Below are positions 1 through 64,000 of a stretch of 64,000 nt of DNA, piece by piece; position 1 is the first letter of the stretch, and each line of letters opens with the position of its first letter. The notes beneath the pieces were generated by a model. It was not told where the DNA came from. It did no database searches and saw only the letters and a list, made by a program, of their open reading frames with translations. Location of the stretch: contig JAXHNP010000007.1 of assembly GCA_034520365.1 (NCBI GenBank), positions 434,001 through 498,000 of the forward strand, given 5' to 3'. The position numbers and the translations under genes were made by a program. The stretch is from Desulfobacterales bacterium. GTDB taxonomy: Bacteria; Desulfobacterota; Desulfobacteria; Desulfobacterales; Desulfosalsimonadaceae.

Positions 1-200
1 CGCATTTTAGATTCCAGCATCTGCATATTCATTGGCCACAACACTTGGTCACCCCCCGTCCTGCTCATAGGAGCGGGACTGGAGACGGCCCTCGATATAG
101 ACAAGCCGGCCCTTGGACAGATATTGACTGCATGCAGATTTCAGCAAGCCGGCCGAATATCACCACCCGGTGCCAGTCCGTGCGCTCCTTTTTTGGGACT
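1..200 (-). pseudogene. ssb remnant (single-stranded DNA-binding protein), multiply frameshifted
   Basis: Read on the minus strand from about 200 downwards, the three frames in turn give pieces of an OB-fold SSB: KERTDWHRVVIFGRLAEIC, then QYLSKGRLVYIEGRLQSRS and YEQDGG, then VVANE, then MQMLESK. These are the consecutive central segments of bacterial SSB (WHRVV.FG.LAE, YL.KG..VYIEGRL, VVAN.MQML). Each junction needs an indel, at least four in about 180 bases, with an in-frame TGA between two of them. Nothing recognisable lies upstream of 200, so the N-terminal part is missing. The cellular SSB must be encoded elsewhere. Sequence errors at a contig end could explain one or two shifts, less easily four. 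Confidence 0.8.
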
Positions 201-274
201 TAAAAATCACAAACGCATAGCACCAAATTTCAATAGGGCTAAACCAACCCCGGGCCTCTCCGGGATCTTTCCCG

Positions 275-424
275 TTATTGATTATCTTCCGGATCTTTCT
301 TTTTATTGCCTGGCACCTGACAGGCATCGCGCATTCAGGTGTTCACCCCGAGGCGAGGCAGTATCCAGAACTGAAGGGCGATCCAGACAACAATGATCAA
401 CAGCGGAATCAACAGGGTGCTCAT
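275..424 (-). CDS. candidate small membrane selenoprotein (in-frame UGA at codon 30)
   Basis: The ATG at 424-422 follows an AGAGAAG Shine-Dalgarno by a few bases. Twenty-nine codons encode a hydrophobic segment (STLLIPLLIIVVWIALQFW) and then ILPRLGVNT. A TGA follows at 337-335, and the same frame continues for 19 codons (MRDACQVPGNKKKDPEDNQ) to TAA at 277-275. Read through, this is a 49-residue single-pass membrane protein with U30-x4-C35 and a charged tail. The RNA just after the UGA folds into a hairpin like a bacterial SECIS (separate entry). Selenocysteine proteins are common in Desulfobacterota. Function is unknown. The U-x4-C spacing suggests a redox or metal site, but that is inference. 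The alternative is a 29-residue hydrophobic peptide that simply ends at TGA. Confidence 0.6.
307..326 (-). promoter_or_regulatory. SECIS-like hairpin directly after the in-frame UGA
   Basis: Numbering from the base after UGA, U9GCCUG14 pairs with C23AGGCA28. A U15/C22 mismatch and a C16-G21 pair close the apical loop AGGU (17-20). Bacterial SECIS elements are described as short hairpins within about 16-37 nt of the UGA, with a guanine at the start of a small loop and an unpaired U in the upper stem. The E. coli fdhF element also has AGGU at its apex. The fit was made by eye; folding energy was not computed. Confidence 0.55.
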
Positions 425-454
425 ATCTTCTCTCACATCTTTTTTTTATTTATA

Positions 455-492
455 ACGATTAAAAGGAAAAATGACGATTAAAAGGAAAAATG
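455..492. repeat. 19-bp tandem duplication
   Basis: The unit ACGATTAAAAGGAAAAATG occurs twice without interruption (455-473 and 474-492), upstream of the small candidate selenoprotein gene. No function is evident. Confidence 0.85.
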
Positions 493-510
493 TCAAAAGC
501 CGCAGTTAGA

Positions 511-553
511 ATCAAATAGGGCGTCTGAAAATTTTTCAAACGCCCTATTTGAT
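511..553 (-). terminator. 43-bp near-perfect palindrome, terminator for the pil/Ig-like gene block
   Basis: The arms ATCAAATAGGGCGT (511-524) and ACGCCCTATTTGAT (540-553) are perfectly complementary, and the centre TGAAAATTTTTCA is also self-complementary. It lies 60 bp past the stop of the Ig-like lipoprotein gene. The AT-rich stem ends could let it act in both directions. Confidence 0.7.
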
Positions 554-613
554 AGATAATGTAATTATATTCCTAAATCATATCCCCCTAAGTCCGATAA
601 CCGTCAAATTGCA

Positions 614-3600
614 TCATGGAGTCACCTCAGCACAAGGAAGCACATTAAATGGAGATTCAGGAAAGGCATTGGCGATATCTTCCTTTTCGTCCGTGGCAAT
701 CGGCAGCCATTTGCGAGACTTAGTCGTATTTTCCGTTCCAAAAACCGTAGCCGTTGCGGTAATCTGTGCTTGAATCCATACAGCGTATTCCTTTTGATAT
801 CTCAAGGTAAAGCTTGCCACCCCGTTTTCATCGGTTTCCACATTAGACGGTATGGAACCGGCGGAGGATTGGCCCGGCGTAAGCATGCCATTGTTGAGCC
901 CGGGCACTTGGTCACCAGCGCTATACCCGTCAAAATACGCGGGTAAATCAGAATCCCCCACATTATAACCATCCGTTTGATCCTCACTCAAAGGCGGATC
1001 ATCATCAAGAAAGGAGTTGCCATTTAAATCTTCATTGACAAATATAAAGAGATCACTACCATCGCAGGGGTTCTCATAGGAGACCACCCATTCATCACCA
1101 GATTTAATCCATTCACCGGTCCTAAACAATGACGGCCTCAGCCCCAAAGAAACCTGTTTGCCAACCACCGGGTTTCCGTTAGTGTCTGCAACCAAGACAG
1201 ATACGGGGAGCAAATACTGGGTATTATCCTCATTGGATTCAATTTGGGTTGCAAATCCGATGGATATATTGGCGGCATCCTCCCGGATCACAATGGGAAC
1301 GTCATCCGATCTTGTCGTATCTGTCGGGTGAGCCGGGGTTGCAACCGTAGCGGTGACAAGAACCGCGTCATCCGATTCACTTCCGGTACCCTTGGAGCCG
1401 GAAGTGAAGGTGGTTTCCGCGATGCCGCTTGGATCGGTTGTTACTGTCGCCTGAGACAGGTATTCTCCACCCCCCGTGGTATTGTCCAAAGAAAAATAAA
1501 CCGTAGCGTCCCCAACAGGTGAATTGTTTTCATCAAAAACCGCCGCCGTAATGGTGATACTGTATTCCGTGTCGCCGGTACTCGGCAGTATGTTGGCCTG
1601 TGAGGCTTCTACGCTTATATCATAGGCTTTATCCGCCGGATTATAGAAAGATACTTGAACGGTATCCGAAGGATCAAGATCAGACTGCTCATATACCTCG
1701 ACAGTGGCCACGCCGGGGTCGTCTGCGATAAGCTCTCTGGTGACATCCTGACCCGCTGTTGTTAATGTCTCAGAAGTCGTACTTGAGCCAGTCCCAGCCC
1801 ACCGTCCAAATGAAGTATAAAACTCCACCGTTTCACCGGCACTCAACCCGCCCGCATGAACCGTAACCTCAACCGGTGTTGACCCGTCAGCTATGGCAAA
1901 AGAAAAATCTTCCGCAGGAGCAGTAATCTCGAAAATATCCGCTGCAGCCCCAATCTGGTAAGTTCCGGTGGCAGAGGCGCCTAAACTATCCACGGCATCA
2001 GCTACAATTACTGCGTTGCCGGCAATTGCTCCGGCTTGCAGCTCAAGATATATTTTCCCACTCAAGTCCGTCTGGAACGTATCTGGAAGAGAAGGTGAAA
2101 AACTGAGATCTGCCGGCGGGGTCGTCGAGGCATCAAGACTTACATTGATATCAGCATCAAAAATGGGGGTATCATCGCCATCAAGCGCCTGGATGACAAT
2201 TTCCTGCGTATCGCCCGTACTAACTTGTGCGCTGGCCGGCGTAATGGTAAGCTCGGTGCCTTGCAGGTTAATCGGTATTGATGCCACCTCCTCATCAACA
2301 GTAGCGGTTATCGTTACGGTACTGTTTTTCTTATCCGGCCCCGAGCTTAAATCAATCGTCGCCTGTCCATTTTCATCCGTTTTTACGTTTGCAGAGCTGA
2401 TTTGACCGCCATCTGTACTAAAATTAACGGTTGTCCCTTCTATGGATACCCGGTTTTCATCAAGCACGGTGGCTGTGATGGTTGCTTTGTCTGTCCCGTT
2501 TGTCTTTATCGATGTCTTTGAGGTGGATAGCGACAGAAACGCAGCGGTTGGTACCACTACGCCTTCTCCCTCAAACACCACATTAATTGACTGGGAAACC
2601 CCGCCAGAATACGCTGTGACCGTGGCTGTTCCAGCATCTTCACTAGAGATAAGCGCCACCACCACGGTTCCCGAATCATCTATCGTTTTCTGTGCAATGG
2701 TTTTAGCGCCTGATGTAGAGAACTGTCCCCGGTTGGTTTCAAATAAAACGCTCGTTCCCCTGGGCATAGGGGCTCCCGAATTATCAAATAATGTCGCCGT
2801 AATTGCGACCGAACTTTTTCCGTCCGCCGGTATAGACTCCGCACCTGACGATAACGAAATCGACCCAACAGATTCGCTTCCTCTGTCCACGGTAATCCAG
2901 GTGCTGCTTACCACAGTCTGATTTCTGTCCGCTACGACTTGAACCTTATCCGTTCTTACCAAATCACCCGCCGTATAATCAACCATGGCCTGCCCATTGA
3001 CATCGGTGACAGCGCTTGGCGCAGAGAGACTTGCTGCGCTGTTGTTTTGTATCAGACTGAAATTGAGTTGTTCACCCGCTATCGGATTACCAATTCGATC
3101 CCTGAGTGTACCCACAATGGAGCTTTTGCCGCCAGGCGGCACGGACGATGGAATCGCCTGCACGGTAATCGATTCAGGAGGGCCGCCAACAAATTCCACT
3201 TCAACCTGATCTTTAAACCCGCTGGCGTCAGCGGTCACAATGGCGGCTCCGATCGTTTTCCCGGCTTTAAGGGTTACCTCAGCCACCCCATCAGAACTTG
3301 TCGTGGCCGTTGTCGTGGTCAATGATCCCAGGGTCGTCTCGAAGTCAACTTCAATTCCCGGGGCGGGACTGCCGTTTTTATTCAAGACCGTAGCCCGGAT
3401 TTTCGTGAGGGATTTGCCGTTTGCCACCACCGCGGAGGCGCCGGCATCGAGAGAAATAGATCCAACCACCGTGGCTTCTTCATCAACTTCCACAACCACA
3501 GAATTGGATGTGCCATTGCTGGTTTCAACCGTTATTTCAAGATCGCTGGTTCCATAGACAGCTGCCAAATCAATGCGGACAATGCCCTGTTCATCCGTCA

Positions 3601-4789
3601 CCTGTTCGGCGGTGTCTAAAATCTCACTGCTGCCGACTTCCCGGACGCTAAAGGTCAGTCGTTCATTATTTAAGCGGTTATTGTTTGCGTCCAGCGGAGC
3701 TGCGGAAATTTGGAAGCTGTCACCGGGATTAACCGTTTCCGGACTGGCATACACCAGAATCGATTGAGCCGCGCCGGACACAAAGGCGACATCCACTTCG
3801 CTGAAAAAGCCGTCAGCCTCCGCCCTGACAGTCGCCGTTCCGGTCGTGGTAGATGAGCGGAGCGAGACTTCGGCCATTCCGTTCGCATTGGTGGTGCTGC
3901 TTGTTGTTGTCAGCGTGCCGGCCGTGGTTTGGAAATTGACAATTTTGCCGGAAGCCGGATTCCCATCGATATCCGTCACGGTTGCCCGGATGGCAACCTC
4001 TGTAATGCCGTCTGCTAAAATTGAACCGGCACCGGCGACAACCGTAATGTTATCGACCACGGTGGCATCCGGGTCCACTATCAGCGTGGCGCTCCCTGAT
4101 ACCCCATTGGTTTCGGCTGTCGCTTTAAGCAAGTCTTCACCGGAGCCGCTGCCGGCGATGTAATTGACCTCAGCCTCCCCATTTACGTTTGTGGTCGCGG
4201 TAAGTGTCTGAAATTCGCCCCCGCTGTCGCTCGACTGAACCGAAAAAATAATCGTCTCATCGGCCGCCGGTTCATCATTAACATTTTTCACCATTGCCGT
4301 GACACTGGTGGTGCCGTTTGGATTAAGGGTGCTCGGCGCAATGCTGAGGTCAATCGTGACCGGCGGCAGGGATTTAATAAGCTCGATCTCGAGCTTTTGG
4401 GTAATGCTGTTGGAAGTAACAATAATTTCGGCGGTTCCCGCCGTCGTGCCCGTCGACAGCTGAGCGATGAATGTACCGCTATCATCAACCGTATCAACCT
4501 TGTAAACCTGTTCACCATTTCTGAAGTGCCCGAGATTGGTATGAAATGTCAACTCGGTATTTTGATCCACGGACTGTCCAACCGAATCAGTTAATGAGGC
4601 CGTGATGGAAGTAGACGAAAATCCATCCGCCGGCAGAGTGGCGCTACCGGATGTCAAGGCAATGGAGGCCGTTTCACCGGGACCAGTCCCGCCCCCCGGG
4701 CTTCCGGATTCGCCGCACCCGACTAATAATAATGCCAGCAGGCTGACAAGCAGCACCTGAACGGTTATCTTGGCATATTGGGCTTTCAT
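614..4789 (-). CDS. giant lipoprotein with about 12 Ig-like (Big-1/invasin-type) domains
   Basis: 1391 residues from the ATG at 4789, chosen over an upstream in-frame ATG at 4828 because AAAGGA precedes it and it opens directly with a lipoprotein signal: MKAQYAKITVQVLLVSLLAL, then LLLVGC. A GGGTGPG linker follows, then about 12 tandem domains of roughly 100 residues. The recurring pattern is ADG.S...I.ATV.D..G.P....V.F.T..G....TT...G.A.V.L....GTA.VTA, as in bacterial Ig-like group 1 domains. The last domain contains DLNGNSFLDDD, a calcium-loop-like stretch. It lies 63 bp after pilQ on the same strand, so it is probably co-transcribed with the pilus genes. A surface adhesin or envelope stalk anchored by its acylated N-terminus is likely; ligand unknown. 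Confidence 0.85.
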   Translation of the reverse strand: MKAQYAKITVQVLLVSLLALLLVGCGESGSPGGGTGPGETASIALTSGSATLPADGFSSTSITASLTDSVGQSVDQNTELTFHTNLGHFRNGEQVYKVDTVDDSGTFIAQLSTGTTAGTAEIIVTSNSITQKLEIELIKSLPPVTIDLSIAPSTLNPNGTTSVTAMVKNVNDEPAADETIIFSVQSSDSGGEFQTLTATTNVNGEAEVNYIAGSGSGEDLLKATAETNGVSGSATLIVDPDATVVDNITVVAGAGSILADGITEVAIRATVTDIDGNPASGKIVNFQTTAGTLTTTSSTTNANGMAEVSLRSSTTTGTATVRAEADGFFSEVDVAFVSGAAQSILVYASPETVNPGDSFQISAAPLDANNNRLNNERLTFSVREVGSSEILDTAEQVTDEQGIVRIDLAAVYGTSDLEITVETSNGTSNSVVVEVDEEATVVGSISLDAGASAVVANGKSLTKIRATVLNKNGSPAPGIEVDFETTLGSLTTTTATTSSDGVAEVTLKAGKTIGAAIVTADASGFKDQVEVEFVGGPPESITVQAIPSSVPPGGKSSIVGTLRDRIGNPIAGEQLNFSLIQNNSAASLSAPSAVTDVNGQAMVDYTAGDLVRTDKVQVVADRNQTVVSSTWITVDRGSESVGSISLSSGAESIPADGKSSVAITATLFDNSGAPMPRGTSVLFETNRGQFSTSGAKTIAQKTIDDSGTVVVALISSEDAGTATVTAYSGGVSQSINVVFEGEGVVVPTAAFLSLSTSKTSIKTNGTDKATITATVLDENRVSIEGTTVNFSTDGGQISSANVKTDENGQATIDLSSGPDKKNSTVTITATVDEEVASIPINLQGTELTITPASAQVSTGDTQEIVIQALDGDDTPIFDADINVSLDASTTPPADLSFSPSLPDTFQTDLSGKIYLELQAGAIAGNAVIVADAVDSLGASATGTYQIGAAADIFEITAPAEDFSFAIADGSTPVEVTVHAGGLSAGETVEFYTSFGRWAGTGSSTTSETLTTAGQDVTRELIADDPGVATVEVYEQSDLDPSDTVQVSFYNPADKAYDISVEASQANILPSTGDTEYSITITAAVFDENNSPVGDATVYFSLDNTTGGGEYLSQATVTTDPSGIAETTFTSGSKGTGSESDDAVLVTATVATPAHPTDTTRSDDVPIVIREDAANISIGFATQIESNEDNTQYLLPVSVLVADTNGNPVVGKQVSLGLRPSLFRTGEWIKSGDEWVVSYENPCDGSDLFIFVNEDLNGNSFLDDDPPLSEDQTDGYNVGDSDLPAYFDGYSAGDQVPGLNNGMLTPGQSSAGSIPSNVETDENGVASFTLRYQKEYAVWIQAQITATATVFGTENTTKSRKWLPIATDEKEDIANAFPESPFNVLPCAEVTP

Positions 4790-4852
4790 AAATGGTATCC
4801 TTTCAAAACTTCGGTTTGGAATATTCAAGAATTTTATTCTTAGTAGTGTTAT

Positions 4853-7237
4853 TTATTCGGTTTGGGCCTGGGCGAGACCCCTTTGCTCCAGTTGCACAAT
4901 ATTGGGGGTCATAAAAATCAAAAGCTCCCGTTTGACGACCTCATCCTGCTTGGCGCTAAACAGCCAGCCGATTCCTGGGATATCCTTTAATATGGGCAGA
5001 CCGGCTTGGGCATTACTCTCGGTTCGCTTCACAATACCGCCAATGACAATGGTCTGGCCGTTGTCGATCAGCAGTTCGGTCTGGGCATTGTTCGTGGATA
5101 TCGCCGGCTCTCCAGAGGCGGTAATTTCCTGAATATCATCTTTTTGAAGGTCTATTTCCAGGGAAACGCGCTCATCCGGCGTGATGTGAGGGGTCACTTT
5201 AAGGGTTAAATTAATCTCTTTGAACTCTGTCTGCACCTCATCCTCTTCTACATTCTGATAAGGCCATTCAACCCCCTGGGTAATTGTGGCCTCTTTATTG
5301 TCCAGGGTCACAATCTTTGGCGTTGAAATAATTTTTAACACCTGCTCGGTTTCCATGGCCCGAAGGGTGGCATCCAGTAAAAACGGAGTCCCCATGCTCG
5401 GCAATCGTTCAAAGGAAAAATTAAACAAGCTTGGACTCTCTGTTCCGCCTTCCGCGCCGCCGCCGATAAAGGGCGTATTAACAACCGAATTATATGAGTA
5501 GTTGCCGCCCAGATCCGATCGGTAAACATCTTCGCTCTGTGCGCCCCAGGTAACCCCGACCTTTCGGCTGAAGTTGTCATTTGCCTCAACAATGCGGGCT
5601 TCAATAATCACCTGCGGCGTGACCTTGTCGATTTCAGTGATGATTTCTTTGGCCTTGCGGATCTTGGCCTGGGTATCTGTAATAATGAGCTGGTTGTTGC
5701 GCGAATCCACGGTAACACTGCCCCGCTCTTTTGAAAGCGCATCTTTGACATGGGGCAGCACCTCATTCTGGGCATTGGCGTAGCTGATCTCGATGTATTC
5801 GGTGACCAGCGGTTCCAGCTGTTTCTGCTGCTCTTTTCGTTTTTGGATTGCTTCGATTTTCTGGCGCCTGGCTTCTTCCTCCGCCCTTAACGTACCCTTT
5901 GTGGCAATGCGGATGATCTCGCCCTTTTCCACTTTATCCAGCCCGTTCATCTGCAAGACCAGATCAAGCACCTGGTCCCAGGGCACGGGTTTTTGAAAGG
6001 AGAGGGTCACTGAACCTTGTACATTGGGATCAATGGCGAAATTTTTACCGCTCACCTGCTGGAGGATCCGGAATACGTTTTTGATATTGGTTTCAAAAAA
6101 ATCCAGTGCGATTTTCTCCCCGGTATACTCCTTATCCTCACCGAGCAAATCCGCATAGGGGTTTTCCGGTTCGGCGGGCATAGCTGAAGGTTTTTTGCCT
6201 GAAACGGTTGTTGGGGTTTCCGGGGACAGAGAGTTCTCCAAAACGTTTTGCCAGGATGGCAGATTGGCCGCTTCAAACGGTCTGGGACCGATTGAAGAGG
6301 CTTCAAAATGAATGGCCAGCAGCCCGTTTGACTTGACCGGCCGGTAAGGGACCTGTTCCCGGAGTTCGATCAATATTTCAGTCACATTGTCCGCTTCGGC
6401 GCTTTTTGCAGGAATCACCCGGTCCACGGCACTGTCAAACCGGGTGGTAATTAAAGGCCGCCCCTGGTGATATTCAGGCAGCCGGCTGTTGTTTAACTTC
6501 AATTTCAGCAGGCGAGGCCTGATCTTTTCAATCTGATAGGCTACCGGCTTGCTCGTCTCCACGCTGATCACCGACTTCCCGGATTCTTCGGCTGAAAAAT
6601 CGATCCGCTGGACCAGGGCCGGCTCAGTGCTGTCAGCGCGATCCGGCTCCGGCGCTTCAGTTTTTTTCGATGCGCCAGATGATTGATATCCGGCCGAGTC
6701 CCTGTCGTCTTCTTCGAATGAAGCTGCGCTTTCAGCGGCCATCGCCTCTTCCGAAGATCCGGCCGGGGCCTCTTGCCCGGACGGGGCGGCAGATGAAGCC
6801 TCGGCCCGAAAAACCACTTGCAGCGACGTTCCGTCTTTCTCGACCTTATAGGGCAAATCTTTCAGCAGTGCGATTTCAATCCGCGCATTTTTTTGGTTTT
6901 CCGCCATCGAAGGTTTTACCGAGCTAACAATGTCATTGTCAGGGAGTTCCACGGGGGGAACATCTTTTAGATGGGTGTTCGGAAAATAAAGAATCACGGA
7001 AAGGGGGTCGCGGCGTTTAATCGCCGTATAATCCAATTCATCGCTGGCATTGACTGAAATCCCCATTCCGCCATGGATCGATTTGGCCTGGACATCCGAA
7101 ATGGCAAGGGGCTCAGGCGAGGCCGCTTCGGGCTTTTCTTCCTTTACCGACTTTGCCGCGCAGGCGAGCATGGCGGTCGCTAAAACCCCCAACAGTAACA
7201 CCTTTCCAATATTGAGAAAGTACCTTCGATTAAGCAT
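4853..7237 (-). CDS. pilQ: type IV pilus secretin PilQ
   Basis: 794 residues. The N-terminus (MLNRRYFLNIGKVLLLGVLA, then TAMLAC) is a lipoprotein-type signal with Cys26. Two AMIN-like domains (about 45-130 and 210-310) probably bind peptidoglycan. They flank a Ser/Ala/Glu-rich linker. A secretin/TonB short domain follows (LDFFETNIKNVFRILQQVSG, about 375-440), then an N-domain (ISYANAQNEVLPHVKDALS) and the beta-barrel secretin domain to the C-terminus (VPLASIP-like region, TELLIDNGQTIVIGGI, LLIFMTPNIV). It forms the outer-membrane ring through which the pilus emerges. It starts 16 bp after pilP and ends the conserved pilMNOPQ order. Confidence 0.95.
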   Translation of the reverse strand: MLNRRYFLNIGKVLLLGVLATAMLACAAKSVKEEKPEAASPEPLAISDVQAKSIHGGMGISVNASDELDYTAIKRRDPLSVILYFPNTHLKDVPPVELPDNDIVSSVKPSMAENQKNARIEIALLKDLPYKVEKDGTSLQVVFRAEASSAAPSGQEAPAGSSEEAMAAESAASFEEDDRDSAGYQSSGASKKTEAPEPDRADSTEPALVQRIDFSAEESGKSVISVETSKPVAYQIEKIRPRLLKLKLNNSRLPEYHQGRPLITTRFDSAVDRVIPAKSAEADNVTEILIELREQVPYRPVKSNGLLAIHFEASSIGPRPFEAANLPSWQNVLENSLSPETPTTVSGKKPSAMPAEPENPYADLLGEDKEYTGEKIALDFFETNIKNVFRILQQVSGKNFAIDPNVQGSVTLSFQKPVPWDQVLDLVLQMNGLDKVEKGEIIRIATKGTLRAEEEARRQKIEAIQKRKEQQKQLEPLVTEYIEISYANAQNEVLPHVKDALSKERGSVTVDSRNNQLIITDTQAKIRKAKEIITEIDKVTPQVIIEARIVEANDNFSRKVGVTWGAQSEDVYRSDLGGNYSYNSVVNTPFIGGGAEGGTESPSLFNFSFERLPSMGTPFLLDATLRAMETEQVLKIISTPKIVTLDNKEATITQGVEWPYQNVEEDEVQTEFKEINLTLKVTPHITPDERVSLEIDLQKDDIQEITASGEPAISTNNAQTELLIDNGQTIVIGGIVKRTESNAQAGLPILKDIPGIGWLFSAKQDEVVKRELLIFMTPNIVQLEQRGLAQAQTE

Positions 7238-7253
7238 GTTTACGTTCTCCAGG

Positions 7254-7970
7254 TTATTTCTGAAGTTTCAATTGTTTTTCCCGGACATCCACTTTGCCAA
7301 AGACATCCAGATATTTTTCTTCAATAACAATGGCTTCCGATAAAATCTCTGTTATCCGGCCGCCCTGATCGCCTATATATGTTCCTTTTTTGACCACATA
7401 CCCCTTCCCGGATGCCTCTTCAACCATTGCCAGCCTTTGCTCCGGCGTCTCCATAATCGCCGTCAGCTCAAGCTGGCCGAGGCTTAAGCGCTCAAGGGGG
7501 GTTTGGGGTTTCCGGCGCTCGAGCTTTTTTTGCGCTTCTTCGTCCCGCTCAGGTTTCGGGCCCTGGACAAACGGCGCAAAAGGATCTATCCGTCCTTTCC
7601 GGGCATAGAGCTCCTGTTTTTCTCCCAGTAAGCCAATGGCCTCTTTGCGCATCTCCTCCGCATCAGCCGGTTTTTCCCGGCTTGCTGTCTGCTCCCGGGC
7701 GCTAACGGATTTTTCTTCAGCCGGTTTTTCTGGGGCTCCGGCTTCTTTTTCAGGCGCCGGCTTTTCCGCCACAGCCGCTTCTTCAGCCGGCTTATCGGAT
7801 TTTTCCGCTGCCGTCTCAGCCGGAGCGGCAGAGGGTTTTTCCGGGCGCTCAATCTTTACCCGATTGCTTACATGCCGGGCCGAGGATTTTGCAGCCTGGA
7901 CGTTACCGACAGCCACGATGAAAAGCAGGCAACACAAAAAACAAACGATTTTTAGAGTAAATCTTTGCAT
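7254..7970 (-). CDS. pilP: type IV pilus assembly protein PilP
   Basis: 238 residues. A cleavable signal (KIVCFLCCLLFIVAVGNVQA) is followed by an extended Lys/Glu/Pro/Ala-rich low-complexity stretch (about 35-110), then the compact PilP domain from about 118 (RKGRIDPFAPFV, LSLGQLELTAIM, GYVVKKGTYIG). PilP normally links the PilNO inner-membrane complex to the PilQ secretin, and the long disordered segment would span the periplasm. It has 21 bp to pilO upstream and 16 bp to pilQ downstream. No lipobox cysteine is evident, unlike many gammaproteobacterial PilP proteins. Confidence 0.9.
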   Translation of the reverse strand: MQRFTLKIVCFLCCLLFIVAVGNVQAAKSSARHVSNRVKIERPEKPSAAPAETAAEKSDKPAEEAAVAEKPAPEKEAGAPEKPAEEKSVSAREQTASREKPADAEEMRKEAIGLLGEKQELYARKGRIDPFAPFVQGPKPERDEEAQKKLERRKPQTPLERLSLGQLELTAIMETPEQRLAMVEEASGKGYVVKKGTYIGDQGGRITEILSEAIVIEEKYLDVFGKVDVREKQLKLQK

Positions 7971-7991
7971 GATCGGTCTTTTTCTCTTTGG

Positions 7992-8603
7992 CTATTTTTT
8001 ATTATCCTCACCGGATGATTCGATGAACTTATAAGTTTCCGCCGTGCAGTCAATGTTAAGGTTCGTGGACATGACATCCTTTGATGTCATCTCGAATTCC
8101 TTGACATTGACGATCCGCGACATACCGGCCAGTTTGTCAAAAAACTCCCCGAGATCATGATAGCTGCCGGAAAGCTGCATGTTTATGGGAATCTCCGCAT
8201 AAAAATCCTGCTTTTTTTCTTCCCTGGGTTCAAACAATAAAAAAGTGAGTCCGGAATCTTTTCCTGCCTGGGAAACACTGGTTAGAAGAGAGGGAACCTC
8301 GTCTTTCAACGGCAAAGCCCTTGACACAATGGTAAACTTAGCCCGCGCAGCTTCTATTTTCTCTTTGTATTCATCAAGCGCCGCCGCTTTTTCTTTGGTT
8401 TCCGAAAGCTTCTTTTCCGCTTTGGCAACCTCATCCTTCAGGCGGTCAATTTCCTTATACTTTGGCATGCAGAAGAAATAAATGAACACCCCGATTATCA
8501 ACACCCCTGTACCGGCAGCAATGAGTATGCGCTGAATCCGGGGGAGTTGACCGATTCTTTGAATATACGGTTCAATTGAACTAGAGAGACTGGACTTTTT
8601 CAT
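7992..8603 (-). CDS. pilO: type IV pilus assembly protein PilO
   Basis: 203 residues. A short cytoplasmic N-terminus precedes one membrane segment (ILIAAGTGVLIIGVFIYFF, about 27-46), a charged coiled coil rich in Lys/Glu (about 50-100), and a C-terminal ferredoxin-like domain (LKDEVPSLLTSVSQAGKDSG, YHDLGEFFDKLAGMSRIVNV). It is the partner of PilN in the inner-membrane alignment complex. Its ATG overlaps the pilN stop by one base (TAATG), indicating translational coupling. Confidence 0.92.
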   Translation of the reverse strand: MKKSSLSSSIEPYIQRIGQLPRIQRILIAAGTGVLIIGVFIYFFCMPKYKEIDRLKDEVAKAEKKLSETKEKAAALDEYKEKIEAARAKFTIVSRALPLKDEVPSLLTSVSQAGKDSGLTFLLFEPREEKKQDFYAEIPINMQLSGSYHDLGEFFDKLAGMSRIVNVKEFEMTSKDVMSTNLNIDCTAETYKFIESSGEDNKK

Positions 8604-9178
8604 TACTTATCCGCCTTCTTTTTATCCGGCTCGTAGGTTGCGGCTTTTTTGCACACGATATTAAAATTCTTCATGTCAATATTGAATCTTGCCTGCTGTT
8701 TGGCTGATTTGAGCGTTACCCCGTTAAAAATGGCGGAGCGCTCAAGCCGGGTCATAAAGACAGCCACGGTTTCATTATCTAGCGCCAAGCCTTCCAATGA
8801 AACACTATCATTATTGGATTTAAACCTGGTAAGCTGCATGCGGTCCGGCACGATCATCTCCGTCATTTCAGCAAGCAGTTGCGGCGGCGCCTTACGGTAA
8901 GCCTTCAATTGATTCACGATTTCGATCTTTTTATTCAGGGCCGCCAGCCTCTCCTTTATTTCCTCAACCTGCCTGGCCTTTTCCTCATAGGGTTTGACCT
9001 CTTTTTTTAAATCATCCAGTCTGGCGGACAAATTATTGATCCGGCCGCTTAAATATCCGTTAAAAACCCAGAAAACGATTATAAGCAGCGCGATTGAGAG
9101 GCAAAAGATAGAAACCTGCCGGCGGATATTTTCCTTGCTCCGGGCAGCCCGATAGGGGAGTAAATTAATCCTTATCAT
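8603..9178 (-). CDS. pilN: type IV pilus assembly protein PilN
   Basis: 191 residues. It begins MIRINLLPYRAA, the conserved PilN N-terminal motif that binds PilM, followed by a transmembrane helix (about 24-44), a coiled coil (about 50-95) and a small periplasmic domain with LTRFKSNNDSVSLEGLALDN. It forms a heterodimer with PilO. Its ATG overlaps the pilM stop codon as ATGA. Confidence 0.93.
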   Translation of the reverse strand: MIRINLLPYRAARSKENIRRQVSIFCLSIALLIIVFWVFNGYLSGRINNLSARLDDLKKEVKPYEEKARQVEEIKERLAALNKKIEIVNQLKAYRKAPPQLLAEMTEMIVPDRMQLTRFKSNNDSVSLEGLALDNETVAVFMTRLERSAIFNGVTLKSAKQQARFNIDMKNFNIVCKKAATYEPDKKKADK

Positions 9179-10230
9179 TTGTCATCCACTCTTCTTAATG
9201 CAAGCCCCATTGCTATGGCAGCCTGAGGTGCGATCTGTTTCAAATAGACGTTATCCAGTTGCCCACTGCCGATCAAAAAATTTTCAAACGGATTGATTAC
9301 AGTGGTCTCAGTAGCCGTCTGTGCAGCCAATAGCTCCCTAAACTCCCGGATATTCGCCCCGCCGCCGCTGAGCACGATTTTTTTCATCCCTTCATCCGGA
9401 TTGGTAGATTTAAAAAAATCCAGCGCCCGTCCGATCTCATCACACCAGTCGTTGACAACAGATGAAACCACCTGTTTCAAATTTTCAGGGGAAATCTTAT
9501 CCGGCGACTCCTGCTGACGAATGGTTTCCGCCTCTGCCAGCGAACAATTGGCCATCGAGGCGATTTTTTCGTTTATCTGATTGCATCCCAGAGACACGTC
9601 CCGTAAAAATACGGACGTATTGCCTTTTAGAATGTTGACCGAAGTTTTACTGGCCCCGATATCGATCAGAGCGACATTCTCACTTTGAACCCCGTAGTTG
9701 GTTTCATAGATATTCTGCAGGGCAAAGGCGTCGATATCGATGATGCAAAGATTCAGATTCGAGCTGTCAATCAGATTAATGTAGTCATTGATCATGTCTT
9801 TTTTGGCAGCCACCAGCAAAACATTCATCTGATTGGGGTTCTGCTCGCTTTCACCCAGCAGCTGGAAATCGATATTTACATCATTTATATCAAAGGGGAT
9901 GTATTGCTCGGCTTCGAAATTCAAGCTGTCAACCAGCTGCTCTTCCGGCATTTTCTGAACACTGATGTTTTTTACAATCACTGAATAGCCGCCGATAGAA
10001 ATGGCCACGTTTTTTGTTTTAAAATTGTATAGATCAAAAAGCTGCTGGACGGCATTCGACATGGCCTCAGAATTTTTAATAACACCTTCCTCGATGGCCC
10101 CCGGCTCGACATCGATGCTGCCAAATCTTCTCAACTCCCAGCCTTTTCTGGTTTCCACGGCTTCAGCGGCTTTAATGGCTCTTGATCCGATATCCAGACC
10201 GACGAGATGATTTTTGGACCCAACTATCAT
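9175..10230 (-). CDS. pilM: type IV pilus actin-like ATPase PilM
   Basis: 351 residues with the actin/FtsA fold: phosphate-1 motif LVGLDIGSRAIKAAE near the N-terminus, ALIDIGASKTSVNIL as phosphate-2 (about 190), and an adenosine motif IVLSGGGANIREF (about 285). It is cytoplasmic and recruited by the PilN N-terminal peptide. It is the first gene of pilMNOPQ; only a weak Shine-Dalgarno (AGAGA) precedes the ATG. Confidence 0.95.
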   Translation of the reverse strand: MIVGSKNHLVGLDIGSRAIKAAEAVETRKGWELRRFGSIDVEPGAIEEGVIKNSEAMSNAVQQLFDLYNFKTKNVAISIGGYSVIVKNISVQKMPEEQLVDSLNFEAEQYIPFDINDVNIDFQLLGESEQNPNQMNVLLVAAKKDMINDYINLIDSSNLNLCIIDIDAFALQNIYETNYGVQSENVALIDIGASKTSVNILKGNTSVFLRDVSLGCNQINEKIASMANCSLAEAETIRQQESPDKISPENLKQVVSSVVNDWCDEIGRALDFFKSTNPDEGMKKIVLSGGGANIREFRELLAAQTATETTVINPFENFLIGSGQLDNVYLKQIAPQAAIAMGLALRRVDDK

Positions 10231-10608
10231 AATAAGTCTCTACGTTATACGCTTAGGGTTATGGTGTATAAAAAAGCGAAAGAATCTGAATGTTACGTTA
10301 AAGGAAGAAAGATTACGGGATAAATTTATCCACTGATGGATTAAGGGAAGTGATCGCAATGTCGGGGCGTGAGGGTTTTTTTTCAAAATGCTTACTCGCA
10401 ACGCTCAGCTAAGGTTAACAATAATCACTTGCAGTGATCTTCCGATTATCATAGCTCTCGATAATTTGCAAGCCGCCATTTGGTACCCGAAACCATTCTT
10501 GCCGTTAAATTGTTGTTATGTCAAGCAAATAATTAAATAAAGCCTTTTAATTAACTTCACGGGCATCAGATTTTGGGTATTAGAAATTAGGTTAATTAAA
10601 TCAATAAG
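10231..10608. other. intergenic region upstream of pilM
   Basis: 378 AT-rich bases with no convincing reading frame on either strand. It must hold the pilM promoter, but no unambiguous -35/-10 or sigma-54 pair could be picked out by eye. One near-match to a DnaA box (TTATCCACT, about 10325) stands alone and is probably chance. Confidence 0.6.
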
Positions 10609-10718
10609 TTCTGGTCGGCACGGTGGCCGACCCTACGCTACGATGGATCAGTTTTTTCCCCATTCGTAGGGCGGGCCACCGTGCCCGCCTGAAAAATAGA
10701 TAGAACAAATTTATCGTG
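10609..10718. mobile_element. truncated copy of the CACGGTRAATTTGTTCT hairpin element
   Basis: The right end is complete: GGCGGGCCACCGTGCCCGCC hairpin, CTGAAAAATAGATAGAACAA, and terminus AGAACAAATTTATCGTG with one substitution. On the left only TTCTGG of the terminal repeat remains, joined directly to the GGTCGGC-ACGGTG-GCCGACC hairpin, so the left terminus and the first hairpin are deleted. The middle differs (TACGATGGATCAG). No target duplication is detectable, which fits an old, decayed copy. Confidence 0.8.
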
Positions 10719-11066
10719 CCTCAGTGCCTCAGTGCCTTTAAAGTTACTTACAGGCTCGGTCCGGGCGCACGGCCCAGGGGGAATACTTTTAGCGATCCGT
10801 GGTTTTGCTTTTTGCAATTTTCCTGCCATGCAATCCCTCAAATATGCTCTTAAACCGTCAATCGCATTAAAAAATAATTGTTTTAGTAAACACCGCCTCA
10901 TATTTTTCCTTGTTTTTGTGTACAATTGTATACAGGTGTTCATCAAATCATACAATGCCGTTTGGCCAAGCAGGGGGCAATGATAATTATCTCTTTTCTT
11001 GAAAAAACATGAAATTGTGATTATTTAATTGGTTTTAATTCGTTAAATTCAATCTGAGGTGCACCC
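10719..11066. other. intergenic region upstream of lysA, with a short palindrome
   Basis: No reading frame is supported. It begins with a CCTCAGTG tandem pair just outside the truncated element. A perfect 10-bp palindrome TACAATTGTA (10921-10930) lies about 140 bp before lysA and could be an operator, with no evidence beyond symmetry. GAGGTG precedes the lysA ATG. Confidence 0.4.
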
Positions 11067-12338
11067 ATGCCAATGACAGAGGAGTTTAAGAATCGACTTT
11101 TTCCGCTTTTACCGGAAATTGCCGATCGTTTCCATACGCCGTTTCATATATATGATGAAACCGGCATCCGTGACACGGGCGGCGGCTTAAAAACCGCCTT
11201 TGCCGGAGTCGATCAGTTCAAAGAATTTTTTGCCGTCAAAGCCCTTCCAAACCCCCGGATACTATCCATTATGAAGGATATGGGGTTCGGCTTTGACTGC
11301 AGTTCAATCCCGGAGATAGAGCTCAGCCGCCGAATCGGCGCCCATGGCCATGACATCATGTTTACCTCAAACAACACGACCGTTGAGGACTTTAAAACCG
11401 CCATGGCAGTGGACGGCTGCATCTTAAACCTCGATGACATCACGCTTATCGAAAAGCTGCCGGAAATTCCTGAGATTACCAGCTTCCGATACAATCCGGG
11501 GCCGCGTCGTTCCGGCAATGCGATTATCGGCAATCCGGTTGAAGCCAAATACGGGGTCAGCCATGATCAGATTCTCCATGCGTATAAAAAAATGATCGGG
11601 CTCGGGGCCAAACGCTTCGGGCTTCATACCATGCTGGTATCCAATGAACGCAATTATGAATACATGGTCGAAACCGCCCGGATGCTCCTGGAGATGGTCG
11701 AATGGCTTTCCAATGAACTGGGCATCCGGTTTGAATTTATAAATATCGGCGGCGGACTGGGGATTGCCTATCAACCGGATGAGCCGCCCCTAAACATCGA
11801 AGCAATGGGCCGGGAAATAAAAGACCTGTTTAATGCATTCAAAAAAAAGCACGGCGAGGCCCCGAAACTTTTCATGGAAAGCGGCCGCTATATGACCGGC
11901 CCCCACGGGGTACTGGTCACAAAGGCCATCAATCACAAGGATATATATCGCAAATACATCGGGGTGGATGCCTGCATGTCCGCCCTGATGCGCCCCGGCA
12001 TGTACGGCGCCTATCATCATATCGACGTACTGGGAAAAAATTTAGATGAAACGCCGGCAGAGACCGTCGATGTGGTGGGCTCCCTGTGTGAAAATATTGA
12101 CAAATTCGCTGTCCAGCGGACACTGCCGAAAATCGATGACGGTGACCTGCTGATCATCCAGGACACCGGCGCCCACGGTCACGCCATGGGCTTTAACTAC
12201 AATGCCAAGCTTCGGCCCCAGGAGCTTTTGTTAAGAAGCGACGGATCGGTGGAGCGGATCCGGCGGGCGGAAACCATGGACGACTATTTTGCCACGCTGA
12301 ACTTTCAGGAAGAGATAATGAAGCCAAAACACGGATAA
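11067..12338 (+). CDS. lysA: diaminopimelate decarboxylase (fold type III PLP enzyme)
   Basis: 423 residues. The alanine-racemase-like barrel carries the PLP lysine in FFAVKALPNP (about residue 58), a phosphate-binding GGGLG (about 230) and ESGRYM (about 272). The C-terminal beta domain has the catalytic cysteine motif SLCENIDKFA and DTGAHGHAMGFNYN, both typical of DAP/ornithine-type decarboxylases. It would convert meso-diaminopimelate to lysine. A separate dapL is present at 52012-53238. GAGGTG precedes the ATG by a few bases. Another substrate such as carboxynorspermidine or arginine cannot be excluded from sequence alone, but LysA is the best fit. Confidence 0.8.
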   Translation: MPMTEEFKNRLFPLLPEIADRFHTPFHIYDETGIRDTGGGLKTAFAGVDQFKEFFAVKALPNPRILSIMKDMGFGFDCSSIPEIELSRRIGAHGHDIMFTSNNTTVEDFKTAMAVDGCILNLDDITLIEKLPEIPEITSFRYNPGPRRSGNAIIGNPVEAKYGVSHDQILHAYKKMIGLGAKRFGLHTMLVSNERNYEYMVETARMLLEMVEWLSNELGIRFEFINIGGGLGIAYQPDEPPLNIEAMGREIKDLFNAFKKKHGEAPKLFMESGRYMTGPHGVLVTKAINHKDIYRKYIGVDACMSALMRPGMYGAYHHIDVLGKNLDETPAETVDVVGSLCENIDKFAVQRTLPKIDDGDLLIIQDTGAHGHAMGFNYNAKLRPQELLLRSDGSVERIRRAETMDDYFATLNFQEEIMKPKHG

Positions 12339-12344
12339 CCCAGG

Positions 12345-12385
12345 TTTTAATGGGGGTCGGCACTGAGCCCCAACCATCATTAAAA
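12345..12385. terminator. bidirectional terminator between convergent lysA and PEPCK-like genes
   Basis: Outer arms TTTTAATG (12345-12352) and CATTAAAA (12378-12385) enclose GGGG...CCCC, giving an interrupted stem with T-runs on both strands. It sits in the 50-bp gap between two converging genes. Confidence 0.5.
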
Positions 12386-12388
12386 AAA

Positions 12389-14026
12389 CTACATCGAAAA
12401 CCCGAACTCCTCCAGATCCAGCGTATCATCCACGGAAATAATCTGGGAGAGCATCGTCCGCATGTCTTCCGGCATCTTATCTTCGTACTGGGCAAAATCC
12501 TTCATGAATTCCGCGACCAACCGGTTGGCCCGAAGCTCATAGTCGCCGGCGTCCGCAGCCGCCTCCCGGGGATTTAGCATCTTCGCAGGGATGTCCACCC
12601 CCGGACAGGTCCTGGGGATCTCATACTGAAACACCGGATCGGTTTCAAATTCCACATCATTTAATGCGCCGGATATGGCGGCATCGGCCAGGGCCCGGGA
12701 ATGCCGGATACTGATACGGTCGGCCTTGTGGGAAGGCTCTCCGATCCAGCCGGTATTCATCAGCCAGCAGACGGTATTGTGGGTCTTAATCTTTTCAAGC
12801 AGCTGCATCCCGCAGGAATAGGCGGGCAGCGCCAGCGCCGCATCCCCGAAACAGACATTGAACATCACCTGGGGCTCAAATTCGCCGCTTTCGGTCTGAG
12901 TAAATTTGGATGTATAGGCGGACAAAAAGGCGTATACCGCCTGTTCAGGCGTCAGCCGGGCGATGGCCGGAAGCACCCCAAAGGCGTCGCAGGTCAGCAG
13001 AAACAGGTTTCGGGGCGGATCAAAGATACCGCTATGAATGGCGTTCGGCAAATGGCTGATGGGATAAACAGCGCGGGTATTGCGGGTCAGACTCCCATCG
13101 GTCAGATCAATACGCCGGGTATCCGGATCACAGGTCACATTTTCCAGAATGGTCCCAAACCGCCGGGTGCAGTCATAAACCGCCGGCTGATCCTCAGCGG
13201 ACAGATTAAAGAGCTTGGCATACCCCCCCCATTCCAGATTAAAAATCCCGGTATCCGTCCACCCGTGGGTATGGTCGCCCAAAAGCCGCCGGCCGGGATC
13301 CATGGCCAGCGTCGTTTTTCCGGTCTCCTCCCGGCCGAGAAAAATCGCCACATCCCCCGCCGCGCCCACATTGGCGGAACATCGCATACAAAAGACCGAT
13401 TCCGGCACCAGGTAACTGGCCAGCGTGAACACCGCCTGCTTGATCTCCCCGGCATAGCTGGAACCGCCGATTAAAATCAGCCGCTGGCTTAAGTTATAGA
13501 TCACGAATGCGGCGGAACGGGTGCCGTCCTGCTCCGGCACTGCGTTAAAGCCCGGAACATGGATAATGGTAAATTCCGGGGCAAAGGCATCAAGTTCGGC
13601 CGGGTCATGGATCTGATAATACATGTTCCGGACAAACAGGCTATGCCATGCGCTTTCCGTAACAATCCGGATCGGAATCTGGTGTTCGGGGACACTGCCG
13701 AGCAGGCAGTCCTGGACATAAGCTTCCTTATCATGCATATAGGCCAGCAGCCGGTGAAACAGGGTATTGAAGTGATTCTCCGAAAGTTCGTTTTTTTCAT
13801 CGCTCCAGAAAACCTTTTCCTCGCTGAATGAATCCTTGACGATAAACTTGTCCTCCGGCGGCATCTCGCTGTAATGGCCGGTGCGGATGACCACCGGCCC
13901 CAAATGCGCGAGCTGCCCTTCGCGATTGGTGGCGATTTTTTCATACAGCATCGGCGTGGTGAGATTCCGGTGAATGCGCCGCAGATGTTTCCGCCCGAAA
14001 CTTTCAAGATTAAGGCTGGTCTCCAT
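12389..14026 (-). CDS. ATP-type phosphoenolpyruvate carboxykinase homologue with altered active site
   Basis: 545 residues from the ATG at 14026, which has AAAGGAGA before it; the frame extends 23 codons further without such a site. The fold of PckA is clear throughout (IGGSSYAGEIK, CSANVGAAGDVAIF, ETGKTTLAMDP, NTRAVYPI, CDAFGVLP, NTGWIG). The ATP P-loop lysine (about K237) and the Arg333 equivalent are kept. The residues that in E. coli PckA bind Mn2+ or substrate are replaced: Lys213 by Gln197, His232 by Arg215, Asp269 by His252 and Arg65 by Met55. Normal carboxykinase activity is therefore doubtful. It may be a kinase or regulator of a different substrate. It is transcribed convergently with lysA and stands alone. 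Confidence 0.85.
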   Translation of the reverse strand: METSLNLESFGRKHLRRIHRNLTTPMLYEKIATNREGQLAHLGPVVIRTGHYSEMPPEDKFIVKDSFSEEKVFWSDEKNELSENHFNTLFHRLLAYMHDKEAYVQDCLLGSVPEHQIPIRIVTESAWHSLFVRNMYYQIHDPAELDAFAPEFTIIHVPGFNAVPEQDGTRSAAFVIYNLSQRLILIGGSSYAGEIKQAVFTLASYLVPESVFCMRCSANVGAAGDVAIFLGREETGKTTLAMDPGRRLLGDHTHGWTDTGIFNLEWGGYAKLFNLSAEDQPAVYDCTRRFGTILENVTCDPDTRRIDLTDGSLTRNTRAVYPISHLPNAIHSGIFDPPRNLFLLTCDAFGVLPAIARLTPEQAVYAFLSAYTSKFTQTESGEFEPQVMFNVCFGDAALALPAYSCGMQLLEKIKTHNTVCWLMNTGWIGEPSHKADRISIRHSRALADAAISGALNDVEFETDPVFQYEIPRTCPGVDIPAKMLNPREAAADAGDYELRANRLVAEFMKDFAQYEDKMPEDMRTMLSQIISVDDTLDLEEFGFSM

Positions 14027-14138
14027 AGGGTCTCCTTTATGGTTATGCGCTGATTTCACATTTTGTTGCATTCTATCGTACCGCAAGTCCCGCAATAAAA
14101 AAATGCGGCGGCCCGGGCCCTTTTAATAAGACGGCCAG

Positions 14139-16328
14139 CTAACGCACCCCTTGTGCGGACAAGGCATATATCACCAGCTTCTGCATCATTTTCTCCTTGG
14201 CGGAGTGGGGGGCATCTAACTCCAGGCGCTCCAAATAAGGCTTGGCGCCTTGCGGTACCTGCCGGATGGTCATGGCTTTGCTAAGACTCGACACCTTGCT
14301 GAACCCCTCGGCCATCTGGCCTTTAAGCCATTTCAACGCCTTGCCGATGACCAGCTCCTCATCGGTAAAATCCGTTCCAAAAGGAAATGGCGGGAACCAC
14401 CCGGCTTTTTTAAACGGGGCGATTTCCGCCTCCAGCCGCTGGGGATAATTGTTTCGGAATTGATCCGGAATCTGATAGTCCGCCGGGATTTTTCTGGAAT
14501 CCCTTGCTTGCTGGAGCAGCTCATCCTGAAACCGGGAATCCGCGATATTTAAAAGCTGCTCCATGACCGCTTTATCGGTTTTTCCCCGCAAATCGGCAAT
14601 CCCGTACTCGGTGATCACGATATCGCGCAAATGCCTGGGAATGGTGGTATGGCCGTAATTAAATACGATATTGGAGGCGATGTTTTTGCCGCTTGCCCGG
14701 GTGGCCTTGCACATCAAAATGGAGCGGGCATCCGGCAGGGCATGGGCCTGAGAGACGAAATTGTATTGGCCGCCCACGCCGCTGACCACCTGGCCGTTTT
14801 CCAGGCCGTCGGAGACCACCGCCCCGGAGAGCGCCACCATCAGGCAGGCATTGACGAACCGGCCGTGCCGCCGCTGCAGGCCTTTCAGTTCTTCACTGGC
14901 ATAGCAATTGTTGCCGTAGAGCTGATTGACATTTAAAACGCTGGTCATAAAAATTTTCCGGCGCTCTTCTTCGCTCATGTCATTTAAGGCCTGGTAAAAC
15001 CCCTCCGGCCCCAAAAAAAAGCCGCCATGAATCAGAATCTCGTTTTTAAGGGTATCGCCCAGACAGCACCGGAGGATCTCATCCATGCGTTTGGGATCAT
15101 ACAGATCCGCTGGGATTTCCTGATCCTCAGTATAAATGACCCCTTCGGTAAAGGTCAAACCCGATCTGAATATGCCGAAGTCACACAGAAAATCAAAATC
15201 CGCGGCAGACAGCCGGGGCCTTATGGCACCGGCCTCGAGCAAAAACTCAAGGGTTTTCGGGGTTACGTTTTCATCAATGCGGCCCTCGTTGATCAAGCGC
15301 TGAATCGCCACGCTGTTATAGGTCTTTCTTTTGACCACGTTGGACTTGATCAAATGCAGATACCCATCCACCAGCATTTCCGTGGACCCGGTGATGCCCT
15401 CATCAAACGCATCAAGGCCGCCGATGCGATCAATCACCGGCCCGAATCGATCATAAATCCCGGTATCCCGGACAAACCGCTTATACTCCGGATTGTCTTC
15501 GTTTCGCATCTGAAGGCCGTAGCACAGCGCATCGCCCAGTGAGCCGATCCCGATCTGGAGCGTTCCCCCGTCCTTTATCAGGGTGCTGGCCTGAAGACCG
15601 ATCATATAGTCAGCGGTGGGTATGGACATCTTGGGTGCGCCAAAAAGGCGGGAGTAATAGTTTGGGGTATCAATCACCATATCATAGGTTTCCGGTACGA
15701 CCACGGCATCGCCGTACATGAACGGCAGGTTCTGATTGACCTGGGCGATGATGCAGATGCTTTTACCCTGCTGTTCAAGCTCGCGCATGGCCGAACCAAG
15801 ATCAAGGGACACCTCCGGGTTGCAGCTCATGCTGTAGCGGGTTTGGCCGTCTATCTCCTTTTTGCTCACCATCTGGGCGATCACGTTCACCCCGTTATCC
15901 AGAGTATCCCGCCAGGCATGGGTATAATTGGAGCTGATATAGTTCTGCTGGGTATGGTCCACATTCAGGTAGGAACCGGCCTTGGCATAGAACTCCCGCA
16001 ATTCCACATTTTCCGGGAGATGCCCCTGACGCAGATCGGTCATGTAATCGAGATCCACATATCCTTTAAACTTTCTTTCCACAAAGGGGCCCAGAAACCG
16101 TTTTTCCAGATCACTGGCGCCGCGCGGGCGCTCCAGGGAAAGTGCGGTGCAAAGGGTAAGCTTAATGGATGGGTCTTTTTTGGCCCTTTGATAGATGGCA
16201 TTGGTAAACTCGTTAGGCTTGCCAAGCCCCAGCGGCAGGCCTAATACGATCTCTTTGCCGACTTTTTCAATAACGGCATCCACGCATGCTTCTGCCTCCT
16301 GATAATAAACGGGTCGCTTTGCTTTCAT
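14139..16328 (-). CDS. acetyl-CoA hydrolase/CoA-transferase family protein, long form
   Basis: 729 residues, against about 430-500 for the usual 4-hydroxybutyrate CoA-transferase or acetyl-CoA hydrolase. The start is the ATG at 16328, seven bases after GGAGG; a TTG directly before it is less well placed. N-terminal CoA-transferase features include GLPLGLGKPNEF. The middle holds DGGTLQIGIGSLGDAL. The C-terminal hydrolase/transferase domain has VSGVGGQYNFVSQA and VITEYGIADLRG, both family hallmarks. An extra segment of about 200 residues lies between the two halves (about 330-480). It likely moves CoA between acetate or another acid and an acyl-CoA. No operon partner is adjacent. Confidence 0.8.
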   Translation of the reverse strand: MKAKRPVYYQEAEACVDAVIEKVGKEIVLGLPLGLGKPNEFTNAIYQRAKKDPSIKLTLCTALSLERPRGASDLEKRFLGPFVERKFKGYVDLDYMTDLRQGHLPENVELREFYAKAGSYLNVDHTQQNYISSNYTHAWRDTLDNGVNVIAQMVSKKEIDGQTRYSMSCNPEVSLDLGSAMRELEQQGKSICIIAQVNQNLPFMYGDAVVVPETYDMVIDTPNYYSRLFGAPKMSIPTADYMIGLQASTLIKDGGTLQIGIGSLGDALCYGLQMRNEDNPEYKRFVRDTGIYDRFGPVIDRIGGLDAFDEGITGSTEMLVDGYLHLIKSNVVKRKTYNSVAIQRLINEGRIDENVTPKTLEFLLEAGAIRPRLSAADFDFLCDFGIFRSGLTFTEGVIYTEDQEIPADLYDPKRMDEILRCCLGDTLKNEILIHGGFFLGPEGFYQALNDMSEEERRKIFMTSVLNVNQLYGNNCYASEELKGLQRRHGRFVNACLMVALSGAVVSDGLENGQVVSGVGGQYNFVSQAHALPDARSILMCKATRASGKNIASNIVFNYGHTTIPRHLRDIVITEYGIADLRGKTDKAVMEQLLNIADSRFQDELLQQARDSRKIPADYQIPDQFRNNYPQRLEAEIAPFKKAGWFPPFPFGTDFTDEELVIGKALKWLKGQMAEGFSKVSSLSKAMTIRQVPQGAKPYLERLELDAPHSAKEKMMQKLVIYALSAQGVR

Positions 16329-16372
16329 CAAAAAACCTCCGGGATTTTCAATTTCACCGCATCTACTGCGTC

Positions 16373-16413
16373 AAATGATGTCTCGCATAGGCACCTATAG
16401 CTCGACATCATTT
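16373..16413. repeat. 41-bp hairpin repeat
   Basis: Arms AAATGATGTC (16373-16382) and GACATCATTT (16404-16413) are perfect complements and enclose an inner ATAGG-CAC-CTAT hairpin. The sequence continues into CTTGTATCTG, the target site of the element at 16426-16977, and resumes after it with CGGCAAACTTGAAAATCGC, so the element has inserted into this older repeat-like stretch. Confidence 0.65.
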
Positions 16414-16425
16414 TCCTTGTATCTG

Positions 16426-16977
16426 CACGGTAAATTTGTTCTAACCGCAAAATCCATACCCCCGGTCCTGTTAACGCTAAGGTTGGGATTCGTTTTCTTC
16501 GCTATCGGGATCGAAATCGAAATCGAAATCGAAATCGACACTGTAGACTTCCTGATCCTCTCGAACTTGGTATCCTCTTCCGCCGAGACGGCTGAGCATC
16601 GCGGCCATACGGTCGAGTTCATCCTTGCGGTTCCGGCTTTCCATCTTGTCCAGCGCCTTGCCGACAATCAGCACATCTTGAATCGCCGCGCACTCAAGCG
16701 CGGAGCCACGAGCGATTTCGAAATAACGCCTTCGGTCGGCTTCCGCGGTCTTGCCATTACCTTCGGCGATATTGAGCGGTATCGGCTGGCTGGCCCGAAG
16801 CCATTGATCCCGGGCGGGCCGATGGACTCCGTTCAGGCTGTCGGCCTTCTCGTAAACCCATGCAACGTAGCCTATTGAAAGGCGATAGACGTCCAGTTTT
16901 TCGCGTCCAAGGGTCATATTTTTTCGATTTCGATCCCGATAGCGATTTCGATTTGGATACAGAACAAATTCACCGTG
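16426..16977. mobile_element. 552-bp transposable element carrying a four-helix-bundle (23S-IVP family) gene
   Basis: The ends are CACGGTAAATTTGTTCT (16426-16442) and AGAACAAATTCACCGTG (16961-16977), inverted copies matching at 16 of 17 positions. They are the same two termini, with the same A/G asymmetry, found on three hairpin-only elements in this window. A perfect 10-bp direct repeat CTTGTATCTG lies immediately outside each end (16416-16425 and 16978-16987). A second inverted pair, GCTATCGGGATCGAAATCG (16501-16519) and its complement (16925-16943), brackets the gene. No transposase is encoded, so movement in trans is inferred. This is direct sequence evidence that the gene arrived by insertion. 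Confidence 0.9.
16477..16917 (-). CDS. four-helix-bundle protein, 23S rRNA intervening-sequence (IVP/S23) family
   Basis: 146 residues from the ATG at 16917 (MTLGREKLDVYRLSIGYVAW). The open frame continues upstream through the element's inverted repeat into an Arg/Asn-rich stretch that is unlikely to be coding. Family features are the ..LDVYRLS... first helix, QWLRASQPIPLNIAEGNGK at the second, RRRYFEIARGSALECAAIQD at the third, and a fourth amphipathic helix. The C-terminus is an unusual acidic tail (VDFDFDFDFDPDSEENESQP) encoded by four perfect GAAATC hexamers on the plus strand (16511-16536). The biochemical function of this family is unknown. It is the only gene inside the transposable element. 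Confidence 0.85.
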   Translation of the reverse strand: MTLGREKLDVYRLSIGYVAWVYEKADSLNGVHRPARDQWLRASQPIPLNIAEGNGKTAEADRRRYFEIARGSALECAAIQDVLIVGKALDKMESRNRKDELDRMAAMLSRLGGRGYQVREDQEVYSVDFDFDFDFDPDSEENESQP

Positions 16978-16993
16978 CTTGTATCTGCGGCAA

Positions 16994-17016
16994 ACTTGAA
17001 AATCGCTCAATTTAGG
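16994..17016. repeat. short repeat with core GAAAATCGCTCAATTTAG
   Basis: The 18-base core is identical to one at 40244-40269, and a close variant forms the hairpin at 17145-17180. This copy has only one arm intact (CAATTTAGG) and lies just outside the right target duplication of the four-helix-bundle element. Confidence 0.65.
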
Positions 17017-17144
17017 TTATACAAGAAGGATTGGCATACGAGAGCATCAATTCTGAAAAAAGTCAATACGGAATCAAACCTTTTGGCCGGCCCCGGCAGA
17101 CCGGGTCAATCCTCTGCACCAAAATGAATAGCGAGCCAAACAAA

Positions 17145-17180
17145 CAATTCCTAAATTTGAAACGCTCAATTTAGGAATTG
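17145..17180. repeat. hairpin repeat, 12-bp perfect arms
   Basis: CAATTCCTAAAT (17145-17156) and ATTTAGGAATTG (17169-17180) flank a loop TTGAAACGCTCA related to the repeats at 16994 and 40244. It lies about 70 bp before a short conserved gene and could terminate or attenuate transcription, but there is no clear T-run. The rest of 16988-17248 shows no gene. Confidence 0.65.
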
Positions 17181-17248
17181 AAAATCGCCCGGGGGTGCGG
17201 TAGGGAAAGGCCAAAAAATATGCTGAAAAAATTTGAGGGTAATATAGC

Positions 17249-17500
17249 ATGAAGGATGAAAACGGCGTCTACTACTATCCGTTTCCGGAGAACAAGCGGG
17301 TGCGGATGTATGTGAAGGAAGCAAACCACACCTTATATTTCCGTTTGTGGAGTGCGGATGACCCCAAGCTATGGGAAGAGCACGGATGGGTGCCCTATGA
17401 CGCCATTGAGGCGGCGGCAGAGATGTATAAGGGCAAAAAGTTCAACCCCGGCCAGGCCTATGACCTTAACATGGCCAAGGCGATGCTGAAGGAAGCGTAA
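17249..17500 (+). CDS. small conserved-looking hypothetical protein, 83 residues
   Basis: No recognised domain. The protein is soluble, without signal or membrane segment, and rich in aromatic residues near the N-terminus (GVYYYPFPENKRVRMYV, TLYFRLW). It has a mixed alpha/beta look and a helical C-terminus (DLNMAKAMLKEA). GAGG lies about ten bases before the ATG, and codon use matches the neighbours. It converges on the acyl-CoA synthetase gene with an 8-bp gap. It is probably a real gene because of its composition and start context; the function is not known. Confidence 0.6.
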   Translation: MKDENGVYYYPFPENKRVRMYVKEANHTLYFRLWSADDPKLWEEHGWVPYDAIEAAAEMYKGKKFNPGQAYDLNMAKAMLKEA

Positions 17501-17508
17501 AATACCGG

Positions 17509-19071
17509 TTAGCCGTCATTTTTGGCGTACTTGGCCCGAAGTCTGGGTTTTTCGATCTTTCCGGTGGGATTTCGGGGGATATCGTCAAAAAAAATCCGCC
17601 GCGGCCGCATATATTTGGGCAGATCCTCGCAGAACCGGCGGATGTCGTCTTCAGAAAGGCGCCTGCCAGGCTTTAACGCAATAACCGCGGCCGCAATTTC
17701 ACCCAGGCGGATATCGGGCACCCCGATGACCCCGGCATCCAGTATGTCCTCATGGGTCATTAGAAAATTTTCAATTTCAACCGGAAAAATGTTTTCCCCG
17801 CCGGTAATAATCACATCCTTTTTCCGGTCAATCAGCCAGATAAACCCGTCTGCGTCCTTGCGGGCGATATCGCCCGTATGGAGCCAGCCGTCCGTAAACA
17901 CCGCACCCGTTGCATCCGGATTCCGGTAATAGCCCACCATCACCCCCGGCCCCCGGACAAGCAATTCCCCCGGCGCCCCGGAAGGAAGCTGCATACCATG
18001 CTCATCCACGATCCGGCATTCCCAGTCAAACCCCGGAATGCCGATGGATCCGATTTTATGGAAATTCTCCACCCCCAGATGCACGCAGCCCGGACCCGTC
18101 GCCTCGGTTAGCCCATAATTGGTGTCGTATTCATGGTGAGGGAAATACATTTTCCATTTCTCAATCAGGCTCGGCGGCACCGGCTGGGCGCCGATATGCA
18201 TCAGCCGCCATTGATCCAGCTGATACCGGCTGAGATCAACCGTCTCGCGTTCAATGGCAACAAGTATGTCGTGGGCCCAGGGCACCAGCAGCCAGACAAT
18301 GCTTACGTGCTCCTCGGACACCGCCTCAAGAATGGCCTCCGGACTGGTGCCCTTCAGGATTACCGCCCTGGCGCCGACGATCAGATTGCCGAACCAGTGC
18401 ATTTTCGCGCCGGTATGGTAGAGGGGGGGGATGCAGAGGAAATTATCCGCATGGGTCTGATTGTGATGCCGGTTTTCCGCGTAGCAGGCAAACTCCAGAT
18501 GCCGATGGGTCAGATACACGCCCTTGGGTTTGCCCGTAGTACCTGAGGTAAAGTAGATGCCCGCCCCGTCACAAAGGCTTATCTGCACATCCGGCGCATC
18601 TTTTGCGGCGGGCGCGATAAAATCATTATAAAAAAAACTGTTTGACGGACACTTGGATGGCGGACCGACAAACAGGTAACAATCCACCCACTGATCCGTC
18701 CCGGATTTGGCCGATTCAATCCGCTCAATGAATTCTTCACCGAATATCAGGGCCCGGGCCTCGCTAAGACGAACACACCGGCTGATATCCGGTGCCTCAA
18801 ACCTGAAATTAACGGGAACGGCGATGGCCCCGGCCTTCAGGATGCCGAAATAGACCGGCAGCCACTCAATACAGTTCATCATGAGCTGAACCACCCGGTC
18901 GCCTTTTCCCAGGCCTTGCTGCCGCAGGGCATTGGCGGTCTGGTTGGCCAGCGCGTCAAACTGTGCCCAGGTTATTTCAGCGCGATGGCCGGTGGCGGGC
19001 TCGCGCTCGATCAGCGCGACCTCATCCCCATACATTCGGGCGTTACGGGCCAATATTTCAGTGATCACCAT
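17509..19071 (-). CDS. class I adenylate-forming acyl-CoA synthetase (AMP-binding)
   Basis: 520 residues. Motifs in order: GIYFTSGTTGKPKGVYLTH (A3, about 178-196), NYGLTEATGPG (about 315), DGWLHTGDIARKDADGF (A7, about 390), LIDRKKDVIITGGENIFPVE (A8), and the catalytic lysine region NPTGKIEKPRLR (A10, near the C-terminus). It activates a carboxylic acid with ATP to the acyl-adenylate and transfers it to CoA. The substrate is not fixed by sequence; medium/long-chain or aromatic acids are possible. It stands alone in the minus orientation. Confidence 0.85.
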   Translation of the reverse strand: MVITEILARNARMYGDEVALIEREPATGHRAEITWAQFDALANQTANALRQQGLGKGDRVVQLMMNCIEWLPVYFGILKAGAIAVPVNFRFEAPDISRCVRLSEARALIFGEEFIERIESAKSGTDQWVDCYLFVGPPSKCPSNSFFYNDFIAPAAKDAPDVQISLCDGAGIYFTSGTTGKPKGVYLTHRHLEFACYAENRHHNQTHADNFLCIPPLYHTGAKMHWFGNLIVGARAVILKGTSPEAILEAVSEEHVSIVWLLVPWAHDILVAIERETVDLSRYQLDQWRLMHIGAQPVPPSLIEKWKMYFPHHEYDTNYGLTEATGPGCVHLGVENFHKIGSIGIPGFDWECRIVDEHGMQLPSGAPGELLVRGPGVMVGYYRNPDATGAVFTDGWLHTGDIARKDADGFIWLIDRKKDVIITGGENIFPVEIENFLMTHEDILDAGVIGVPDIRLGEIAAAVIALKPGRRLSEDDIRRFCEDLPKYMRPRRIFFDDIPRNPTGKIEKPRLRAKYAKNDG

Positions 19072-19212
19072 ATATAAAAGCCTTATTTGACAAAATATTA
19101 TTAATTAATTCCAAATACTTCGAAGGGCCCCGGCAAAGGGTCAATAGATCATGCCTCATTTTCAAATCTCCATCGCCCTATCAAAAAAACGCAAAAAGTC
19201 AACCGCATTGTT

Positions 19213-19423
19213 CACGGCTAACACGGTGAATTTGTTCTGGCGAGCAACCCCATAGCCATGGGGTTGCTCGCATGTAAGGTCGGCACGGTGGCCGACCCTA
19301 CAAAATGTCGGCATTGTCGCGTAGGGCGGGCCACCGTGCCCTAAAAAAAGACTCTACGACGCATGTCGTCGTAGGGCGGGCCACCGTGCCCGCCTGAAAA
19401 ATAGACAGAACAAATTTACCGTG
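19213..19423. mobile_element. 211-bp CACGGTRAATTTGTTCT element, hairpin array, with 10-bp target duplication
   Basis: CCGCATTGTT is repeated perfectly on both sides (19203-19212 and 19424-19433). The left end reads CACGGCTAA and then the usual CACGGTGAATTTGTTCT; the right end is AGAACAAATTTACCGTG. Inside are the hairpins GAGCAACCCCAT/ATGGGGTTGCTC and GGTCGGC-ACGGTG-GCCGACC, and then two copies of the GTAGGGCGGGCCACCGTGCCC unit, so this copy has an internal duplication relative to the 153-155-bp elements. Together with the dnaK terminator it accounts for most of the 461-bp gap between the acyl-CoA synthetase and dnaK genes. Confidence 0.92.
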
Positions 19424-19466
19424 CCGCATTGTTATCTGAGCACTTGGGGCTGGGCGCCACAAATAA

Positions 19467-19505
19467 AAAGCCCCCGACCCGCATGTCAGCGGGCCGGGGG
19501 GCTTT
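19467..19505 (-). terminator. Rho-independent terminator of grpE-dnaK
   Basis: A long GC stem (AAAGCCCCCGACCCGC against GCGGGCCGGGGGGCTTT, 6-base loop) is followed on the minus strand by TTTTTATTT. It lies 28 bp beyond the dnaK stop. Confidence 0.9.
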
Positions 19506-19532
19506 CTCTGGATTCAGATGTTATATTAATAA

Positions 19533-21464
19533 TTACTTGTTGTCGTCTTTGACCTCTTCATAATCCGCATCAACCACATCCTCTTCTTCAGCGCCGCCGC
19601 CCTGGGACTGAGACGTGCCGCCGGCTTCTCCGGCGCCGGCCTGCTGCTCGGCGCTCTGGGAGGCCTGCTGATACATGGTCTCCGCCAGCTTATGGGAGGC
19701 CTGGGTCAGTTCTTCAGAGAGGCTCTTGATCTTCTCCGCATCATCGCCTTCCATTTCCTTCTTGAGCCGGCCGATGATTTCTTCAATCTGGGATTTGGTT
19801 CCGGCGTCCACCTTATCGCCCAGCTCATTAAGCGATTTTTCCGTGGAGTAGATCAAAGAATCCGCATTGTTCCGGGCTTCCACCAGCTCTTTCTGCTTCT
19901 TGTCATCTTCGGCGTGCGTCTCCGCGTCCTTGATCAACTGATCGATCTCCGCCTGGGACAGGCCGCTGGAGGCCGTAATCCGGATGGACTGCTCCTTGCC
20001 GGTGGCCTTGTCCTGTGCCGAAACATGGACAATGCCGTTGGCGTCAATATCAAAGGTCACCTCAATCTGAGGCACGCCGCGCGGCGCCGGCGGAATATCC
20101 GTCAATTCAAATTTGCCCAGGGTTTTATTGTGCGCCGCCATTTCGCGCTCGCCCTGAAGCACATGGATGGTCACCGCCTGCTGATTGTCCTGGGCGGTCG
20201 AGAAAATCTGGCTCTTTCGGGTCGGGATGGTGGTGTTCTTCTCGATCAGCTTGGTCATCACGCCGCCTAAGGTTTCAATACCCAGAGACAGCGGCGTCAC
20301 ATCAAGAAGGAGCACATCCTTGACGTCGCCCTTTAACACACCACCCTGGATGGCTGCGCCGATGGCCACCACTTCATCCGGATTGACGCCCTTGTGGGGC
20401 TCTTTGCCGAAAATATTCTTGACCCGCTCCTGCACAGCCGGCATCCGGATCATACCGCCGACAAGGATAATCTCGTCGATCTCACTGGCTTTTAGCCCGG
20501 CATCGTCTAATGCGGTTTTGCAGGGGCCCTCGAGGTTATTAAGCAAATCTTCCACCAGGCCCTCGAGCTTGGCCCGGGTAATCCGGATGTTTAAATGCTT
20601 GGGGCCGTTTGCATCAGCGGTGATAAACGGCAGATTCACATCGGTCTGAAGGGCGGTGGAGAGCTCCATCTTGGCCTTTTCCGCGCCTTCCTTTAACCGC
20701 TGCAGCGCCATCTTGTCATTGCGGACATCAATGCCGCTTTCTTTCTTGAACTCATCCGCAAGATAATCGATCAGCCGAAGATCAAAGTCATCACCCCCCA
20801 AGTGGGTATCCCCATGGGTGGCCTTGACTTCGAACACCCCGTCGCCGATCTCTAAGATGGAGATATCAAATGTGCCGCCGCCCAAATCGAAAACCGCGAT
20901 TTTCTCATCGGATTTCTTGTCCAGCCCGTAGGCCAGCGAAGCGGCTGTCGGCTCGTTGATTATCCGCTGCACATTCAAGCCCGCAATTCTACCGGCGTCT
21001 TTTGTTGCCTGCCGCTGGCTGTCGTCAAAATAGGCCGGCACCGTAATTACCGCATCGGTTACGGTCTCGCCCAGGTACTGCTCCGCCGTATCCTTAATGT
21101 CTGCCAGGATAAACGAAGAGATTTCCGCCGGACTATGCTGCTTGTTCCGCAGGTTAATCCGGATATCGCCGTTACTTGCTTTTTCAATCTTGTAGGGAAT
21201 ATTCTTGATATCGCGCTGAACCTCAGGGGAATCGAACTTTCTGCCGATCAGGCGCTTGACGCCGAATACCGTATTCTCCGGATTGGTAATGGCCTGGCGT
21301 TTGGCTACCTGGCCAACCATCCGTTCACCGTCTTCCGATATCGCAACTACCGACGGTGTCGTCCGGTTGCCCTCCGGATTTGTGATAACATTGGTTTCCT
21401 TTTGTTCTCGAATCGCTACACAGGAATTGGTCGTACCGAGATCTATGCCGATTACCTTCCCCAT
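19533..21464 (-). CDS. dnaK: Hsp70 chaperone DnaK
   Basis: 643 residues, the normal length. ATPase domain: [15 protein letters not shown] at the N-terminus, [13 protein letters not shown] (about 168), [16 protein letters not shown] (about 190) and [11 protein letters not shown] (about 335). The substrate-binding domain follows from about 385 ([17 protein letters not shown]). The lid ends in a Gly/Gln-rich tail and [13 protein letters not shown]. It folds client proteins with GrpE and DnaJ. grpE lies 59 bp upstream on the same strand; dnaJ is not adjacent. No CIRCE operator is visible. Confidence 0.98.
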
Positions 21465-21523
21465 TTTGTTTACCTCCTTATATAATTAGGATAAATTTTC
21501 AGATATACCTATATTTAGTAAAA

Positions 21524-22189
21524 TTATTTTTTAGATTTGGATTTAGGTTTTGAAACCACCACCATGGCCGGCCGAAGCAGCCGGTCATGAATCAGATATC
21601 CTTTTTGAAGCTCATTAATAACCGTGTTTTCCGGATATTCATCAGTTTCTTCCTGCATCATGGCGTCGTGGTAAACCGGATCAAAGGGTTTGCCCTTGGC
21701 CTCTATCGGCGTAACATTGAATTTTTTCAAAATCTTGAGGATTTCGTTGAGGGTCATTTCAACGCCTTCGATCACACAGGCCTCGCTGTTCACCCCTTTA
21801 TCGACATCCGTCGAGGATATCGCCCGTTCGAGGTTATCCACCACGGTCAAAAACTCTTTTAAAAGCGACTCGTTGGCATATTTCTTAAACTCCTCCGCCT
21901 GCCGATCCATCCGCTTTTTATAGTTTTCAAATTCAGCAGACAACCTGAGCAGCCGGTCATGCTCATCCGCTGCCTCCTGGCGCACCTGGTCCAGCTCTGA
22001 TTTTAACTGCTCAATCGTGGTGTCTTCGGATAAATCCGTTTTGGATGCGGCGGCCTCTTTTTGTGCCGCCGTGCCTGCCGAATTTTCATCTTCTGTCTGC
22101 GTGCTGCCCTGTTTTGAATTATTCACATTGGCGTCTGCCATATCTTTCTCCATCGCCTCGGTCTTTTTAGATTCGGATTTTTTAGCCAA
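21524..22189 (-). CDS. grpE: nucleotide exchange factor GrpE
   Basis: 221 residues. The start is TTG at 22189, with GGGGTGAT shortly upstream; the first in-frame ATG is 11 codons later. A Lys/Glu-rich disordered head is followed by the long GrpE coiled coil (about 60-120) and the beta domain with NILERAIS-type NLERAISS, KFNVTPIEAKGKPFDPVYHD and GYLIHDRLLRPAMVVVSK. It releases ADP from DnaK and forms an operon with the downstream dnaK. Confidence 0.95.
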   Translation of the reverse strand: MAKKSESKKTEAMEKDMADANVNNSKQGSTQTEDENSAGTAAQKEAAASKTDLSEDTTIEQLKSELDQVRQEAADEHDRLLRLSAEFENYKKRMDRQAEEFKKYANESLLKEFLTVVDNLERAISSTDVDKGVNSEACVIEGVEMTLNEILKILKKFNVTPIEAKGKPFDPVYHDAMMQEETDEYPENTVINELQKGYLIHDRLLRPAMVVVSKPKSKSKK

Positions 22190-22429
22190 TTACATCACCC
22201 CGATGCAATGAATCATGCTTCATCTGATTTACCAGCTCGGGTTATAACCCCGGAAGTATATTTAAAATGCTAAATCCATTTATAATTTCGTGAAAAAGAT
22301 AAGACGCGATAATGGAATGTCAAGAGACTAAGCGGGGGAAAAGCAGGGGGCTTGCCGGCGTGTGCCACAGGATTAAACAAGGACGATTGAACCTGGCTGT
22401 GAACCCTGCATCGGGCTTTCGTGTAAAGC

Positions 22430-22547
22430 GGGGGGTAACTTGACCGGGATCGGTCCGCGACACAGACTGCGCTGCTTATCGCTGCTTCCTTCCGGACCTG
22501 ACGAGGTTCGCAACCGCCTGTTGCGCGGCGGCCGGTCAGAACCCCCC
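22430..22547 (-). ncRNA. ffs: signal recognition particle RNA (4.5S, bacterial small type)
   Basis: On the minus strand the conserved apical domain TCAGGTCCGGAAGGAAGCAG is present. The outer ends GGGGGGTTCTGACC (from 22547) and a terminal GTTACCCCCC (to 22430) pair to close the long rod, giving about 118 nt. It is the RNA of the Ffh particle that targets nascent membrane proteins. The rest of the grpE-tilS gap, 22548-22764, shows no gene. Exact 5' and 3' ends are approximate. Confidence 0.9.
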
Positions 22548-22764
22548 GCGATATCACTTAAAGCCCTTGGCAGGGAATTCAGCCCCGCATAAAGCGGATT
22601 TCGGGAAAAGGGTACCGCTAGCCCCCCGCCTATCACAGCCAGGAATTAGCACTATAAGACCGGACCAGGGCTTTTTCAAGAGGGAATTTAATGTCCGCAT
22701 ATTGCCACACCCTCAATTGCTGTATATATTCTTTATAATTGATCTGCTATGATAGATACCCATT

Positions 22765-24237
22765 ATGTGTTCCCGGATTTCGACAACCAATCAATTGCGA
22801 CAAACCATCGGCCGAACAATCCATGCCCACCGCATGATAGATTCCCGCGACAAGGTCTTAATCGGGGTATCCGGCGGGCCGGATTCGATTTGCCTGTGGC
22901 ATGCGTTAATGGCCCTGGCTGATCAATTAAACATCCACACCGGCGTGGCCCATTTGAACCACGGGCTCCGGGGGGCCGCATCAGACGAAGATGCCGGTTT
23001 CGTGCGGGATACGGCAAAATACTACGGCACGCCCTTTTTTTATCAAAAAGTGAATATCCGGGATTTGGCAAATACTTACAAACGCTCCCTTGAAGAGGCG
23101 GGCCGGATGGCGCGATATGATTTTTTTCAGGAAACCGCGGCTGCCCACGGGTTTGATAAAATCGCCCTCGGTCACCACCGCGACGATAACGCCGAACAAG
23201 TTTTAATGAATGTTTTGCGGGGGGCAGGGCTTGACGGTTTGGCCGGCATTCCGCCGGCCCGGGATCAAATTATCCGCCCGTTAATCCGGGTCTGCCGCCA
23301 GGACATTTTAGCCTATCTGGCAGAGAACCGTGTGGCATACGTGACGGATCAGACAAATGCGGATCCGGTATTTTTGCGAAACAAAATAAGGCATCACCTG
23401 ATGCCCTATCTAAAAAAGGAGTTTAATCCGAATCTCCCGGACAGCTTAAACCGGCTCTCAAAGATCTGCCGGAGCGAAACCGATTGGCTGGACGAATTGG
23501 CCATTCAAGCCCTGAACCAGGCGCGCCTTTATCAGGATAAAACAGAACTGGCCCTTTCCATATCAAGCCTTAAAGGACGCCATCGGGCCCACCTGCGGCG
23601 AATGATGCGGGCGGGGATTAAAGCGGTAAAAGGCGATCTCCGCCGCATCCGGATGGCCCAGATAGAGGCCGCCGTGGACCTTATATACAATGAGAATAAA
23701 ACAACCTGGAGCGATTTATCCGACCGCATCCGCGTTGAAAAAAAGGGGGATCAGCTGATCATCCGGCAGGTCGCCCGAAGTTTGCGCGCCGACAGGCCCA
23801 GTCCGCCCATGCCGGCGTATCAATATCGCATTCAGCCGGCGGATCTGCCCCTTGACCTGTGGATTCCGGAAATCCAAAAAAGGATTACAATTTCAGCCCC
23901 CTATGAGGCCGATGAGGCCGATGAGGCCGATGGCTTAAATATAGACGATCATCCCGCCCCAGATGTTGCAGTTTTTGATCTGGACCGGCTCCGGTTTCCC
24001 CTGATTATCAGAAACCCCAAACCCGGCGATCGATTCGTGCCCCTGGGCATGCGAGGCTCCCAGAAGCTAAAGGATTATTTTATCAACAGCAAAGTCCCGC
24101 AGCCGGATCGTCGGTTTTATCCGGTGCTGGTAACTGAGCACAAGATCATCTGGTTAGCCGGCCACCGGATCGCGGAAGCCGTAAAGGTCATCCCGGCTTC
24201 AAAAAGGCTTATTAAAGCCGAATTGAAAGCCGGCTAA
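22765..24237 (+). CDS. tilS: tRNA(Ile)-lysidine synthetase
   Basis: 490 residues. The N-terminal PP-loop ATPase has VLIGVSGGPDSICLWHAL (about 31-48), GVAHLNHGLRG, AGRMARYDFF, LGHHRDDNAEQVLMN (about 135) and LRNKIRHHLMPYL. The TilS C-terminal domain is recognisable in IIRNPKPGDRFVPLGMRG and KLKDYFINSKVP. It converts C34 of the AUA-reading tRNA-Ile to lysidine, which is essential in bacteria. A 9-bp unit is repeated three times at about 23908-23937 and encodes an acidic EADEADEAD linker. It is followed by ftsH, 86 bp downstream. Confidence 0.95.
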   Translation: MCSRISTTNQLRQTIGRTIHAHRMIDSRDKVLIGVSGGPDSICLWHALMALADQLNIHTGVAHLNHGLRGAASDEDAGFVRDTAKYYGTPFFYQKVNIRDLANTYKRSLEEAGRMARYDFFQETAAAHGFDKIALGHHRDDNAEQVLMNVLRGAGLDGLAGIPPARDQIIRPLIRVCRQDILAYLAENRVAYVTDQTNADPVFLRNKIRHHLMPYLKKEFNPNLPDSLNRLSKICRSETDWLDELAIQALNQARLYQDKTELALSISSLKGRHRAHLRRMMRAGIKAVKGDLRRIRMAQIEAAVDLIYNENKTTWSDLSDRIRVEKKGDQLIIRQVARSLRADRPSPPMPAYQYRIQPADLPLDLWIPEIQKRITISAPYEADEADEADGLNIDDHPAPDVAVFDLDRLRFPLIIRNPKPGDRFVPLGMRGSQKLKDYFINSKVPQPDRRFYPVLVTEHKIIWLAGHRIAEAVKVIPASKRLIKAELKAG

Positions 24238-24250
24238 TAAAAATTCGTTG

Positions 24251-24280
24251 TTGCTAAAAAATATCATTATTATTTATAAT
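24251..24280 (+). promoter_or_regulatory. possible sigma-70 promoter of ftsH
   Basis: A perfect TATAAT (24275-24280) lies 18 bp after TTGCTA (24251-24256, four of six to consensus), 44 bp upstream of the ftsH start. The surrounding AT richness makes chance matches likely. Confidence 0.4.
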
Positions 24281-24323
24281 AGATTGATTTAGAGTTCATT
24301 AAAAATTCTGGAGGTAAAAACGA

Positions 24324-26216
24324 TTGAACAACTTTAACAAAAACCTGGCGCTATGGATCGTCATCGTTCTGATGATGATCCTGCTCTACAACATATTCAG
24401 CCAGCAGCAGACCGGGCAGGCGGAGGTCAACTATACCGAATTTCTTTCCATGGTCGATAACGGCGAGATCAAGCAGGTCGTCATACAAGGCCAGAATCTG
24501 CGTGTGACAGATGCCAAGGGCAGTCGGTTTAATGTTTATGCCCCCCCGGACAACGACCTGATCAAAATCCTCAGAAATAAAGGGGTTTCAATCCAGGCCA
24601 AACCCGAGCAGCAGACCCCATGGTTTGTGTCCGTCCTTGTATCGTGGCTGCCCATGATCCTGCTTATCGGCATATGGATCTTTTTTATGCGGCAGATGCA
24701 GGGCGGCGGCGGCAAGGCGCTTTCCTTTGGCAAAAGCAGCGCCCGGATGCTCTCCGATCAGGCGGAAAAAATTACGTTCAGTGACGTGGCCGGCGTGGAT
24801 GAAGCCAAGGAAGAGGTCGCCGAACTGGTGGAATTTTTAAAAGACCCCAAAAAGTATACCAAACTCGGGGGCCGTATTCCCAAAGGCGTGTTGATGATGG
24901 GCGGCCCGGGTACGGGAAAAACATTGCTTGCCCGCGCCATTGCCGGGGAAGCCGGTGTGCCGTTTTTCAGCATTTCCGGATCCGATTTCGTGGAAATGTT
25001 TGTGGGCGTCGGCGCCTCCCGGGTGCGGGATCTATTCGTCCAGGGCAAAAAAAACGCCCCCTGCATTATCTTTATCGATGAGATCGATGCGGTGGGCCGC
25101 CAGCGCGGAGCGGGGCTTGGCGGCGGCCATGACGAACGCGAACAGACCTTAAACCAGCTGCTCGTGGAAATGGACGGGTTCGAATCCAATGAAGGAGTGA
25201 TTCTTATCGCATCCACCAACCGTCCGGATGTACTGGATCCGGCGCTTCTGCGGCCCGGCCGGTTCGACCGGCAGGTGGTGGTCCCCATGCCGGATATCAA
25301 AGGCCGCACGGAAATCATTAAGGTCCACCTCAAACGGAGCCCGATTGACCCGGCGGTGAACCCGGAAATCCTGGCCAAGGGCACCCCCGGCTTCTCCGGC
25401 GCGGATCTGGAGAATATGGTAAACGAGGCGGCGCTGATTGCGGCCAAAAAGGACCAAGAGCAGGTAACCATGGAAGATTTTGAGGATGCCAAGGACAAAA
25501 TCTTTATGGGGCTTGAACGAAAATCCAAGGTCATGCGCGAGGAGGATAAACGGACCACCGCCTATCACGAAGGCGGCCATGCGCTTGTGGCCCGGTTTCT
25601 GCCGGAAACCGACTCGATTAACAAAATTACCATTATCCCGCGGGGACGGGCGGCCGGCGTCACCTGGTTCCTTCCGGAGGAAAAGGATTTCAAATACAAG
25701 GATCAGCTGCTCAGCGAATTATCCGTTGCCATGGGCGGCCGGGTCGCAGAAGAACTGGTTTTCGGCCGGATCAGTACGGGTGCGGCCAATGATATCAAGC
25801 AGGCGACCGAACTGGCCCACAACATGGTGAGAAACTGGGGCATGAGCGAGGCGCTGGGCCCGCTATCCTATGGGCAGCAGGATGGGCAGATCTTTCTGGG
25901 CCGGGAGATCGCCCAGCATCGCGATTACTCCGAAGAGACCGCCAATTTGATCGATTCAGAGATCAGCCGGATAGTCAAGGAAAGCTATCAGGGGGCCAGG
26001 GACCTCCTAAAAGACAATCGGGATATCCTGGATAAACTGGCCGAATTGCTGCTTGAAAAAGAAACCGTGATGGGCAAAGAGCTTGACGAGTTGATTTATG
26101 CCATGCGGCCGGGATTTAAGCTTCCGTCGGATGCATCCAAGGCTGGCGACGATGAGGCGGAAACAAACAATGAGAGTGACGACGCACCAACTGGCATGGC
26201 AGACGCACAGGCTTGA
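24324..26216 (+). CDS. ftsH: membrane AAA+ zinc protease FtsH
   Basis: 630 residues, starting at TTG (24324) nine bases after GGAGG; no ATG start is available before the first membrane segment. The two N-terminal transmembrane helices are at about 8-24 and 103-121. The AAA+ domain has Walker A GGPGTGKT (about 198), Walker [30 protein letters not shown], and the zinc site HEGGH (about 415). It degrades membrane and short-lived cytoplasmic proteins. The C-terminal acidic tail overlaps the start of folP by 47 bases. Confidence 0.97.
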
Positions 26217-27066
26217 GCTGGGCTCAAAAACCCGGATTATGGGCATATTAAATGTTACGCCGGATTCATTCTCGGACGGTGGTCGATTTTTTGCCCATGA
26301 AACCGCGCTGGCCCATGCGGAAAAAATGATCGCAGACGGGGCGGATATTATTGATATCGGCGGCGAATCCACCCGCCCGTTTTCAGAGCCGGTTTCAGCC
26401 GAAGAAGAATGCCGCCGCGTGCTGCCGGTCATCGAACAACTGGCCGGCCGGCTTGAGGTGCCCATCTCGATAGATACGACCAAGGCGAAAGTGGCCCAAA
26501 AAGCTATCTCCGCGGGCGCCTCCATCATCAATGATATCAGCGCCCTGCGATTTGATCCGGAAATGGGCCGGGTGGCGGCGGAAACCGATGCATTGACCGT
26601 CCTCATGCATATGAAGGGCTCTCCGGCGGATATGCAGGTGGCGCCGACCTATGAGGATCTGATCGGGGAGATATATCAGTTCCTGAAAGAAGCCATTTTG
26701 CGGGCGCAATCCTACGGGATTGATAAATCCAAACTCATCATTGATCCGGGCATCGGTTTCGGCAAAACGGCTGCACACAACTTATGCCTCATCCAAGAAC
26801 TGGATGCCTTTCAGGAACTGGGCGTGCCCGTTTTGCTCGGATCCTCCAGAAAAGCGTTTATCCGAAAAATCCTCGGAGCCGCAAACGGCGGCGGCGAACC
26901 GCCGCCGACAGCCCCTGAAATTGAAACCGGCACCCAGGCCTCCATCACAGCGGGCGTATTAAACGGCGCCCATATGGTGAGGGTTCACGAAGTGGGCAAT
27001 GCATCGGCAACCATAAAAATTGCCGATGCCATAAAAAATGCCTGTTTATCCGCCGGTGCATGCTGA
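26170..27066 (+). CDS. folP: dihydropteroate synthase
   Basis: 298 residues from the ATG at 26170, inside the 3' end of ftsH; upstream in-frame codons read through ftsH sequence in another frame and are not likely to be used. The TIM barrel has MGILNVTPDSFSDGG, DIGGESTRPF, ISIDTTKAKVA, IINDISALRFDPEM, LMHMKGSPADMQ, LIIDPGIGFGKTAAHN, GSSRKAFI and VRVHEVGNASATIKIADA, the full set of DHPS signatures. It joins p-aminobenzoate to the pterin diphosphate; the pab genes are at 53304-56165. The FtsH-FolP order is common in Desulfobacterota. Confidence 0.95.
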   Translation: MRVTTHQLAWQTHRLELGSKTRIMGILNVTPDSFSDGGRFFAHETALAHAEKMIADGADIIDIGGESTRPFSEPVSAEEECRRVLPVIEQLAGRLEVPISIDTTKAKVAQKAISAGASIINDISALRFDPEMGRVAAETDALTVLMHMKGSPADMQVAPTYEDLIGEIYQFLKEAILRAQSYGIDKSKLIIDPGIGFGKTAAHNLCLIQELDAFQELGVPVLLGSSRKAFIRKILGAANGGGEPPPTAPEIETGTQASITAGVLNGAHMVRVHEVGNASATIKIADAIKNACLSAGAC

Positions 27067-27073
27067 GGCCCCC

Positions 27074-27559
27074 ATGGCTGCATCTTTTCTCCGCCGCTTG
27101 ATGAAACCCTTTTTGATCAGTTTAATGCTTTTGGCCCTGGCCGGCGCTTCAGGCTTCCCGGCTGATACGCAAGAGGAAACTGATCCGTCAAGCCGCCGTT
27201 TTAAAGACAGCCGGCCGGTTCCTGATAAAGCTGCGCAATCCATCACGGATGTCCCGATCGAAAACGGCCCCATCAAACAGCAGCTTATGAGCTTACCCAT
27301 TCACGCTGAAAAAACCGGGGCGGCCATACGGATTCATCCCCCGAGCATTGACATCACTTTGCTTGGGCCGGCATCTGAACCCAAAGCCCCTGATGAATTA
27401 AAGAACGCGGCTTTTGCCTATATTCAGGCAAATGGGCTGGCCGCCGGGATTTATGTCCGGCCGGCCCGGATTATCCTTCCGGAGGGCTATGTGCTGATTG
27501 ACGCCCGGCCTGAACTTTTTGTGGTGGAAATTGCAGAAGCCGAAGAAACAGCCCCTTAA
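27074..27559 (+). CDS. short YbbR-domain protein, probable CdaR remnant or reduced form
   Basis: 161 residues from the ATG at 27074, five bases after GAGG and just after the folP stop. A signal or anchor (RRLMKPFLISLMLLALAGAS) precedes a linker and a single YbbR-like repeat (about 90-155): IHPPSIDITLLGP, GIYVRPARIILPEGYVLIDA, PELFVVEI. In many bacteria folP is followed by cdaA (diadenylate cyclase) and cdaR with three or four YbbR repeats. Here cdaA is absent and only one repeat is left. It may be a surviving periplasmic fragment after loss of the c-di-AMP cyclase, or a separate small protein. The YbbR call rests on the pattern of the last 70 residues. Confidence 0.6.
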   Translation: MAASFLRRLMKPFLISLMLLALAGASGFPADTQEETDPSSRRFKDSRPVPDKAAQSITDVPIENGPIKQQLMSLPIHAEKTGAAIRIHPPSIDITLLGPASEPKAPDELKNAAFAYIQANGLAAGIYVRPARIILPEGYVLIDARPELFVVEIAEAEETAP

Positions 27560-27576
27560 AACAAAAGGATCGCTTA

Positions 27577-28341
27577 ATGCTTTTGGTCGTTGACGTGGGC
27601 AACACCCATACGGTTATCGGCATATTTGAAGAACAGGCGCTGCTCCGGGACTGGCGAATTCATACCGAACCCGCGATGACGGCGGACGAGTTCCATCTGC
27701 TGGTATCCGGGCTGTTTGATCAGGCCGGGCGCCAGTTGGATGGTATCGAAAAAACGGTGGTTTCCTGTGTGGTGCCGCCGCTTGTCAATATGATAGACGC
27801 GTTCTGCCGCAAACACATAGGCCATCCGCCCCTATGGATCTCGGCGCAGAATGTAGACATGCCGATATTATACGACAATCCAGCAGAGGTCGGCGCAGAC
27901 CGGCTGGTCAATGCCGTGGCCGCTTACCAAAAATATGCGACAAGCCTTATCGTGATCGATTTTGGGACTGCCACCACCTTTGACGTGATTTCGGAGAAGG
28001 GCGAATACATCGGCGGAGCGATTGCCCCCGGCATCGGCATCGTTGCAGAGGCGCTTTTCAGCCGGGCGTCCAAGCTCCCGCGGGTTGAGTTTCAGCCGCC
28101 GCCGCAGGTTATCGGCACCAATACCGCAGACAGCATGAAATCCGGCATTCTTTTTGGGTATGCGGAACTGGTGGACGGCATGGTGCGGCGGATTCAAAGC
28201 CAACTTAAGCCGGCCGTGCCCAAAGTGATTGCCACAGGCGGCATGGCCGCAGTCATGCGCGATATCTCCCAGGCCATTGAATCCGTGGAACCCGAATTGA
28301 CACTGGAGGGCTTGCGGATGATCAGCGAGCAGTCGAAATAA
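27577..28341 (+). CDS. coaX: type III pantothenate kinase
   Basis: 254 residues. ASKHA-fold motifs: LLVVDVGNTHTVIGIF at the N-terminus (phosphate-1), VVPPLVNMID, the substrate motif GADRLVNAVAAY (about 107), VIDFGTATTFDVI (about 126, phosphate-2), GGAIAPGIGI and IATGGMAAVM. It phosphorylates pantothenate in the first step of CoA synthesis. AGGA sits a few bases before the ATG, 17 bp after the YbbR gene, so the ftsH-folP-ybbR-coaX run is probably one transcript. Confidence 0.95.
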   Translation: MLLVVDVGNTHTVIGIFEEQALLRDWRIHTEPAMTADEFHLLVSGLFDQAGRQLDGIEKTVVSCVVPPLVNMIDAFCRKHIGHPPLWISAQNVDMPILYDNPAEVGADRLVNAVAAYQKYATSLIVIDFGTATTFDVISEKGEYIGGAIAPGIGIVAEALFSRASKLPRVEFQPPPQVIGTNTADSMKSGILFGYAELVDGMVRRIQSQLKPAVPKVIATGGMAAVMRDISQAIESVEPELTLEGLRMISEQSK

Positions 28342-28353
28342 ACCGCTCTGCCC

Positions 28354-28512
28354 TCATGCCATTCCCATCTGGGCTTCCAGGCGCTTTATTTCCTGCTGAA
28401 TTTCCGTTTTTTCCGCTTCGGAGAGGTCATTATGGGCCAGCTGCCGGCGCAGAGACAGGAGCACCATTTCCAGCCGGTAATCGGTGCAGGTATATCGGGT
28501 GTCTTGAGACAT
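28354..28512 (-). CDS. small hypothetical coiled-coil protein, 52 residues
   Basis: ATG at 28512 with AGGA a few bases upstream; stop at 28354-28356. The sequence (MSQDTRYTCTDYRLEMVLLS, then LRRQLAHNDLSEAEKTEIQQ and EIKRLEAQMGMA) predicts two amphipathic helices. It follows the zinc-ribbon/receiver gene by 11 bp on the same strand and is convergent with coaX. No family is recognised, but start signal, spacing and codon use support a real gene. Confidence 0.6.
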   Translation of the reverse strand: MSQDTRYTCTDYRLEMVLLSLRRQLAHNDLSEAEKTEIQQEIKRLEAQMGMA

Positions 28513-28523
28513 ATTCCTAAATT

Positions 28524-29216
28524 TCAGATTTTGCCGAATTTTTGGGCGCTTTCCTTATAAACACTGTAAAACAGATCGCGCTCATTGATCCCCCGGGTCA
28601 GGATCTGGTCCAGGCTGCCCATATCTTTCGGATTAATGGTGATATTTACGCTTTTTAAAAAAGCGGCCATATAATCCATGGTGGGAAACCGATCCGAGAT
28701 CAAGCCCACATAAATATCCCGGCGTGCCTCCATCTGCATCCGCTCCAGATAAATCAGAATCCCGTTGGATTCCGGATCGCTCTCGTTAAAGCCTTCATTG
28801 ACAAGCACCAGGTCATAGGTATGGTACTTCATCTTGCGAAGCGCATCGCGGATGCCTTCCGGCTCGGTAATATTGTATTCCATGATCTCCAGCACTTCTT
28901 TGATCTGCTTGACCCGGGCCCTGTCATTTTCGCAGATCAGCGCAGTTTTTCCTTCTTCCTCAAGAAAATCAAAGGGCTTTTCACTGGCATCATAGCCCTC
29001 TTCATCCACGGCCCCCTTCGGCTCCGCCGTTTCCGGGCCGTTTGCGGAAAAAATCGCGTCTCCGTCGGTGTTATTTTCCGCGGCCTGTTCCGGGCGCAGA
29101 TCAATGGTTATTTTGGATTTGCATTTCGGGCACCGAACAGAGGAAATCTTTCCCACCGGAAGCTTCTCATCCGGGATGTTTAGCTTGCTTTGACACTGAT
29201 CGCATTTAATTTCCAT
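28524..29216 (-). CDS. zinc-ribbon (MJ0042-type) and receiver-like two-domain protein
   Basis: 230 residues. The N-terminus MEIKCDQCQSKLNIPDEKLP, with a second pair VRCPKCKSKITIDLRP, is a CxxC-CxxC zinc ribbon of the type seen in many delta-lineage proteins. An acidic linker follows. A CheY-like fold starts at about 95 (KTALICENDRARVKQIKEVL; YHTYDLVLVNEGF). The phospho-acceptor position appears to be Asn in VNEGF rather than Asp, so it may be a pseudo-receiver. It lies directly downstream of the PilT-type ATPase genes (49 bp), which suggests a role in pilus or surface regulation, though nothing proves it. Confidence 0.7.
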   Translation of the reverse strand: MEIKCDQCQSKLNIPDEKLPVGKISSVRCPKCKSKITIDLRPEQAAENNTDGDAIFSANGPETAEPKGAVDEEGYDASEKPFDFLEEEGKTALICENDRARVKQIKEVLEIMEYNITEPEGIRDALRKMKYHTYDLVLVNEGFNESDPESNGILIYLERMQMEARRDIYVGLISDRFPTMDYMAAFLKSVNITINPKDMGSLDQILTRGINERDLFYSVYKESAQKFGKI

Positions 29217-29265
29217 TTGTTTTACCCAATCCCTGTAAATTTATGCCTGGCGCGAAAGGCATGTT

Positions 29266-30438
29266 CTAACGGCGCTTTTTTTTGTCATAGGTCATATCGA
29301 TTTCCAGGCTATCAATATCCGTGGTGGTCTCCCCCCGGGCGCTCTTAACCATATCAATGCCGCGGCCGACAATGGAACGCCGGGAGGCATAGTCCTCAGC
29401 GGTTTCCTCGGTGATCAGGCCTTTTTCAAAAAGTTTGATGATATAGTTGTCAAAGGTGGACATGCCGAATGCCGTACCCGCCTCCATGATATCGTAAAAC
29501 GTGGCGCCTTCGCCTTCACCGTTTAGGATCGCATCCTTGACCCGCAGACTGGTGCTCATCATCTCAAATGCGGCCACCCGGCCGCCGCCCATCTTGGGCA
29601 GGAGTCGCTGGCAGGCCACCCACTTGAGCGCACCGGCCAGGCGATTTCGAATCTGATTTTCCTCGTCAATGGAGAACATCCCCAGAATCCGGTTCACCGT
29701 TTGGGAGACATCCGTGGTATGCAGGGTGGTCAGGACCAAATGTCCGGTTTCTGCGGCATTTAGACCAATTTCAATGGTTTCCCGGTCCCGCATCTCGCCC
29801 ACCAGAATCACTTTGGGCGCCTGGCGGAGCGCGGCCCGCAGCCCGGTCGAAAATGAGTTAAAATCCGTTCCCATCTCCCGTTGATTGAACGTGGCCTTTT
29901 TATGGGAGTGCACATATTCGATCGGGTCTTCCAGGGTAATGATATGAACGGATTTATTCTTGTTGATTTCTTCCAGAATGGCGGCAAGCGAGGTGGTCTT
30001 ACCGGTGCCGGTGGCCCCGGTAAAAAAGACAATCCCGTTTCGCTCCCCGGACATTTTATAGAATGATTCCGGAAGCCCCATCTCCTTTATGGTGGGCACC
30101 TTGGTTTCCAGCTGCCGGAGCACGATGGAGTATTCGCCGGAGCGGGAAAAGACATTCACGCGAAACCGGGCTTTGCCCGGCAAGGAATGGGACAGGTCGC
30201 AGGAGCCTTCACTGATGAGGGTTTCCGTCAGCCGCCGGTCCCGGTTAATTAAATTTAAGGCGACCATCTCGGTCTGAAACGGGGTGAGCGATTTTAACGG
30301 CGGATTCATGTCCACGCCCACCAGTTCCCCGAAGGTTTCCACCTGGAGGGGTTTGCCCACGGTGAAGTTGAGGTCTGAAATGCTCTGATGGGAATCGAGC
30401 ATGGTGGTCAGTAAATAGTCGACTTCCTGTTTTCGCAT
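29266..30438 (-). CDS. PilT/PilU-family type IV pilus ATPase (second copy)
   Basis: 390 residues with the PilT-type secretion ATPase core: Walker A FFTGATGTGKTTSLAAIL (about 140), IITLEDPIEYVHSHKKATFN (Asp box), VILVGEMRDRETIEIGLNAA (Walker B) and GHLVLTTLHTTDVSQTVNRI (His box). The AIRNLIRE-type retraction motif is replaced by SLRVKDAILNGEGEGATFYD, so it resembles PilU-like or accessory ATPases more than PilT. The N-terminus begins MRKQEVDYLLTTMLDSHQSI. It lies 23 bp after pilT and is surely co-transcribed with it. Confidence 0.88.
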   Translation of the reverse strand: MRKQEVDYLLTTMLDSHQSISDLNFTVGKPLQVETFGELVGVDMNPPLKSLTPFQTEMVALNLINRDRRLTETLISEGSCDLSHSLPGKARFRVNVFSRSGEYSIVLRQLETKVPTIKEMGLPESFYKMSGERNGIVFFTGATGTGKTTSLAAILEEINKNKSVHIITLEDPIEYVHSHKKATFNQREMGTDFNSFSTGLRAALRQAPKVILVGEMRDRETIEIGLNAAETGHLVLTTLHTTDVSQTVNRILGMFSIDEENQIRNRLAGALKWVACQRLLPKMGGGRVAAFEMMSTSLRVKDAILNGEGEGATFYDIMEAGTAFGMSTFDNYIIKLFEKGLITEETAEDYASRRSIVGRGIDMVKSARGETTTDIDSLEIDMTYDKKKRR

Positions 30439-30461
30439 TGCCGTCTCCTTGGCAACATTAT

Positions 30462-31544
30462 TTAGGCTTCAGTAAAATCAGGCGGCGGCGCCTTCAAAAA
30501 CGGCCGGAACCGCTGTTTTTCATTGGCTTTAAGGTAACAGTCCTCAGCACTGACATAGCCCTTGTTGTAGAGATCCATGATCGCATCATCCAATACCTGC
30601 ATCCCGTATTTTTTTCCGGTCTGCATGGAGGAGGCCAGCTGGTGGGTTTTCTGCTCCCGGATCAGGTTTCTGACCGCAGGCGTGGCGACAAGGATTTCAA
30701 GAGCCGGGACCCGGCCCTTCCGGTCGATCCGCTTAAACAAAACCTGTGCCACCACCGCCCGGATGGAGTCGGAGAGATTAGAACGCACCTGGGCCTGCTG
30801 ATTCTCCGGAAACACCTCCACAATCCGGTCCACCGTTTTCATGGCGCTGGATGTATGCAGGGTGGCAAAAACCAAATGCCCCGTAGCGGCGGCTTCGATG
30901 GCCAGTGAGATGGTTTCCAGGTCCCGCATCTCGCCCACCAGAATAATATCCGGATCCTCCCGGAGCGCCCCCCGAAGCGCAGCACTGAAGGATTTTGTAT
31001 GAAGGCCGATTTCCCGCTGATTGATAATGCAGCCCCGGCTTTCATGCACAAATTCGATGGGATCCTCCACGGTAATCACATGATCCTTGCGAAGCCGATT
31101 GGCCTCATCGATGATTGCCGCCAGGGTCGTTGATTTGCCGCTGCCGGTGGGACCGGTCACCACCACAAGTCCCCGGGGAAGGGAAGCGAGCTTGGCCACC
31201 ACCGAGGGAAGGCCGAGCTGCTCGCAGGTCATGATATTGTTGGGGATTTGCCGGAAAACCGCCCCAACCCCGTTTCGCTGCATAAAAAAGTTGGCCCGGT
31301 ATCTGGCCAGCCCCGGGATCTCATAGCCGAAATCCACATCCCCGGTTTCTTCGAAAACCTTGATTTTATCCTCGGGCGCAATCTCATAGAGCATCGCTCG
31401 CAGCTGATCATTGTCCATCTGCTGGTACTTAACCCGCTCGACTTCCCCCCGGATGCGCAGGGCTGGCTGCTGGCCGGCGATCAGATGAAGATCGGATGCA
31501 CCTTGATCATTCATCAGTTTAAAAAACGCATCAATTTTCGCCAT
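30462..31544 (-). CDS. pilT: twitching motility retraction ATPase PilT
   Basis: 360 residues. The N-terminal PAS-like region is ASDLHLIAGQQPALRIRGEV. Walker A is VTGPTGSGKSTTLAAII (about 128-145), the Asp box VITVEDPIEFVHESRGCI, Walker B DIILVGEMRDLETISLAIE, and the His box FATLHTSSAMKTVDRIVEVF. The retraction motif is VRNLIREQKTHQLASSMQTG. It powers pilus retraction at the inner membrane. It is encoded away from pilMNOPQ but in the same window, and heads a pilT-pilU-like-zinc-ribbon transcript. Confidence 0.95.
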   Translation of the reverse strand: MAKIDAFFKLMNDQGASDLHLIAGQQPALRIRGEVERVKYQQMDNDQLRAMLYEIAPEDKIKVFEETGDVDFGYEIPGLARYRANFFMQRNGVGAVFRQIPNNIMTCEQLGLPSVVAKLASLPRGLVVVTGPTGSGKSTTLAAIIDEANRLRKDHVITVEDPIEFVHESRGCIINQREIGLHTKSFSAALRGALREDPDIILVGEMRDLETISLAIEAAATGHLVFATLHTSSAMKTVDRIVEVFPENQQAQVRSNLSDSIRAVVAQVLFKRIDRKGRVPALEILVATPAVRNLIREQKTHQLASSMQTGKKYGMQVLDDAIMDLYNKGYVSAEDCYLKANEKQRFRPFLKAPPPDFTEA

Positions 31545-31583
31545 GGGCTACTCCTGCCAAAATATTAAGAATTAAACAACATA

Positions 31584-31883
31584 TTAAGCAATTATCATTG
31601 CCAGATGCCTGAGGCTTGCCACCAGAAAACTCTGTAAAAAAATGATGGCCAAAAGAACTATAATGGGAGAAATATCAATTCCCCCGAATACGGTGGGGAT
31701 TCGTTTTCTTATCTGAAACAACAGCGGATCGACCATCTGACGGATGAACCGAACAATGGGATTATAAGGGTCCGGGTTGACCCATGACAAGACGGCATGG
31801 GCGATAACAATAAACATGTATAGCGTCAAAACCGCGTCAAGCACGCGCGCAATGCCTTCAAGAAAATGAGAAAAGATAAACAT
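31584..31883 (-). CDS. YggT family membrane protein
   Basis: 99 residues with two hydrophobic segments (VLDAVLTLYMFIVIAHAVLS and ISPIIVLLAIIFLQSFLVAS) separated by the conserved loop WVNPDPYNPIVRFIRQMVDP, then PLLFQIRKRIPT. YggT proteins are small inner-membrane proteins with poorly defined roles in cell division, osmotic response or thylakoid biogenesis in different groups. It is 39 bp upstream of pilT on the same strand. Confidence 0.88.
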   Translation of the reverse strand: MFIFSHFLEGIARVLDAVLTLYMFIVIAHAVLSWVNPDPYNPIVRFIRQMVDPLLFQIRKRIPTVFGGIDISPIIVLLAIIFLQSFLVASLRHLAMIIA

Positions 31884-31984
31884 CGATATAAACTTTCTTT
31901 TTTTTAGCGCTCATTGGTAACTCAATTAATGCCCTATAAATAAATTATATATTGATTCGAAGTCAAGCCTTTCCCTTAAATCAA

Positions 31985-32137
31985 CACGGTGAATTTGTTC
32001 TGGCGAGAAACCCCATAACCATGGGGTTTCTCGCATGTGAGGTCGGCACGGTGGCCGACCCTACAAAATGTCGACACAGCCCGCGCAGGGCGGGCCACCG
32101 TGCCCGCCTGAAAAATAGATAGAACAAATTTACCGTG
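31985..32137. mobile_element. 153-bp CACGGTRAATTTGTTCT element, hairpin array, with 10-bp target duplication
   Basis: CTTAAATCAA is repeated perfectly at 31975-31984 and 32138-32147. The termini are CACGGTGAATTTGTTCT and AGAACAAATTTACCGTG. Internal hairpins, in order, are GAGAAACCCCAT/ATGGGGTTTCTC with a 4-base loop, GGTCGGC-ACGGTG-GCCGACC, and GGGCGGGC-CACCGT-GCCCGCC. It contains no coding sequence. It lies between yggT and proC. Confidence 0.93.
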
Positions 32138-32244
32138 CTTAAATCAATTGACAAGCCCGGGCTAAAGAAGCTATGACTCACAGGACAATAAGCCCCAACA
32201 ACATCAATTGGTTAGGGGCAAACCAATTACCCCCGGGAGGCATC

Positions 32245-33099
32245 ATGGCCGAATTGACTGAAAAAATCGGCTTTATCGGCGCCGGAAATATGGCTGAGGC
32301 AATTATCGGCGCGATTATTGCGGCTGATCTCGCGCCGGCAGAAAACATTTTTGTCAGCGATATTGACCCGGAACGGATCCAATCGCTAAAAAACGCCTAT
32401 CAGGTGCTTTCGGCAGATTCCAATAAAGAAGTGATCGGCTCTTGCGATATCATCTTTTTTGCCGTAAAACCCCAGCAGATGCAAGGGGTTCTGAAAAATC
32501 TGGCCGCAGAGACCGCTTTTATTCCCCGCAGCCCCAAAAAACGGCTTGTTTCCATTGCTGCAGGTATCCGGATCGCCGCGCTTGAAAAAATTATCTATGA
32601 TCAGCTCACGGAATCCGATAAGCATCAGATGCCGATCCTGCGGGTGATGCCGAACACCCCGGCCCTGGTCCGGGCCGGCACGTCGGCAATCTGCGCCAAT
32701 GAATATGCCGCACCGGCGGATATTGAGGCTATAAAAACCCTGCTTTCGGCAATGGGGACCGTTTTTGACTGCCGAGAAACTGATATGAATGCGTTTACCG
32801 CGCTGGCTGGTTCCGGGCCGGCGTATGGATTCTATCTGATTGAGGCAATGGCTGAAGCCGGAACTGAATTGGGACTCTCAAAAACAGAGGCCCTGAAAAT
32901 GACGGTTTCAACGCTTTCCGGCGCACTGAAGCTTCTTGAGGCATCATCGTCCGAGCCCGAAGCCCTGCGCCAGAAGGTGACCTCCCCGGGCGGCACCACG
33001 GAAGCCGCCTTATCGGTGATGGAAAACCATGATGTTAAGTCCCATATCATCGCGGCAGTGACCGCCGCGGCCCAACGGGCGGCGGAATTAAGCGAGTAG
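32245..33099 (+). CDS. proC: pyrroline-5-carboxylate reductase
   Basis: 284 residues from the ATG at 32245, four bases after GGGAGG; a longer frame starting at 32173 has no ribosome site. The Rossmann NAD(P) site is KIGFIGAGNMAEAIIGAII, followed by FFAVKPQQM, LRVMPNTPALVRAGTSAIC, and the C-terminal dimer domain with ALAGSGPAYGFYLIEAMAEA and KVTSPGGTTEAALSVME. It catalyses the last step of proline synthesis. The ccdA-like gene follows after 30 bp. Confidence 0.96.
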   Translation: MAELTEKIGFIGAGNMAEAIIGAIIAADLAPAENIFVSDIDPERIQSLKNAYQVLSADSNKEVIGSCDIIFFAVKPQQMQGVLKNLAAETAFIPRSPKKRLVSIAAGIRIAALEKIIYDQLTESDKHQMPILRVMPNTPALVRAGTSAICANEYAAPADIEAIKTLLSAMGTVFDCRETDMNAFTALAGSGPAYGFYLIEAMAEAGTELGLSKTEALKMTVSTLSGALKLLEASSSEPEALRQKVTSPGGTTEAALSVMENHDVKSHIIAAVTAAAQRAAELSE

Positions 33100-33129
33100 C
33101 AATTTAACGGAAGTTCCCGGTTATACCCT

Positions 33130-33831
33130 ATGTTTACACAAACCGTATCCATCTCTGCGGCATTTCTGGCGGGCCTGTCCTCTTTTTTTACCCCATGTGT
33201 CCTGCCGCTGATCCCGGCCTATTTTACCTTTATCACCGGATTTTCAATTGAAGAATTGACCGCTGGCCAAAATGGGCAAATTCGCCGTAAAGTGATTCTT
33301 TCCACCCTTTCCTTTGTCTGCGGGTTTTCCCTGCTCTTTATCCTTATGGGGGCATTTGCATCTTTTATCGGGGCCTTCATTTTCCGTTATAGTTCGATTA
33401 TTGAAATCGGCATTGGATTGATTTTGCTTTTTTTCGGCCTTCACCTTATCGGCTGGCTTCGCATCAATTGGCTGCAAATGGAAAAACGGGTTCACATAAG
33501 GGAAAAGCCACTTCATATCATGGGCACTTTTCTTGTCGGGATGGCGTTTGGGGCCGGGTGGAGCCCCTGCACCGGCCCTTTCCTTGGATCCATACTGGCC
33601 ATAGCAGCCAGCAAAGAAACAATTTGGCAAGGCGTTGGCCTATTATCTGTTTATGCCCTCGGTTTAGCCATTCCCTTTATTCTGATATCAATCTTTATTG
33701 ATTTTCTTATGATCATCATACAGCGGGCCAAACCGGCTATGCGCTACATCAATACGATTGCCGGCTGCCTTCTCATCCTGATGGGGATTTTTTTATTGAC
33801 GCGCAACCTCGCCATACTTACTCTTTTTTAA
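33130..33831 (+). CDS. CcdA/DsbD-type transmembrane thiol-disulfide carrier
   Basis: 233 residues with six predicted membrane segments. The first carries the conserved FFTPCVLPLIPAYFTFI cysteine and the fourth carries GWSPCTGPFLGSILAI, the pair that passes electrons through the membrane. It takes electrons from cytoplasmic thioredoxin to periplasmic thiol proteins, typically for cytochrome c haem ligation. A periplasmic thioredoxin-like gene follows by 15 bp, a natural acceptor. Confidence 0.92.
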   Translation: MFTQTVSISAAFLAGLSSFFTPCVLPLIPAYFTFITGFSIEELTAGQNGQIRRKVILSTLSFVCGFSLLFILMGAFASFIGAFIFRYSSIIEIGIGLILLFFGLHLIGWLRINWLQMEKRVHIREKPLHIMGTFLVGMAFGAGWSPCTGPFLGSILAIAASKETIWQGVGLLSVYALGLAIPFILISIFIDFLMIIIQRAKPAMRYINTIAGCLLILMGIFLLTRNLAILTLF

Positions 33832-33846
33832 AATTTATTTTTTCAT

Positions 33847-34314
33847 ATGGAGATACTCATGCGTATTAAAAACTGGGCCGGTTGCATACTTTTTGGGGTC
33901 CTGATATTCGCCTGTTCGCCGCTACTGGCTGCAAACTCTCAAATTAACTGGACATCCTATGAATCGGGGATGGAAAAAATCGCCGATGAGAACAAAAAGG
34001 GATTTATCCATTTTTATACGGACTGGTGCACCTACTGCAAGCTGATGGATCGGAAAACCTTTTCCGATGATTCGGTGATCGCCTTTTTAAATGAAAATTT
34101 TGTGCCGATCCGGGTGGATGCCGAAGCGCAGCGGGACGTGGCAAGAAAATACGGCGTAAGCAGCTTTCCGACCAACGGGTTTATTGCCGAAGATCAATCC
34201 GAAATCGGCAAGCGGCCGGGTTTTATTCCGCCGGATCTTTTTTTGAAAATGCTTGAGTATATTGACTCGGAAAGTTTTAAGACCATGAGTTTCAAGGAAT
34301 TTATGGATCAATAG
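33847..34314 (+). CDS. periplasmic thioredoxin-like protein
   Basis: 155 residues. The signal segment is AGCILFGVLIFACSPLLAAN. The thioredoxin fold carries WCTYC (about 60-64) in HFYTDWCTYCKLMDRKTFSD, with a cis-proline region VSSFPTNGFI (about 110). The CxxC spacing resembles DsbD gamma-domain and DUF255-like proteins. As the partner of the CcdA-type gene just upstream it would keep periplasmic substrates such as apocytochromes reduced. The start is the ATG at 33847; an ATG at 33859 is also possible. Confidence 0.85.
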   Translation: MEILMRIKNWAGCILFGVLIFACSPLLAANSQINWTSYESGMEKIADENKKGFIHFYTDWCTYCKLMDRKTFSDDSVIAFLNENFVPIRVDAEAQRDVARKYGVSSFPTNGFIAEDQSEIGKRPGFIPPDLFLKMLEYIDSESFKTMSFKEFMDQ

Positions 34315-34353
34315 GCTTAAACATCTTTTAAATATACGCAAACACGCCTGCTA

Positions 34354-34971
34354 ATGCCGTTTCCGTTTAATGCCGGACTGCTCCAGCACATCATTTCCGA
34401 TACAGCCCATCCCGGCCCGCCGGATGGGGACCGGTTTATTCCCACCAGCGTTTTCATGCTGGTATTTAACAAAGACCAAACCCCTTTTCTGCTGGCCGTA
34501 TTAAAGGCAGACAACAAGGGGTATCCATGGCGCAATCAGGTGGCCCTGCCGGGCGGGCATGTGGATGAAACCGACAGCTCTTCGCTGGCGGCCGCCTTTC
34601 GGGAAACCGAAGAGGAACTCCATATTACGCCCGGCGCGATTGAGTTTGTGGGGTCGCTGGGGCATTTTCAAACCATTCAGCAAAAAGATATTGAGGTCTT
34701 CCTGGGGTTTTTTCAAGGAGATGAAAGCGATATTTACTTTGACCCCAGCGAAATCGCCCGGGTATTAACCCCCTCGGTTCCCGTGCTATTCAAGCAGCAT
34801 CTGGACCAGCGGTTTAACGGCCGCGTCCCAGGGGTGGGGGAACTGGTATACCCGGTCGGGGACATCGTAATTTGGGGGGTAACCGCTCGAATCGTCCATT
34901 ATTTTCTGGAATGCATGCGGATTCGACTGTCCGAGGAGGCGATAGAGGCCCTGCTTGCGGAAGGGCTATAG
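34354..34971 (+). CDS. NUDIX hydrolase, CoA-pyrophosphatase-like
   Basis: 205 residues. The NUDIX box is PGGHVDETDSSSLAAAFRET followed by EEELHI. Its spacing and D for the first E resemble the CoA pyrophosphatase branch. A preceding WRNQVALPGGH fits that subfamily too. The C-terminal part (VFLGFFQGDESDIYFDPSEI) is less typical. It would cleave a nucleoside diphosphate linked to another moiety; the substrate is not settled. It is 39 bp downstream of the thioredoxin gene. Confidence 0.8.
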   Translation: MPFPFNAGLLQHIISDTAHPGPPDGDRFIPTSVFMLVFNKDQTPFLLAVLKADNKGYPWRNQVALPGGHVDETDSSSLAAAFRETEEELHITPGAIEFVGSLGHFQTIQQKDIEVFLGFFQGDESDIYFDPSEIARVLTPSVPVLFKQHLDQRFNGRVPGVGELVYPVGDIVIWGVTARIVHYFLECMRIRLSEEAIEALLAEGL

Positions 34972-34994
34972 GGGGCTTGGTATAAAAAGCCCGA

Positions 34995-35246
34995 TCACAG
35001 CGAAAATCGGTTCCGATATCGCCTGATCATTCGAAAAAGTATCGACGCACAGACGCAACTGCTTAATATAACTATCAATATCGGCACCCAAGCATGGCTT
35101 TGATATGTTTCAATGGTTCCCGCAACCCGGATGCCTTCGATGCCAAGCACCAATACCGCGGCCATCAGGACCAACACGCCGATGCATACGGCATTCGTAT
35201 CATACCAGGGTACGATGGCCTTCCGAAATACAGGGGTTCGGTTCAT
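34995..35246 (-). CDS. small two-helix membrane protein of unknown function
   Basis: 83 residues from the ATG at 35246. Two hydrophobic segments (AVCIGVLVLMAAVLVLGIEG and AWVPILIVILSSCVCASILF) join through a short loop, ending in an Arg-rich tail. No domain is recognised. It diverges from the broken chaN gene. The length, alternating hydrophobic and charged pattern, and absence of a competing gene support it, but the ribosome site is weak. Confidence 0.45.
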   Translation of the reverse strand: MNRTPVFRKAIVPWYDTNAVCIGVLVLMAAVLVLGIEGIRVAGTIETYQSHAWVPILIVILSSCVCASILFRMIRRYRNRFSL

Positions 35247-35275
35247 GGCGCAATCCAAAACAGATAGAGGTTAAT

Positions 35276-35668
35276 ATGGGCCGCACGTTGATTTTCTTTA
35301 TATCAAACCCTGGCCCAAGTGTCCAGACTGGCCTGGCATCCCAAACCGGGCGGGCCTTTTTTAAGTATATTTCTGCGTTCCTGCTTTTGGGCCTCTGCCT
35401 GGGATGTGCGGCAACCCCAAAGGATCTTCAGATCGAGGGCCACCAGCAATCCTATCCCCCGGAAACCATTGTTCAGACCGCTTCCGGATTGCCGGTCACT
35501 TTAGATCAAATGATTGAAGATCTCTGTTCCGTTCGTGTCATACCGGAATTCACTTGCCTATCGCACGGTAATACCGGTGTCTGCGGGCCAGACGGTCAAA
35601 CCGGATATCGCCGACTACATCTGGGTCACCGGCGACAAGCCTGCCAGGCCCCCGCACCCGATGCCTAA
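35276..35668 (+). pseudogene. chaN-like lipoprotein gene with internal deletion and frameshift
   Basis: The first part encodes a lipoprotein signal (FFKYISAFLLLGLCLGC) and the N-terminus of a ChaN-family haem-binding lipoprotein: YPPETIVQTASGLPVTLDQM, then IEDLCSVRVI. In intact homologues this is followed by VGE.H and about 200 more residues. Here the frame runs into unrelated sequence and stops at 35668. From about 35565 a different frame encodes a typical ChaN C-terminus, VIPVSAGQTVKPDIADYIWV then TGDKPARPPHP. So the centre has been deleted and the ends are out of frame. The remnant runs up to the nrdD promoter. Confidence 0.7.
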
Positions 35669-35681
35669 CCAAGACCAAAGA

Positions 35682-35737
35682 ACACAATATATTGATTTTT
35701 TTGTTGACTTAACCCCATATATTGTGATATATATATT
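35682..35737 (+). promoter_or_regulatory. two NrdR boxes over the nrdD promoter
   Basis: ACACAATATATTGA (35682-35695) and CCATATATTGTGAT (35715-35728, on the other strand ATCACAATATATGG) match the NrdR consensus ACACWATATATWGT closely. They are 33 bp apart centre to centre, about three helical turns. TTGACT (35704-35709) and TATATA (35728-35733), 18 bp apart, form the likely promoter, with the second box overlapping the spacer and -10. NrdR represses ribonucleotide reductase genes when dATP is high, so this site should control nrdDG. Confidence 0.85.
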
Positions 35738-35807
35738 ATAACAATTAATTACCCCATACCCGTATACAATATCTAAAAATCCTATTTCAGCCTAGAGGGG
35801 AATGGAC

Positions 35808-37922
35808 ATGTTTGACAGCATCAAAAAACGAAACGGCCGGATTGTTAAGTTTGATTCCGCAAAAATCACCGCCGCCATCGCCAAAGCCGGCAAAGCCACC
35901 GACGAGTTCAGTGAAAAGGAGGCGAAAAACCTGACGCTGCGGGTCCTGACCCTGGCCCACGAGATGCCGTTAAACCATCCGCCGGAGGTCGAAGAGATTC
36001 AGGATATCGTGGAGCGGGTGCTTTTGAATTCCCCGTTTCACAAGACCGCCAAGGCCTATATCCTGTACCGGGAACAGCACGCCCAGCTCAGAAACATCGC
36101 CACCAAAGCCCATGTGGAGCTGGTGGAAAACTATGTCCAAAAGCTGGATTGGAAAATCCGCGAAAACAGTAACATGAGTTATTCCCTGCAGGGCCTGAAC
36201 AATTATATCTCTTCGGATATTACCTCGGAATACTGGCTAAACCGCATCTACCCGCCGGAAATCCGAAATGCCCATAAAAGCGGGGATATTCATATCCATG
36301 ACTTAAGCCTGCTCTCGGTTTACTGCGTGGGGTGGGATCTGCAGGATTTACTGACCGTGGGCTTCAAGGGCGTTCCGGGCAAAGTGGAAAGCGCTCCGCC
36401 CAAGCACCTGCGCTCCGCCCTGGGGCAGGTGGTCAATTTCTTCTATACCCTCCAGGGCGAGGCGGCCGGCGCCCAGGCGGTTTCCAATTTTGACACACTG
36501 CTCGCCCCATTCGTGCGCTATGACAATTTAAGCTTTAAAGAGGTCAAACAGGCGCTGCAGGAATTTGTTTTCAATATCAACATCCCCACCCGCGTCGGTT
36601 TTCAGACGCCGTTTACAAACATCACCATGGATTTAACCGTTCCCAGCACCTTAAAGGACATGCCGGTGATTATCGGCGGCGTCCATCAAAAAGAGACCTA
36701 CAGTGAATTCCAGCATGAAATGGATGTTTTAAACAGCGCCTTTGCCGAAGTCATGATGGAAGGCGATGCCAAAGGCCGCGTCTTTACCTTCCCGATCCCC
36801 ACCTATAACATCACTGAAGACTTTAACTGGGACAACCCCACCCTTGAAAACCTCTGGAAGATGACCGGCAAATACGGAATTCCATATTTCTCAAACTTTG
36901 TTAATTCGGATATGTCCCCGGAGGATGCCCGCTCCATGTGCTGCCGCCTGCGGCTGGACAACCGGGAGCTGATGAAGCGCGGCGGCGGCCTTTTCGGCGC
37001 CAATCCGCTCACCGGCTCCATCGGGGTGGTGACCCTCAATCTGCCCCGCATCGGGTATCTGGCTGAAAGCCGGGAGGACTTTTTCAACCGCCTGCACCGG
37101 CTTGCCCACATCGCCAAGGACAGTCTTTCGGTGAAGCGGAAAGTGCTTGAAAAATTCACCGAACAGAACCTCTATCCCTATTCCAGATTTTATCTTCGCG
37201 CCATCAAGGAACGGACCAATACCTATTGGAGCAACCATTTCTCCACCATCGGCATCATCGGCATGAATGAAGCCTGCCTCAATCTGCTGGGCGAGGATAT
37301 CGGCACTGACGAAGGCCACGCATTCTCCGTTGAAGTACTCGATTATCTGCGGACAATAATGGAGAGCATCCAGGAAGAAACCGGTGAAATTTTTAATCTG
37401 GAGGCAACGCCCGGGGAAGGAACAGCCTACCGGCTGGCGCTCATCGATAAGAACCAGTATCAGGACATCCAGTGCGCCAACGAGCCCCAATATCGGAGCG
37501 GTTCGGAGCCCTTTTACACCAATTCGACCCAGCTGCCGGTCAATTACACGGATGACATTTTCGAGGCCCTGGAGCTTCAGGATGATCTGCAGACCCGGTA
37601 TACCGGCGGGACGGTATTTCATATCTTCCTGGGCGAACAGGTAACCGATCTGGATGCCACGAAATCGCTGATAAAGCGGGTTACGGATAATTTTCGGCTG
37701 CCGTATTTTACCCTGTCCCCCACCTTCAGCATCTGTGACAGCCACGGCTATATCACCGGCTATCATGAAACCTGTCCGACCTGCCATGAAAAAACCGAAA
37801 TTTATTCGCGGATCGTCGGCTATCTCCGGCCGATCAACCAGTGGAACAATGGCAAGCAGTCTGAATTCGAAATCCGGGAGACATTTGATCTGGAGCAAGT
37901 CGAAGCGCTTGAATTTTCATGA
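35808..37922 (+). CDS. nrdD: anaerobic ribonucleoside-triphosphate reductase
   Basis: 704 residues from the ATG at 35808 (MFDSIKKRNGRIVKFDSAKI), which has the better spacing after GAGGGGA; an ATG two codons earlier is too close. An N-terminal ATP-cone (about 1-95) senses ATP/dATP. The glycyl-radical domain includes MCCRLRLDN and GGLFGANPLTGSIGVVTLNL. The C-terminal zinc site uses C...HGY and CPTCHEK, and the radical glycine is in RIVGYLRPINQWN near residue 680. It makes deoxynucleotides under anoxia. It overlaps nrdG by four bases and is controlled by the NrdR boxes upstream. Confidence 0.97.
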   Translation: MFDSIKKRNGRIVKFDSAKITAAIAKAGKATDEFSEKEAKNLTLRVLTLAHEMPLNHPPEVEEIQDIVERVLLNSPFHKTAKAYILYREQHAQLRNIATKAHVELVENYVQKLDWKIRENSNMSYSLQGLNNYISSDITSEYWLNRIYPPEIRNAHKSGDIHIHDLSLLSVYCVGWDLQDLLTVGFKGVPGKVESAPPKHLRSALGQVVNFFYTLQGEAAGAQAVSNFDTLLAPFVRYDNLSFKEVKQALQEFVFNINIPTRVGFQTPFTNITMDLTVPSTLKDMPVIIGGVHQKETYSEFQHEMDVLNSAFAEVMMEGDAKGRVFTFPIPTYNITEDFNWDNPTLENLWKMTGKYGIPYFSNFVNSDMSPEDARSMCCRLRLDNRELMKRGGGLFGANPLTGSIGVVTLNLPRIGYLAESREDFFNRLHRLAHIAKDSLSVKRKVLEKFTEQNLYPYSRFYLRAIKERTNTYWSNHFSTIGIIGMNEACLNLLGEDIGTDEGHAFSVEVLDYLRTIMESIQEETGEIFNLEATPGEGTAYRLALIDKNQYQDIQCANEPQYRSGSEPFYTNSTQLPVNYTDDIFEALELQDDLQTRYTGGTVFHIFLGEQVTDLDATKSLIKRVTDNFRLPYFTLSPTFSICDSHGYITGYHETCPTCHEKTEIYSRIVGYLRPINQWNNGKQSEFEIRETFDLEQVEALEFS

Positions 37923-38620
37923 AAATCGGCGGCATCCAGAAGACGTCCCTGATTGACTATCCCGGCAAGGTCAGCTGCGTTCTTTTTCTCGCCGGATGCA
38001 ATTTCAACTGCCCGTACTGCCATAACCCTGAGTTGGTCCGGGGAAAAAACGGCCGTCCGGCCATTGACCCGGATCAACTGACCGCATTTCTTTTAAAACG
38101 GCGGCGGTTTCTGGAAGGGGTGGTTATTACCGGGGGCGAACCCACCCTGCACGCCGATCTTCCGGAATTGTGCCGCCGCATAAAGCAAATGGGATTTTCC
38201 GTAAAGCTTGACACCAACGGCTCCCATCCGGCCATGATCAAACAACTGATCACCGATCAACTGATCGACTTTGTGGCCATGGACATTAAAACCGATCCGG
38301 ATCGCTATGATCCGCTCATTTGCCGCACGTGTGAGCCATCAGATATTATCGTCGCCGTCCAGTCCATTCTGGACTCCCAGCTGCCCCATGAATTCCGGAC
38401 CACCTGTGTACTGCCCATTGTGGATCAGGCGGCCATTGAGGTGATGGCCGAACTGATTCACGGGGCCACGCGCCACGCGCTTCAACGGGTGCAGCATGAA
38501 TCCGTGAACGTGCTTTGTCCTGAATTTTTTAAAACCCGCGACTGGTATATTAATGATGCCGTTATGACGCATTACCAGTCTGTTATGGCCGCGCACGTTG
38601 GAACCTGTGTCATCCGATAA
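37919..38620 (+). CDS. nrdG: anaerobic ribonucleotide reductase activase (radical SAM)
   Basis: 233 residues. The radical SAM cluster is FLAGCNFNCPYCHNPEL (CxxxCxxC, about 27-34), with the glycine-rich GVVITGGEPTLH (about 70-81) binding SAM. It installs the glycyl radical on NrdD. Its ATG overlaps the nrdD stop as ATGA, so the two are translationally coupled. It matches the NrdG2/TIGR02495 type common in strict anaerobes. Confidence 0.94.
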   Translation: MKIGGIQKTSLIDYPGKVSCVLFLAGCNFNCPYCHNPELVRGKNGRPAIDPDQLTAFLLKRRRFLEGVVITGGEPTLHADLPELCRRIKQMGFSVKLDTNGSHPAMIKQLITDQLIDFVAMDIKTDPDRYDPLICRTCEPSDIIVAVQSILDSQLPHEFRTTCVLPIVDQAAIEVMAELIHGATRHALQRVQHESVNVLCPEFFKTRDWYINDAVMTHYQSVMAAHVGTCVIR

Positions 38621-38621
38621 C

Positions 38622-38642
38622 CCGCCCCCTTCAGGCGGTTTT
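38622..38642 (+). terminator. possible short terminator of nrdDG
   Basis: CCGCC (38622-38626) and GGCGG (38634-38638) form a five-base stem with a 7-base loop, followed by TTTT. It is placed just after the nrdG stop; the stem is short. Confidence 0.45.
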
Positions 38643-38725
38643 CCCGTTGACAGCGCCCTTTTCCTTCAGTATCTTTCCGTTAACGTAAAGTTTCAATTCT
38701 TCTCAAACAAAAAAAGGAAATGCCA

Positions 38726-39973
38726 ATGTTTGACCATCTTTTGCCTGAGGCATCAAAAAAAATTCGGGATGAAGCCCGCGACCTGGTAAACTGGATTCCC
38801 CGCCAAATGATTATTGATATGGATCAGGACAAAATCAAATTTCCCAAGGAATTTCTCCAGGAAGCCGGCCGGCGCAACCTCATGGGCTGCCGCTACCCCA
38901 AAGAATGGGGCGGGCGGGATTTGGACTGGGTGAGCACGGTGACGGTGATGGAGGAAATCGGGACCCTCGGCTATATATTCGCCTGTACCTTTGGGGTTGG
39001 GGCGGAGCTCGTCTGCGACGCCATCATTCAGCACGGCACGGACGCCCTAAAAGAAAAGTATGTAAAGCCGCTGCTTAAAGGGGAGATGTTTGCTGCCGAA
39101 TGCCTGACCGAACCCCGGGGCGGATCGGATTTTTTCGGCACCACGACCACTGCTGACGATAAAGGCGATTATTTTCTGGTAAATGGCCAGAAACGATTTA
39201 TTGTGGGTGCAGAAGGGGCGGACTATTTTCTGGTTTACGCCAAGACCGCTCCGGACGCCAAACCCCACGAGGCCTTGACCTGCCTGATTGTCGATCGGGG
39301 CCCGGGGGTTGAGACCAAGTATCTTTACGGCCTGATGGGCTGCCGGGGCGGCGGTGCCGGCCGGGTGGTATTCAAGGACGCGAAGGTACCCAAAGAAAAC
39401 GTGGTCGGCCAAGTCAACGGGGCCTATAAGGTGTTTAAGACCATGATGATTCCGGAACGGCTGGGAACCGCGGCCATGACCATTGGCAGCGCCCGACCCG
39501 CACTGGATGTGGCCACCGGCTACACCACCCGGCGCAAGGCCTTCGGCACCACGATCAATAATTTTCAGGGGGTAAGCTTTCAGGTGGCCGAAAGCGCCAT
39601 GCTGCTGGATGCCAGCCGATCCATCATTTATACCACCGCCCGGGCCGTTGATGAAAAGGTCGAAGAGCGTCGGCTTCGCCGCATGATCTCCGAGGCCAAA
39701 AAATTTGTCACCGAATCCTGCCAGAAAGCCGCCAATAATGCTATGCAGGTGATGGGCGGCATCGGATACACCAACATCTTCCCCATTGAACGCATTGTCC
39801 GGGACCTGCGGCTGGCGTCCATATGGACCGGCTCCAATGAGGTGATGGCCATGATTATCGCCCACGAATGGTACCGGGAGTACTTCAATACCATGAAAGG
39901 CCCCGGCCAGATCAGGGATTACGAAAACGATGCGGCAGAGGCGGATGCGCCGGATGAAAAAATCTATGAATAA
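38726..39973 (+). CDS. acyl-CoA dehydrogenase
   Basis: 415 residues from the ATG at 38726, eight bases after AAAGGA; an ATG two codons earlier is too close to it. The N-terminal helical domain is followed by the FAD/CoA signature CLTEPRGGSDFFGTTTTADD (about 120), a beta domain, and C-terminal helices (NNAMQVMGGIGYTNIFPIER). The usual catalytic Glu in YEGT is replaced by Thr (SIWTGSNEV), but Glu is present in the helix IPERLGTAAM, where isovaleryl- and long-chain-type enzymes carry their base. It oxidises an acyl-CoA with electron transfer flavoprotein. It may act with the small membrane protein that follows. Confidence 0.88.
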   Translation: MFDHLLPEASKKIRDEARDLVNWIPRQMIIDMDQDKIKFPKEFLQEAGRRNLMGCRYPKEWGGRDLDWVSTVTVMEEIGTLGYIFACTFGVGAELVCDAIIQHGTDALKEKYVKPLLKGEMFAAECLTEPRGGSDFFGTTTTADDKGDYFLVNGQKRFIVGAEGADYFLVYAKTAPDAKPHEALTCLIVDRGPGVETKYLYGLMGCRGGGAGRVVFKDAKVPKENVVGQVNGAYKVFKTMMIPERLGTAAMTIGSARPALDVATGYTTRRKAFGTTINNFQGVSFQVAESAMLLDASRSIIYTTARAVDEKVEERRLRRMISEAKKFVTESCQKAANNAMQVMGGIGYTNIFPIERIVRDLRLASIWTGSNEVMAMIIAHEWYREYFNTMKGPGQIRDYENDAAEADAPDEKIYE

Positions 39974-39990
39974 TCAGAAACGGAGGCTAT

Positions 39991-40188
39991 GTGCACTGGC
40001 TGTTAGAGATCGCTAAAATCGTCGCCATACTGGCGGCCGCAGGAATTCTGGGAAACTGGTTTTTAAAAGAGGTCAAACAGGCAAAAAAAATGGGCCGGCC
40101 CTGGTACACCCCGTACTTTTCGGTACCGGGCGCTCTGATCTTCATCGCCCTGCTGCTGCCAATTCTGGCATGGCTGACCCGACAATAA
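39991..40188 (+). CDS. small membrane protein, 65 residues
   Basis: GTG start at 39991, four bases after GGAGG. Two hydrophobic segments (EIAKIVAILAAAGILGNWFL and VPGALIFIALLLPILAWLTR) are joined by a basic loop KEVKQAKKMGRPWYTPYFS. It starts 17 bp after the acyl-CoA dehydrogenase stop and is followed by a strong terminator, so the two form an operon. No family is recognised; a membrane anchor or electron-transfer accessory for the dehydrogenase is only a guess. Confidence 0.65.
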   Translation: MHWLLEIAKIVAILAAAGILGNWFLKEVKQAKKMGRPWYTPYFSVPGALIFIALLLPILAWLTRQ

Positions 40189-40195
40189 AATACAT

Positions 40196-40228
40196 CGGCG
40201 GGCGGGACTTAACGATCCCCGCCCGCCG
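40196..40228 (+). terminator. Rho-independent terminator
   Basis: A perfect 11-bp GC stem CGGCGGGCGGG/CCCGCCCGCCG with an 11-base loop, followed by AAAATGTTT on the plus strand and preceded by TATTTTATTG when read on the minus strand. It closes the acyl-CoA dehydrogenase operon and may serve both directions. Confidence 0.8.
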
Positions 40229-40243
40229 AAAATGTTTACTGAA

Positions 40244-40269
40244 CCTAAATTGAAAATCGCTCAATTTAG
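40244..40269. repeat. short hairpin repeat with core GAAAATCGCTCAATTTAG
   Basis: CTAAATTGA and TCAATTTAG are perfect 9-bp arms with a 7-base loop. It shares an 18-base core with 16994-17016 and resembles 17145-17180. It lies just beyond the stop of the minus-strand gene ending at 40276. Confidence 0.7.
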
Positions 40270-40275
40270 ATGAAA

Positions 40276-40632
40276 TCAGCTCAGCGTATCCTCTCCGAGC
40301 TCTTTTTCCAGAAGCTCGCGGTACCAGCAGGCGAACTCAAACATACCCACATACCGTTCGTCCTCATTTACGATGCCAAGACACAATTCGAACGCCCCCC
40401 GGCCATACTCATTGGAATAGGTGCTCTGATTCCGGGATCTCAAAAACTGTTGTACCAGCATCTGCGTTGTCCGTCGGGTGCGATCGCGCCGGATATCAAT
40501 GGGATCTTTCGGTTTTAGAAACGGATCCCATTGTTCATACCCGCGCTTTAACACCTGCTTCTGCCGGCGGGGCGACATCCGGTCAAAAATCGCCTGTTTC
40601 AAACGTTCAATTTCTTTCGGATCCTCACTCAT
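40276..40632 (-). CDS. hypothetical protein, 118 residues
   Basis: ATG at 40632 after AGAGGGAAAA (MSEDPKEIERLKQAIFDRMS). It is basic, helical and soluble, with PRRQKQVLKRGYEQWDPF, DPIDIRRDRTRRTTQMLVQQ and a Tyr/Glu-rich end. No family is recognised. Its start overlaps the end of the YkgJ-type gene by eight bases, so the two are translated together and may act together. Confidence 0.7.
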   Translation of the reverse strand: MSEDPKEIERLKQAIFDRMSPRRQKQVLKRGYEQWDPFLKPKDPIDIRRDRTRRTTQMLVQQFLRSRNQSTYSNEYGRGAFELCLGIVNEDERYVGMFEFACWYRELLEKELGEDTLS

Positions 40633-41317
40633 TTTTTCCCTCTTCGCGCTTTTCATCTGATGGGGGCGTTCCGATACCGAGATATTGCTCATCATAATCG
40701 GTCAGCAACGCCATGGACAGCGGCACCAAAACATCCGCCATTTTGACATGCCGGGATTCAATCTCCTGGACGAACTCCGCAGAGATCGCCATTAGTTGAT
40801 CATGAATCACATCCTGATTAAATGTGGGGTACCGCTTGCCCTCGACAAACCCGGAATGGCCGCAGGTATGCCCTTTGCCGCCGATTGCCAGGGGAATTCC
40901 GTAAACCCGGCAGGCAATGGGGCGATACGCATACAGGTCGCATCGCTTCTCCTCATTTAAGAGCGGGCATCGAATCCGTTCCTGACCTACATCCGTTAAC
41001 ACCTTTTCCTCATCCGTACCGTTTTGCGCTGATTTAAAGGCACTTTTTTTTATCTTATATATCTTTCGGTCTGCCGCATTGGCCTTTTCAAGAAGCGTCT
41101 CCCGGGCGGCGCCGGTATACTCCCGTTTAAAATGATAGTTGATATACAACGCTTCGATCAGGGTTAAATCAAACAATGCATAGCAGCAATCCGCGCAGCC
41201 GGGCGTACACTTTACCTCCTCGGGAAACTGGGCCTTAACCTGGGCAAAGGCCTTATCCGCCTTTTCCACGAGCGCCTCATACCGTTTAAAAAAGGGGGTA
41301 AAATCAATATTCATCAT
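40625..41317 (-). CDS. YkgJ-family cysteine-cluster protein
   Basis: 230 residues from the ATG at 41317, seven bases after GGAGG. The CTPGCADCCYALFDLTLIEA cluster (about 42) and, later, CPLLNEEKRCDLYAYRPIAC with RVYG form the CxxxCxxCC...C...C...RPxxCR pattern of the YkgJ (UPF0153) family, thought to bind zinc or an Fe-S cluster. No reaction is assigned to the family. It overlaps the downstream hypothetical gene. Confidence 0.85.
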   Translation of the reverse strand: MMNIDFTPFFKRYEALVEKADKAFAQVKAQFPEEVKCTPGCADCCYALFDLTLIEALYINYHFKREYTGAARETLLEKANAADRKIYKIKKSAFKSAQNGTDEEKVLTDVGQERIRCPLLNEEKRCDLYAYRPIACRVYGIPLAIGGKGHTCGHSGFVEGKRYPTFNQDVIHDQLMAISAEFVQEIESRHVKMADVLVPLSMALLTDYDEQYLGIGTPPSDEKREEGKNE

Positions 41318-41388
41318 CTGTCTCCCTCCAAACAATTTATTGAATCAGCAGCCATATCCTGCCGATCGGGTATTTTGAATCGCTGTAA

Positions 41389-41404
41389 TGTTTCACGTGA
41401 AACA
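41389..41404. promoter_or_regulatory. parS centromere-like site (ParB binding)
   Basis: TGTTTCACGTGAAACA is an exact match to the bacterial chromosomal parS consensus and lies in a 20-bp perfect palindrome (41387-41406). It sits immediately downstream of mnmE, the gene that in many genomes is followed by mnmG-rsmG-parA-parB. ParB-CTP loads here for origin segregation. parAB are not in the window. Confidence 0.92.
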
Positions 41405-41418
41405 TTAGCCGTTACTGG

Positions 41419-42807
41419 CTATTTACCGATACAAAACTGCTCAAATATCCGGTCCAAAATATCCGGCCGAACATTTTCACCGGTAATCTCCTGAAGCCCT
41501 GCCAGGGCTTCCTGTAAATCTATAACGATAAGTTCTATGGTTTGGTTTTCAAGCAGCCCTTTCCGGGCGCTACTTAATGCGGCAAAACTTTTCTCTATGG
41601 CCTGCTTTTGGCGTAAATTAGGAACAATTTCATTAACACCCGGGGCTTGCTGATCACCGGCATAGGATGCCAGAAAAGCCTTCAGCCGGTCAATCCCCTG
41701 GCTGTACTTGGCAGATATCCGGACCGTGGGATACCCCTTCCATTCTTCCGGAAGGACTGATCGCTCGGGCAAATCAATTTTATTTAGCACAAGCAGCTTA
41801 TGTTTGTGCATGAATCGTGTCATAAAGCTGTGATGGACCGATTCAATCGGCTGATGGGAATCCAGCACAAATAAAATCAGATCCGCCGCCTCGATGTTGG
41901 CATAGGCCTTATCGATGCCCGCCGCCTCAATCGGCTCCGGCTTGTCGCGAATGCCGGCGGTATCGGTAATTACCACAGGGATGCCGCCGATTATAAAACC
42001 ATCCTCAACCAGATCCCGGGTGGTGCCGGGATACTCCGTCACGATGGCGCGCTCCCGGTCTAGCAGTTGGTTCAAAAGGCTTGATTTCCCGGCATTCGGT
42101 GTCCCCGCGATTACCACCCTAAGCCCCTCCCGCAGAAAGCTACGGTCTTCGTATTGCCGGAGCAACCGTTCGATAGGCGCAAGTATTTGTTGATCCAGTC
42201 GCTCAGCTATTTCTTGAGCAGCAGGCCCTTCGGGCACATCTTCCGGAAAGTCAATGCTTGCCTCAAGCTCGGCTAACATATCCAAAAGGGCATTCCTGAG
42301 CAATTCAACTTCAGACCGTAAATGCCCGTCCAGATGCTGAACAGCCAGATCTAGGCCGGTTGCGGACCGGGCATGGATCAGGTCAATTACGGCCTCTGCC
42401 TGGGTTAAGTCCATACGCCCGTTCAAAAACGCTCTTCGGGTAAACTCCCCGGGACCTGCGAGCCGAACACCACGGGAGAGAAGCAGCTCCAGGATGGATC
42501 TTAATACCAGCGGCCCGGCATGCGCCTGGATTTCGGCCACATCTTCACCGGTATAAGAGGCGGGCCCGCGCATCACCACAAACATGGCCGAATCAATGTA
42601 ACGGTTCGTCTCCGGGTCTATGATATGGCCGTAATACATGCGGCGGGATTCCGGGGTCCAGGCGTCGGCGGAGGCGCGACTGGACGGCGGCTCTCTTTGG
42701 AATATGGACAGCGCGGCAGGGATGGCCGCCGGGCCACTGACTTTGATAATCCCGATGCCGCCATATCCGGCAGGCGTAGCGATTGCGGCAATGGTGGCGG
42801 TGTCCAT
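41419..42807 (-). CDS. mnmE: tRNA modification GTPase MnmE
   Basis: 462 residues. The N-terminal folate-binding domain has DTATIAAIATPAGYGGIGII. A helical domain follows, with the inserted Era-like G domain from about 215: G1 AGTPNAGKSSLLN, TRDLVEDG, G3 DTAG, and G4 VLNKID. It ends in the catalytic C-terminal FCIGK (CxGK). With MnmG it modifies the wobble uridine of tRNAs. It is the last gene of the rpmH...mnmE cluster, just beside parS. Confidence 0.96.
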   Translation of the reverse strand: MDTATIAAIATPAGYGGIGIIKVSGPAAIPAALSIFQREPPSSRASADAWTPESRRMYYGHIIDPETNRYIDSAMFVVMRGPASYTGEDVAEIQAHAGPLVLRSILELLLSRGVRLAGPGEFTRRAFLNGRMDLTQAEAVIDLIHARSATGLDLAVQHLDGHLRSEVELLRNALLDMLAELEASIDFPEDVPEGPAAQEIAERLDQQILAPIERLLRQYEDRSFLREGLRVVIAGTPNAGKSSLLNQLLDRERAIVTEYPGTTRDLVEDGFIIGGIPVVITDTAGIRDKPEPIEAAGIDKAYANIEAADLILFVLDSHQPIESVHHSFMTRFMHKHKLLVLNKIDLPERSVLPEEWKGYPTVRISAKYSQGIDRLKAFLASYAGDQQAPGVNEIVPNLRQKQAIEKSFAALSSARKGLLENQTIELIVIDLQEALAGLQEITGENVRPDILDRIFEQFCIGK

Positions 42808-42841
42808 AAAACCACCCTGTCGGCTCTGTAAAAACCGAATT

Positions 42842-43714
42842 CTATTGATTTTGCCGGGCTCGGGGCCCGGTTTTTGAAGGGCCTTTCCGGCGCTTGGGCA
42901 TGATCATCAGTTTTCGATAGTAGCCTTCGCCCACGCTTTGCGTTCGGACCGCCTTATTGTTTTTCAGGGCCAGATGCACAATGCGGCGGTCATGGGCGTT
43001 CATCTGGTTCATGGTCGATGGCTTGCCGGTGCGGCGGGCCTTATCCGCCAGTCGATTGGCGGCTTCGGTTAATTCCTTGCGACGGGTCTCGAGGTAGCCC
43101 TCCACATCCACCACAATCCGATACCCTTTTCCGCACTGCTTGTTTACCGTCTTATCCACAAGGTATTGCATCGCCTCCAGGGTCTGTCCTTTTCGGCCGA
43201 TCAGAATGGCGGGCTCCCCGCCGCCAATATGGATGCGGTGCTGATCATTGTCCTGATGAATGGATACCTGGGCTTCAGGCGAGAGCAGACTCAAAATCTG
43301 CTTTAACATGTCTTCCGCAACAGCAATCGCCTCATCGGTGGCCATAGCCGCAGGTTCAGGTTCAGGCTCCCCCTCGGCTTGGGCCTCCGCCGTCTCCGGG
43401 GGCTCAACGGTATCGGGCGCCTCGCCAAAGGCCTCATTGATCAATGCATTGATGGCCGACCGGCTTTCTTTTTCCTCGGCCGCTGTCTGGGATGAGGCGC
43501 CTTCATAAACGCCATCCGTTGGTTCTGCGGGCGTTGTTTTCGGCGGTGTCACCCGTATCAAGGCTTTTTTGGTGCGAACCAGCCCGAAAATGCCGGTTGA
43601 GCCGTAAGAGATAATGTCGTAAATCAAGTTGTCCTTGGAAACCTTTAATTCCTGGCATGCTTTTTCAACCGCTTGCTCGACACTTTTGCCCTCAAAATCC
43701 AAAAAATCACTCAT
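42842..43714 (-). CDS. jag: Jag/KhpB RNA-binding protein (Jag-N, KH, R3H)
   Basis: 290 residues from the ATG at 43714, which has GGAGG upstream; the frame is open further but lacks a start signal. The N-terminal Jag domain (FEGKSVEQAVEKACQELKVS) is followed by an acidic linker (about 75-150), a KH-II domain with GGGEPAILIGRKGQTLEAMQ, and an R3H domain with NAHDRRIVHLALKNNKAVRT. It sits directly after yidC, as in many bacteria, and probably binds RNA together with KhpA. Confidence 0.94.
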   Translation of the reverse strand: MSDFLDFEGKSVEQAVEKACQELKVSKDNLIYDIISYGSTGIFGLVRTKKALIRVTPPKTTPAEPTDGVYEGASSQTAAEEKESRSAINALINEAFGEAPDTVEPPETAEAQAEGEPEPEPAAMATDEAIAVAEDMLKQILSLLSPEAQVSIHQDNDQHRIHIGGGEPAILIGRKGQTLEAMQYLVDKTVNKQCGKGYRIVVDVEGYLETRRKELTEAANRLADKARRTGKPSTMNQMNAHDRRIVHLALKNNKAVRTQSVGEGYYRKLMIMPKRRKGPSKTGPRARQNQ

Positions 43715-43728
43715 GAAAACGCCTCCAT

Positions 43729-45387
43729 CTACACATGCTTTTTCGTGATATAGTATTGTTGGGCGATGGAAATAACATTGTTGACCAGCCAATACAGAAC
43801 CAACCCGGCCGGGAAATTGACAAAAATAACGGTTAATACCAGGGGCATCATCATCATGAATTTGGCCTGCGCCGGATCCCCGGGCGGCGGGGAAAGTTTC
43901 TGCTGAAGAAACATGGTCGCGCCCATGATAATGGTCAGCACCGGTATCCCGTAAGGCGGCAGCATCAGCGGTATATTGATATCAAAGTGAAACAGGCGAT
44001 CCGGCGCAGACAGATCGTTGATCCACAGCATAAACGGGGCATGACGCAGTTCAATGGCCTCATAGAGCATCCGGTAGAAAGCAATAAACACCGGAATTTG
44101 GACCACCATCGGCAGACACCCGCTCATCGGGTTAACCTTATAGGTCTTATAAAGCCGCATGACCTCTTCGTTCATCCGCTTTTTGTCATCCTTGTACTTC
44201 TTGCGGATATCAGCCATTAACGGCTGCAGCTTCTTCATTTCGGCCATGGATCTATAGCTTTTGGACCCCAAGGGCCAGAAGATGATCTTAAACAGGATGG
44301 TCAGCAGAATAATCGCCACGCCATAGTTGGCAAACAGATGGTCATGGATAAAATTCATCAGCCACAGGCAGGGTTTGGCAATAATATCGAAAAATCCAAA
44401 ATTCAGGGCCGCCTGCAGGTTATCGTCATATTCGCGCAGGGTGGACATCCGCTTGGGGCCGAAATAAAGCGAAAAATCGGCTGCATCCTGGGTATTGGCC
44501 AAAATTTTTTCAATCGGCTGGATATAGTTGACACTGACCATATCTGTTTCCGGTTCATGCGCCAGCGTGAACCGGGATTCGCCATCATATGCGGGCACAG
44601 CCACGGTCATGAAGTAGCGATCGCACATGCCCGCCCATCCAATGCGGCCGGTATACGTATCCTTGTCTTCGATGTCGCTGACATCGATTTCTTCCAATTC
44701 CTGGTTGATATAGGCAAACGGACCCTCAAAAGCAAAGCGGGAGCGATCCGGGTCCATCGGGTTTTGCAGCGTCAGGATCAAATCCCCGGTAATCGGCTGA
44801 TCCGACAGGTTTCTAATCAGGACTTTCAAGGAAACCCGGTAACTTTCTGGAAAAAAGGTATATTGCTTTTCAACTACAATGCCCTCCGGGGACTCCCAGA
44901 AAAACGAAAGAGACTCCCGGGAATTGCCAATCTCCAGCCTATCTCCGCTGTAATTCGTAGTAAACCGGGCATTCGCCCAGCTTTTCCGATCATGGCCGGC
45001 CAAATGAACCAATGCGGTGCCGGCATGATTTTCCCCGGGGATCAACTGCTTCAGGGGCGCATTTAGCGCCGCATCCTTTCGATAATTTTGAAGCACAAAA
45101 CTGGTTAAAGCCGCCCCCCTTTCAGAGATTTCCGCTGTATAGAGCGAAGAGCGAACGGTGACGGATTTAAACGCCTTTTCCGGAATCTTTTGATCCGCCT
45201 GAGTGAGTTCGGCGCCGGAAGTCCCGGGCTTTGCCGCGGAGGCCGGCTCATCAGGCCTTTTCTGCGTCTCGGCCGGTTTATCAGGCGCCTGCGGGGGGGG
45301 CGGCGGATGGCTTGCAAAAAAGACCTCCCACAGAAAAAAAACAAAAATTGATAGCACAATTGCCAAAAATAAACGCCATTGTTCCAT
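43729..45387 (-). CDS. yidC: membrane protein insertase YidC
   Basis: 552 residues. There is an N-terminal membrane anchor, a Pro/Lys-rich linker, a large periplasmic beta domain (about 80-330), and then the conserved membrane core with five segments (GVAIILLTILFKIIFWPLGS; KYKDDKKRMNEEVMRLYKTY; GCLPMVVQIPVFIAFYRMLY; FVNFPAGLVLYWLVNNVISI). It is the insertase that works with or without SecYEG. The usual adjacent yidD is 514 bp away, separated by a MITE-like element. Confidence 0.96.
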   Translation of the reverse strand: MEQWRLFLAIVLSIFVFFLWEVFFASHPPPPPQAPDKPAETQKRPDEPASAAKPGTSGAELTQADQKIPEKAFKSVTVRSSLYTAEISERGAALTSFVLQNYRKDAALNAPLKQLIPGENHAGTALVHLAGHDRKSWANARFTTNYSGDRLEIGNSRESLSFFWESPEGIVVEKQYTFFPESYRVSLKVLIRNLSDQPITGDLILTLQNPMDPDRSRFAFEGPFAYINQELEEIDVSDIEDKDTYTGRIGWAGMCDRYFMTVAVPAYDGESRFTLAHEPETDMVSVNYIQPIEKILANTQDAADFSLYFGPKRMSTLREYDDNLQAALNFGFFDIIAKPCLWLMNFIHDHLFANYGVAIILLTILFKIIFWPLGSKSYRSMAEMKKLQPLMADIRKKYKDDKKRMNEEVMRLYKTYKVNPMSGCLPMVVQIPVFIAFYRMLYEAIELRHAPFMLWINDLSAPDRLFHFDINIPLMLPPYGIPVLTIIMGATMFLQQKLSPPPGDPAQAKFMMMMPLVLTVIFVNFPAGLVLYWLVNNVISIAQQYYITKKHV

Positions 45388-45480
45388 AAATTACTCCTGC
45401 CCGAATATCATTTGCCTGCTGTCCTGATCCCGCCTTATATAACGCGATCAAATGTGTTCAGATCGAAAAATGCCAAGTTT

Positions 45481-45631
45481 GACGGCTTCGCAAAAAGTCC
45501 AATATCTTTGTTGCGCTGCATCCCTCGGAATTTCACGTACGATTAAGTACCCTGCATTCCTCGGGATTCGCGCGGCGCGATCTTGAACTTTTTTCTTTGC
45601 CGTCCCAGAATCGACTTTTTACGAGGCCATC
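45481..45631. mobile_element. 151-bp MITE-like element, second family, in the yidD-yidC gap
   Basis: Ends GACGGCTTCGCAAAAAGTC (45481-45499) and GACTTTTTACGAGGCCATC (45613-45631) are inverted repeats matching at 16 of 19 positions. AAGTTT is directly repeated just outside (45475-45480 and 45632-45637). The interior (TTGCGCTGCATCCCTCGG, GGATTCGCGCGGCGCGATC) has no coding sequence. It is unrelated to the CACGGTRAATTTGTTCT family. No transposase is nearby. Confidence 0.75.
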
Positions 45632-45901
45632 AAGTTTGGACAAAGGAAAACACACACGATCGATGAAGGCTGCGAATATGATCGCTCCCGCAAAAGCCAA
45701 TGGGTTTAACGCCGGCCAATAGCAGGGCGGTTACACACCCGGCTGCCGGAATCGGCTTTCCGCAAAACGGGTTTTTTCCTGTAAACCGGCAGGATACAGC
45801 CGGCCCCGGCCAATCGTCAGCCACATCTTTTGAAAAAACCATCACCGGTTTCGCCATTTACAGCTTGCTGGGGGAAGTCGGAAAACACTGCGCAGATCGG
45901 A
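45632..45901. other. gap between the MITE-like element and yidD
   Basis: About 270 bases with no gene that can be supported. A minus-strand frame of 75 codons (45630-45857) lacks a ribosome site, runs into the element, and resembles nothing. The region may be debris from the insertion or a yidC leader. Confidence 0.5.
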
Positions 45902-46111
45902 TCATGGGACAGGATCCACCCCGCCGGGGTGAAACGGATGGCACTTAAGAATCCGCTTGACGGCCAGAATTGAACCCTTAATGGCGCCGTGGCGGATAAC
46001 CGCTTCACAGGCGTACTGGGAGCAGGAGGGATAAAAGCGGCAAGCCCCTCCCAACACAGGCGACAACGTCACCTGATATAGCCTTATTATGAATAATACA
46101 AAAAACTTAAT
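45902..46111 (-). CDS. yidD: membrane protein insertion efficiency factor YidD, apparent AUU start
   Basis: 69 residues. The conserved core [20 protein letters not shown] then [19 protein letters not shown], and the ending [16 protein letters not shown], is classic YidD at its normal length and place, just after rnpA. In frame there is no ATG, GTG or TTG between an upstream TAA and the core. The codon that aligns with the family's initiator ([13 protein letters not shown]) is ATT at 46111-46109, preceded after six bases by AAGGCGGG, a near-perfect Shine-Dalgarno. Initiation at AUU is therefore inferred; it is known for a few genes such as E. coli infC. The gene overlaps the rnpA stop by five bases. 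Confidence 0.88.
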
Positions 46112-46493
46112 TGTGAACCCGCCTTATTCTGGAAAAAAGCCCGGCCAGAGCGTCTTGCACTCCGCGCGCGGTTAAACTGGCGGCTGCCGGCTTGGCAATA
46201 ATATTAATGTCCCAGTTGGTTTCAAGCGCAAATCGATTTTTCCGAAAAAATTCACGGATCATTCGCTTCAGCCGATTTCGGGTGACCGCTTTTCCCACGC
46301 GTTTGGATACCGTAACGCCCAAGCGGGGGCGATCTGTCCGGCCCCTCTGATAAATAATGATAAAATAGGGGTCTTGTAGCTTTTTGCCCGATTTCGATAC
46401 AGATAAAAATTCGGCCCGTCTTAACAGCCGATCCGATGGTTGAAACCCCTCGGTCCTATCCGATTGCCCCTGGTTTTGAGAAAAGCTCAACAT
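46107..46493 (-). CDS. rnpA: ribonuclease P protein component
   Basis: About 128 residues from the ATG at 46493; a GTG five codons earlier is also possible. Core motifs are [40 protein letters not shown], and [13 protein letters not shown], the RNR signature helix. It forms RNase P with the M1-type RNA to mature tRNA 5' ends. It lies between rpmH and yidD, the standard order. Confidence 0.95.
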
Positions 46494-46549
46494 AGAATCC
46501 GACAACACCCGTTGGATCGCTTAAAGCGTTATATCCGTTTAGCCCCCAT

Positions 46550-46684
46550 CTAAGCGATGAGCCGTTTCCTTCCTTTGGCCCGCCGGCGATTCAGCACCCG
46601 TCGGCCCTGTTTGGTGGACATCCGTTTTAAAAATCCGTGTCTTCGTGCCCGTCTTAGTCGGCTGGGTTGATATGTCCGTTTCAT
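46550..46684 (-). CDS. rpmH: 50S ribosomal protein L34
   Basis: 44 residues: [20 protein letters not shown] and [15 protein letters not shown], an exact fit to the small basic L34. It is the first gene of rpmH-rnpA-yidD-(MITE)-yidC-jag-mnmE, a cluster usually close to oriC/dnaA. Confidence 0.98.
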
Positions 46685-46796
46685 GCCTTTACATTTCCTT
46701 TATGATATATTTTGCCACATACTCTTTTTTGATATAAATTTGTAAAAAGAGCATATTTTGCTTAATTTTGTCAAGCATTAATTCATGTCGTCAAAA

Positions 46797-48359
46797 TCAG
46801 CCCGCCCCTTTATAAACCTCAATGATGTTATACTCTTCCAGGTGATAGCCCTCCATGGGGTAGATGATCACCTGCCGCTCCAATTTCTTTTCAAGCATAT
46901 TGATGATGTTGCTGGCTTCACCCAGCAGCAGGTCCGCAATTTCCGGGTGCACCCGCAGACTGATGCGGTCCCCCGCAACGTCCTGGGAGAGCCGGATCAC
47001 CTCCCGGTAAATATTGTTGCATATGGTCTGCCGGGACAGGAGCGCGCCCTCGCCGTCACAGTAAAAACAGGGTTCGCAAAGCATCCGGTTTAGGGACTGG
47101 ACGATCCGCTTGCGGGTCATCTGGATTAAGCCCATGTCCGACATGGGCAGGACATGGGTTTTGGCCTTGTCCTTTCTAAGGGATTCCTTCAAGGCATTAA
47201 AGACCTTTTCCTGGTTGGATTTGCGCTCCATATCGATAAAATCGATGATGATAATCCCCCCGAGATTCCGCAGGCGGATCTGATAGGCGATCTCCTTGAC
47301 CGCCTCAAGGTTGGTCTTTAAAACCGTTTCCTCAAAATTATGCTTGCCCACGTACCGGCCGGTATTGACATCAATGGCCACCAGCGCTTCGGTCATCTCA
47401 ATCACGATATAACCACCGCACTTGAGCCAAACCTTTTTCTTCAATGCCCGGACAATATCGCCTTCCAGATTGTAGGCGTCGAATATGGGTTCCGTGCCGG
47501 TATACAGGGCCACCGCACCTTTTAACCGGGGCATGAATTTTTCAATAAACGACAGCACGGAAGTATACACATTCGGCGAATCAATGGTCACCCGGTCCGC
47601 ATCATGGGTCAGGAGATCCCGTACGCTTCGCAGGGTGACGGTCAGCTCTTCATGTAACAGGGCGGGCGCGCCCATGGTCCGGTACTTCTGCTGGATATCG
47701 GCCCAGAGATTGACCAGAAACTCCATTTCCTGGGCCATTTTTTCCTCAGAAATGCCTTCTCCGGCCGTTCTCACGATATAGCCGAAGCTGCCGATCCGCA
47801 AGGATTCGGCCAAAGCCTTTAACCGCAAGCGCTCGGCCTCCTCGTTGATCCGCCGGGATATGCCGACATGATCCACCGTGGGCATGAACACCAGAAAACG
47901 GCCGGGCAGGGAAATAAATGTGGTAAGCCGGGCCCCCTTGCTCCCGATCGGCGAGCGGGCGACCTGAACCAGAATTTCTTCACCTTCTGAAATCAGCTCT
48001 TCGATGGGCGGCCTGGCGGGCGGCAGCGCTTTTTCAGGCCGTTCTTCACCCGCGTCATCGCCTTTCTCCTCGTCTGCGGCCAGATCCACCAAATCGTTAA
48101 AATCGTCATTCTCGGCGCGACGACCGCTAATGATATCATCCACATAGATAAACGCCGCCTGCTGGAGGCCGATATCCACGAATGCCGCCTGCATGCCCGG
48201 AAGAACGCGCTGAATGCGGCCTTTGTAGACATTTCCGGCGATATTATGTCCATCGCTTCGCTCCACGAAAAGCTCCACAATCACCCCATCTTCCAGCAAG
48301 GCAACCCGAACCTCCGGCCCGACCGAGTTTATGACGATCTCTTTTTCCATATCAGACAA
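46797..48359 (-). CDS. rng: ribonuclease G/E family endoribonuclease
   Basis: 520 residues, short (RNase G-like), without the long RNase E scaffold. An S1 domain with GNVYKGRIQRVLPGMQAAFV and DIGLQQAAFIYVDDI carries an acidic insertion (about 85-120). Catalytic residues lie in EALVAIDVNTGRYVGK and IIIIDFIDMERKSNQ (the Mg2+-binding Asp pair). A cysteine-rich link CEPCFYCDGEG (about 437-447) is in the zinc-link position. It processes rRNA and mRNA 5' ends. The downstream gene order with the radical-SAM protein is conserved in many bacteria. Confidence 0.94.
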   Translation of the reverse strand: MSDMEKEIVINSVGPEVRVALLEDGVIVELFVERSDGHNIAGNVYKGRIQRVLPGMQAAFVDIGLQQAAFIYVDDIISGRRAENDDFNDLVDLAADEEKGDDAGEERPEKALPPARPPIEELISEGEEILVQVARSPIGSKGARLTTFISLPGRFLVFMPTVDHVGISRRINEEAERLRLKALAESLRIGSFGYIVRTAGEGISEEKMAQEMEFLVNLWADIQQKYRTMGAPALLHEELTVTLRSVRDLLTHDADRVTIDSPNVYTSVLSFIEKFMPRLKGAVALYTGTEPIFDAYNLEGDIVRALKKKVWLKCGGYIVIEMTEALVAIDVNTGRYVGKHNFEETVLKTNLEAVKEIAYQIRLRNLGGIIIIDFIDMERKSNQEKVFNALKESLRKDKAKTHVLPMSDMGLIQMTRKRIVQSLNRMLCEPCFYCDGEGALLSRQTICNNIYREVIRLSQDVAGDRISLRVHPEIADLLLGEASNIINMLEKKLERQVIIYPMEGYHLEEYNIIEVYKGAG

Positions 48360-48373
48360 TCTGCTCCTCCTGA

Positions 48374-50908
48374 CTAGATTGGGGATGATTCCTTTTCTGC
48401 CGGCAGTTTTATCACCTTCAGCCGCAAGACGGATTCCGTGGACAGGCCGAATACGACCTGAAGCGCCTCCCCCGGCCTGACGGTCTGGCCCGGCAGGTGG
48501 TTGAGGCTTAGCAACAGCTGCGCCCCGTTTTCAAGGCGGATATCCCGTACCACCTTTGCCAGATCGATATCCAGGGTGCGCCCCTTTTGGGTCCGCCGTT
48601 TTATCCGGAAGGTATCGGCCGCCTTAAACCGATCAAGCGCGGCCGCATCAAATGCCCCGTCTTTTTGATAAATCTCATACACCCGGATCGCCTCGGGCTC
48701 GGGGCCGGATTTTGGCGGCACTTTCCGGCAGTCAATCAGCGTCAACCCCGGCGGCAGCTCTCGATTTACGGCCCGGACAGCCTGGTCACAGTCAATTTCC
48801 CCGGCCACGGTCAAATAAAACGTCTCGCATCGGCTTTCCACGCCCACCGGGATGGCCTCATGGAAAGAGCATTTGGGCTTTGGATGAAACCCCTGGGTGT
48901 ATTTCATGCCGATGCCCGCCCGCCGCAGGGCGCGCTGAAAAATGTGGATCAACTCCAAATGACCGAAATACTTGGCTGATTCAAGCTTTGCATACCGCAT
49001 TCGCAAACGATTTTCAACGCTTGATTCGTTACCGGCCTCTGATTCTGCCGGCAAAATTTCGCCAAAATCGGTTTTATTCACCGCCAGGCGCGGGCGGACG
49101 GTTTCAAAGTCGCACGCCCCACAGCCGCTGCATGCATCCAGCCGGCAATCCCCGGTAGCGGCCTCGCCAATTGCCTTTTCGTTTTCTTCCCGCAAAAAGG
49201 CCTTATCGATACGGCAGTCAATCCCATCCCAGGGCAGCGGCTCATCAAAGGCTCTGGTGCGGCTGATAAAAAAATCGATGTCAACGCCGGTATCCCGGCA
49301 GGCGGCAAGCCACGCGTCATAATCAAATGTATCCGACCAGCCGTCAAACTGACATCCCTTCTGGTAAGCCGCTTCCAGCAAATCGGCCAGCCGTCGGTCC
49401 CCCCGGGCCCACAGGCCCTCCAATCGGCTGACCTCCGGGTTCTGCCATTTAAAATGAACGCCCGGGAGATTTAAGCGATGGTGCAGGGCCCCTATAATCT
49501 TTTTTGCCCTCTCAACCGGGAGCTGTGCCTGCCATTGAAAGGGGGTGTGCGGCTTGGGGATAAAGGTTGCCACACTGACGTTAATCGTTGCCTTGCGGCC
49601 GGCAATCCCTTTTTTCCGGCGGATCTTATGGACCAGATCCACGATGGCGTCAATATCGGCCTCGGTTTCTGAGGGCAGCCCGATCATAAAATAGAGCTTA
49701 ATCGTCCGCCAGCCCAGGGAAAACGCCTGGGTGACGGTTTCCAGGATTTCGGCCTCGGAGATATTTTTATTAATGACCCGCCGGAGGCGCTCGCTGCCCG
49801 CCTCCGGGGCAATGGTAAAGCCGGTTTTCCGCACCTTTTTGACCAGTTCCATCATCTCCGGCGCAAGCGTCCCGGCCCGGAAGGATGGCAGGGAGATGGC
49901 CACCGGATCCGAAGAATGCCTGAGGATCAGTTCCTTCATAAGCGGGCTGAGACAACTGTAATCCCCGGTGCTCAGAGACAGAAGCGAAATATCCTCATAC
50001 CCGGTCCGGTTAAGGGCCGTCTCGGCCAGATCCCGAAGGTTTGAAAGCGAGCGTTCGCGCACCGGCCGATAGATCATGCCCGCCTGGCAGAAGCGGCATC
50101 CCCGGGTACAGCCCCGGGCCAGCTCGACCCGCAGCCGGTCGTGAATCGGTTTGCCGAAAGGAACAATGGGGTGATCCGGAAAAGAAACGCCATCCAAATC
50201 CGGCACAATGGCGCGGGAAACCGACGTATAGCCCTCAAGTTTAGGCGTAAGCCTTTGAAATCCATCCTCATCCCAATACGGCTCGAAAAAAGCGGGGATA
50301 TAGACCCCCTCGATCCGGGACCAGGCATAAAGCAGCGTACCTCTGTCGCCCTGACCGGATTTTGCCCATTCTCGCCAGGCCCGGACCATCTCAAGAATCA
50401 CCGATTCGCCGTCGCCCACCACCATGGCATCAAAAAACTCGGCCATGGGCTCCGGGTTGCACGTACAGGGGCCGCCCGCGATAACCAGGGGATGCGAAGC
50501 ATTGCGCTGGCTTTGCCGAAAGGGGATGCCGGCCAGCTCCAGCATGGCCAGAACATTGGTGAAATTCAGCTCATAGAGGAGCGAGAACCCGATAATGTCA
50601 AAATCAGCCAGCGGGGTCTGGGTTTCCAGGGAAAAAAGCGGCAGGTTCGCCCGGCGGAGGCAGGCGGCCATGTCCAGTCCCGGGGTAAACACCCGTTCAG
50701 CCGAGATATCCGGCTCGTTATTTAAAATCTGGTATAGAATCTGGAGGCCGAAATGGGAAGTCCCGATATCATAGAGATCGGGAAACGCCAGCGCCATCCG
50801 GAGATTTACCGTATCCGGCGGTTTTTTCACCGTATTGATTTCAGAGCCGAGATACCGGCTGGGCTTGGAAACCAGCGGCCGGATATCATCAATCGTAGAG
50901 TTATCCAT
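48374..50908 (-). CDS. fused radical SAM (B12-domain, TIGR03960-like) and DUF2344 (TIGR03936-like) protein
   Basis: 844 residues. The N-terminal B12-binding-like region has IGFSLLYELNFTNVLAMLEL (about 108-127) and GGPCTCNPEPMAEFFDAMVV. The radical SAM core has ELARGCTRGCRFCQAGMIYR (CxxxCxxC, about 262-269), FTIAPEAGSERLRRVINKNI and IKLYFMIGLPSETEADID. A cysteine-rich segment CRLDACSGCGACDFE (about 600) joins to the DUF2344-like part: ARYAKLES-type RMRYAKLESAKYFGHLELIH. In many genomes these are two adjacent genes next to rng; here they are one. The reaction is not known. Confidence 0.88.
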   Translation of the reverse strand: MDNSTIDDIRPLVSKPSRYLGSEINTVKKPPDTVNLRMALAFPDLYDIGTSHFGLQILYQILNNEPDISAERVFTPGLDMAACLRRANLPLFSLETQTPLADFDIIGFSLLYELNFTNVLAMLELAGIPFRQSQRNASHPLVIAGGPCTCNPEPMAEFFDAMVVGDGESVILEMVRAWREWAKSGQGDRGTLLYAWSRIEGVYIPAFFEPYWDEDGFQRLTPKLEGYTSVSRAIVPDLDGVSFPDHPIVPFGKPIHDRLRVELARGCTRGCRFCQAGMIYRPVRERSLSNLRDLAETALNRTGYEDISLLSLSTGDYSCLSPLMKELILRHSSDPVAISLPSFRAGTLAPEMMELVKKVRKTGFTIAPEAGSERLRRVINKNISEAEILETVTQAFSLGWRTIKLYFMIGLPSETEADIDAIVDLVHKIRRKKGIAGRKATINVSVATFIPKPHTPFQWQAQLPVERAKKIIGALHHRLNLPGVHFKWQNPEVSRLEGLWARGDRRLADLLEAAYQKGCQFDGWSDTFDYDAWLAACRDTGVDIDFFISRTRAFDEPLPWDGIDCRIDKAFLREENEKAIGEAATGDCRLDACSGCGACDFETVRPRLAVNKTDFGEILPAESEAGNESSVENRLRMRYAKLESAKYFGHLELIHIFQRALRRAGIGMKYTQGFHPKPKCSFHEAIPVGVESRCETFYLTVAGEIDCDQAVRAVNRELPPGLTLIDCRKVPPKSGPEPEAIRVYEIYQKDGAFDAAALDRFKAADTFRIKRRTQKGRTLDIDLAKVVRDIRLENGAQLLLSLNHLPGQTVRPGEALQVVFGLSTESVLRLKVIKLPAEKESSPI

Positions 50909-50911
50909 CGG

Positions 50912-51673
50912 CTACTGCATGCTGGCCTGGACAAACTCCAGGGTCTGGCGGACATCCTCCTGGAAGAAACAATTAAGCCCCGCATGCCAGTTTTCCGTTT
51001 CAAGCTTCTGTCGGATACGGCGGGCGGTGTCCATTTTCAAAAGCTCCTTCATCCGGATAAACGGCCGGTTGGGGGTATCTATCCATTGGGCGACCACCTG
51101 CTTGGCCCGATCCAGAAGCTCCGCCTCTGCCACCACCTCATCGACCAGGGCCATTTCTTTGGCTTTGTGGACATCCACCATTTGACCGTTAAACATGACA
51201 TCGCGAAACTTAAGGCTGCCGTCAAAGCCAAACCGCATCACCTCGTGCTGGCAGATGGTCAGGGGAAGTCCGATCTTGATCTCGCTCATGCCGATCTTAA
51301 TTTTGGGGTGATCCTTGACGATCCGGTAATCCGCGGCCATGGAATAGATCAGGCCGGCAGCGGCGGCATGGCCGTTTATGGCAGAGACCACCGGTTTGCT
51401 GCAGGTAAAAAGGGATAGCAGCACTTCCTCTTCAAAGGCAAAAAACGCGACCGCTTCCTCGAGATCCTTGAAATTGATGAAGATCGGCAGATCAAAGCCG
51501 CTGGAGAAAAAGCGGCCTTCGCCGGTCAGAATCAGTCCCTTGGGGGAGGGATTGTCATTGACCGTCCGGATAATTTCATTAAGCTCTTCGAGCATCGGCC
51601 GGTTAATTGGATTGGTTTTCGGGTTGTTTAGCTTAACAATCTGAATGTCGTCTTCGATATATGGCTCAAGCAT
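50912..51673 (-). CDS. enoyl-CoA hydratase/isomerase family protein
   Basis: 253 residues of the crotonase fold. Oxyanion-hole strands are in GEGRFFSSGFDLPIFINF and VSAINGHAAAAGLIYSMAAD (about 95-114), with the Glu-containing IKIGMSEIKIGLPLTICQHE (about 127-146). It would hydrate or isomerise an enoyl-CoA. It is three bases upstream of the radical-SAM gene on the same strand, so the two may share a transcript; the substrate is not known. Confidence 0.85.
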   Translation of the reverse strand: MLEPYIEDDIQIVKLNNPKTNPINRPMLEELNEIIRTVNDNPSPKGLILTGEGRFFSSGFDLPIFINFKDLEEAVAFFAFEEEVLLSLFTCSKPVVSAINGHAAAAGLIYSMAADYRIVKDHPKIKIGMSEIKIGLPLTICQHEVMRFGFDGSLKFRDVMFNGQMVDVHKAKEMALVDEVVAEAELLDRAKQVVAQWIDTPNRPFIRMKELLKMDTARRIRQKLETENWHAGLNCFFQEDVRQTLEFVQASMQ

Positions 51674-51762
51674 GGCAGATCCCCTCTGTTTTGGAAATTT
51701 CTGTTTTTAAATAAAAAATTCTATTTATGGGAAACTGCTTTCCCCTGTCAAGGAAGAATAAG

Positions 51763-51917
51763 CACGGTAAATTTGTTCTATCTATTTTTCAGGCGGGCAC
51801 GGTGGCCCGCCCTTCTACGCGACAATGTCGACATTTTGTAGGGTCGGCCACCGTGCCGACCTCACATACGAGAAACCCCATGGTTATGGGGTTTCTCGCC
51901 AGAACAAATTCACCGTG
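51763..51917. mobile_element. 155-bp CACGGTRAATTTGTTCT element, hairpin array, with 10-bp target duplication
   Basis: GAAGAATAAG flanks both sides perfectly (51753-51762 and 51918-51927). The termini are CACGGTAAATTTGTTCT and AGAACAAATTCACCGTG. The order of hairpins is the reverse complement of the copy at 31985-32137, so it is inserted in the other orientation. It has no coding sequence and lies between the enoyl-CoA hydratase and dapL genes. Confidence 0.93.
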
Positions 51918-52011
51918 GAAGAATAAGGCTTGCAATTGACAGGGCCAATACATTTCTATTATAACCAAAAGCCACTTTGCCATTGATATGAAACCAAAAA
52001 AAGGATCGGGT

Positions 52012-53238
52012 ATGATTCAAATTAATGAGAATTATTTAAAACTGCAGGCCTCCTATCTGTTTTCCAATATCGCCAATAAAATAAATGACTACCAAAAGGC
52101 CCACCCGGATACGGAAATCATCAAACTGGGCATTGGCGATGCCACGCGGGCGCTGCCGCCGGCCTGTGTTGCGGCCTTTCACCGGGCCGTGGACGAGATG
52201 GCTGAAGACGCCACATTCCGGGGATATGGGCCGGAACAGGGCTACCCTTTTTTGCGGGAAAAAATTGCGGCCGAGGATTTTCAGGCCCGGGGCGCGGATA
52301 TTTCCGCAGATGAAATCTTTGTCAGCGACGGGGCCAAATGCGATACCGGTAATTTTCAGGAGATTCTGGCCAATGATATCCATGTAGCCCTGCCGGATCC
52401 GGTCTATCCGGTCTACCTGGACACCAATGTGATGGCCGGCCGAAGCGGGGAGAGGCAAAACGGCCGGTATGAAAACATCCATTATATGGAATGCACCCCG
52501 GAAAACGAATTTATCCCGGACCTGCCGCCGGCGGCCATTGATCTCATCTACCTGTGTTTTCCCAATAACCCCACGGGCGCCATGATTTCCAAATCAGCGC
52601 TTTCCCGGTGGGTCCAGTTTGCCAAGGAAAACAAGGCGTTAATCTTATACGATGCGGCGTATGAGGCCTTTATCACCGATCATGCCCTGCCGCACTCCAT
52701 TTATGAAATCGAAGGCGCCCGGGAAGTGGCGGTTGAATTCCGAAGCTTTTCCAAAACCGCCGGATTTACCGGCACGCGGTGCGCGTTTACAGTGGTGCCC
52801 AAGGACTGCATGGCCTATGATTCCAAAGGTGACGCGCATTCTTTGCATGCCCTATGGAACCGCCGCCACTCCACCAAATTCAACGGGGTTTCCTACCCGG
52901 TCCAGCGGGCCGCGGAAGCGGTTTACAGCCCGGAAGGCAAACAGCAGGTCAGAGAAACAATTGATTTCTACATGAATAATGCCGCCCGTATCCGGGAGGA
53001 AATCGATGCCCTGGGCTATGACTATGTGGGCGGCACCCATTCGCCCTACATCTGGATAAACACCAGGGCCGATTCCTGGGATTTTTTTGACATGCTGCTG
53101 AACAAGGCGGGGGTCGTCTGCACCCCGGGCCTTGGCTTCGGCACCTGCGGGGAAAAATTTATCCGGCTGTCCGCATTTAACAGCTACGAAAACATCGAAG
53201 CGGCCATGAACCGGATACGCGAGGCGGTGCGGAGCTGA
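52012..53238 (+). CDS. dapL: LL-diaminopimelate aminotransferase
   Basis: 408 residues from the ATG at 52012, preceded by AAGGA at suitable spacing. DapL features are IIKLGIGDATRALPPACVAA, GYGPEQGYPFLREKIAAEDF, IFVSDGAKCDTGNFQEI, LCFPNNPTGAM, and the PLP lysine in FRSFSKTAGFTGTRCAFTVV (about residue 250). It turns tetrahydrodipicolinate directly into LL-diaminopimelate, bypassing the succinylase route, as in many Desulfobacterota, chlamydiae and plants. LysA at 11067-12338 would use the product after epimerisation. Confidence 0.95.
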   Translation: MIQINENYLKLQASYLFSNIANKINDYQKAHPDTEIIKLGIGDATRALPPACVAAFHRAVDEMAEDATFRGYGPEQGYPFLREKIAAEDFQARGADISADEIFVSDGAKCDTGNFQEILANDIHVALPDPVYPVYLDTNVMAGRSGERQNGRYENIHYMECTPENEFIPDLPPAAIDLIYLCFPNNPTGAMISKSALSRWVQFAKENKALILYDAAYEAFITDHALPHSIYEIEGAREVAVEFRSFSKTAGFTGTRCAFTVVPKDCMAYDSKGDAHSLHALWNRRHSTKFNGVSYPVQRAAEAVYSPEGKQQVRETIDFYMNNAARIREEIDALGYDYVGGTHSPYIWINTRADSWDFFDMLLNKAGVVCTPGLGFGTCGEKFIRLSAFNSYENIEAAMNRIREAVRS

Positions 53239-53303
53239 TAAACCTTTGCCAATACGCGCTATCGCCTGTTTTATGCAGAAATTCAGATTTCAGGTTTCAA
53301 TGT

Positions 53304-55565
53304 TCAGCAGTCAGGGATATCCTGACTGCTGATCTGCCGGCAAATTTGCCGGCACAATTCCGGATTAAAGCCAAGCGGTTTGCCGTCCAGTGAAGTGGCC
53401 GGCACCGCCCTGATCAGGGAATTGGTAAGGACTAAGGTATCAGCGGATAAGAGATCAGCGGGATACACCGGCTGGTCTTTTATTAAATACCCCATTTGCG
53501 CAAAGCTGTCGCGGACCTGTTTCTGCATCACGCCTTCTAACACATGGGAAGAGACCGGGCAATAAACAGTCTCTCCCTTAATTACGAAAATATTGGCCGT
53601 ATTCGTCTCCGAGACGCTGCCGTCCGGGTTCATGATCAGGGCCTCATCCGCCCCGTTTTCCGCCGCCCATTTTCCCGCCAGATAATAATACAGGTAGTTC
53701 ATGGTCTTAAAATCCGCCAGGGGCGTTTGCCGGGGATATGGATAGGCGGCGAGGGAGAGCCCCCCATTTTCTGAAATGGCTGGCCGCCGGACGTAAGGGC
53801 GGGCGGTGACCACCAGTTGATGATCATACGGCGGATGCGACCGGGTGCCGCGGGTCGCCATGAGTTTTACCGCCGCAGTGATTTCAGACAGCCGGTTTTT
53901 CCGGATTACCCGGGCAATGATATCAGCCCAGGTGACATCCGGCACCCGCGTTTGAAACAGGTGTTTCCAGGCATGGTTGAACCGCCGGACATGTTCCGTT
54001 AAAAACTCGGGCCGGCCCTCTGCCACCCGAATGGTCTCAAAAAAACCAAACCCGTATTGCAGGCCGAGGTCGGATATCGGTACGGCGGCCGCATCGAATG
54101 GCTCCAGCCTTCCGTTTCGCCAAACGTGCATCTTTGCCGGCTGCTTTTGGTTCTCAGCGGCCAGGGCGGTGATAAGCGAGCGGCCCTTATGCAGGGTCTC
54201 CTGATATTCATCTTCTGCATCCGAATCATGGACAATGCCGCCGCCGACGGAAAAAATCAGCTTTTCCCCGGTAATGGTGGCGGTGCGGATGGCAATGGAG
54301 AGGTCCATGGTTTGATGAAAGCTGATATAGCCGATGGCGCCGGTATAGATATGCCGCTGGCAGGGCTCCATCTCATCGATTATTTCCATGGCCCGGATGC
54401 GGGGGCATCCGGTAATTGAGCCGCCGGGGAAAACCGCTTTTATCAAATCCACCGTTTTCATGTCATCCCGCAGTTCCCCGGTTACAATAGAAATCAGGTG
54501 AAACACGTTCACATAGGATTCAACCCGCTTGTGTTCGGCCACTAGGACGCTCTCGGCCCGGCAGACCCGCCCGAAATCGTTTCGCAGGAGGTCAACGATC
54601 ATGGAAAGCTCGGCTTCGTCCTTGGCGCTTTCAACCAGGGCCTTACGCATGGCCTGATCTTCATGGGCGCTCCGGCCGCGGGGCCGGGTGCCCTTGATGG
54701 GCCGGGTTTCAACCTGTTTTCGGGCCTGCCGGACAAAGCGTTCCGGCGAAGTGGAGACGACATGGTGGTCCCCCGCATGGATATAGGCATAAAACGGCGC
54801 AGGCGCGGCTTCAAACAGGGTTTTAAAAAAACCAAAAGGGCTGCCGTGAAAATCGGTCTCAAACCGCTGGGCCAGATTGGCCTGATAAATATGGCCGGAG
54901 ACAATATATTCCTTGATCGCGGCCACAGCCGCCAGATATGCCGGCTTGACCATTCCCGCATGCAAATCGCCGGTGCTGGCAAAGGATAGTTCTGTTTTTC
55001 GCCGCCCCGCATCGGCTCCTTTGCTTAGCTCCCGGCCGGAAGCCGCCGGCCGGCCGTTTATTTCCGGAATACACTGCCAGGTGCACTTTTCCTGACGGTC
55101 GTAAATGACGATAACGGATGGGGCATACAGACACAGGTGGGGCAGGGAGAGATCATTTACCGCGGTCCGGGGCAGTTTTTCGATAAAATCCTTCAGATCG
55201 TAGGAGAAATAGCCAAAAAGTCCGGATGTCACAGGAAGATGGGGGGTTTTCGGGGTTATGGCGAAATAGTCGAGAAGGCGCTCAATTGCTTCAAACGGAT
55301 CTGCCTCAAAAACCGCAGAGGCCTTTCCGGCAGACAGAAAAATCTCGCGGCCATGGGCTTTAACCGTAAGCCAGGGCTTGGCGGCCAGCAAATGAAACCG
55401 CGCGCTGTCGGATTCCCCGCCGCTCATCAGGGCCACCGTACCGCAGGTATCGGCTGCCTGTACCGCCAAATCCATGAATGCATCCACCGGGCGAATTTGT
55501 TTCGTATGCACGCCGGTAATCCGTCCGATGTGATGATTTAACCAGTTTTCGATCGTTTGTGCCAT
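53304..55565 (-). CDS. fused aminodeoxychorismate synthase I and aminodeoxychorismate lyase (PabB-PabC)
   Basis: 753 residues. The N-terminal chorismate-binding part has QANLAQRFETDFHGSPFGFF, SPERFVRQARKQVETRPIKG, DLLRNDFGRVC and FPGGSITGCPRIRAMEIIDE (about 390). The C-terminal fold-type IV PLP lyase begins at about 475 (LQYGFGFFETIRVAEG) and contains MNYLYYYLAGKWAAENGADE, where LysYYLA-type lysine appears as K in AGKWAA, and SETNTANIFVIKG. It makes p-aminobenzoate for FolP (26170-27066). The ATG directly follows the pabA stop, and the fusion of B and C in one chain is known in some bacteria. Confidence 0.92.
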   Translation of the reverse strand: MAQTIENWLNHHIGRITGVHTKQIRPVDAFMDLAVQAADTCGTVALMSGGESDSARFHLLAAKPWLTVKAHGREIFLSAGKASAVFEADPFEAIERLLDYFAITPKTPHLPVTSGLFGYFSYDLKDFIEKLPRTAVNDLSLPHLCLYAPSVIVIYDRQEKCTWQCIPEINGRPAASGRELSKGADAGRRKTELSFASTGDLHAGMVKPAYLAAVAAIKEYIVSGHIYQANLAQRFETDFHGSPFGFFKTLFEAAPAPFYAYIHAGDHHVVSTSPERFVRQARKQVETRPIKGTRPRGRSAHEDQAMRKALVESAKDEAELSMIVDLLRNDFGRVCRAESVLVAEHKRVESYVNVFHLISIVTGELRDDMKTVDLIKAVFPGGSITGCPRIRAMEIIDEMEPCQRHIYTGAIGYISFHQTMDLSIAIRTATITGEKLIFSVGGGIVHDSDAEDEYQETLHKGRSLITALAAENQKQPAKMHVWRNGRLEPFDAAAVPISDLGLQYGFGFFETIRVAEGRPEFLTEHVRRFNHAWKHLFQTRVPDVTWADIIARVIRKNRLSEITAAVKLMATRGTRSHPPYDHQLVVTARPYVRRPAISENGGLSLAAYPYPRQTPLADFKTMNYLYYYLAGKWAAENGADEALIMNPDGSVSETNTANIFVIKGETVYCPVSSHVLEGVMQKQVRDSFAQMGYLIKDQPVYPADLLSADTLVLTNSLIRAVPATSLDGKPLGFNPELCRQICRQISSQDIPDC

Positions 55566-56165
55566 CTATGCCGCGCTGTAAGCATATTCCGGGGTTTCTG
55601 CCCCATAGGAAAGAAAATTCCGGGCAAGCCCCTGACCGTATTCGGTCATAAAACTTTCCGGATGAAACTGCACCCCGAACACAGGATAACGGGGGTGCGA
55701 AAGGCCCATGATAATATGATCGGATGTCCATGCATGGATTTCTAGTTCGCCGCCGAGGGGTTTTACCATCAGGGAATGGTACCGGGCGGCGGTGAATGGG
55801 GATGGCAGCCCCCTGAAAATGCCGCTCCGATTATGCAGAATGCGGCTTTTTTTGCCGTGCACCGGCACCGGGGCCGGAACCGTCTCACCGCCCATGACCT
55901 CATTAATACACTGCATGCCCAGACATACCCCCAAAATCGGTGTGTTTCCGGTAAAACACCGAATCAATGGCATTGACATCCCCGCATTTTCAGGATCCTT
56001 TGGCCCCGGGCTGATTAACAGATACGACGGATTTATTTCAAGCGCCTGCGCAATGGTGATCCCATCATTTCGAAAAACCCGGATATCAAGCCGATACCCC
56101 ATAAACATCTGGACCAGGTTATGGGTAAAGGAGTCATAGTTGTCAATTACCAGCAGGGTTTGCAT
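55566..56165 (-). CDS. pabA: aminodeoxychorismate/anthranilate synthase glutamine amidotransferase
   Basis: 199 residues from the ATG at 56165 (MQTLLVIDNYDSFTHNLVQM). The triad is the Cys in GVCLGMQCINEVMGG (about 80) with HPES near the end (VQFHPESFMTEYG); SPGPKDPENAGM forms the glutaminase loop. It supplies ammonia to the adjacent PabBC. A TrpG role cannot be excluded, but the pabBC neighbour points to folate. A terminator-like hairpin lies in its leader. Confidence 0.92.
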   Translation of the reverse strand: MQTLLVIDNYDSFTHNLVQMFMGYRLDIRVFRNDGITIAQALEINPSYLLISPGPKDPENAGMSMPLIRCFTGNTPILGVCLGMQCINEVMGGETVPAPVPVHGKKSRILHNRSGIFRGLPSPFTAARYHSLMVKPLGGELEIHAWTSDHIIMGLSHPRYPVFGVQFHPESFMTEYGQGLARNFLSYGAETPEYAYSAA

Positions 56166-56219
56166 ACTTTGGACGGCCCTTTTGGTTTGAATTGGTTTAA
56201 AACGGCCCAAAAATAAAAA

Positions 56220-56248
56220 ACGCCACCCAAGATGAGCCTGGGTGGCGT
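56220..56248 (-). terminator. terminator-like hairpin in the pabA leader (possible attenuator)
   Basis: ACGCCACCCA (56220-56229) and TGGGTGGCGT (56239-56248) form a perfect 10-bp stem. On the minus strand it is followed by TTTTTTATTTTT. No minus-strand gene lies upstream of it, and pabA starts 55 bp downstream, so it interrupts the leader of pabA-pabBC. Confidence 0.65.
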
Positions 56249-56362
56249 CTGCCTATTACATAACTCATTGACTAACAGTTTATTTTAATACATATTAATC
56301 TTATTACAATACAGACTGCAGGAAAGCAATGGCTTTTTACACCCAATTTTAAGGATTCATGA

Positions 56363-57118
56363 ATGAAATTCTTTTTCATCACCTTATCCATCGGATGCCT
56401 TTTTTTAGCCGCTGGCTGTAATTCATTTCGAACCGGCTACTTCGGTGTTGAAGACAAGGCCATTCATTCCCCGGGCGATTTTGGCAAAACCCAAAAACTT
56501 ATCGAAAAGGCCAAACGTCACGGGGACTCTTTGTATGCGGAAAAACAGATTGATAAAGCGATGGAACTCGGTAAAACCGCCGCCATTACGTATTGGGAGG
56601 GCTATGACCAGGAAGCGAAAAACATTCTGGCCCTGGCACGGGAAGCCGCGTTGAATTCGGAATTATATCACCCGCAGCCAATGCCCCCGGATTCAAAACG
56701 AGCGGAATCTATTGCCGGGATACTGGATTCACCGGAGAGAATCGATGCCGGCGAAACAGATCCGATTGCGCCCAACGATTCGAGCCGGGGCAGAGGCTTT
56801 AACCGGCGCGCTGAGCTGCGGATCACCCAAAAAACCCAAACAGAACCCCGAGCCCAAGCCCCCCAACCGGATCAAAGTCCGGCCCGATACGGGGTACAGG
56901 TTGCAGCCCTGAAGCAACCGGATAATGCGGATTTCGTTAAAGAAAAGTTTACCGCCAAAGGCTATCCGGTCTACCGGCAAAAAGCCGAAGTGGACGGGGA
57001 GACCTGGTACCGGGTCCGCTTGGGGCCTTACGCAAACGCGGAAAAGGCCCAAGAAACCCTGGAGCAGATCAAATCCAGCGGTTTGGCAAAAGGCGGCTTC
57101 GTGGTAAAAACGCCATAG
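56363..57118 (+). CDS. SPOR-domain lipoprotein
   Basis: 251 residues. The lipoprotein signal is MKFFFITLSIGCLFLAAGC (Cys19). A helical region with KLIEKAKRHGDSLYAEKQID (about 45-65) is followed by RGRGFNRRAELRI, reminiscent of the end of OmpA-like domains. The C-terminal SPOR repeat (about 175-250) has RYGVQVAALKQPDNADFVKE, TWYRVRLGPYANAEKAQETL. SPOR domains bind denuded peptidoglycan at division sites. It stands alone; the 289 bases after it hold nothing recognisable. Confidence 0.85.
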   Translation: MKFFFITLSIGCLFLAAGCNSFRTGYFGVEDKAIHSPGDFGKTQKLIEKAKRHGDSLYAEKQIDKAMELGKTAAITYWEGYDQEAKNILALAREAALNSELYHPQPMPPDSKRAESIAGILDSPERIDAGETDPIAPNDSSRGRGFNRRAELRITQKTQTEPRAQAPQPDQSPARYGVQVAALKQPDNADFVKEKFTAKGYPVYRQKAEVDGETWYRVRLGPYANAEKAQETLEQIKSSGLAKGGFVVKTP

Positions 57119-57407
57119 CCATCCGGCCGGCCGGTTCAAGAAGCCGCCTTCTGCAAAAGGGCTGACGTGCCCCCATCTAAAGGCGAAACGTATACATGCC
57201 GTTTACCCCCCTCGACAATCGCCGATAAATGATAATATTCTAAAAATTTCGGCGACAGACCATTGGTTTTTTCATTGACATTAAACCGGATACGGGCTTA
57301 TCGCTTAAATTTTACTTATATGTTTATTCAGCCGGTTTTTTATTAAACGATAAGAATAAAAACAGGGCGTAAGAAATTCTCTGTTACCAATAAGGAGTGG
57401 TGCGGGT

Positions 57408-58388
57408 TTGGTCGAGACAAACCTTGATAAACTCAATCAATTTTATGACCAGTTCACGGGGGCTGATCACGTCCTGATCGTGATCAATGCCGATCCGGAT
57501 GCCATTGCCAGTGCCATGGCTATCAACCGGCTGCTGTGGCGGCGGGTGACCAACGTGACCATATCCAACATCAACACCATCACGCGGCCGGATAACATGG
57601 CCATGATCCGCCTGCTGGATGTGACCCTGATCCACCTGTCCAAAATTGATTTCCATTTTTATAACAAATTCGTCATCGTGGATTCTCAGCCGGTGCATAA
57701 CGAGAGCTTTGCCGATATTGCCTTTACAGCGGTGATTGATCATCATGAGGATTCCGGCTGCCAGCTGCCGTTCAAGGATATCCGGCCGGATTACGGGGCT
57801 ACGGCCACGATTATGACCGAATACCTGCGGGCGGCAAAGATCAAGCCCTCCAGGCTGCTGGCCACCGGCCTTTTCCATGCCATCAAAACCGATACCGGCA
57901 ATTTCGAGCGAAACGCCACAAACGCGGATATCCGTGCCTTTCAGTATCTGTTTACCCATGCCAATATCCATCTGGCCCGGCGTATGGAGCAGGTGGATCT
58001 GCGGATCGAATTTCTGGAGTATTTCAAAAAAGCCCTGAACAGCTATGTATTAAGCCAAAACCGGATTTTCGCCCATTTGGGTGATGTGAAAAACCCGGAT
58101 GTCTGTGTTTTAATAGCCGATTTTTTCATGCGAGTGAATATGGTCACCTGGAGCCTGGTCTCCGGTGTATTTGAAAACCGGCTGATTATCGTCATCAGAA
58201 ATGACGGGCTTCGAAAAGACGCCGGAAGCGTGTCCAGCCAGCTGTTTGGGCGGTTTGGCCCGGCCGGGGGGCATAAAAACATGGCCCGGGCGGAAATCCC
58301 GTTTGAGAACCTGAAAACCGAACTCAAGGAATCCGCCCCCGACGCCATTAACAGCTGGATAATAGATAAATTCAGCGAAATCGATTGA
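57408..58388 (+). CDS. DHH-family phosphoesterase (NrnA-like)
   Basis: 326 residues. The start is TTG at 57408, ten bases after AAGGAG. The DHH motifs are VINADPDAIASAMAINRLLW (about 26), KFVIVDSQPVHNESFAD, TAVIDHHEDSGC (about 110) and LFHAIKTDTGNFERN. The DHHA1 end has GSVSSQLFGRFGPAGGHKNM, binding substrate. It may cleave nano-RNA, pAp or c-di-AMP-derived pApA. The stop is followed within two bases by the MBL gene. Confidence 0.88.
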   Translation: MVETNLDKLNQFYDQFTGADHVLIVINADPDAIASAMAINRLLWRRVTNVTISNINTITRPDNMAMIRLLDVTLIHLSKIDFHFYNKFVIVDSQPVHNESFADIAFTAVIDHHEDSGCQLPFKDIRPDYGATATIMTEYLRAAKIKPSRLLATGLFHAIKTDTGNFERNATNADIRAFQYLFTHANIHLARRMEQVDLRIEFLEYFKKALNSYVLSQNRIFAHLGDVKNPDVCVLIADFFMRVNMVTWSLVSGVFENRLIIVIRNDGLRKDAGSVSSQLFGRFGPAGGHKNMARAEIPFENLKTELKESAPDAINSWIIDKFSEID

Positions 58389-58389
58389 T

Positions 58390-59184
58390 ATGCGGCCAAA
58401 CCAGAAGCCTTTACAGGTAACGATCCTTGGCTCCGGGACTTGTGTACCCTCCCTGGAAAGAAGCGCCTGTTCTGTGCTGATCACTTTTGATGACACGGTT
58501 TTTCTGCTCGATAGCGGCCCCGGCACCATGCGGCGGCTGCTTGAAGCGGGGGTTTCGATATTTGACGTGACCCATTTGGGGATCAGCCATTTCCATCCCG
58601 ATCATACCGGCGAACTGGTGCCGTTTCTCTTTGCCAACAAATATCCGGATGGCAGCCGGCGAAAAGCCCCTTTGACGCTGATCGGCGGGCCCGGGTTTAA
58701 AAATTTTTTCAACCAGCTCGGCGGGGTTTACGGCCAGTGGATCGACGGGGCGGGAAAACTCCATCTCATTGAAATGGGGGAGTCCACAAAAAGTGAAAAA
58801 AGCTTCCCCGGCTTTTTGCTTCAAACCGCGCCTGTGGCTCATCAGCCGGAAAGCATCGCCTTTCGGATCGAGGGGCCGGAAAATAATAGCATCGTCTACT
58901 CCGGCGACACGGATGAAAGCGAAAACCTGGTGGCTTTAGCCGCCGGGGCAGATTTATTGATTTGCGAGGCCGCCCTGCCGGACGGGCGCAAAGTGCCCGG
59001 CCACCTTACCCCGTCGCTGGCCGGACAGATGGCCGCCCGGGCAGGGGTTAAAAAACTGGTGCTCACCCATTTTTATCCGGAATGCGAAACAGCCGATATT
59101 AAAGACCAGTGCCGCAGCACCTATGCCGGCGCGCTGGAACTGGCCCGGGATCATTTATGCATCAGCCTTTTAGGACCCGAATGA
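58390..59184 (+). CDS. metallo-beta-lactamase fold hydrolase, RNase Z-like
   Basis: 264 residues. LQVTILGSGTCVPSLERSAC is followed by LLDSGPGTMRRLLEAG and the metal site HFHPDHTGELVPFLF (about 62), then YSGDTDESENLVALAAGADL and VLTHFYPE. This is the tRNase Z/arylsulfatase-like branch; the exact substrate is unknown. It overlaps the next gene as ATGA. Confidence 0.85.
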   Translation: MRPNQKPLQVTILGSGTCVPSLERSACSVLITFDDTVFLLDSGPGTMRRLLEAGVSIFDVTHLGISHFHPDHTGELVPFLFANKYPDGSRRKAPLTLIGGPGFKNFFNQLGGVYGQWIDGAGKLHLIEMGESTKSEKSFPGFLLQTAPVAHQPESIAFRIEGPENNSIVYSGDTDESENLVALAAGADLLICEAALPDGRKVPGHLTPSLAGQMAARAGVKKLVLTHFYPECETADIKDQCRSTYAGALELARDHLCISLLGPE

Positions 59185-59867
59185 AATATTATCCGGTAAA
59201 TCTAAATATCAGCGGCCGCAAATGCCTGGTGGTGGGCGGCGGGGGTGTGGCCTCCAGAAAAGTCGGATCACTTCTGGATTGCGGGGCAGCGGTCACTGTG
59301 GTCAGCCCGGCCTTTTCCGAGACGATCCAAAACATGGCGGATCATCCCCGGGTTCAATTGGTAGAGCGCCCCTATGAGTCCCGTGATCTTAACGGCATGT
59401 TCCTTGTCATCGGCGCCACAGACGACATGGCCTTAAACCGCCGTATCCACGCGGATGCCGAAAACCGGCAGATGCTCTGCAATATTGCGGATGTGCCCGA
59501 GGTCTGCAACTTTATTCTGCCCTCCGTGATCCGGCAGGGGGATTTCATACTCACCATTTCCACATCCGGCAAAAGCCCGGCGTTTGCCAGGCACCTGCGC
59601 CGCCAGCTGCAGGATGCCTACGGCCCGGAATACGACCGGTTTCTCAAGCTAATGGGCGCCGTCCGAAAGCGCCTGCTGGCCGAAGCCCATGCCCCGGAAG
59701 CCCATAAACATTTGTTTAACCGATTGATTGAAAAAAACCTTTTGGATCTTATCCGGCAAAACGATACCGCCGCCATCAACCGGATTCTTTTTGAGGTCCT
59801 GGGCGAGGGCTTTGACTACATCGAATTGATGCAGGAAATAGAAGTCTCGGAGGGGGCCGGTTCATGA
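59181..59867 (+). CDS. precorrin-2 dehydrogenase/sirohydrochlorin ferrochelatase (CysG-N/Met8 type)
   Basis: 228 residues from the ATG at 59181, overlapping the MBL stop. The NAD-binding GRKCLVVGGGGVASRKVGSL (about 12-31) is followed by CNIADVPEVCNFILPSVIRQ and FILTISTSGKSPAFARHLRR, typical of the siroheme synthase N-domain. It makes sirohydrochlorin and possibly siroheme, used by dissimilatory sulfite reductase and by the alternative haem route of sulfate reducers. It is followed by ccsA and hemA in tight overlap. Confidence 0.93.
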   Translation: MKYYPVNLNISGRKCLVVGGGGVASRKVGSLLDCGAAVTVVSPAFSETIQNMADHPRVQLVERPYESRDLNGMFLVIGATDDMALNRRIHADAENRQMLCNIADVPEVCNFILPSVIRQGDFILTISTSGKSPAFARHLRRQLQDAYGPEYDRFLKLMGAVRKRLLAEAHAPEAHKHLFNRLIEKNLLDLIRQNDTAAINRILFEVLGEGFDYIELMQEIEVSEGAGS

Positions 59868-60688
59868 CAGCGGTGTTCGGCTTTATTATTCTCCTTTATA
59901 TGTTGAGTTCCGCTTCATATATTGGATATTTCAGCGTCCAGCGGAATGTTTTCCACCGGATCGCCTATGGGGTGCTGATGGCCGGATTTATTCTGCATAC
60001 CGGGCTGATCGGCTACCAATACGTCCATTGGGGCCAGATTCCGGTCCAGAATCTGCATCAGACCCTTTCATTTGCCGCCTGGGCGCTTGCCGGGGTCTAC
60101 CTGCTGCTTAAGTATCGATTCCGCATTAAAATTCTGGGCGCCTACACCGCGCCCCTGGCCACGCTGATCATGGTCGTGGCCTTCTGTCTTCCGCAGCACG
60201 CCCCGGCAGAGCCCAACACCCTGTTTAACAGCCTCTGGCTGGTCAGCCACATTATTATTATTTTTATCGGCGAGGCGTCTCTGGCCCTGGCCGGCGGGAC
60301 CGGGGTTCTTTATCTGATCCAGGAGCGGGCCATTAAAACCAAAAACCCCCGCTTCTTTTTCAAGCGGCTGCCTTCCCTGGCGGTTTTGGACAGCACGGGC
60401 TATGCATTTGTCATTACCGGCTTTACCCTGCTCACCATCGGACTGATCACCGGGTTTATCTATGCAGAAAAGGTGTGGGGCACGTTGTGGAGCTGGGACC
60501 CCAAAGAAATCTGGTCGGTGATTACCTGGCTCATCTATGCGGCGCTGCTCCACGAACGGCTGGTAGCCGGATGGCGCGGGCGGCGGGCGGCGATTCTGGC
60601 GATTATCGGATTCGGGGCGCTGATATTTACCTTTATCGGCGTCAATTTTTTTCTGGAGGGGCACCACAATGAATTTACCCGATGGTAG
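59864..60688 (+). CDS. cytochrome c assembly protein CcsA/HemX family
   Basis: 274 residues with about eight membrane segments. The tryptophan-rich haem-handling motif is WGTLWSWDPKEIWSVITWLI (about 204-223). Conserved histidines are in SLWLVSHIIIIFIGEASLAL and LHERLVAGWRG. It belongs to the system II (Ccs) or HemX group. Next to hemA, HemX proteins modulate glutamyl-tRNA reductase in some bacteria, so either role is possible. It overlaps both neighbours. Confidence 0.88.
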   Translation: MTAVFGFIILLYMLSSASYIGYFSVQRNVFHRIAYGVLMAGFILHTGLIGYQYVHWGQIPVQNLHQTLSFAAWALAGVYLLLKYRFRIKILGAYTAPLATLIMVVAFCLPQHAPAEPNTLFNSLWLVSHIIIIFIGEASLALAGGTGVLYLIQERAIKTKNPRFFFKRLPSLAVLDSTGYAFVITGFTLLTIGLITGFIYAEKVWGTLWSWDPKEIWSVITWLIYAALLHERLVAGWRGRRAAILAIIGFGALIFTFIGVNFFLEGHHNEFTRW

Positions 60689-62006
60689 CCGAAAATCCGC
60701 CGCTGCCCCCCAGACGGTCTCCCCGGAAGCGCTCAAAATCGTTTTAATCGGGGTAAACCACCGGACCGCGCCCGTGGAGCTCCGCGAAAAATTAGGCTTT
60801 TCCGCTGAAGAAACCGAATCCGCCCTGATTACCTTAAGAAAACTTCCCTTTGTCCGGGAGGCGCTTTTGATTTCCACCTGCAACCGGGTGGAAGTACTGG
60901 TCACCACGGATCAGCCGGAAACCGCCAGGGAGATGATCCCGGCCCACATCGCCGAGTGGAAATCCATGCCGCTTGCCCGGTTTGTGCCGGCGGTCTATGT
61001 TTATGCCGGCGACCAGGCGGTCCGCCATCTCTTCCGGGTTTCCGCCAGTCTCGATTCCATGATGCTGGGCGAGCCCCAGATCCTGGGCCAGGTAAAGGCG
61101 GCCTACAAGCACGCGGTGGACACCAAAACCACCGGGGTGATTTTGAACCGGCTCATGCACAAGGCCTTCTCCATAGCCAAGCGGGTCAGAAGCGAGACCG
61201 GCATCGGCGGCCATGCGGTGTCCATCAGCTATGCGGCCATTGAGCTGGCCAAAAAAATATTCGACTCCCTGGCGGACAAATCCATCCTCATGGTGGGCGC
61301 CGGCGAAATGGCGGAGCTGGCGGTCGCCCATTTGCTGCGAAGCCGTCACTCCGGCCGCATTTTCGTTGCCAACCGGACCTTTTCCGTGGGGGTAGAGCTG
61401 GCCGGCCGGTTTAACGGCACCCCGATCCGGATCGAAGAGATCCCGGAGACCCTGAAATCCGTGGATATTATCGTCAGCTCCACCGGCTCCCCGGATTTTG
61501 TTATCGCCCGCGATCATGTGAAGCCGATCATGCGCCGGCGGAAAAACCGGCCGCTGTTTTTTATTGATATCGCCGTGCCCAGAGACATTGACCCGGCCAT
61601 TAACCGGATTCCCAACGCGTATGTGTATGATATCGATGATCTGCAGGGCGTCATCAATGAAAACATCCAGATCCGGCATCAGGAATCCATGATGGCCGAG
61701 CGCATTGTAGATGAGGGGGTGGTCCGGTTCCGCCAATGGTATGACAGCCTGGATGTGGTGCCAACGATCGTGGCGCTGCGGGATAAGCTGCAGCAGATTG
61801 CCACGGCGGAATTGAATAAGACCATTCACACCCTGGATGTACCGCCTGAGGCCGCAGATGCACTGAAAAAGATGACCGATGCCATGGTGAAAAAAATGCT
61901 TCATGATCCCACCCTGTTTCTCAAAAACCCCGGCACCCACCGGAATAAATCCATTTACATTGATATGACCCGCAAACTGTTTAACCTCGATGATGACATC
62001 GAATAA
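60669..62006 (+). CDS. hemA: glutamyl-tRNA reductase
   Basis: 445 residues. The N-terminus has IVLIGVNHRTAPVELREKLG and the catalytic cysteine in LLISTCNRVEVLVTTD (about 75). DSMMLGEPQILGQVKAAYKH follows, then the NADPH domain ILMVGAGEMAELAVAHLL and a C-terminal dimerisation helix (MVKKMLHDPTLFLKN). It makes glutamate-1-semialdehyde, the first step of tetrapyrrole synthesis. Its start lies inside the end of ccsA by 20 bases. Confidence 0.96.
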   Translation: MNLPDGSRKSAAAPQTVSPEALKIVLIGVNHRTAPVELREKLGFSAEETESALITLRKLPFVREALLISTCNRVEVLVTTDQPETAREMIPAHIAEWKSMPLARFVPAVYVYAGDQAVRHLFRVSASLDSMMLGEPQILGQVKAAYKHAVDTKTTGVILNRLMHKAFSIAKRVRSETGIGGHAVSISYAAIELAKKIFDSLADKSILMVGAGEMAELAVAHLLRSRHSGRIFVANRTFSVGVELAGRFNGTPIRIEEIPETLKSVDIIVSSTGSPDFVIARDHVKPIMRRRKNRPLFFIDIAVPRDIDPAINRIPNAYVYDIDDLQGVINENIQIRHQESMMAERIVDEGVVRFRQWYDSLDVVPTIVALRDKLQQIATAELNKTIHTLDVPPEAADALKKMTDAMVKKMLHDPTLFLKNPGTHRNKSIYIDMTRKLFNLDDDIE

Positions 62007-62196
62007 GGGCTGCCCCGGTTTTTCACACGCCGAATCCGTGTCCGCCAAGGGTTGCGCGTTTTAATTTTTGCTTTACTTTTTAATTTTGACCATGATAATG
62101 AAAAGCCTCCGATAATTTGTACATGGGTTGCGGACAATTCGCATCAATGCCTCAACCCGCTGGAAAACCATGGAGAGGGAAAGGGGACGTTTGATT

Positions 62197-62559
62197 ATGA
62201 AACAAGAAGATCTCGATTATTTTAAAGACCTTCTCACCCAACGACTGGATGAACTGCTCAGTCAGGCCGATGATACGGTTTCGGACATGAATGATCCGAA
62301 GGACAATTTTCCGGATCCCACCGACCGGGCCGCCTATGAAGCGGACCGGAATTTTGAGCTTAGAATCCGGGATCGGGAACACAAACTGATCAAAAAGGTC
62401 AAAAAAGCGATGGATCGCATTGAAAACGGCACGTTCGGCATATGCGAAAAATGCGGGGATGATATAGCCATTGAGCGCCTGAAAGCCCGGCCGGTGACCA
62501 CCCAATGCATTGAGTGCAAGACAAAGGAAGAGGCTTTAGAGAAAGCCCTTGGATTATAA
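62197..62559 (+). CDS. dksA: DksA/TraR-family zinc-finger transcription factor
   Basis: 120 residues from the ATG at 62197. The coiled-coil hairpin (about 1-80) carries DPTDRAAYEADRNFELRIRD, where the two acidic residues at the tip reach the RNA polymerase active site. The zinc finger is FGICEKCGDDIAIERLKARP then CIECK. It regulates transcription together with ppGpp. A PHP gene begins within its last codons. Confidence 0.92.
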   Translation: MKQEDLDYFKDLLTQRLDELLSQADDTVSDMNDPKDNFPDPTDRAAYEADRNFELRIRDREHKLIKKVKKAMDRIENGTFGICEKCGDDIAIERLKARPVTTQCIECKTKEEALEKALGL

Positions 62560-63454
62560 ATCTGGAAAAATTGATTTACATATCCATTCCACCGCATCGG
62601 ACGGATCACTCTCCCCGGACGCCATCCTGGCCCTGGCAGCCGAGCAGGATTTATGCGCCATTGCGCTCACCGATCATGATTCCGTCGAAGGGGTGAAAAC
62701 ACTTTTAAATGCGCAACCTCCCACTCAATTAGACCTCCTCACAGGGGTGGAAATCAGCGCCGCCCCGCCGCCCGCTTTCCGCCTTCACGGCAGTATACAC
62801 CTCCTGGGATACGGGATGGATGTATACCATTCGGGGTTCAATGAAATTCTGAACAAGCAGCAGCAGGCCCGCATAAACCGGACACCACAGATTATCGAGC
62901 GCCTGAACCATTTCGGCATCAGGGTAGCGCTTGCGGATATCCGGGCGGAAACCGGAAGTCCACAGGTCGGGCGCCCCCATATCGCCCAATGGCTGGTGAA
63001 AAAAGGCTTGGCAGCCTCCGTTGATGAGGCCTTTGACAGCTATCTCGGCAAAGGGCGGCCGGGGTATGTTGAAAAATTTCGGATTCCAGCGGATGAGGCG
63101 ATTCAGCAAATCCTAAAAGCCGGCGGCCTGGCCGTGCTGGCCCATCCCGGTCTACTTGATCTGGGGGATGCAGAAACCTATGAACGGCTTCTGCTTGAGC
63201 TCATGGCCATGGGCCTTCAGGGCATCGAGGTTTATTACCCGGGGCATTCAGCCGGCCAGCAGTCCTTTTTTACGGATCTGGCTGCAAAACTGGCCCTTCT
63301 TATCACCGGGGGCACGGATTTTCACGGGGACATCAATCCGGAAATCCGGCTGGGTATCGGCCGGGGAGATCTCTATATCCCCTACACCATCTATGAATCC
63401 ATCATGACCGTCTTAAAGAAAAACCGATCTAACTCAATCGCCTATGGAAAATGA
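62549..63454 (+). CDS. PHP-domain phosphoesterase (RNase AM/TrpH-like)
   Basis: 301 residues. TTG start at 62549, overlapping dksA by 11 bases. The metal-binding PHP motifs are KIDLHIHSTASDGSLSPDAI, CAIALTDHDSVEGVKT, LTGVEISA, the inserted QVGRPHIAQWLVKKG, VLAHPGLLD and TGGTDFHGD. Members act as 5'-3' exoribonucleases on short RNA or as 3',5'-nucleoside bisphosphate phosphatases. It overlaps rnc by 11 bases. Confidence 0.9.
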   Translation: MDYKSGKIDLHIHSTASDGSLSPDAILALAAEQDLCAIALTDHDSVEGVKTLLNAQPPTQLDLLTGVEISAAPPPAFRLHGSIHLLGYGMDVYHSGFNEILNKQQQARINRTPQIIERLNHFGIRVALADIRAETGSPQVGRPHIAQWLVKKGLAASVDEAFDSYLGKGRPGYVEKFRIPADEAIQQILKAGGLAVLAHPGLLDLGDAETYERLLLELMAMGLQGIEVYYPGHSAGQQSFFTDLAAKLALLITGGTDFHGDINPEIRLGIGRGDLYIPYTIYESIMTVLKKNRSNSIAYGK

Positions 63455-64000
63455 CAGACTCAAAGATTTGGAAGCCCGCCTGGGGTATACCTTTTCCGAT
63501 AAAGCGCACCTGCAAACCGCCCTGCGGCATAGCTCCTTTGTCAATGAGCACCCGGAAGCCGGGCTGGCGGATAATGAACGCTATGAATTTCTGGGCGATG
63601 CGGTTTTGAACATGATCATCAGCCACCTGCTCATGGAACGCTACCCCCGCTTGTCTGAAGGTGATCTGTCCCGGACCCGTTCCTACCTGGTGAACGAAAT
63701 TCAACTTTCTGAAATTGCAAAAAAAATTGATTTGGGCGGAGAAATCGAACTGGGCAAGGGCGAAATCCAGACCAAGGGACAGAAAAAAAGATCCATCCTG
63801 GCGGATGCATTTGAGGCACTGACTGCGGCGGTCTACCTGGATAGTGGATTTGACCGGACGTTTCAGATGATTGCCAACCTGTTTGACCCGCTTCTGGATC
63901 AGATTGAGATGCCTGAGCAGTTCCGGGATTTTAAAAGCCGCCTCCAGGAGATGGTCCAGACCAAACTCAAAGAAACCCCGGTCTATTTTGTTATCGAAGA
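63444..64000 (+). CDS. rnc: ribonuclease III, 3' end cut by the window
   Basis: 185 residues are visible. LGYTFSDKAHLQTALRHSSF and the signature ERYEFLGDAVLNMIIS (about 45-60) identify the RNase III catalytic domain. The second metal site is in KGQKKRSILADAFEALTAAV, then YLDSGF. The beginning of the double-stranded-RNA-binding domain (DFKSRLQEMVQTKL) follows. It processes rRNA precursors. The PHP stop lies within its first codons. Confidence 0.95.
   Translation, partial: MENDRLKDLEARLGYTFSDKAHLQTALRHSSFVNEHPEAGLADNERYEFLGDAVLNMIISHLLMERYPRLSEGDLSRTRSYLVNEIQLSEIAKKIDLGGEIELGKGEIQTKGQKKRSILADAFEALTAAVYLDSGFDRTFQMIANLFDPLLDQIEMPEQFRDFKSRLQEMVQTKLKETPVYFVIE

Follow-up and report, generated by a model that had tools for sequence, protein, structure and literature searches.

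The SECIS element of E. coli fdhF has a short stem, a GGU-containing apical loop that follows shortly after the UGA, and an unpaired U. In eukaryotes, SELENOK and SELENOS are small single-pass membrane proteins that carry Sec in a short soluble tail. The protein described here has a similar architecture. This likeness is an analogy of architecture only. SELENOK and SELENOS differ from it in that they are eukaryotic, have their SECIS in the 3' UTR, and have other sequences.

A 2026 review catalogued 119 prokaryotic selenoprotein families and subfamilies with their domain identifiers and described a bSECIS model in which the loop lies 16 to 37 nt after the UGA (PMC13188914). According to the deep-Sep paper, Cys homologues now seem to exist for every known selenoprotein, and the filter used there may discard selenoproteins that lack them (PMC12013277). 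GrdA, the selenoprotein A of glycine reductase, was once thought to be the sole selenoprotein without Cys homologues (PMC12013277). It differs from the family described here in that it is a separate catalogued family (PF04723) for which Cys homologues have since been reported.

Here we analyzed a locus in a window of 64,000 nucleotides from a Desulfobacterales bacterium. Like the catalogued prokaryotic selenoproteins (PMC13188914), the locus has an in-frame UGA with a bSECIS-type hairpin directly after it and a nearby Cys that suggests redox chemistry, and its genome encodes Sec machinery. Unlike them, its family has no NCBIfam match, and we found no Cys homologue for it. When 24 and then 77 members were scanned against NCBIfam 20.0, the best match, at E = 0.0045, was an ATP synthase model unrelated to the family. 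There was no real match in Pfam and no match in PHROGs, PDB, or Rfam. No family in the 2026 catalogue fits a single-pass membrane protein of about 50 residues with U-x4-C, although families in its Table 1 that lack an NCBIfam model could be compared by size, domain, and motif only (PMC13188914). We concluded that the family is absent from the selenoprotein catalogues that we checked. The literature search covered open-access papers only, and an earlier unlabelled mention is possible.

The gene and its surroundings

A first-pass annotation had placed a candidate 49-residue membrane selenoprotein at positions 275 to 424 without naming the strand. We found the ORF at these positions, on the minus strand, with its ATG at 424-422, an in-frame UGA at 337-335, and a TAA at 277-275. 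The features of the locus are as follows.

275..424 (-), selenoprotein coding sequence, 49 codons plus TAA, MSTLLIPLLIIVVWIALQFWILPRLGVNT-U-MRDACQVPGNKKKDPEDNQ (from the ORF and its homologues)
335..337 (-), UGA, predicted selenocysteine 30 (each of 133 distinct homologues has TGA, as do the weak true members)
320..322 (-), codon of the conserved Cys35, the U-x4-C partner (from the Cys spacing in members)
307..326 (-), SECIS-like hairpin whose AGGU apical loop begins 16 nt past the UGA
353..412 (-), single transmembrane helix, residues 5-24 (from AlphaFold and conservation)
427..434 (-), Shine-Dalgarno-like stretch, GAGAGAAG (from the sequence)
449..496 (-), probable promoter, TTGACA at 491-496 and TATAAA at 449-454 (from comparison with the relative L018)
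614..4828 (-), lipoprotein-like protein of 1404 residues, rich in Ig-like repeats (our own reading of the sequence, no profile search)
4853..7237 (-), secretin-like protein on the same strand (our own reading of the sequence, no profile search)

The predicted product has 49 residues, with Sec30 and Cys35 as U-x4-C. Several parts that had been proposed earlier were recovered: the Shine-Dalgarno-like stretch, the membrane helix ahead of the UGA, and the 19 codons past the UGA with their Cys. In the AlphaFold model (pTM, 0.34), residues 5-24 form the only helix, and the tail has low confidence. The helix ends in a conserved L-Q-x-(W/Y)-I-L-P-(K/R)-x-G-x-x-T motif, and Sec follows. Judged from its sequence and relatives, the 49-codon ORF is a real, unannotated gene and not a chance ORF.

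A perfect 19-bp tandem duplication lies at 455-492, between TTGACA and TATAAA. Because of this duplication, the promoter spacer is 36 nt in the window, compared with 17 nt in the intact promoter of L018, a relative from the same genus. The duplication may have weakened or switched expression in this genome, and expression in this species is thus uncertain. A terminator-like inverted repeat lies upstream of the gene on the same strand, at about 511-553.

In the window, the Ig-like-repeat gene separates the selenoprotein gene from the secretin-like gene; in two relatives (L174 and L175), the secretin-like gene is the direct upstream neighbour of the selenoprotein gene. At 45-203 (-), the window contains a degenerate, frameshifted remnant of a single-strand DNA-binding protein gene (ssb), in which a 30-residue piece is 70% identical to an intact homologue. 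Relatives of the same family have an intact ssb right downstream of the selenoprotein gene, and ssb neighbours the gene in L024-L026, L174, and L175.

Conservation of the UGA and of the frame beyond it

Using the 49-residue protein as a query, we found relatives in 24 of the 36 genomes of the window's family, each with one internal TGA. With a profile (A1), we found relatives in 228/291 genomes of the order (~78%) and in 170/395 genomes of a phylum sample (~43%). The latter count fell to ~167 after a recheck in which three matches (G379, G393, and G600) were weak and remained unconfirmed. A pattern-based search for related loci reaches close relatives only and returned just one. The profile search reads through stops and would detect TAA, TAG, or Cys forms, and coding U as C in the profile favoured Cys forms. 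Every listed profile match contains TGA. When we reextracted and aligned 133 distinct homologues, the Sec position was TGA in all 133. Neither these nor the weak true members had Cys, TAA, or TAG there.

We also ran a broader profile (A3, built from 77 members) on 80 genomes that were weakly positive or negative. It found additional members, all with TGA. Six of its matches were reported without a stop; in five of these, the alignment stopped just short of the UGA, and the sixth was unrelated. This sixth match, L197 (E = 0.002, no TGA), was rejected as a member, being an unrelated, longer membrane-protein frame. In the 77-member alignment, P23, G26, U30, and C35 are invariant. The family has a near-invariant run, L-(Q/N)-x-x-(I/L/V)-L-P-(K/R)-x-G-(I/V)-x-T-U, followed by U-x4-C and a charged tail.

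The first-pass annotation had allowed for homologues with Cys in place of the UGA. We found none among the phylum matches that we examined or, by tblastn, in plasmids and phages, which contained no match to the family at all. The absence of a Cys form makes the case more unusual than had been assumed. The profile was applied within its own phylum only, and Cys homologues are possible in other phyla.

To either side of the UGA, the sequence is constrained as protein. We estimated dN/dS from 704 pairs of related sequences. It was 0.17 before the UGA and 0.35 in the nine codons past it, in contrast to 1.14 and 1.05 when those nine codons were read in the two alternative frames. Purifying selection thus acts past the UGA, and only in the selenoprotein frame. 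The distal tail is charged and variable, and dN/dS is saturated there and gives no estimate. Cys follows U at a distance of four residues in 121/128 members, five in 6/128, and eight in 1/128; it is therefore kept despite shifts in its position. These comparisons show, at the level of sequence, that the UGA is a sense codon and that coding continues past it. Homologues that end at the UGA would have refuted the original proposal; instead, both the UGA and the peptide beyond it were conserved.

Two variants of the motif were seen. L183 (TULIPQNRQAAV...) and L188 (TULAPVNRQAAV...) have the conserved helix and U but no Cys after U, which makes U the more strictly conserved of the two residues. 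In a subgroup of four loci (L184, L185, L187, and L190), there are two in-frame UGAs, the first after PS and the second in PTUDGxSC. These loci are predicted to encode a double-selenocysteine version.

Lack of a selenocysteine system would equally have counted against the proposal. The genome of the window (G000; 4.3 Mb, 99% complete) has a tRNA-Sec (78 bits; called tRNA-SeC with anticodon TCA by ARAGORN), a SelB that scored 361 bits (cutoff, 242), a SelA that scored 623 bits, and a selD frame that holds its own TGA, indicating a Sec-containing SelD. The system (selA, selB, selC, and selD) is therefore complete. In the phylum sample, all 170 family-positive genomes had tRNA-Sec or SelB. By hand count, 154 had tRNA-Sec, and the remaining 16 all had SelB above the cutoff. 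Among the family-negative genomes, 35 had no detected tRNA-Sec, 19 of which also had no SelB. Even with the broader profile, we found the family in 0/35 genomes without tRNA-Sec and in 0/19 that lacked SelB too. We regard Sec insertion at the UGA as very probable.

A SECIS-like hairpin that differs between lineages

The hairpin just after the UGA in the window is GCCUGUC-AGGU-GCCAGGC, with a U18-C25 mismatch. It shares with the fdhF SECIS a short stem, a GGU-containing loop, and an unpaired U in the stem. The hairpin and AGGU loop that had been described from the window alone held up. The unpaired U did not hold up as a conserved feature, since in most relatives, unlike in fdhF, this stem position is a U-A or C-G pair.

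Folded as a single sequence, the window's hairpin does not exceed its shuffles in stability (z = -0.21). By itself it therefore proves nothing, and we used family-wide tests instead. Against synonymous-codon resampling, the family had a mean z of -1.30, with 92% of values below zero, whereas an upstream control window gave -0.30. We found a hairpin in 127/133 homologues. Its loop starts 13 to 37 nt past the UGA, most often at 16 or 23 nt, and 118 of the 127 have G in the first two loop positions. A few loops begin 13 to 15 nt after the UGA, below the 16 to 37 nt of the bSECIS model; overall, the spacing and the loop G fit that model (PMC13188914). The RF00031 (SECIS_1) model gave no signal in any control genome, so a search of the window's genome with it was uninformative.

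Covariation was also observed. Among the 64 sequences with AGGU-type hairpins, 86% of cells are paired, and structures slid along the sequence did worse. The AGGU type has 30 doubly compensated cells, compared with 11.0 ± 2.6 in shuffles (0/500 shuffles). The third base of the Cys codon, where T and C are synonymous, varies together with its partner in the stem (T-A, 41; C-G, 24; T-G, 7; T-C, 7; C-A, 0), with a Fisher P value of 3e-13 that is not corrected for phylogeny. The P values for co-occurrence likewise ignore phylogeny.

The hairpin type switches by lineage. In the window's order, it has the AGGU loop at 16 nt. Outside the order (e.g., L131, L134, and L146), the stems are different, such as GAUCGAGGAUCGAUC, and the loop is mostly 20 to 24 nt after the UGA, so that these hairpins also depart from fdhF in sequence. 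The change in type is matched by a change in the encoded peptide, from CQVxG to CxIEDR-like. We infer from the two types with their different peptides, which suggest as much, that the tail sequence is partly dictated by the RNA hairpin.

Taken together, the conserved TGA, the frame-specific selection, the hairpin stability across the family, and the covariation support the candidate selenoprotein.

Proposed role, alternatives, and meaning

We found no conserved operon partner across the phylum; neighbourhoods are lineage specific. In L099, L104 (20-nt gap), and L112 (4-nt overlap), the gene is directly preceded by a thioredoxin gene on the same strand. Rubredoxin-like frames, judged by eye, are near the gene in L034, L036, and L037. 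CopA-type P-type ATPases adjoin it in L164, L167, and probably L166, and FeoB/DtxR are near it in L166. In five loci (L161, L162, L166, L167, and L170), the UGA is followed within tens of bases by a same-strand ORF for an ECF-type sigma factor, which possibly overlaps the selenoprotein tail. The nearest downstream ORF of at least 150 aa is on the opposite strand in 48/79 loci.

We propose that the product is a small single-pass inner-membrane selenoprotein. SelB, acting on the hairpin 16 nt past the UGA, would deliver Sec-tRNA(Sec), and translation would run 19 residues further. The Sec30 selenol and Cys35, as resolving thiol, would then lie at the membrane surface, after a rigid L-P-(K/R)-x-G-x-x-T turn; from the flank charges, the cytoplasmic side is weakly favoured for the tail. 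We infer that the pair would cycle between selenol/thiol and selenenylsulfide, would reduce a substrate associated with the membrane (peroxide, disulfide, or membrane redox partner), and would be regenerated by thioredoxin-like reductants. If Cys cannot replace Sec in this job, that would account for the missing Cys form. The U-x4-C motif and the thioredoxin neighbour support a redox role, and a selenoprotein of a general redox nature is very probable. A membrane-tethered selenol/thiol redox module is the likeliest role but a tentative proposal, and its specific catalytic cycle is inferred. Because neighbourhoods differ between lineages, only the motif and a few neighbours speak for this role. 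The absence of Cys near U in L183 and L188 means that the selenenylsulfide step cannot be universal.

The alternative that survives best also accepts a real selenoprotein but has the Sec/Cys pair bind a metal or metalloid (Cu, Hg, or Zn) or regulate a metal transporter. The CopA-type ATPases and FeoB/DtxR described above speak for it, and several known prokaryotic selenoproteins handle metals (PMC13188914). However, no metal gene is near most loci, and thioredoxin is the only clear, tight, same-strand neighbour with a known redox role. With just one U and one C on a short tail, the ligand set would also be sparse, and some members have no C. We consider this alternative unlikely, though it stays in play.

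Much harder to sustain is a selenium-sensing leader peptide, in which UGA decoding controls a downstream gene and the peptide itself has no function. The ORF is short enough, and the sigma factor ORFs in the five loci are suitably placed, but the strandedness of the downstream ORFs in 48/79 loci, the strong protein-level constraint on both sides of the UGA, and the invariant residues within and beside the membrane helix make it very improbable.

Slightly weaker still is an ordinary stop, which would leave a 29-residue membrane peptide followed by chance similarity or by an RNA element only. Standard translation does terminate at UGA, and the hairpin shares part of the downstream conservation. 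Yet TAA or TAG never occupies the Sec position over dozens of families, dN/dS is frame specific, Cys is conserved at distances of 4, 5, or 8 and with two hairpin spacings, and the family is confined to genomes with Sec machinery. Recoded genetic codes are known in other bacteria, but a reading of UGA as Trp or Gly through such a code or a suppressor tRNA is extremely improbable here, given the tRNA-Sec with anticodon TCA, selA, selB, and selD, the SECIS-like element after the UGA, and neighbouring genes in the window that are open under table 11.

All of the evidence for a selenoprotein is computational, with no experiment. With that reservation, we think it probable that the locus represents a new, obligately Sec-containing family, common across its phylum, never with Cys, performing a membrane redox step beyond the reach of Cys, and with a two-Sec form in one lineage. 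The tiny size of the gene, its splitting at the UGA by annotation, and the lack of any Cys homologue in our searches are the apparent reasons why the family was missed. If the proposal is true, the family is among the smallest selenoproteins predicted. It would also be a counterexample to the statement that all known selenoproteins have Cys homologues (PMC12013277). Methods based on Sec/Cys pairs miss it because Cys homologues are absent, which implies a blind spot in such methods. The family would offer a test of why Sec is kept, at a site where Cys has apparently never replaced it.
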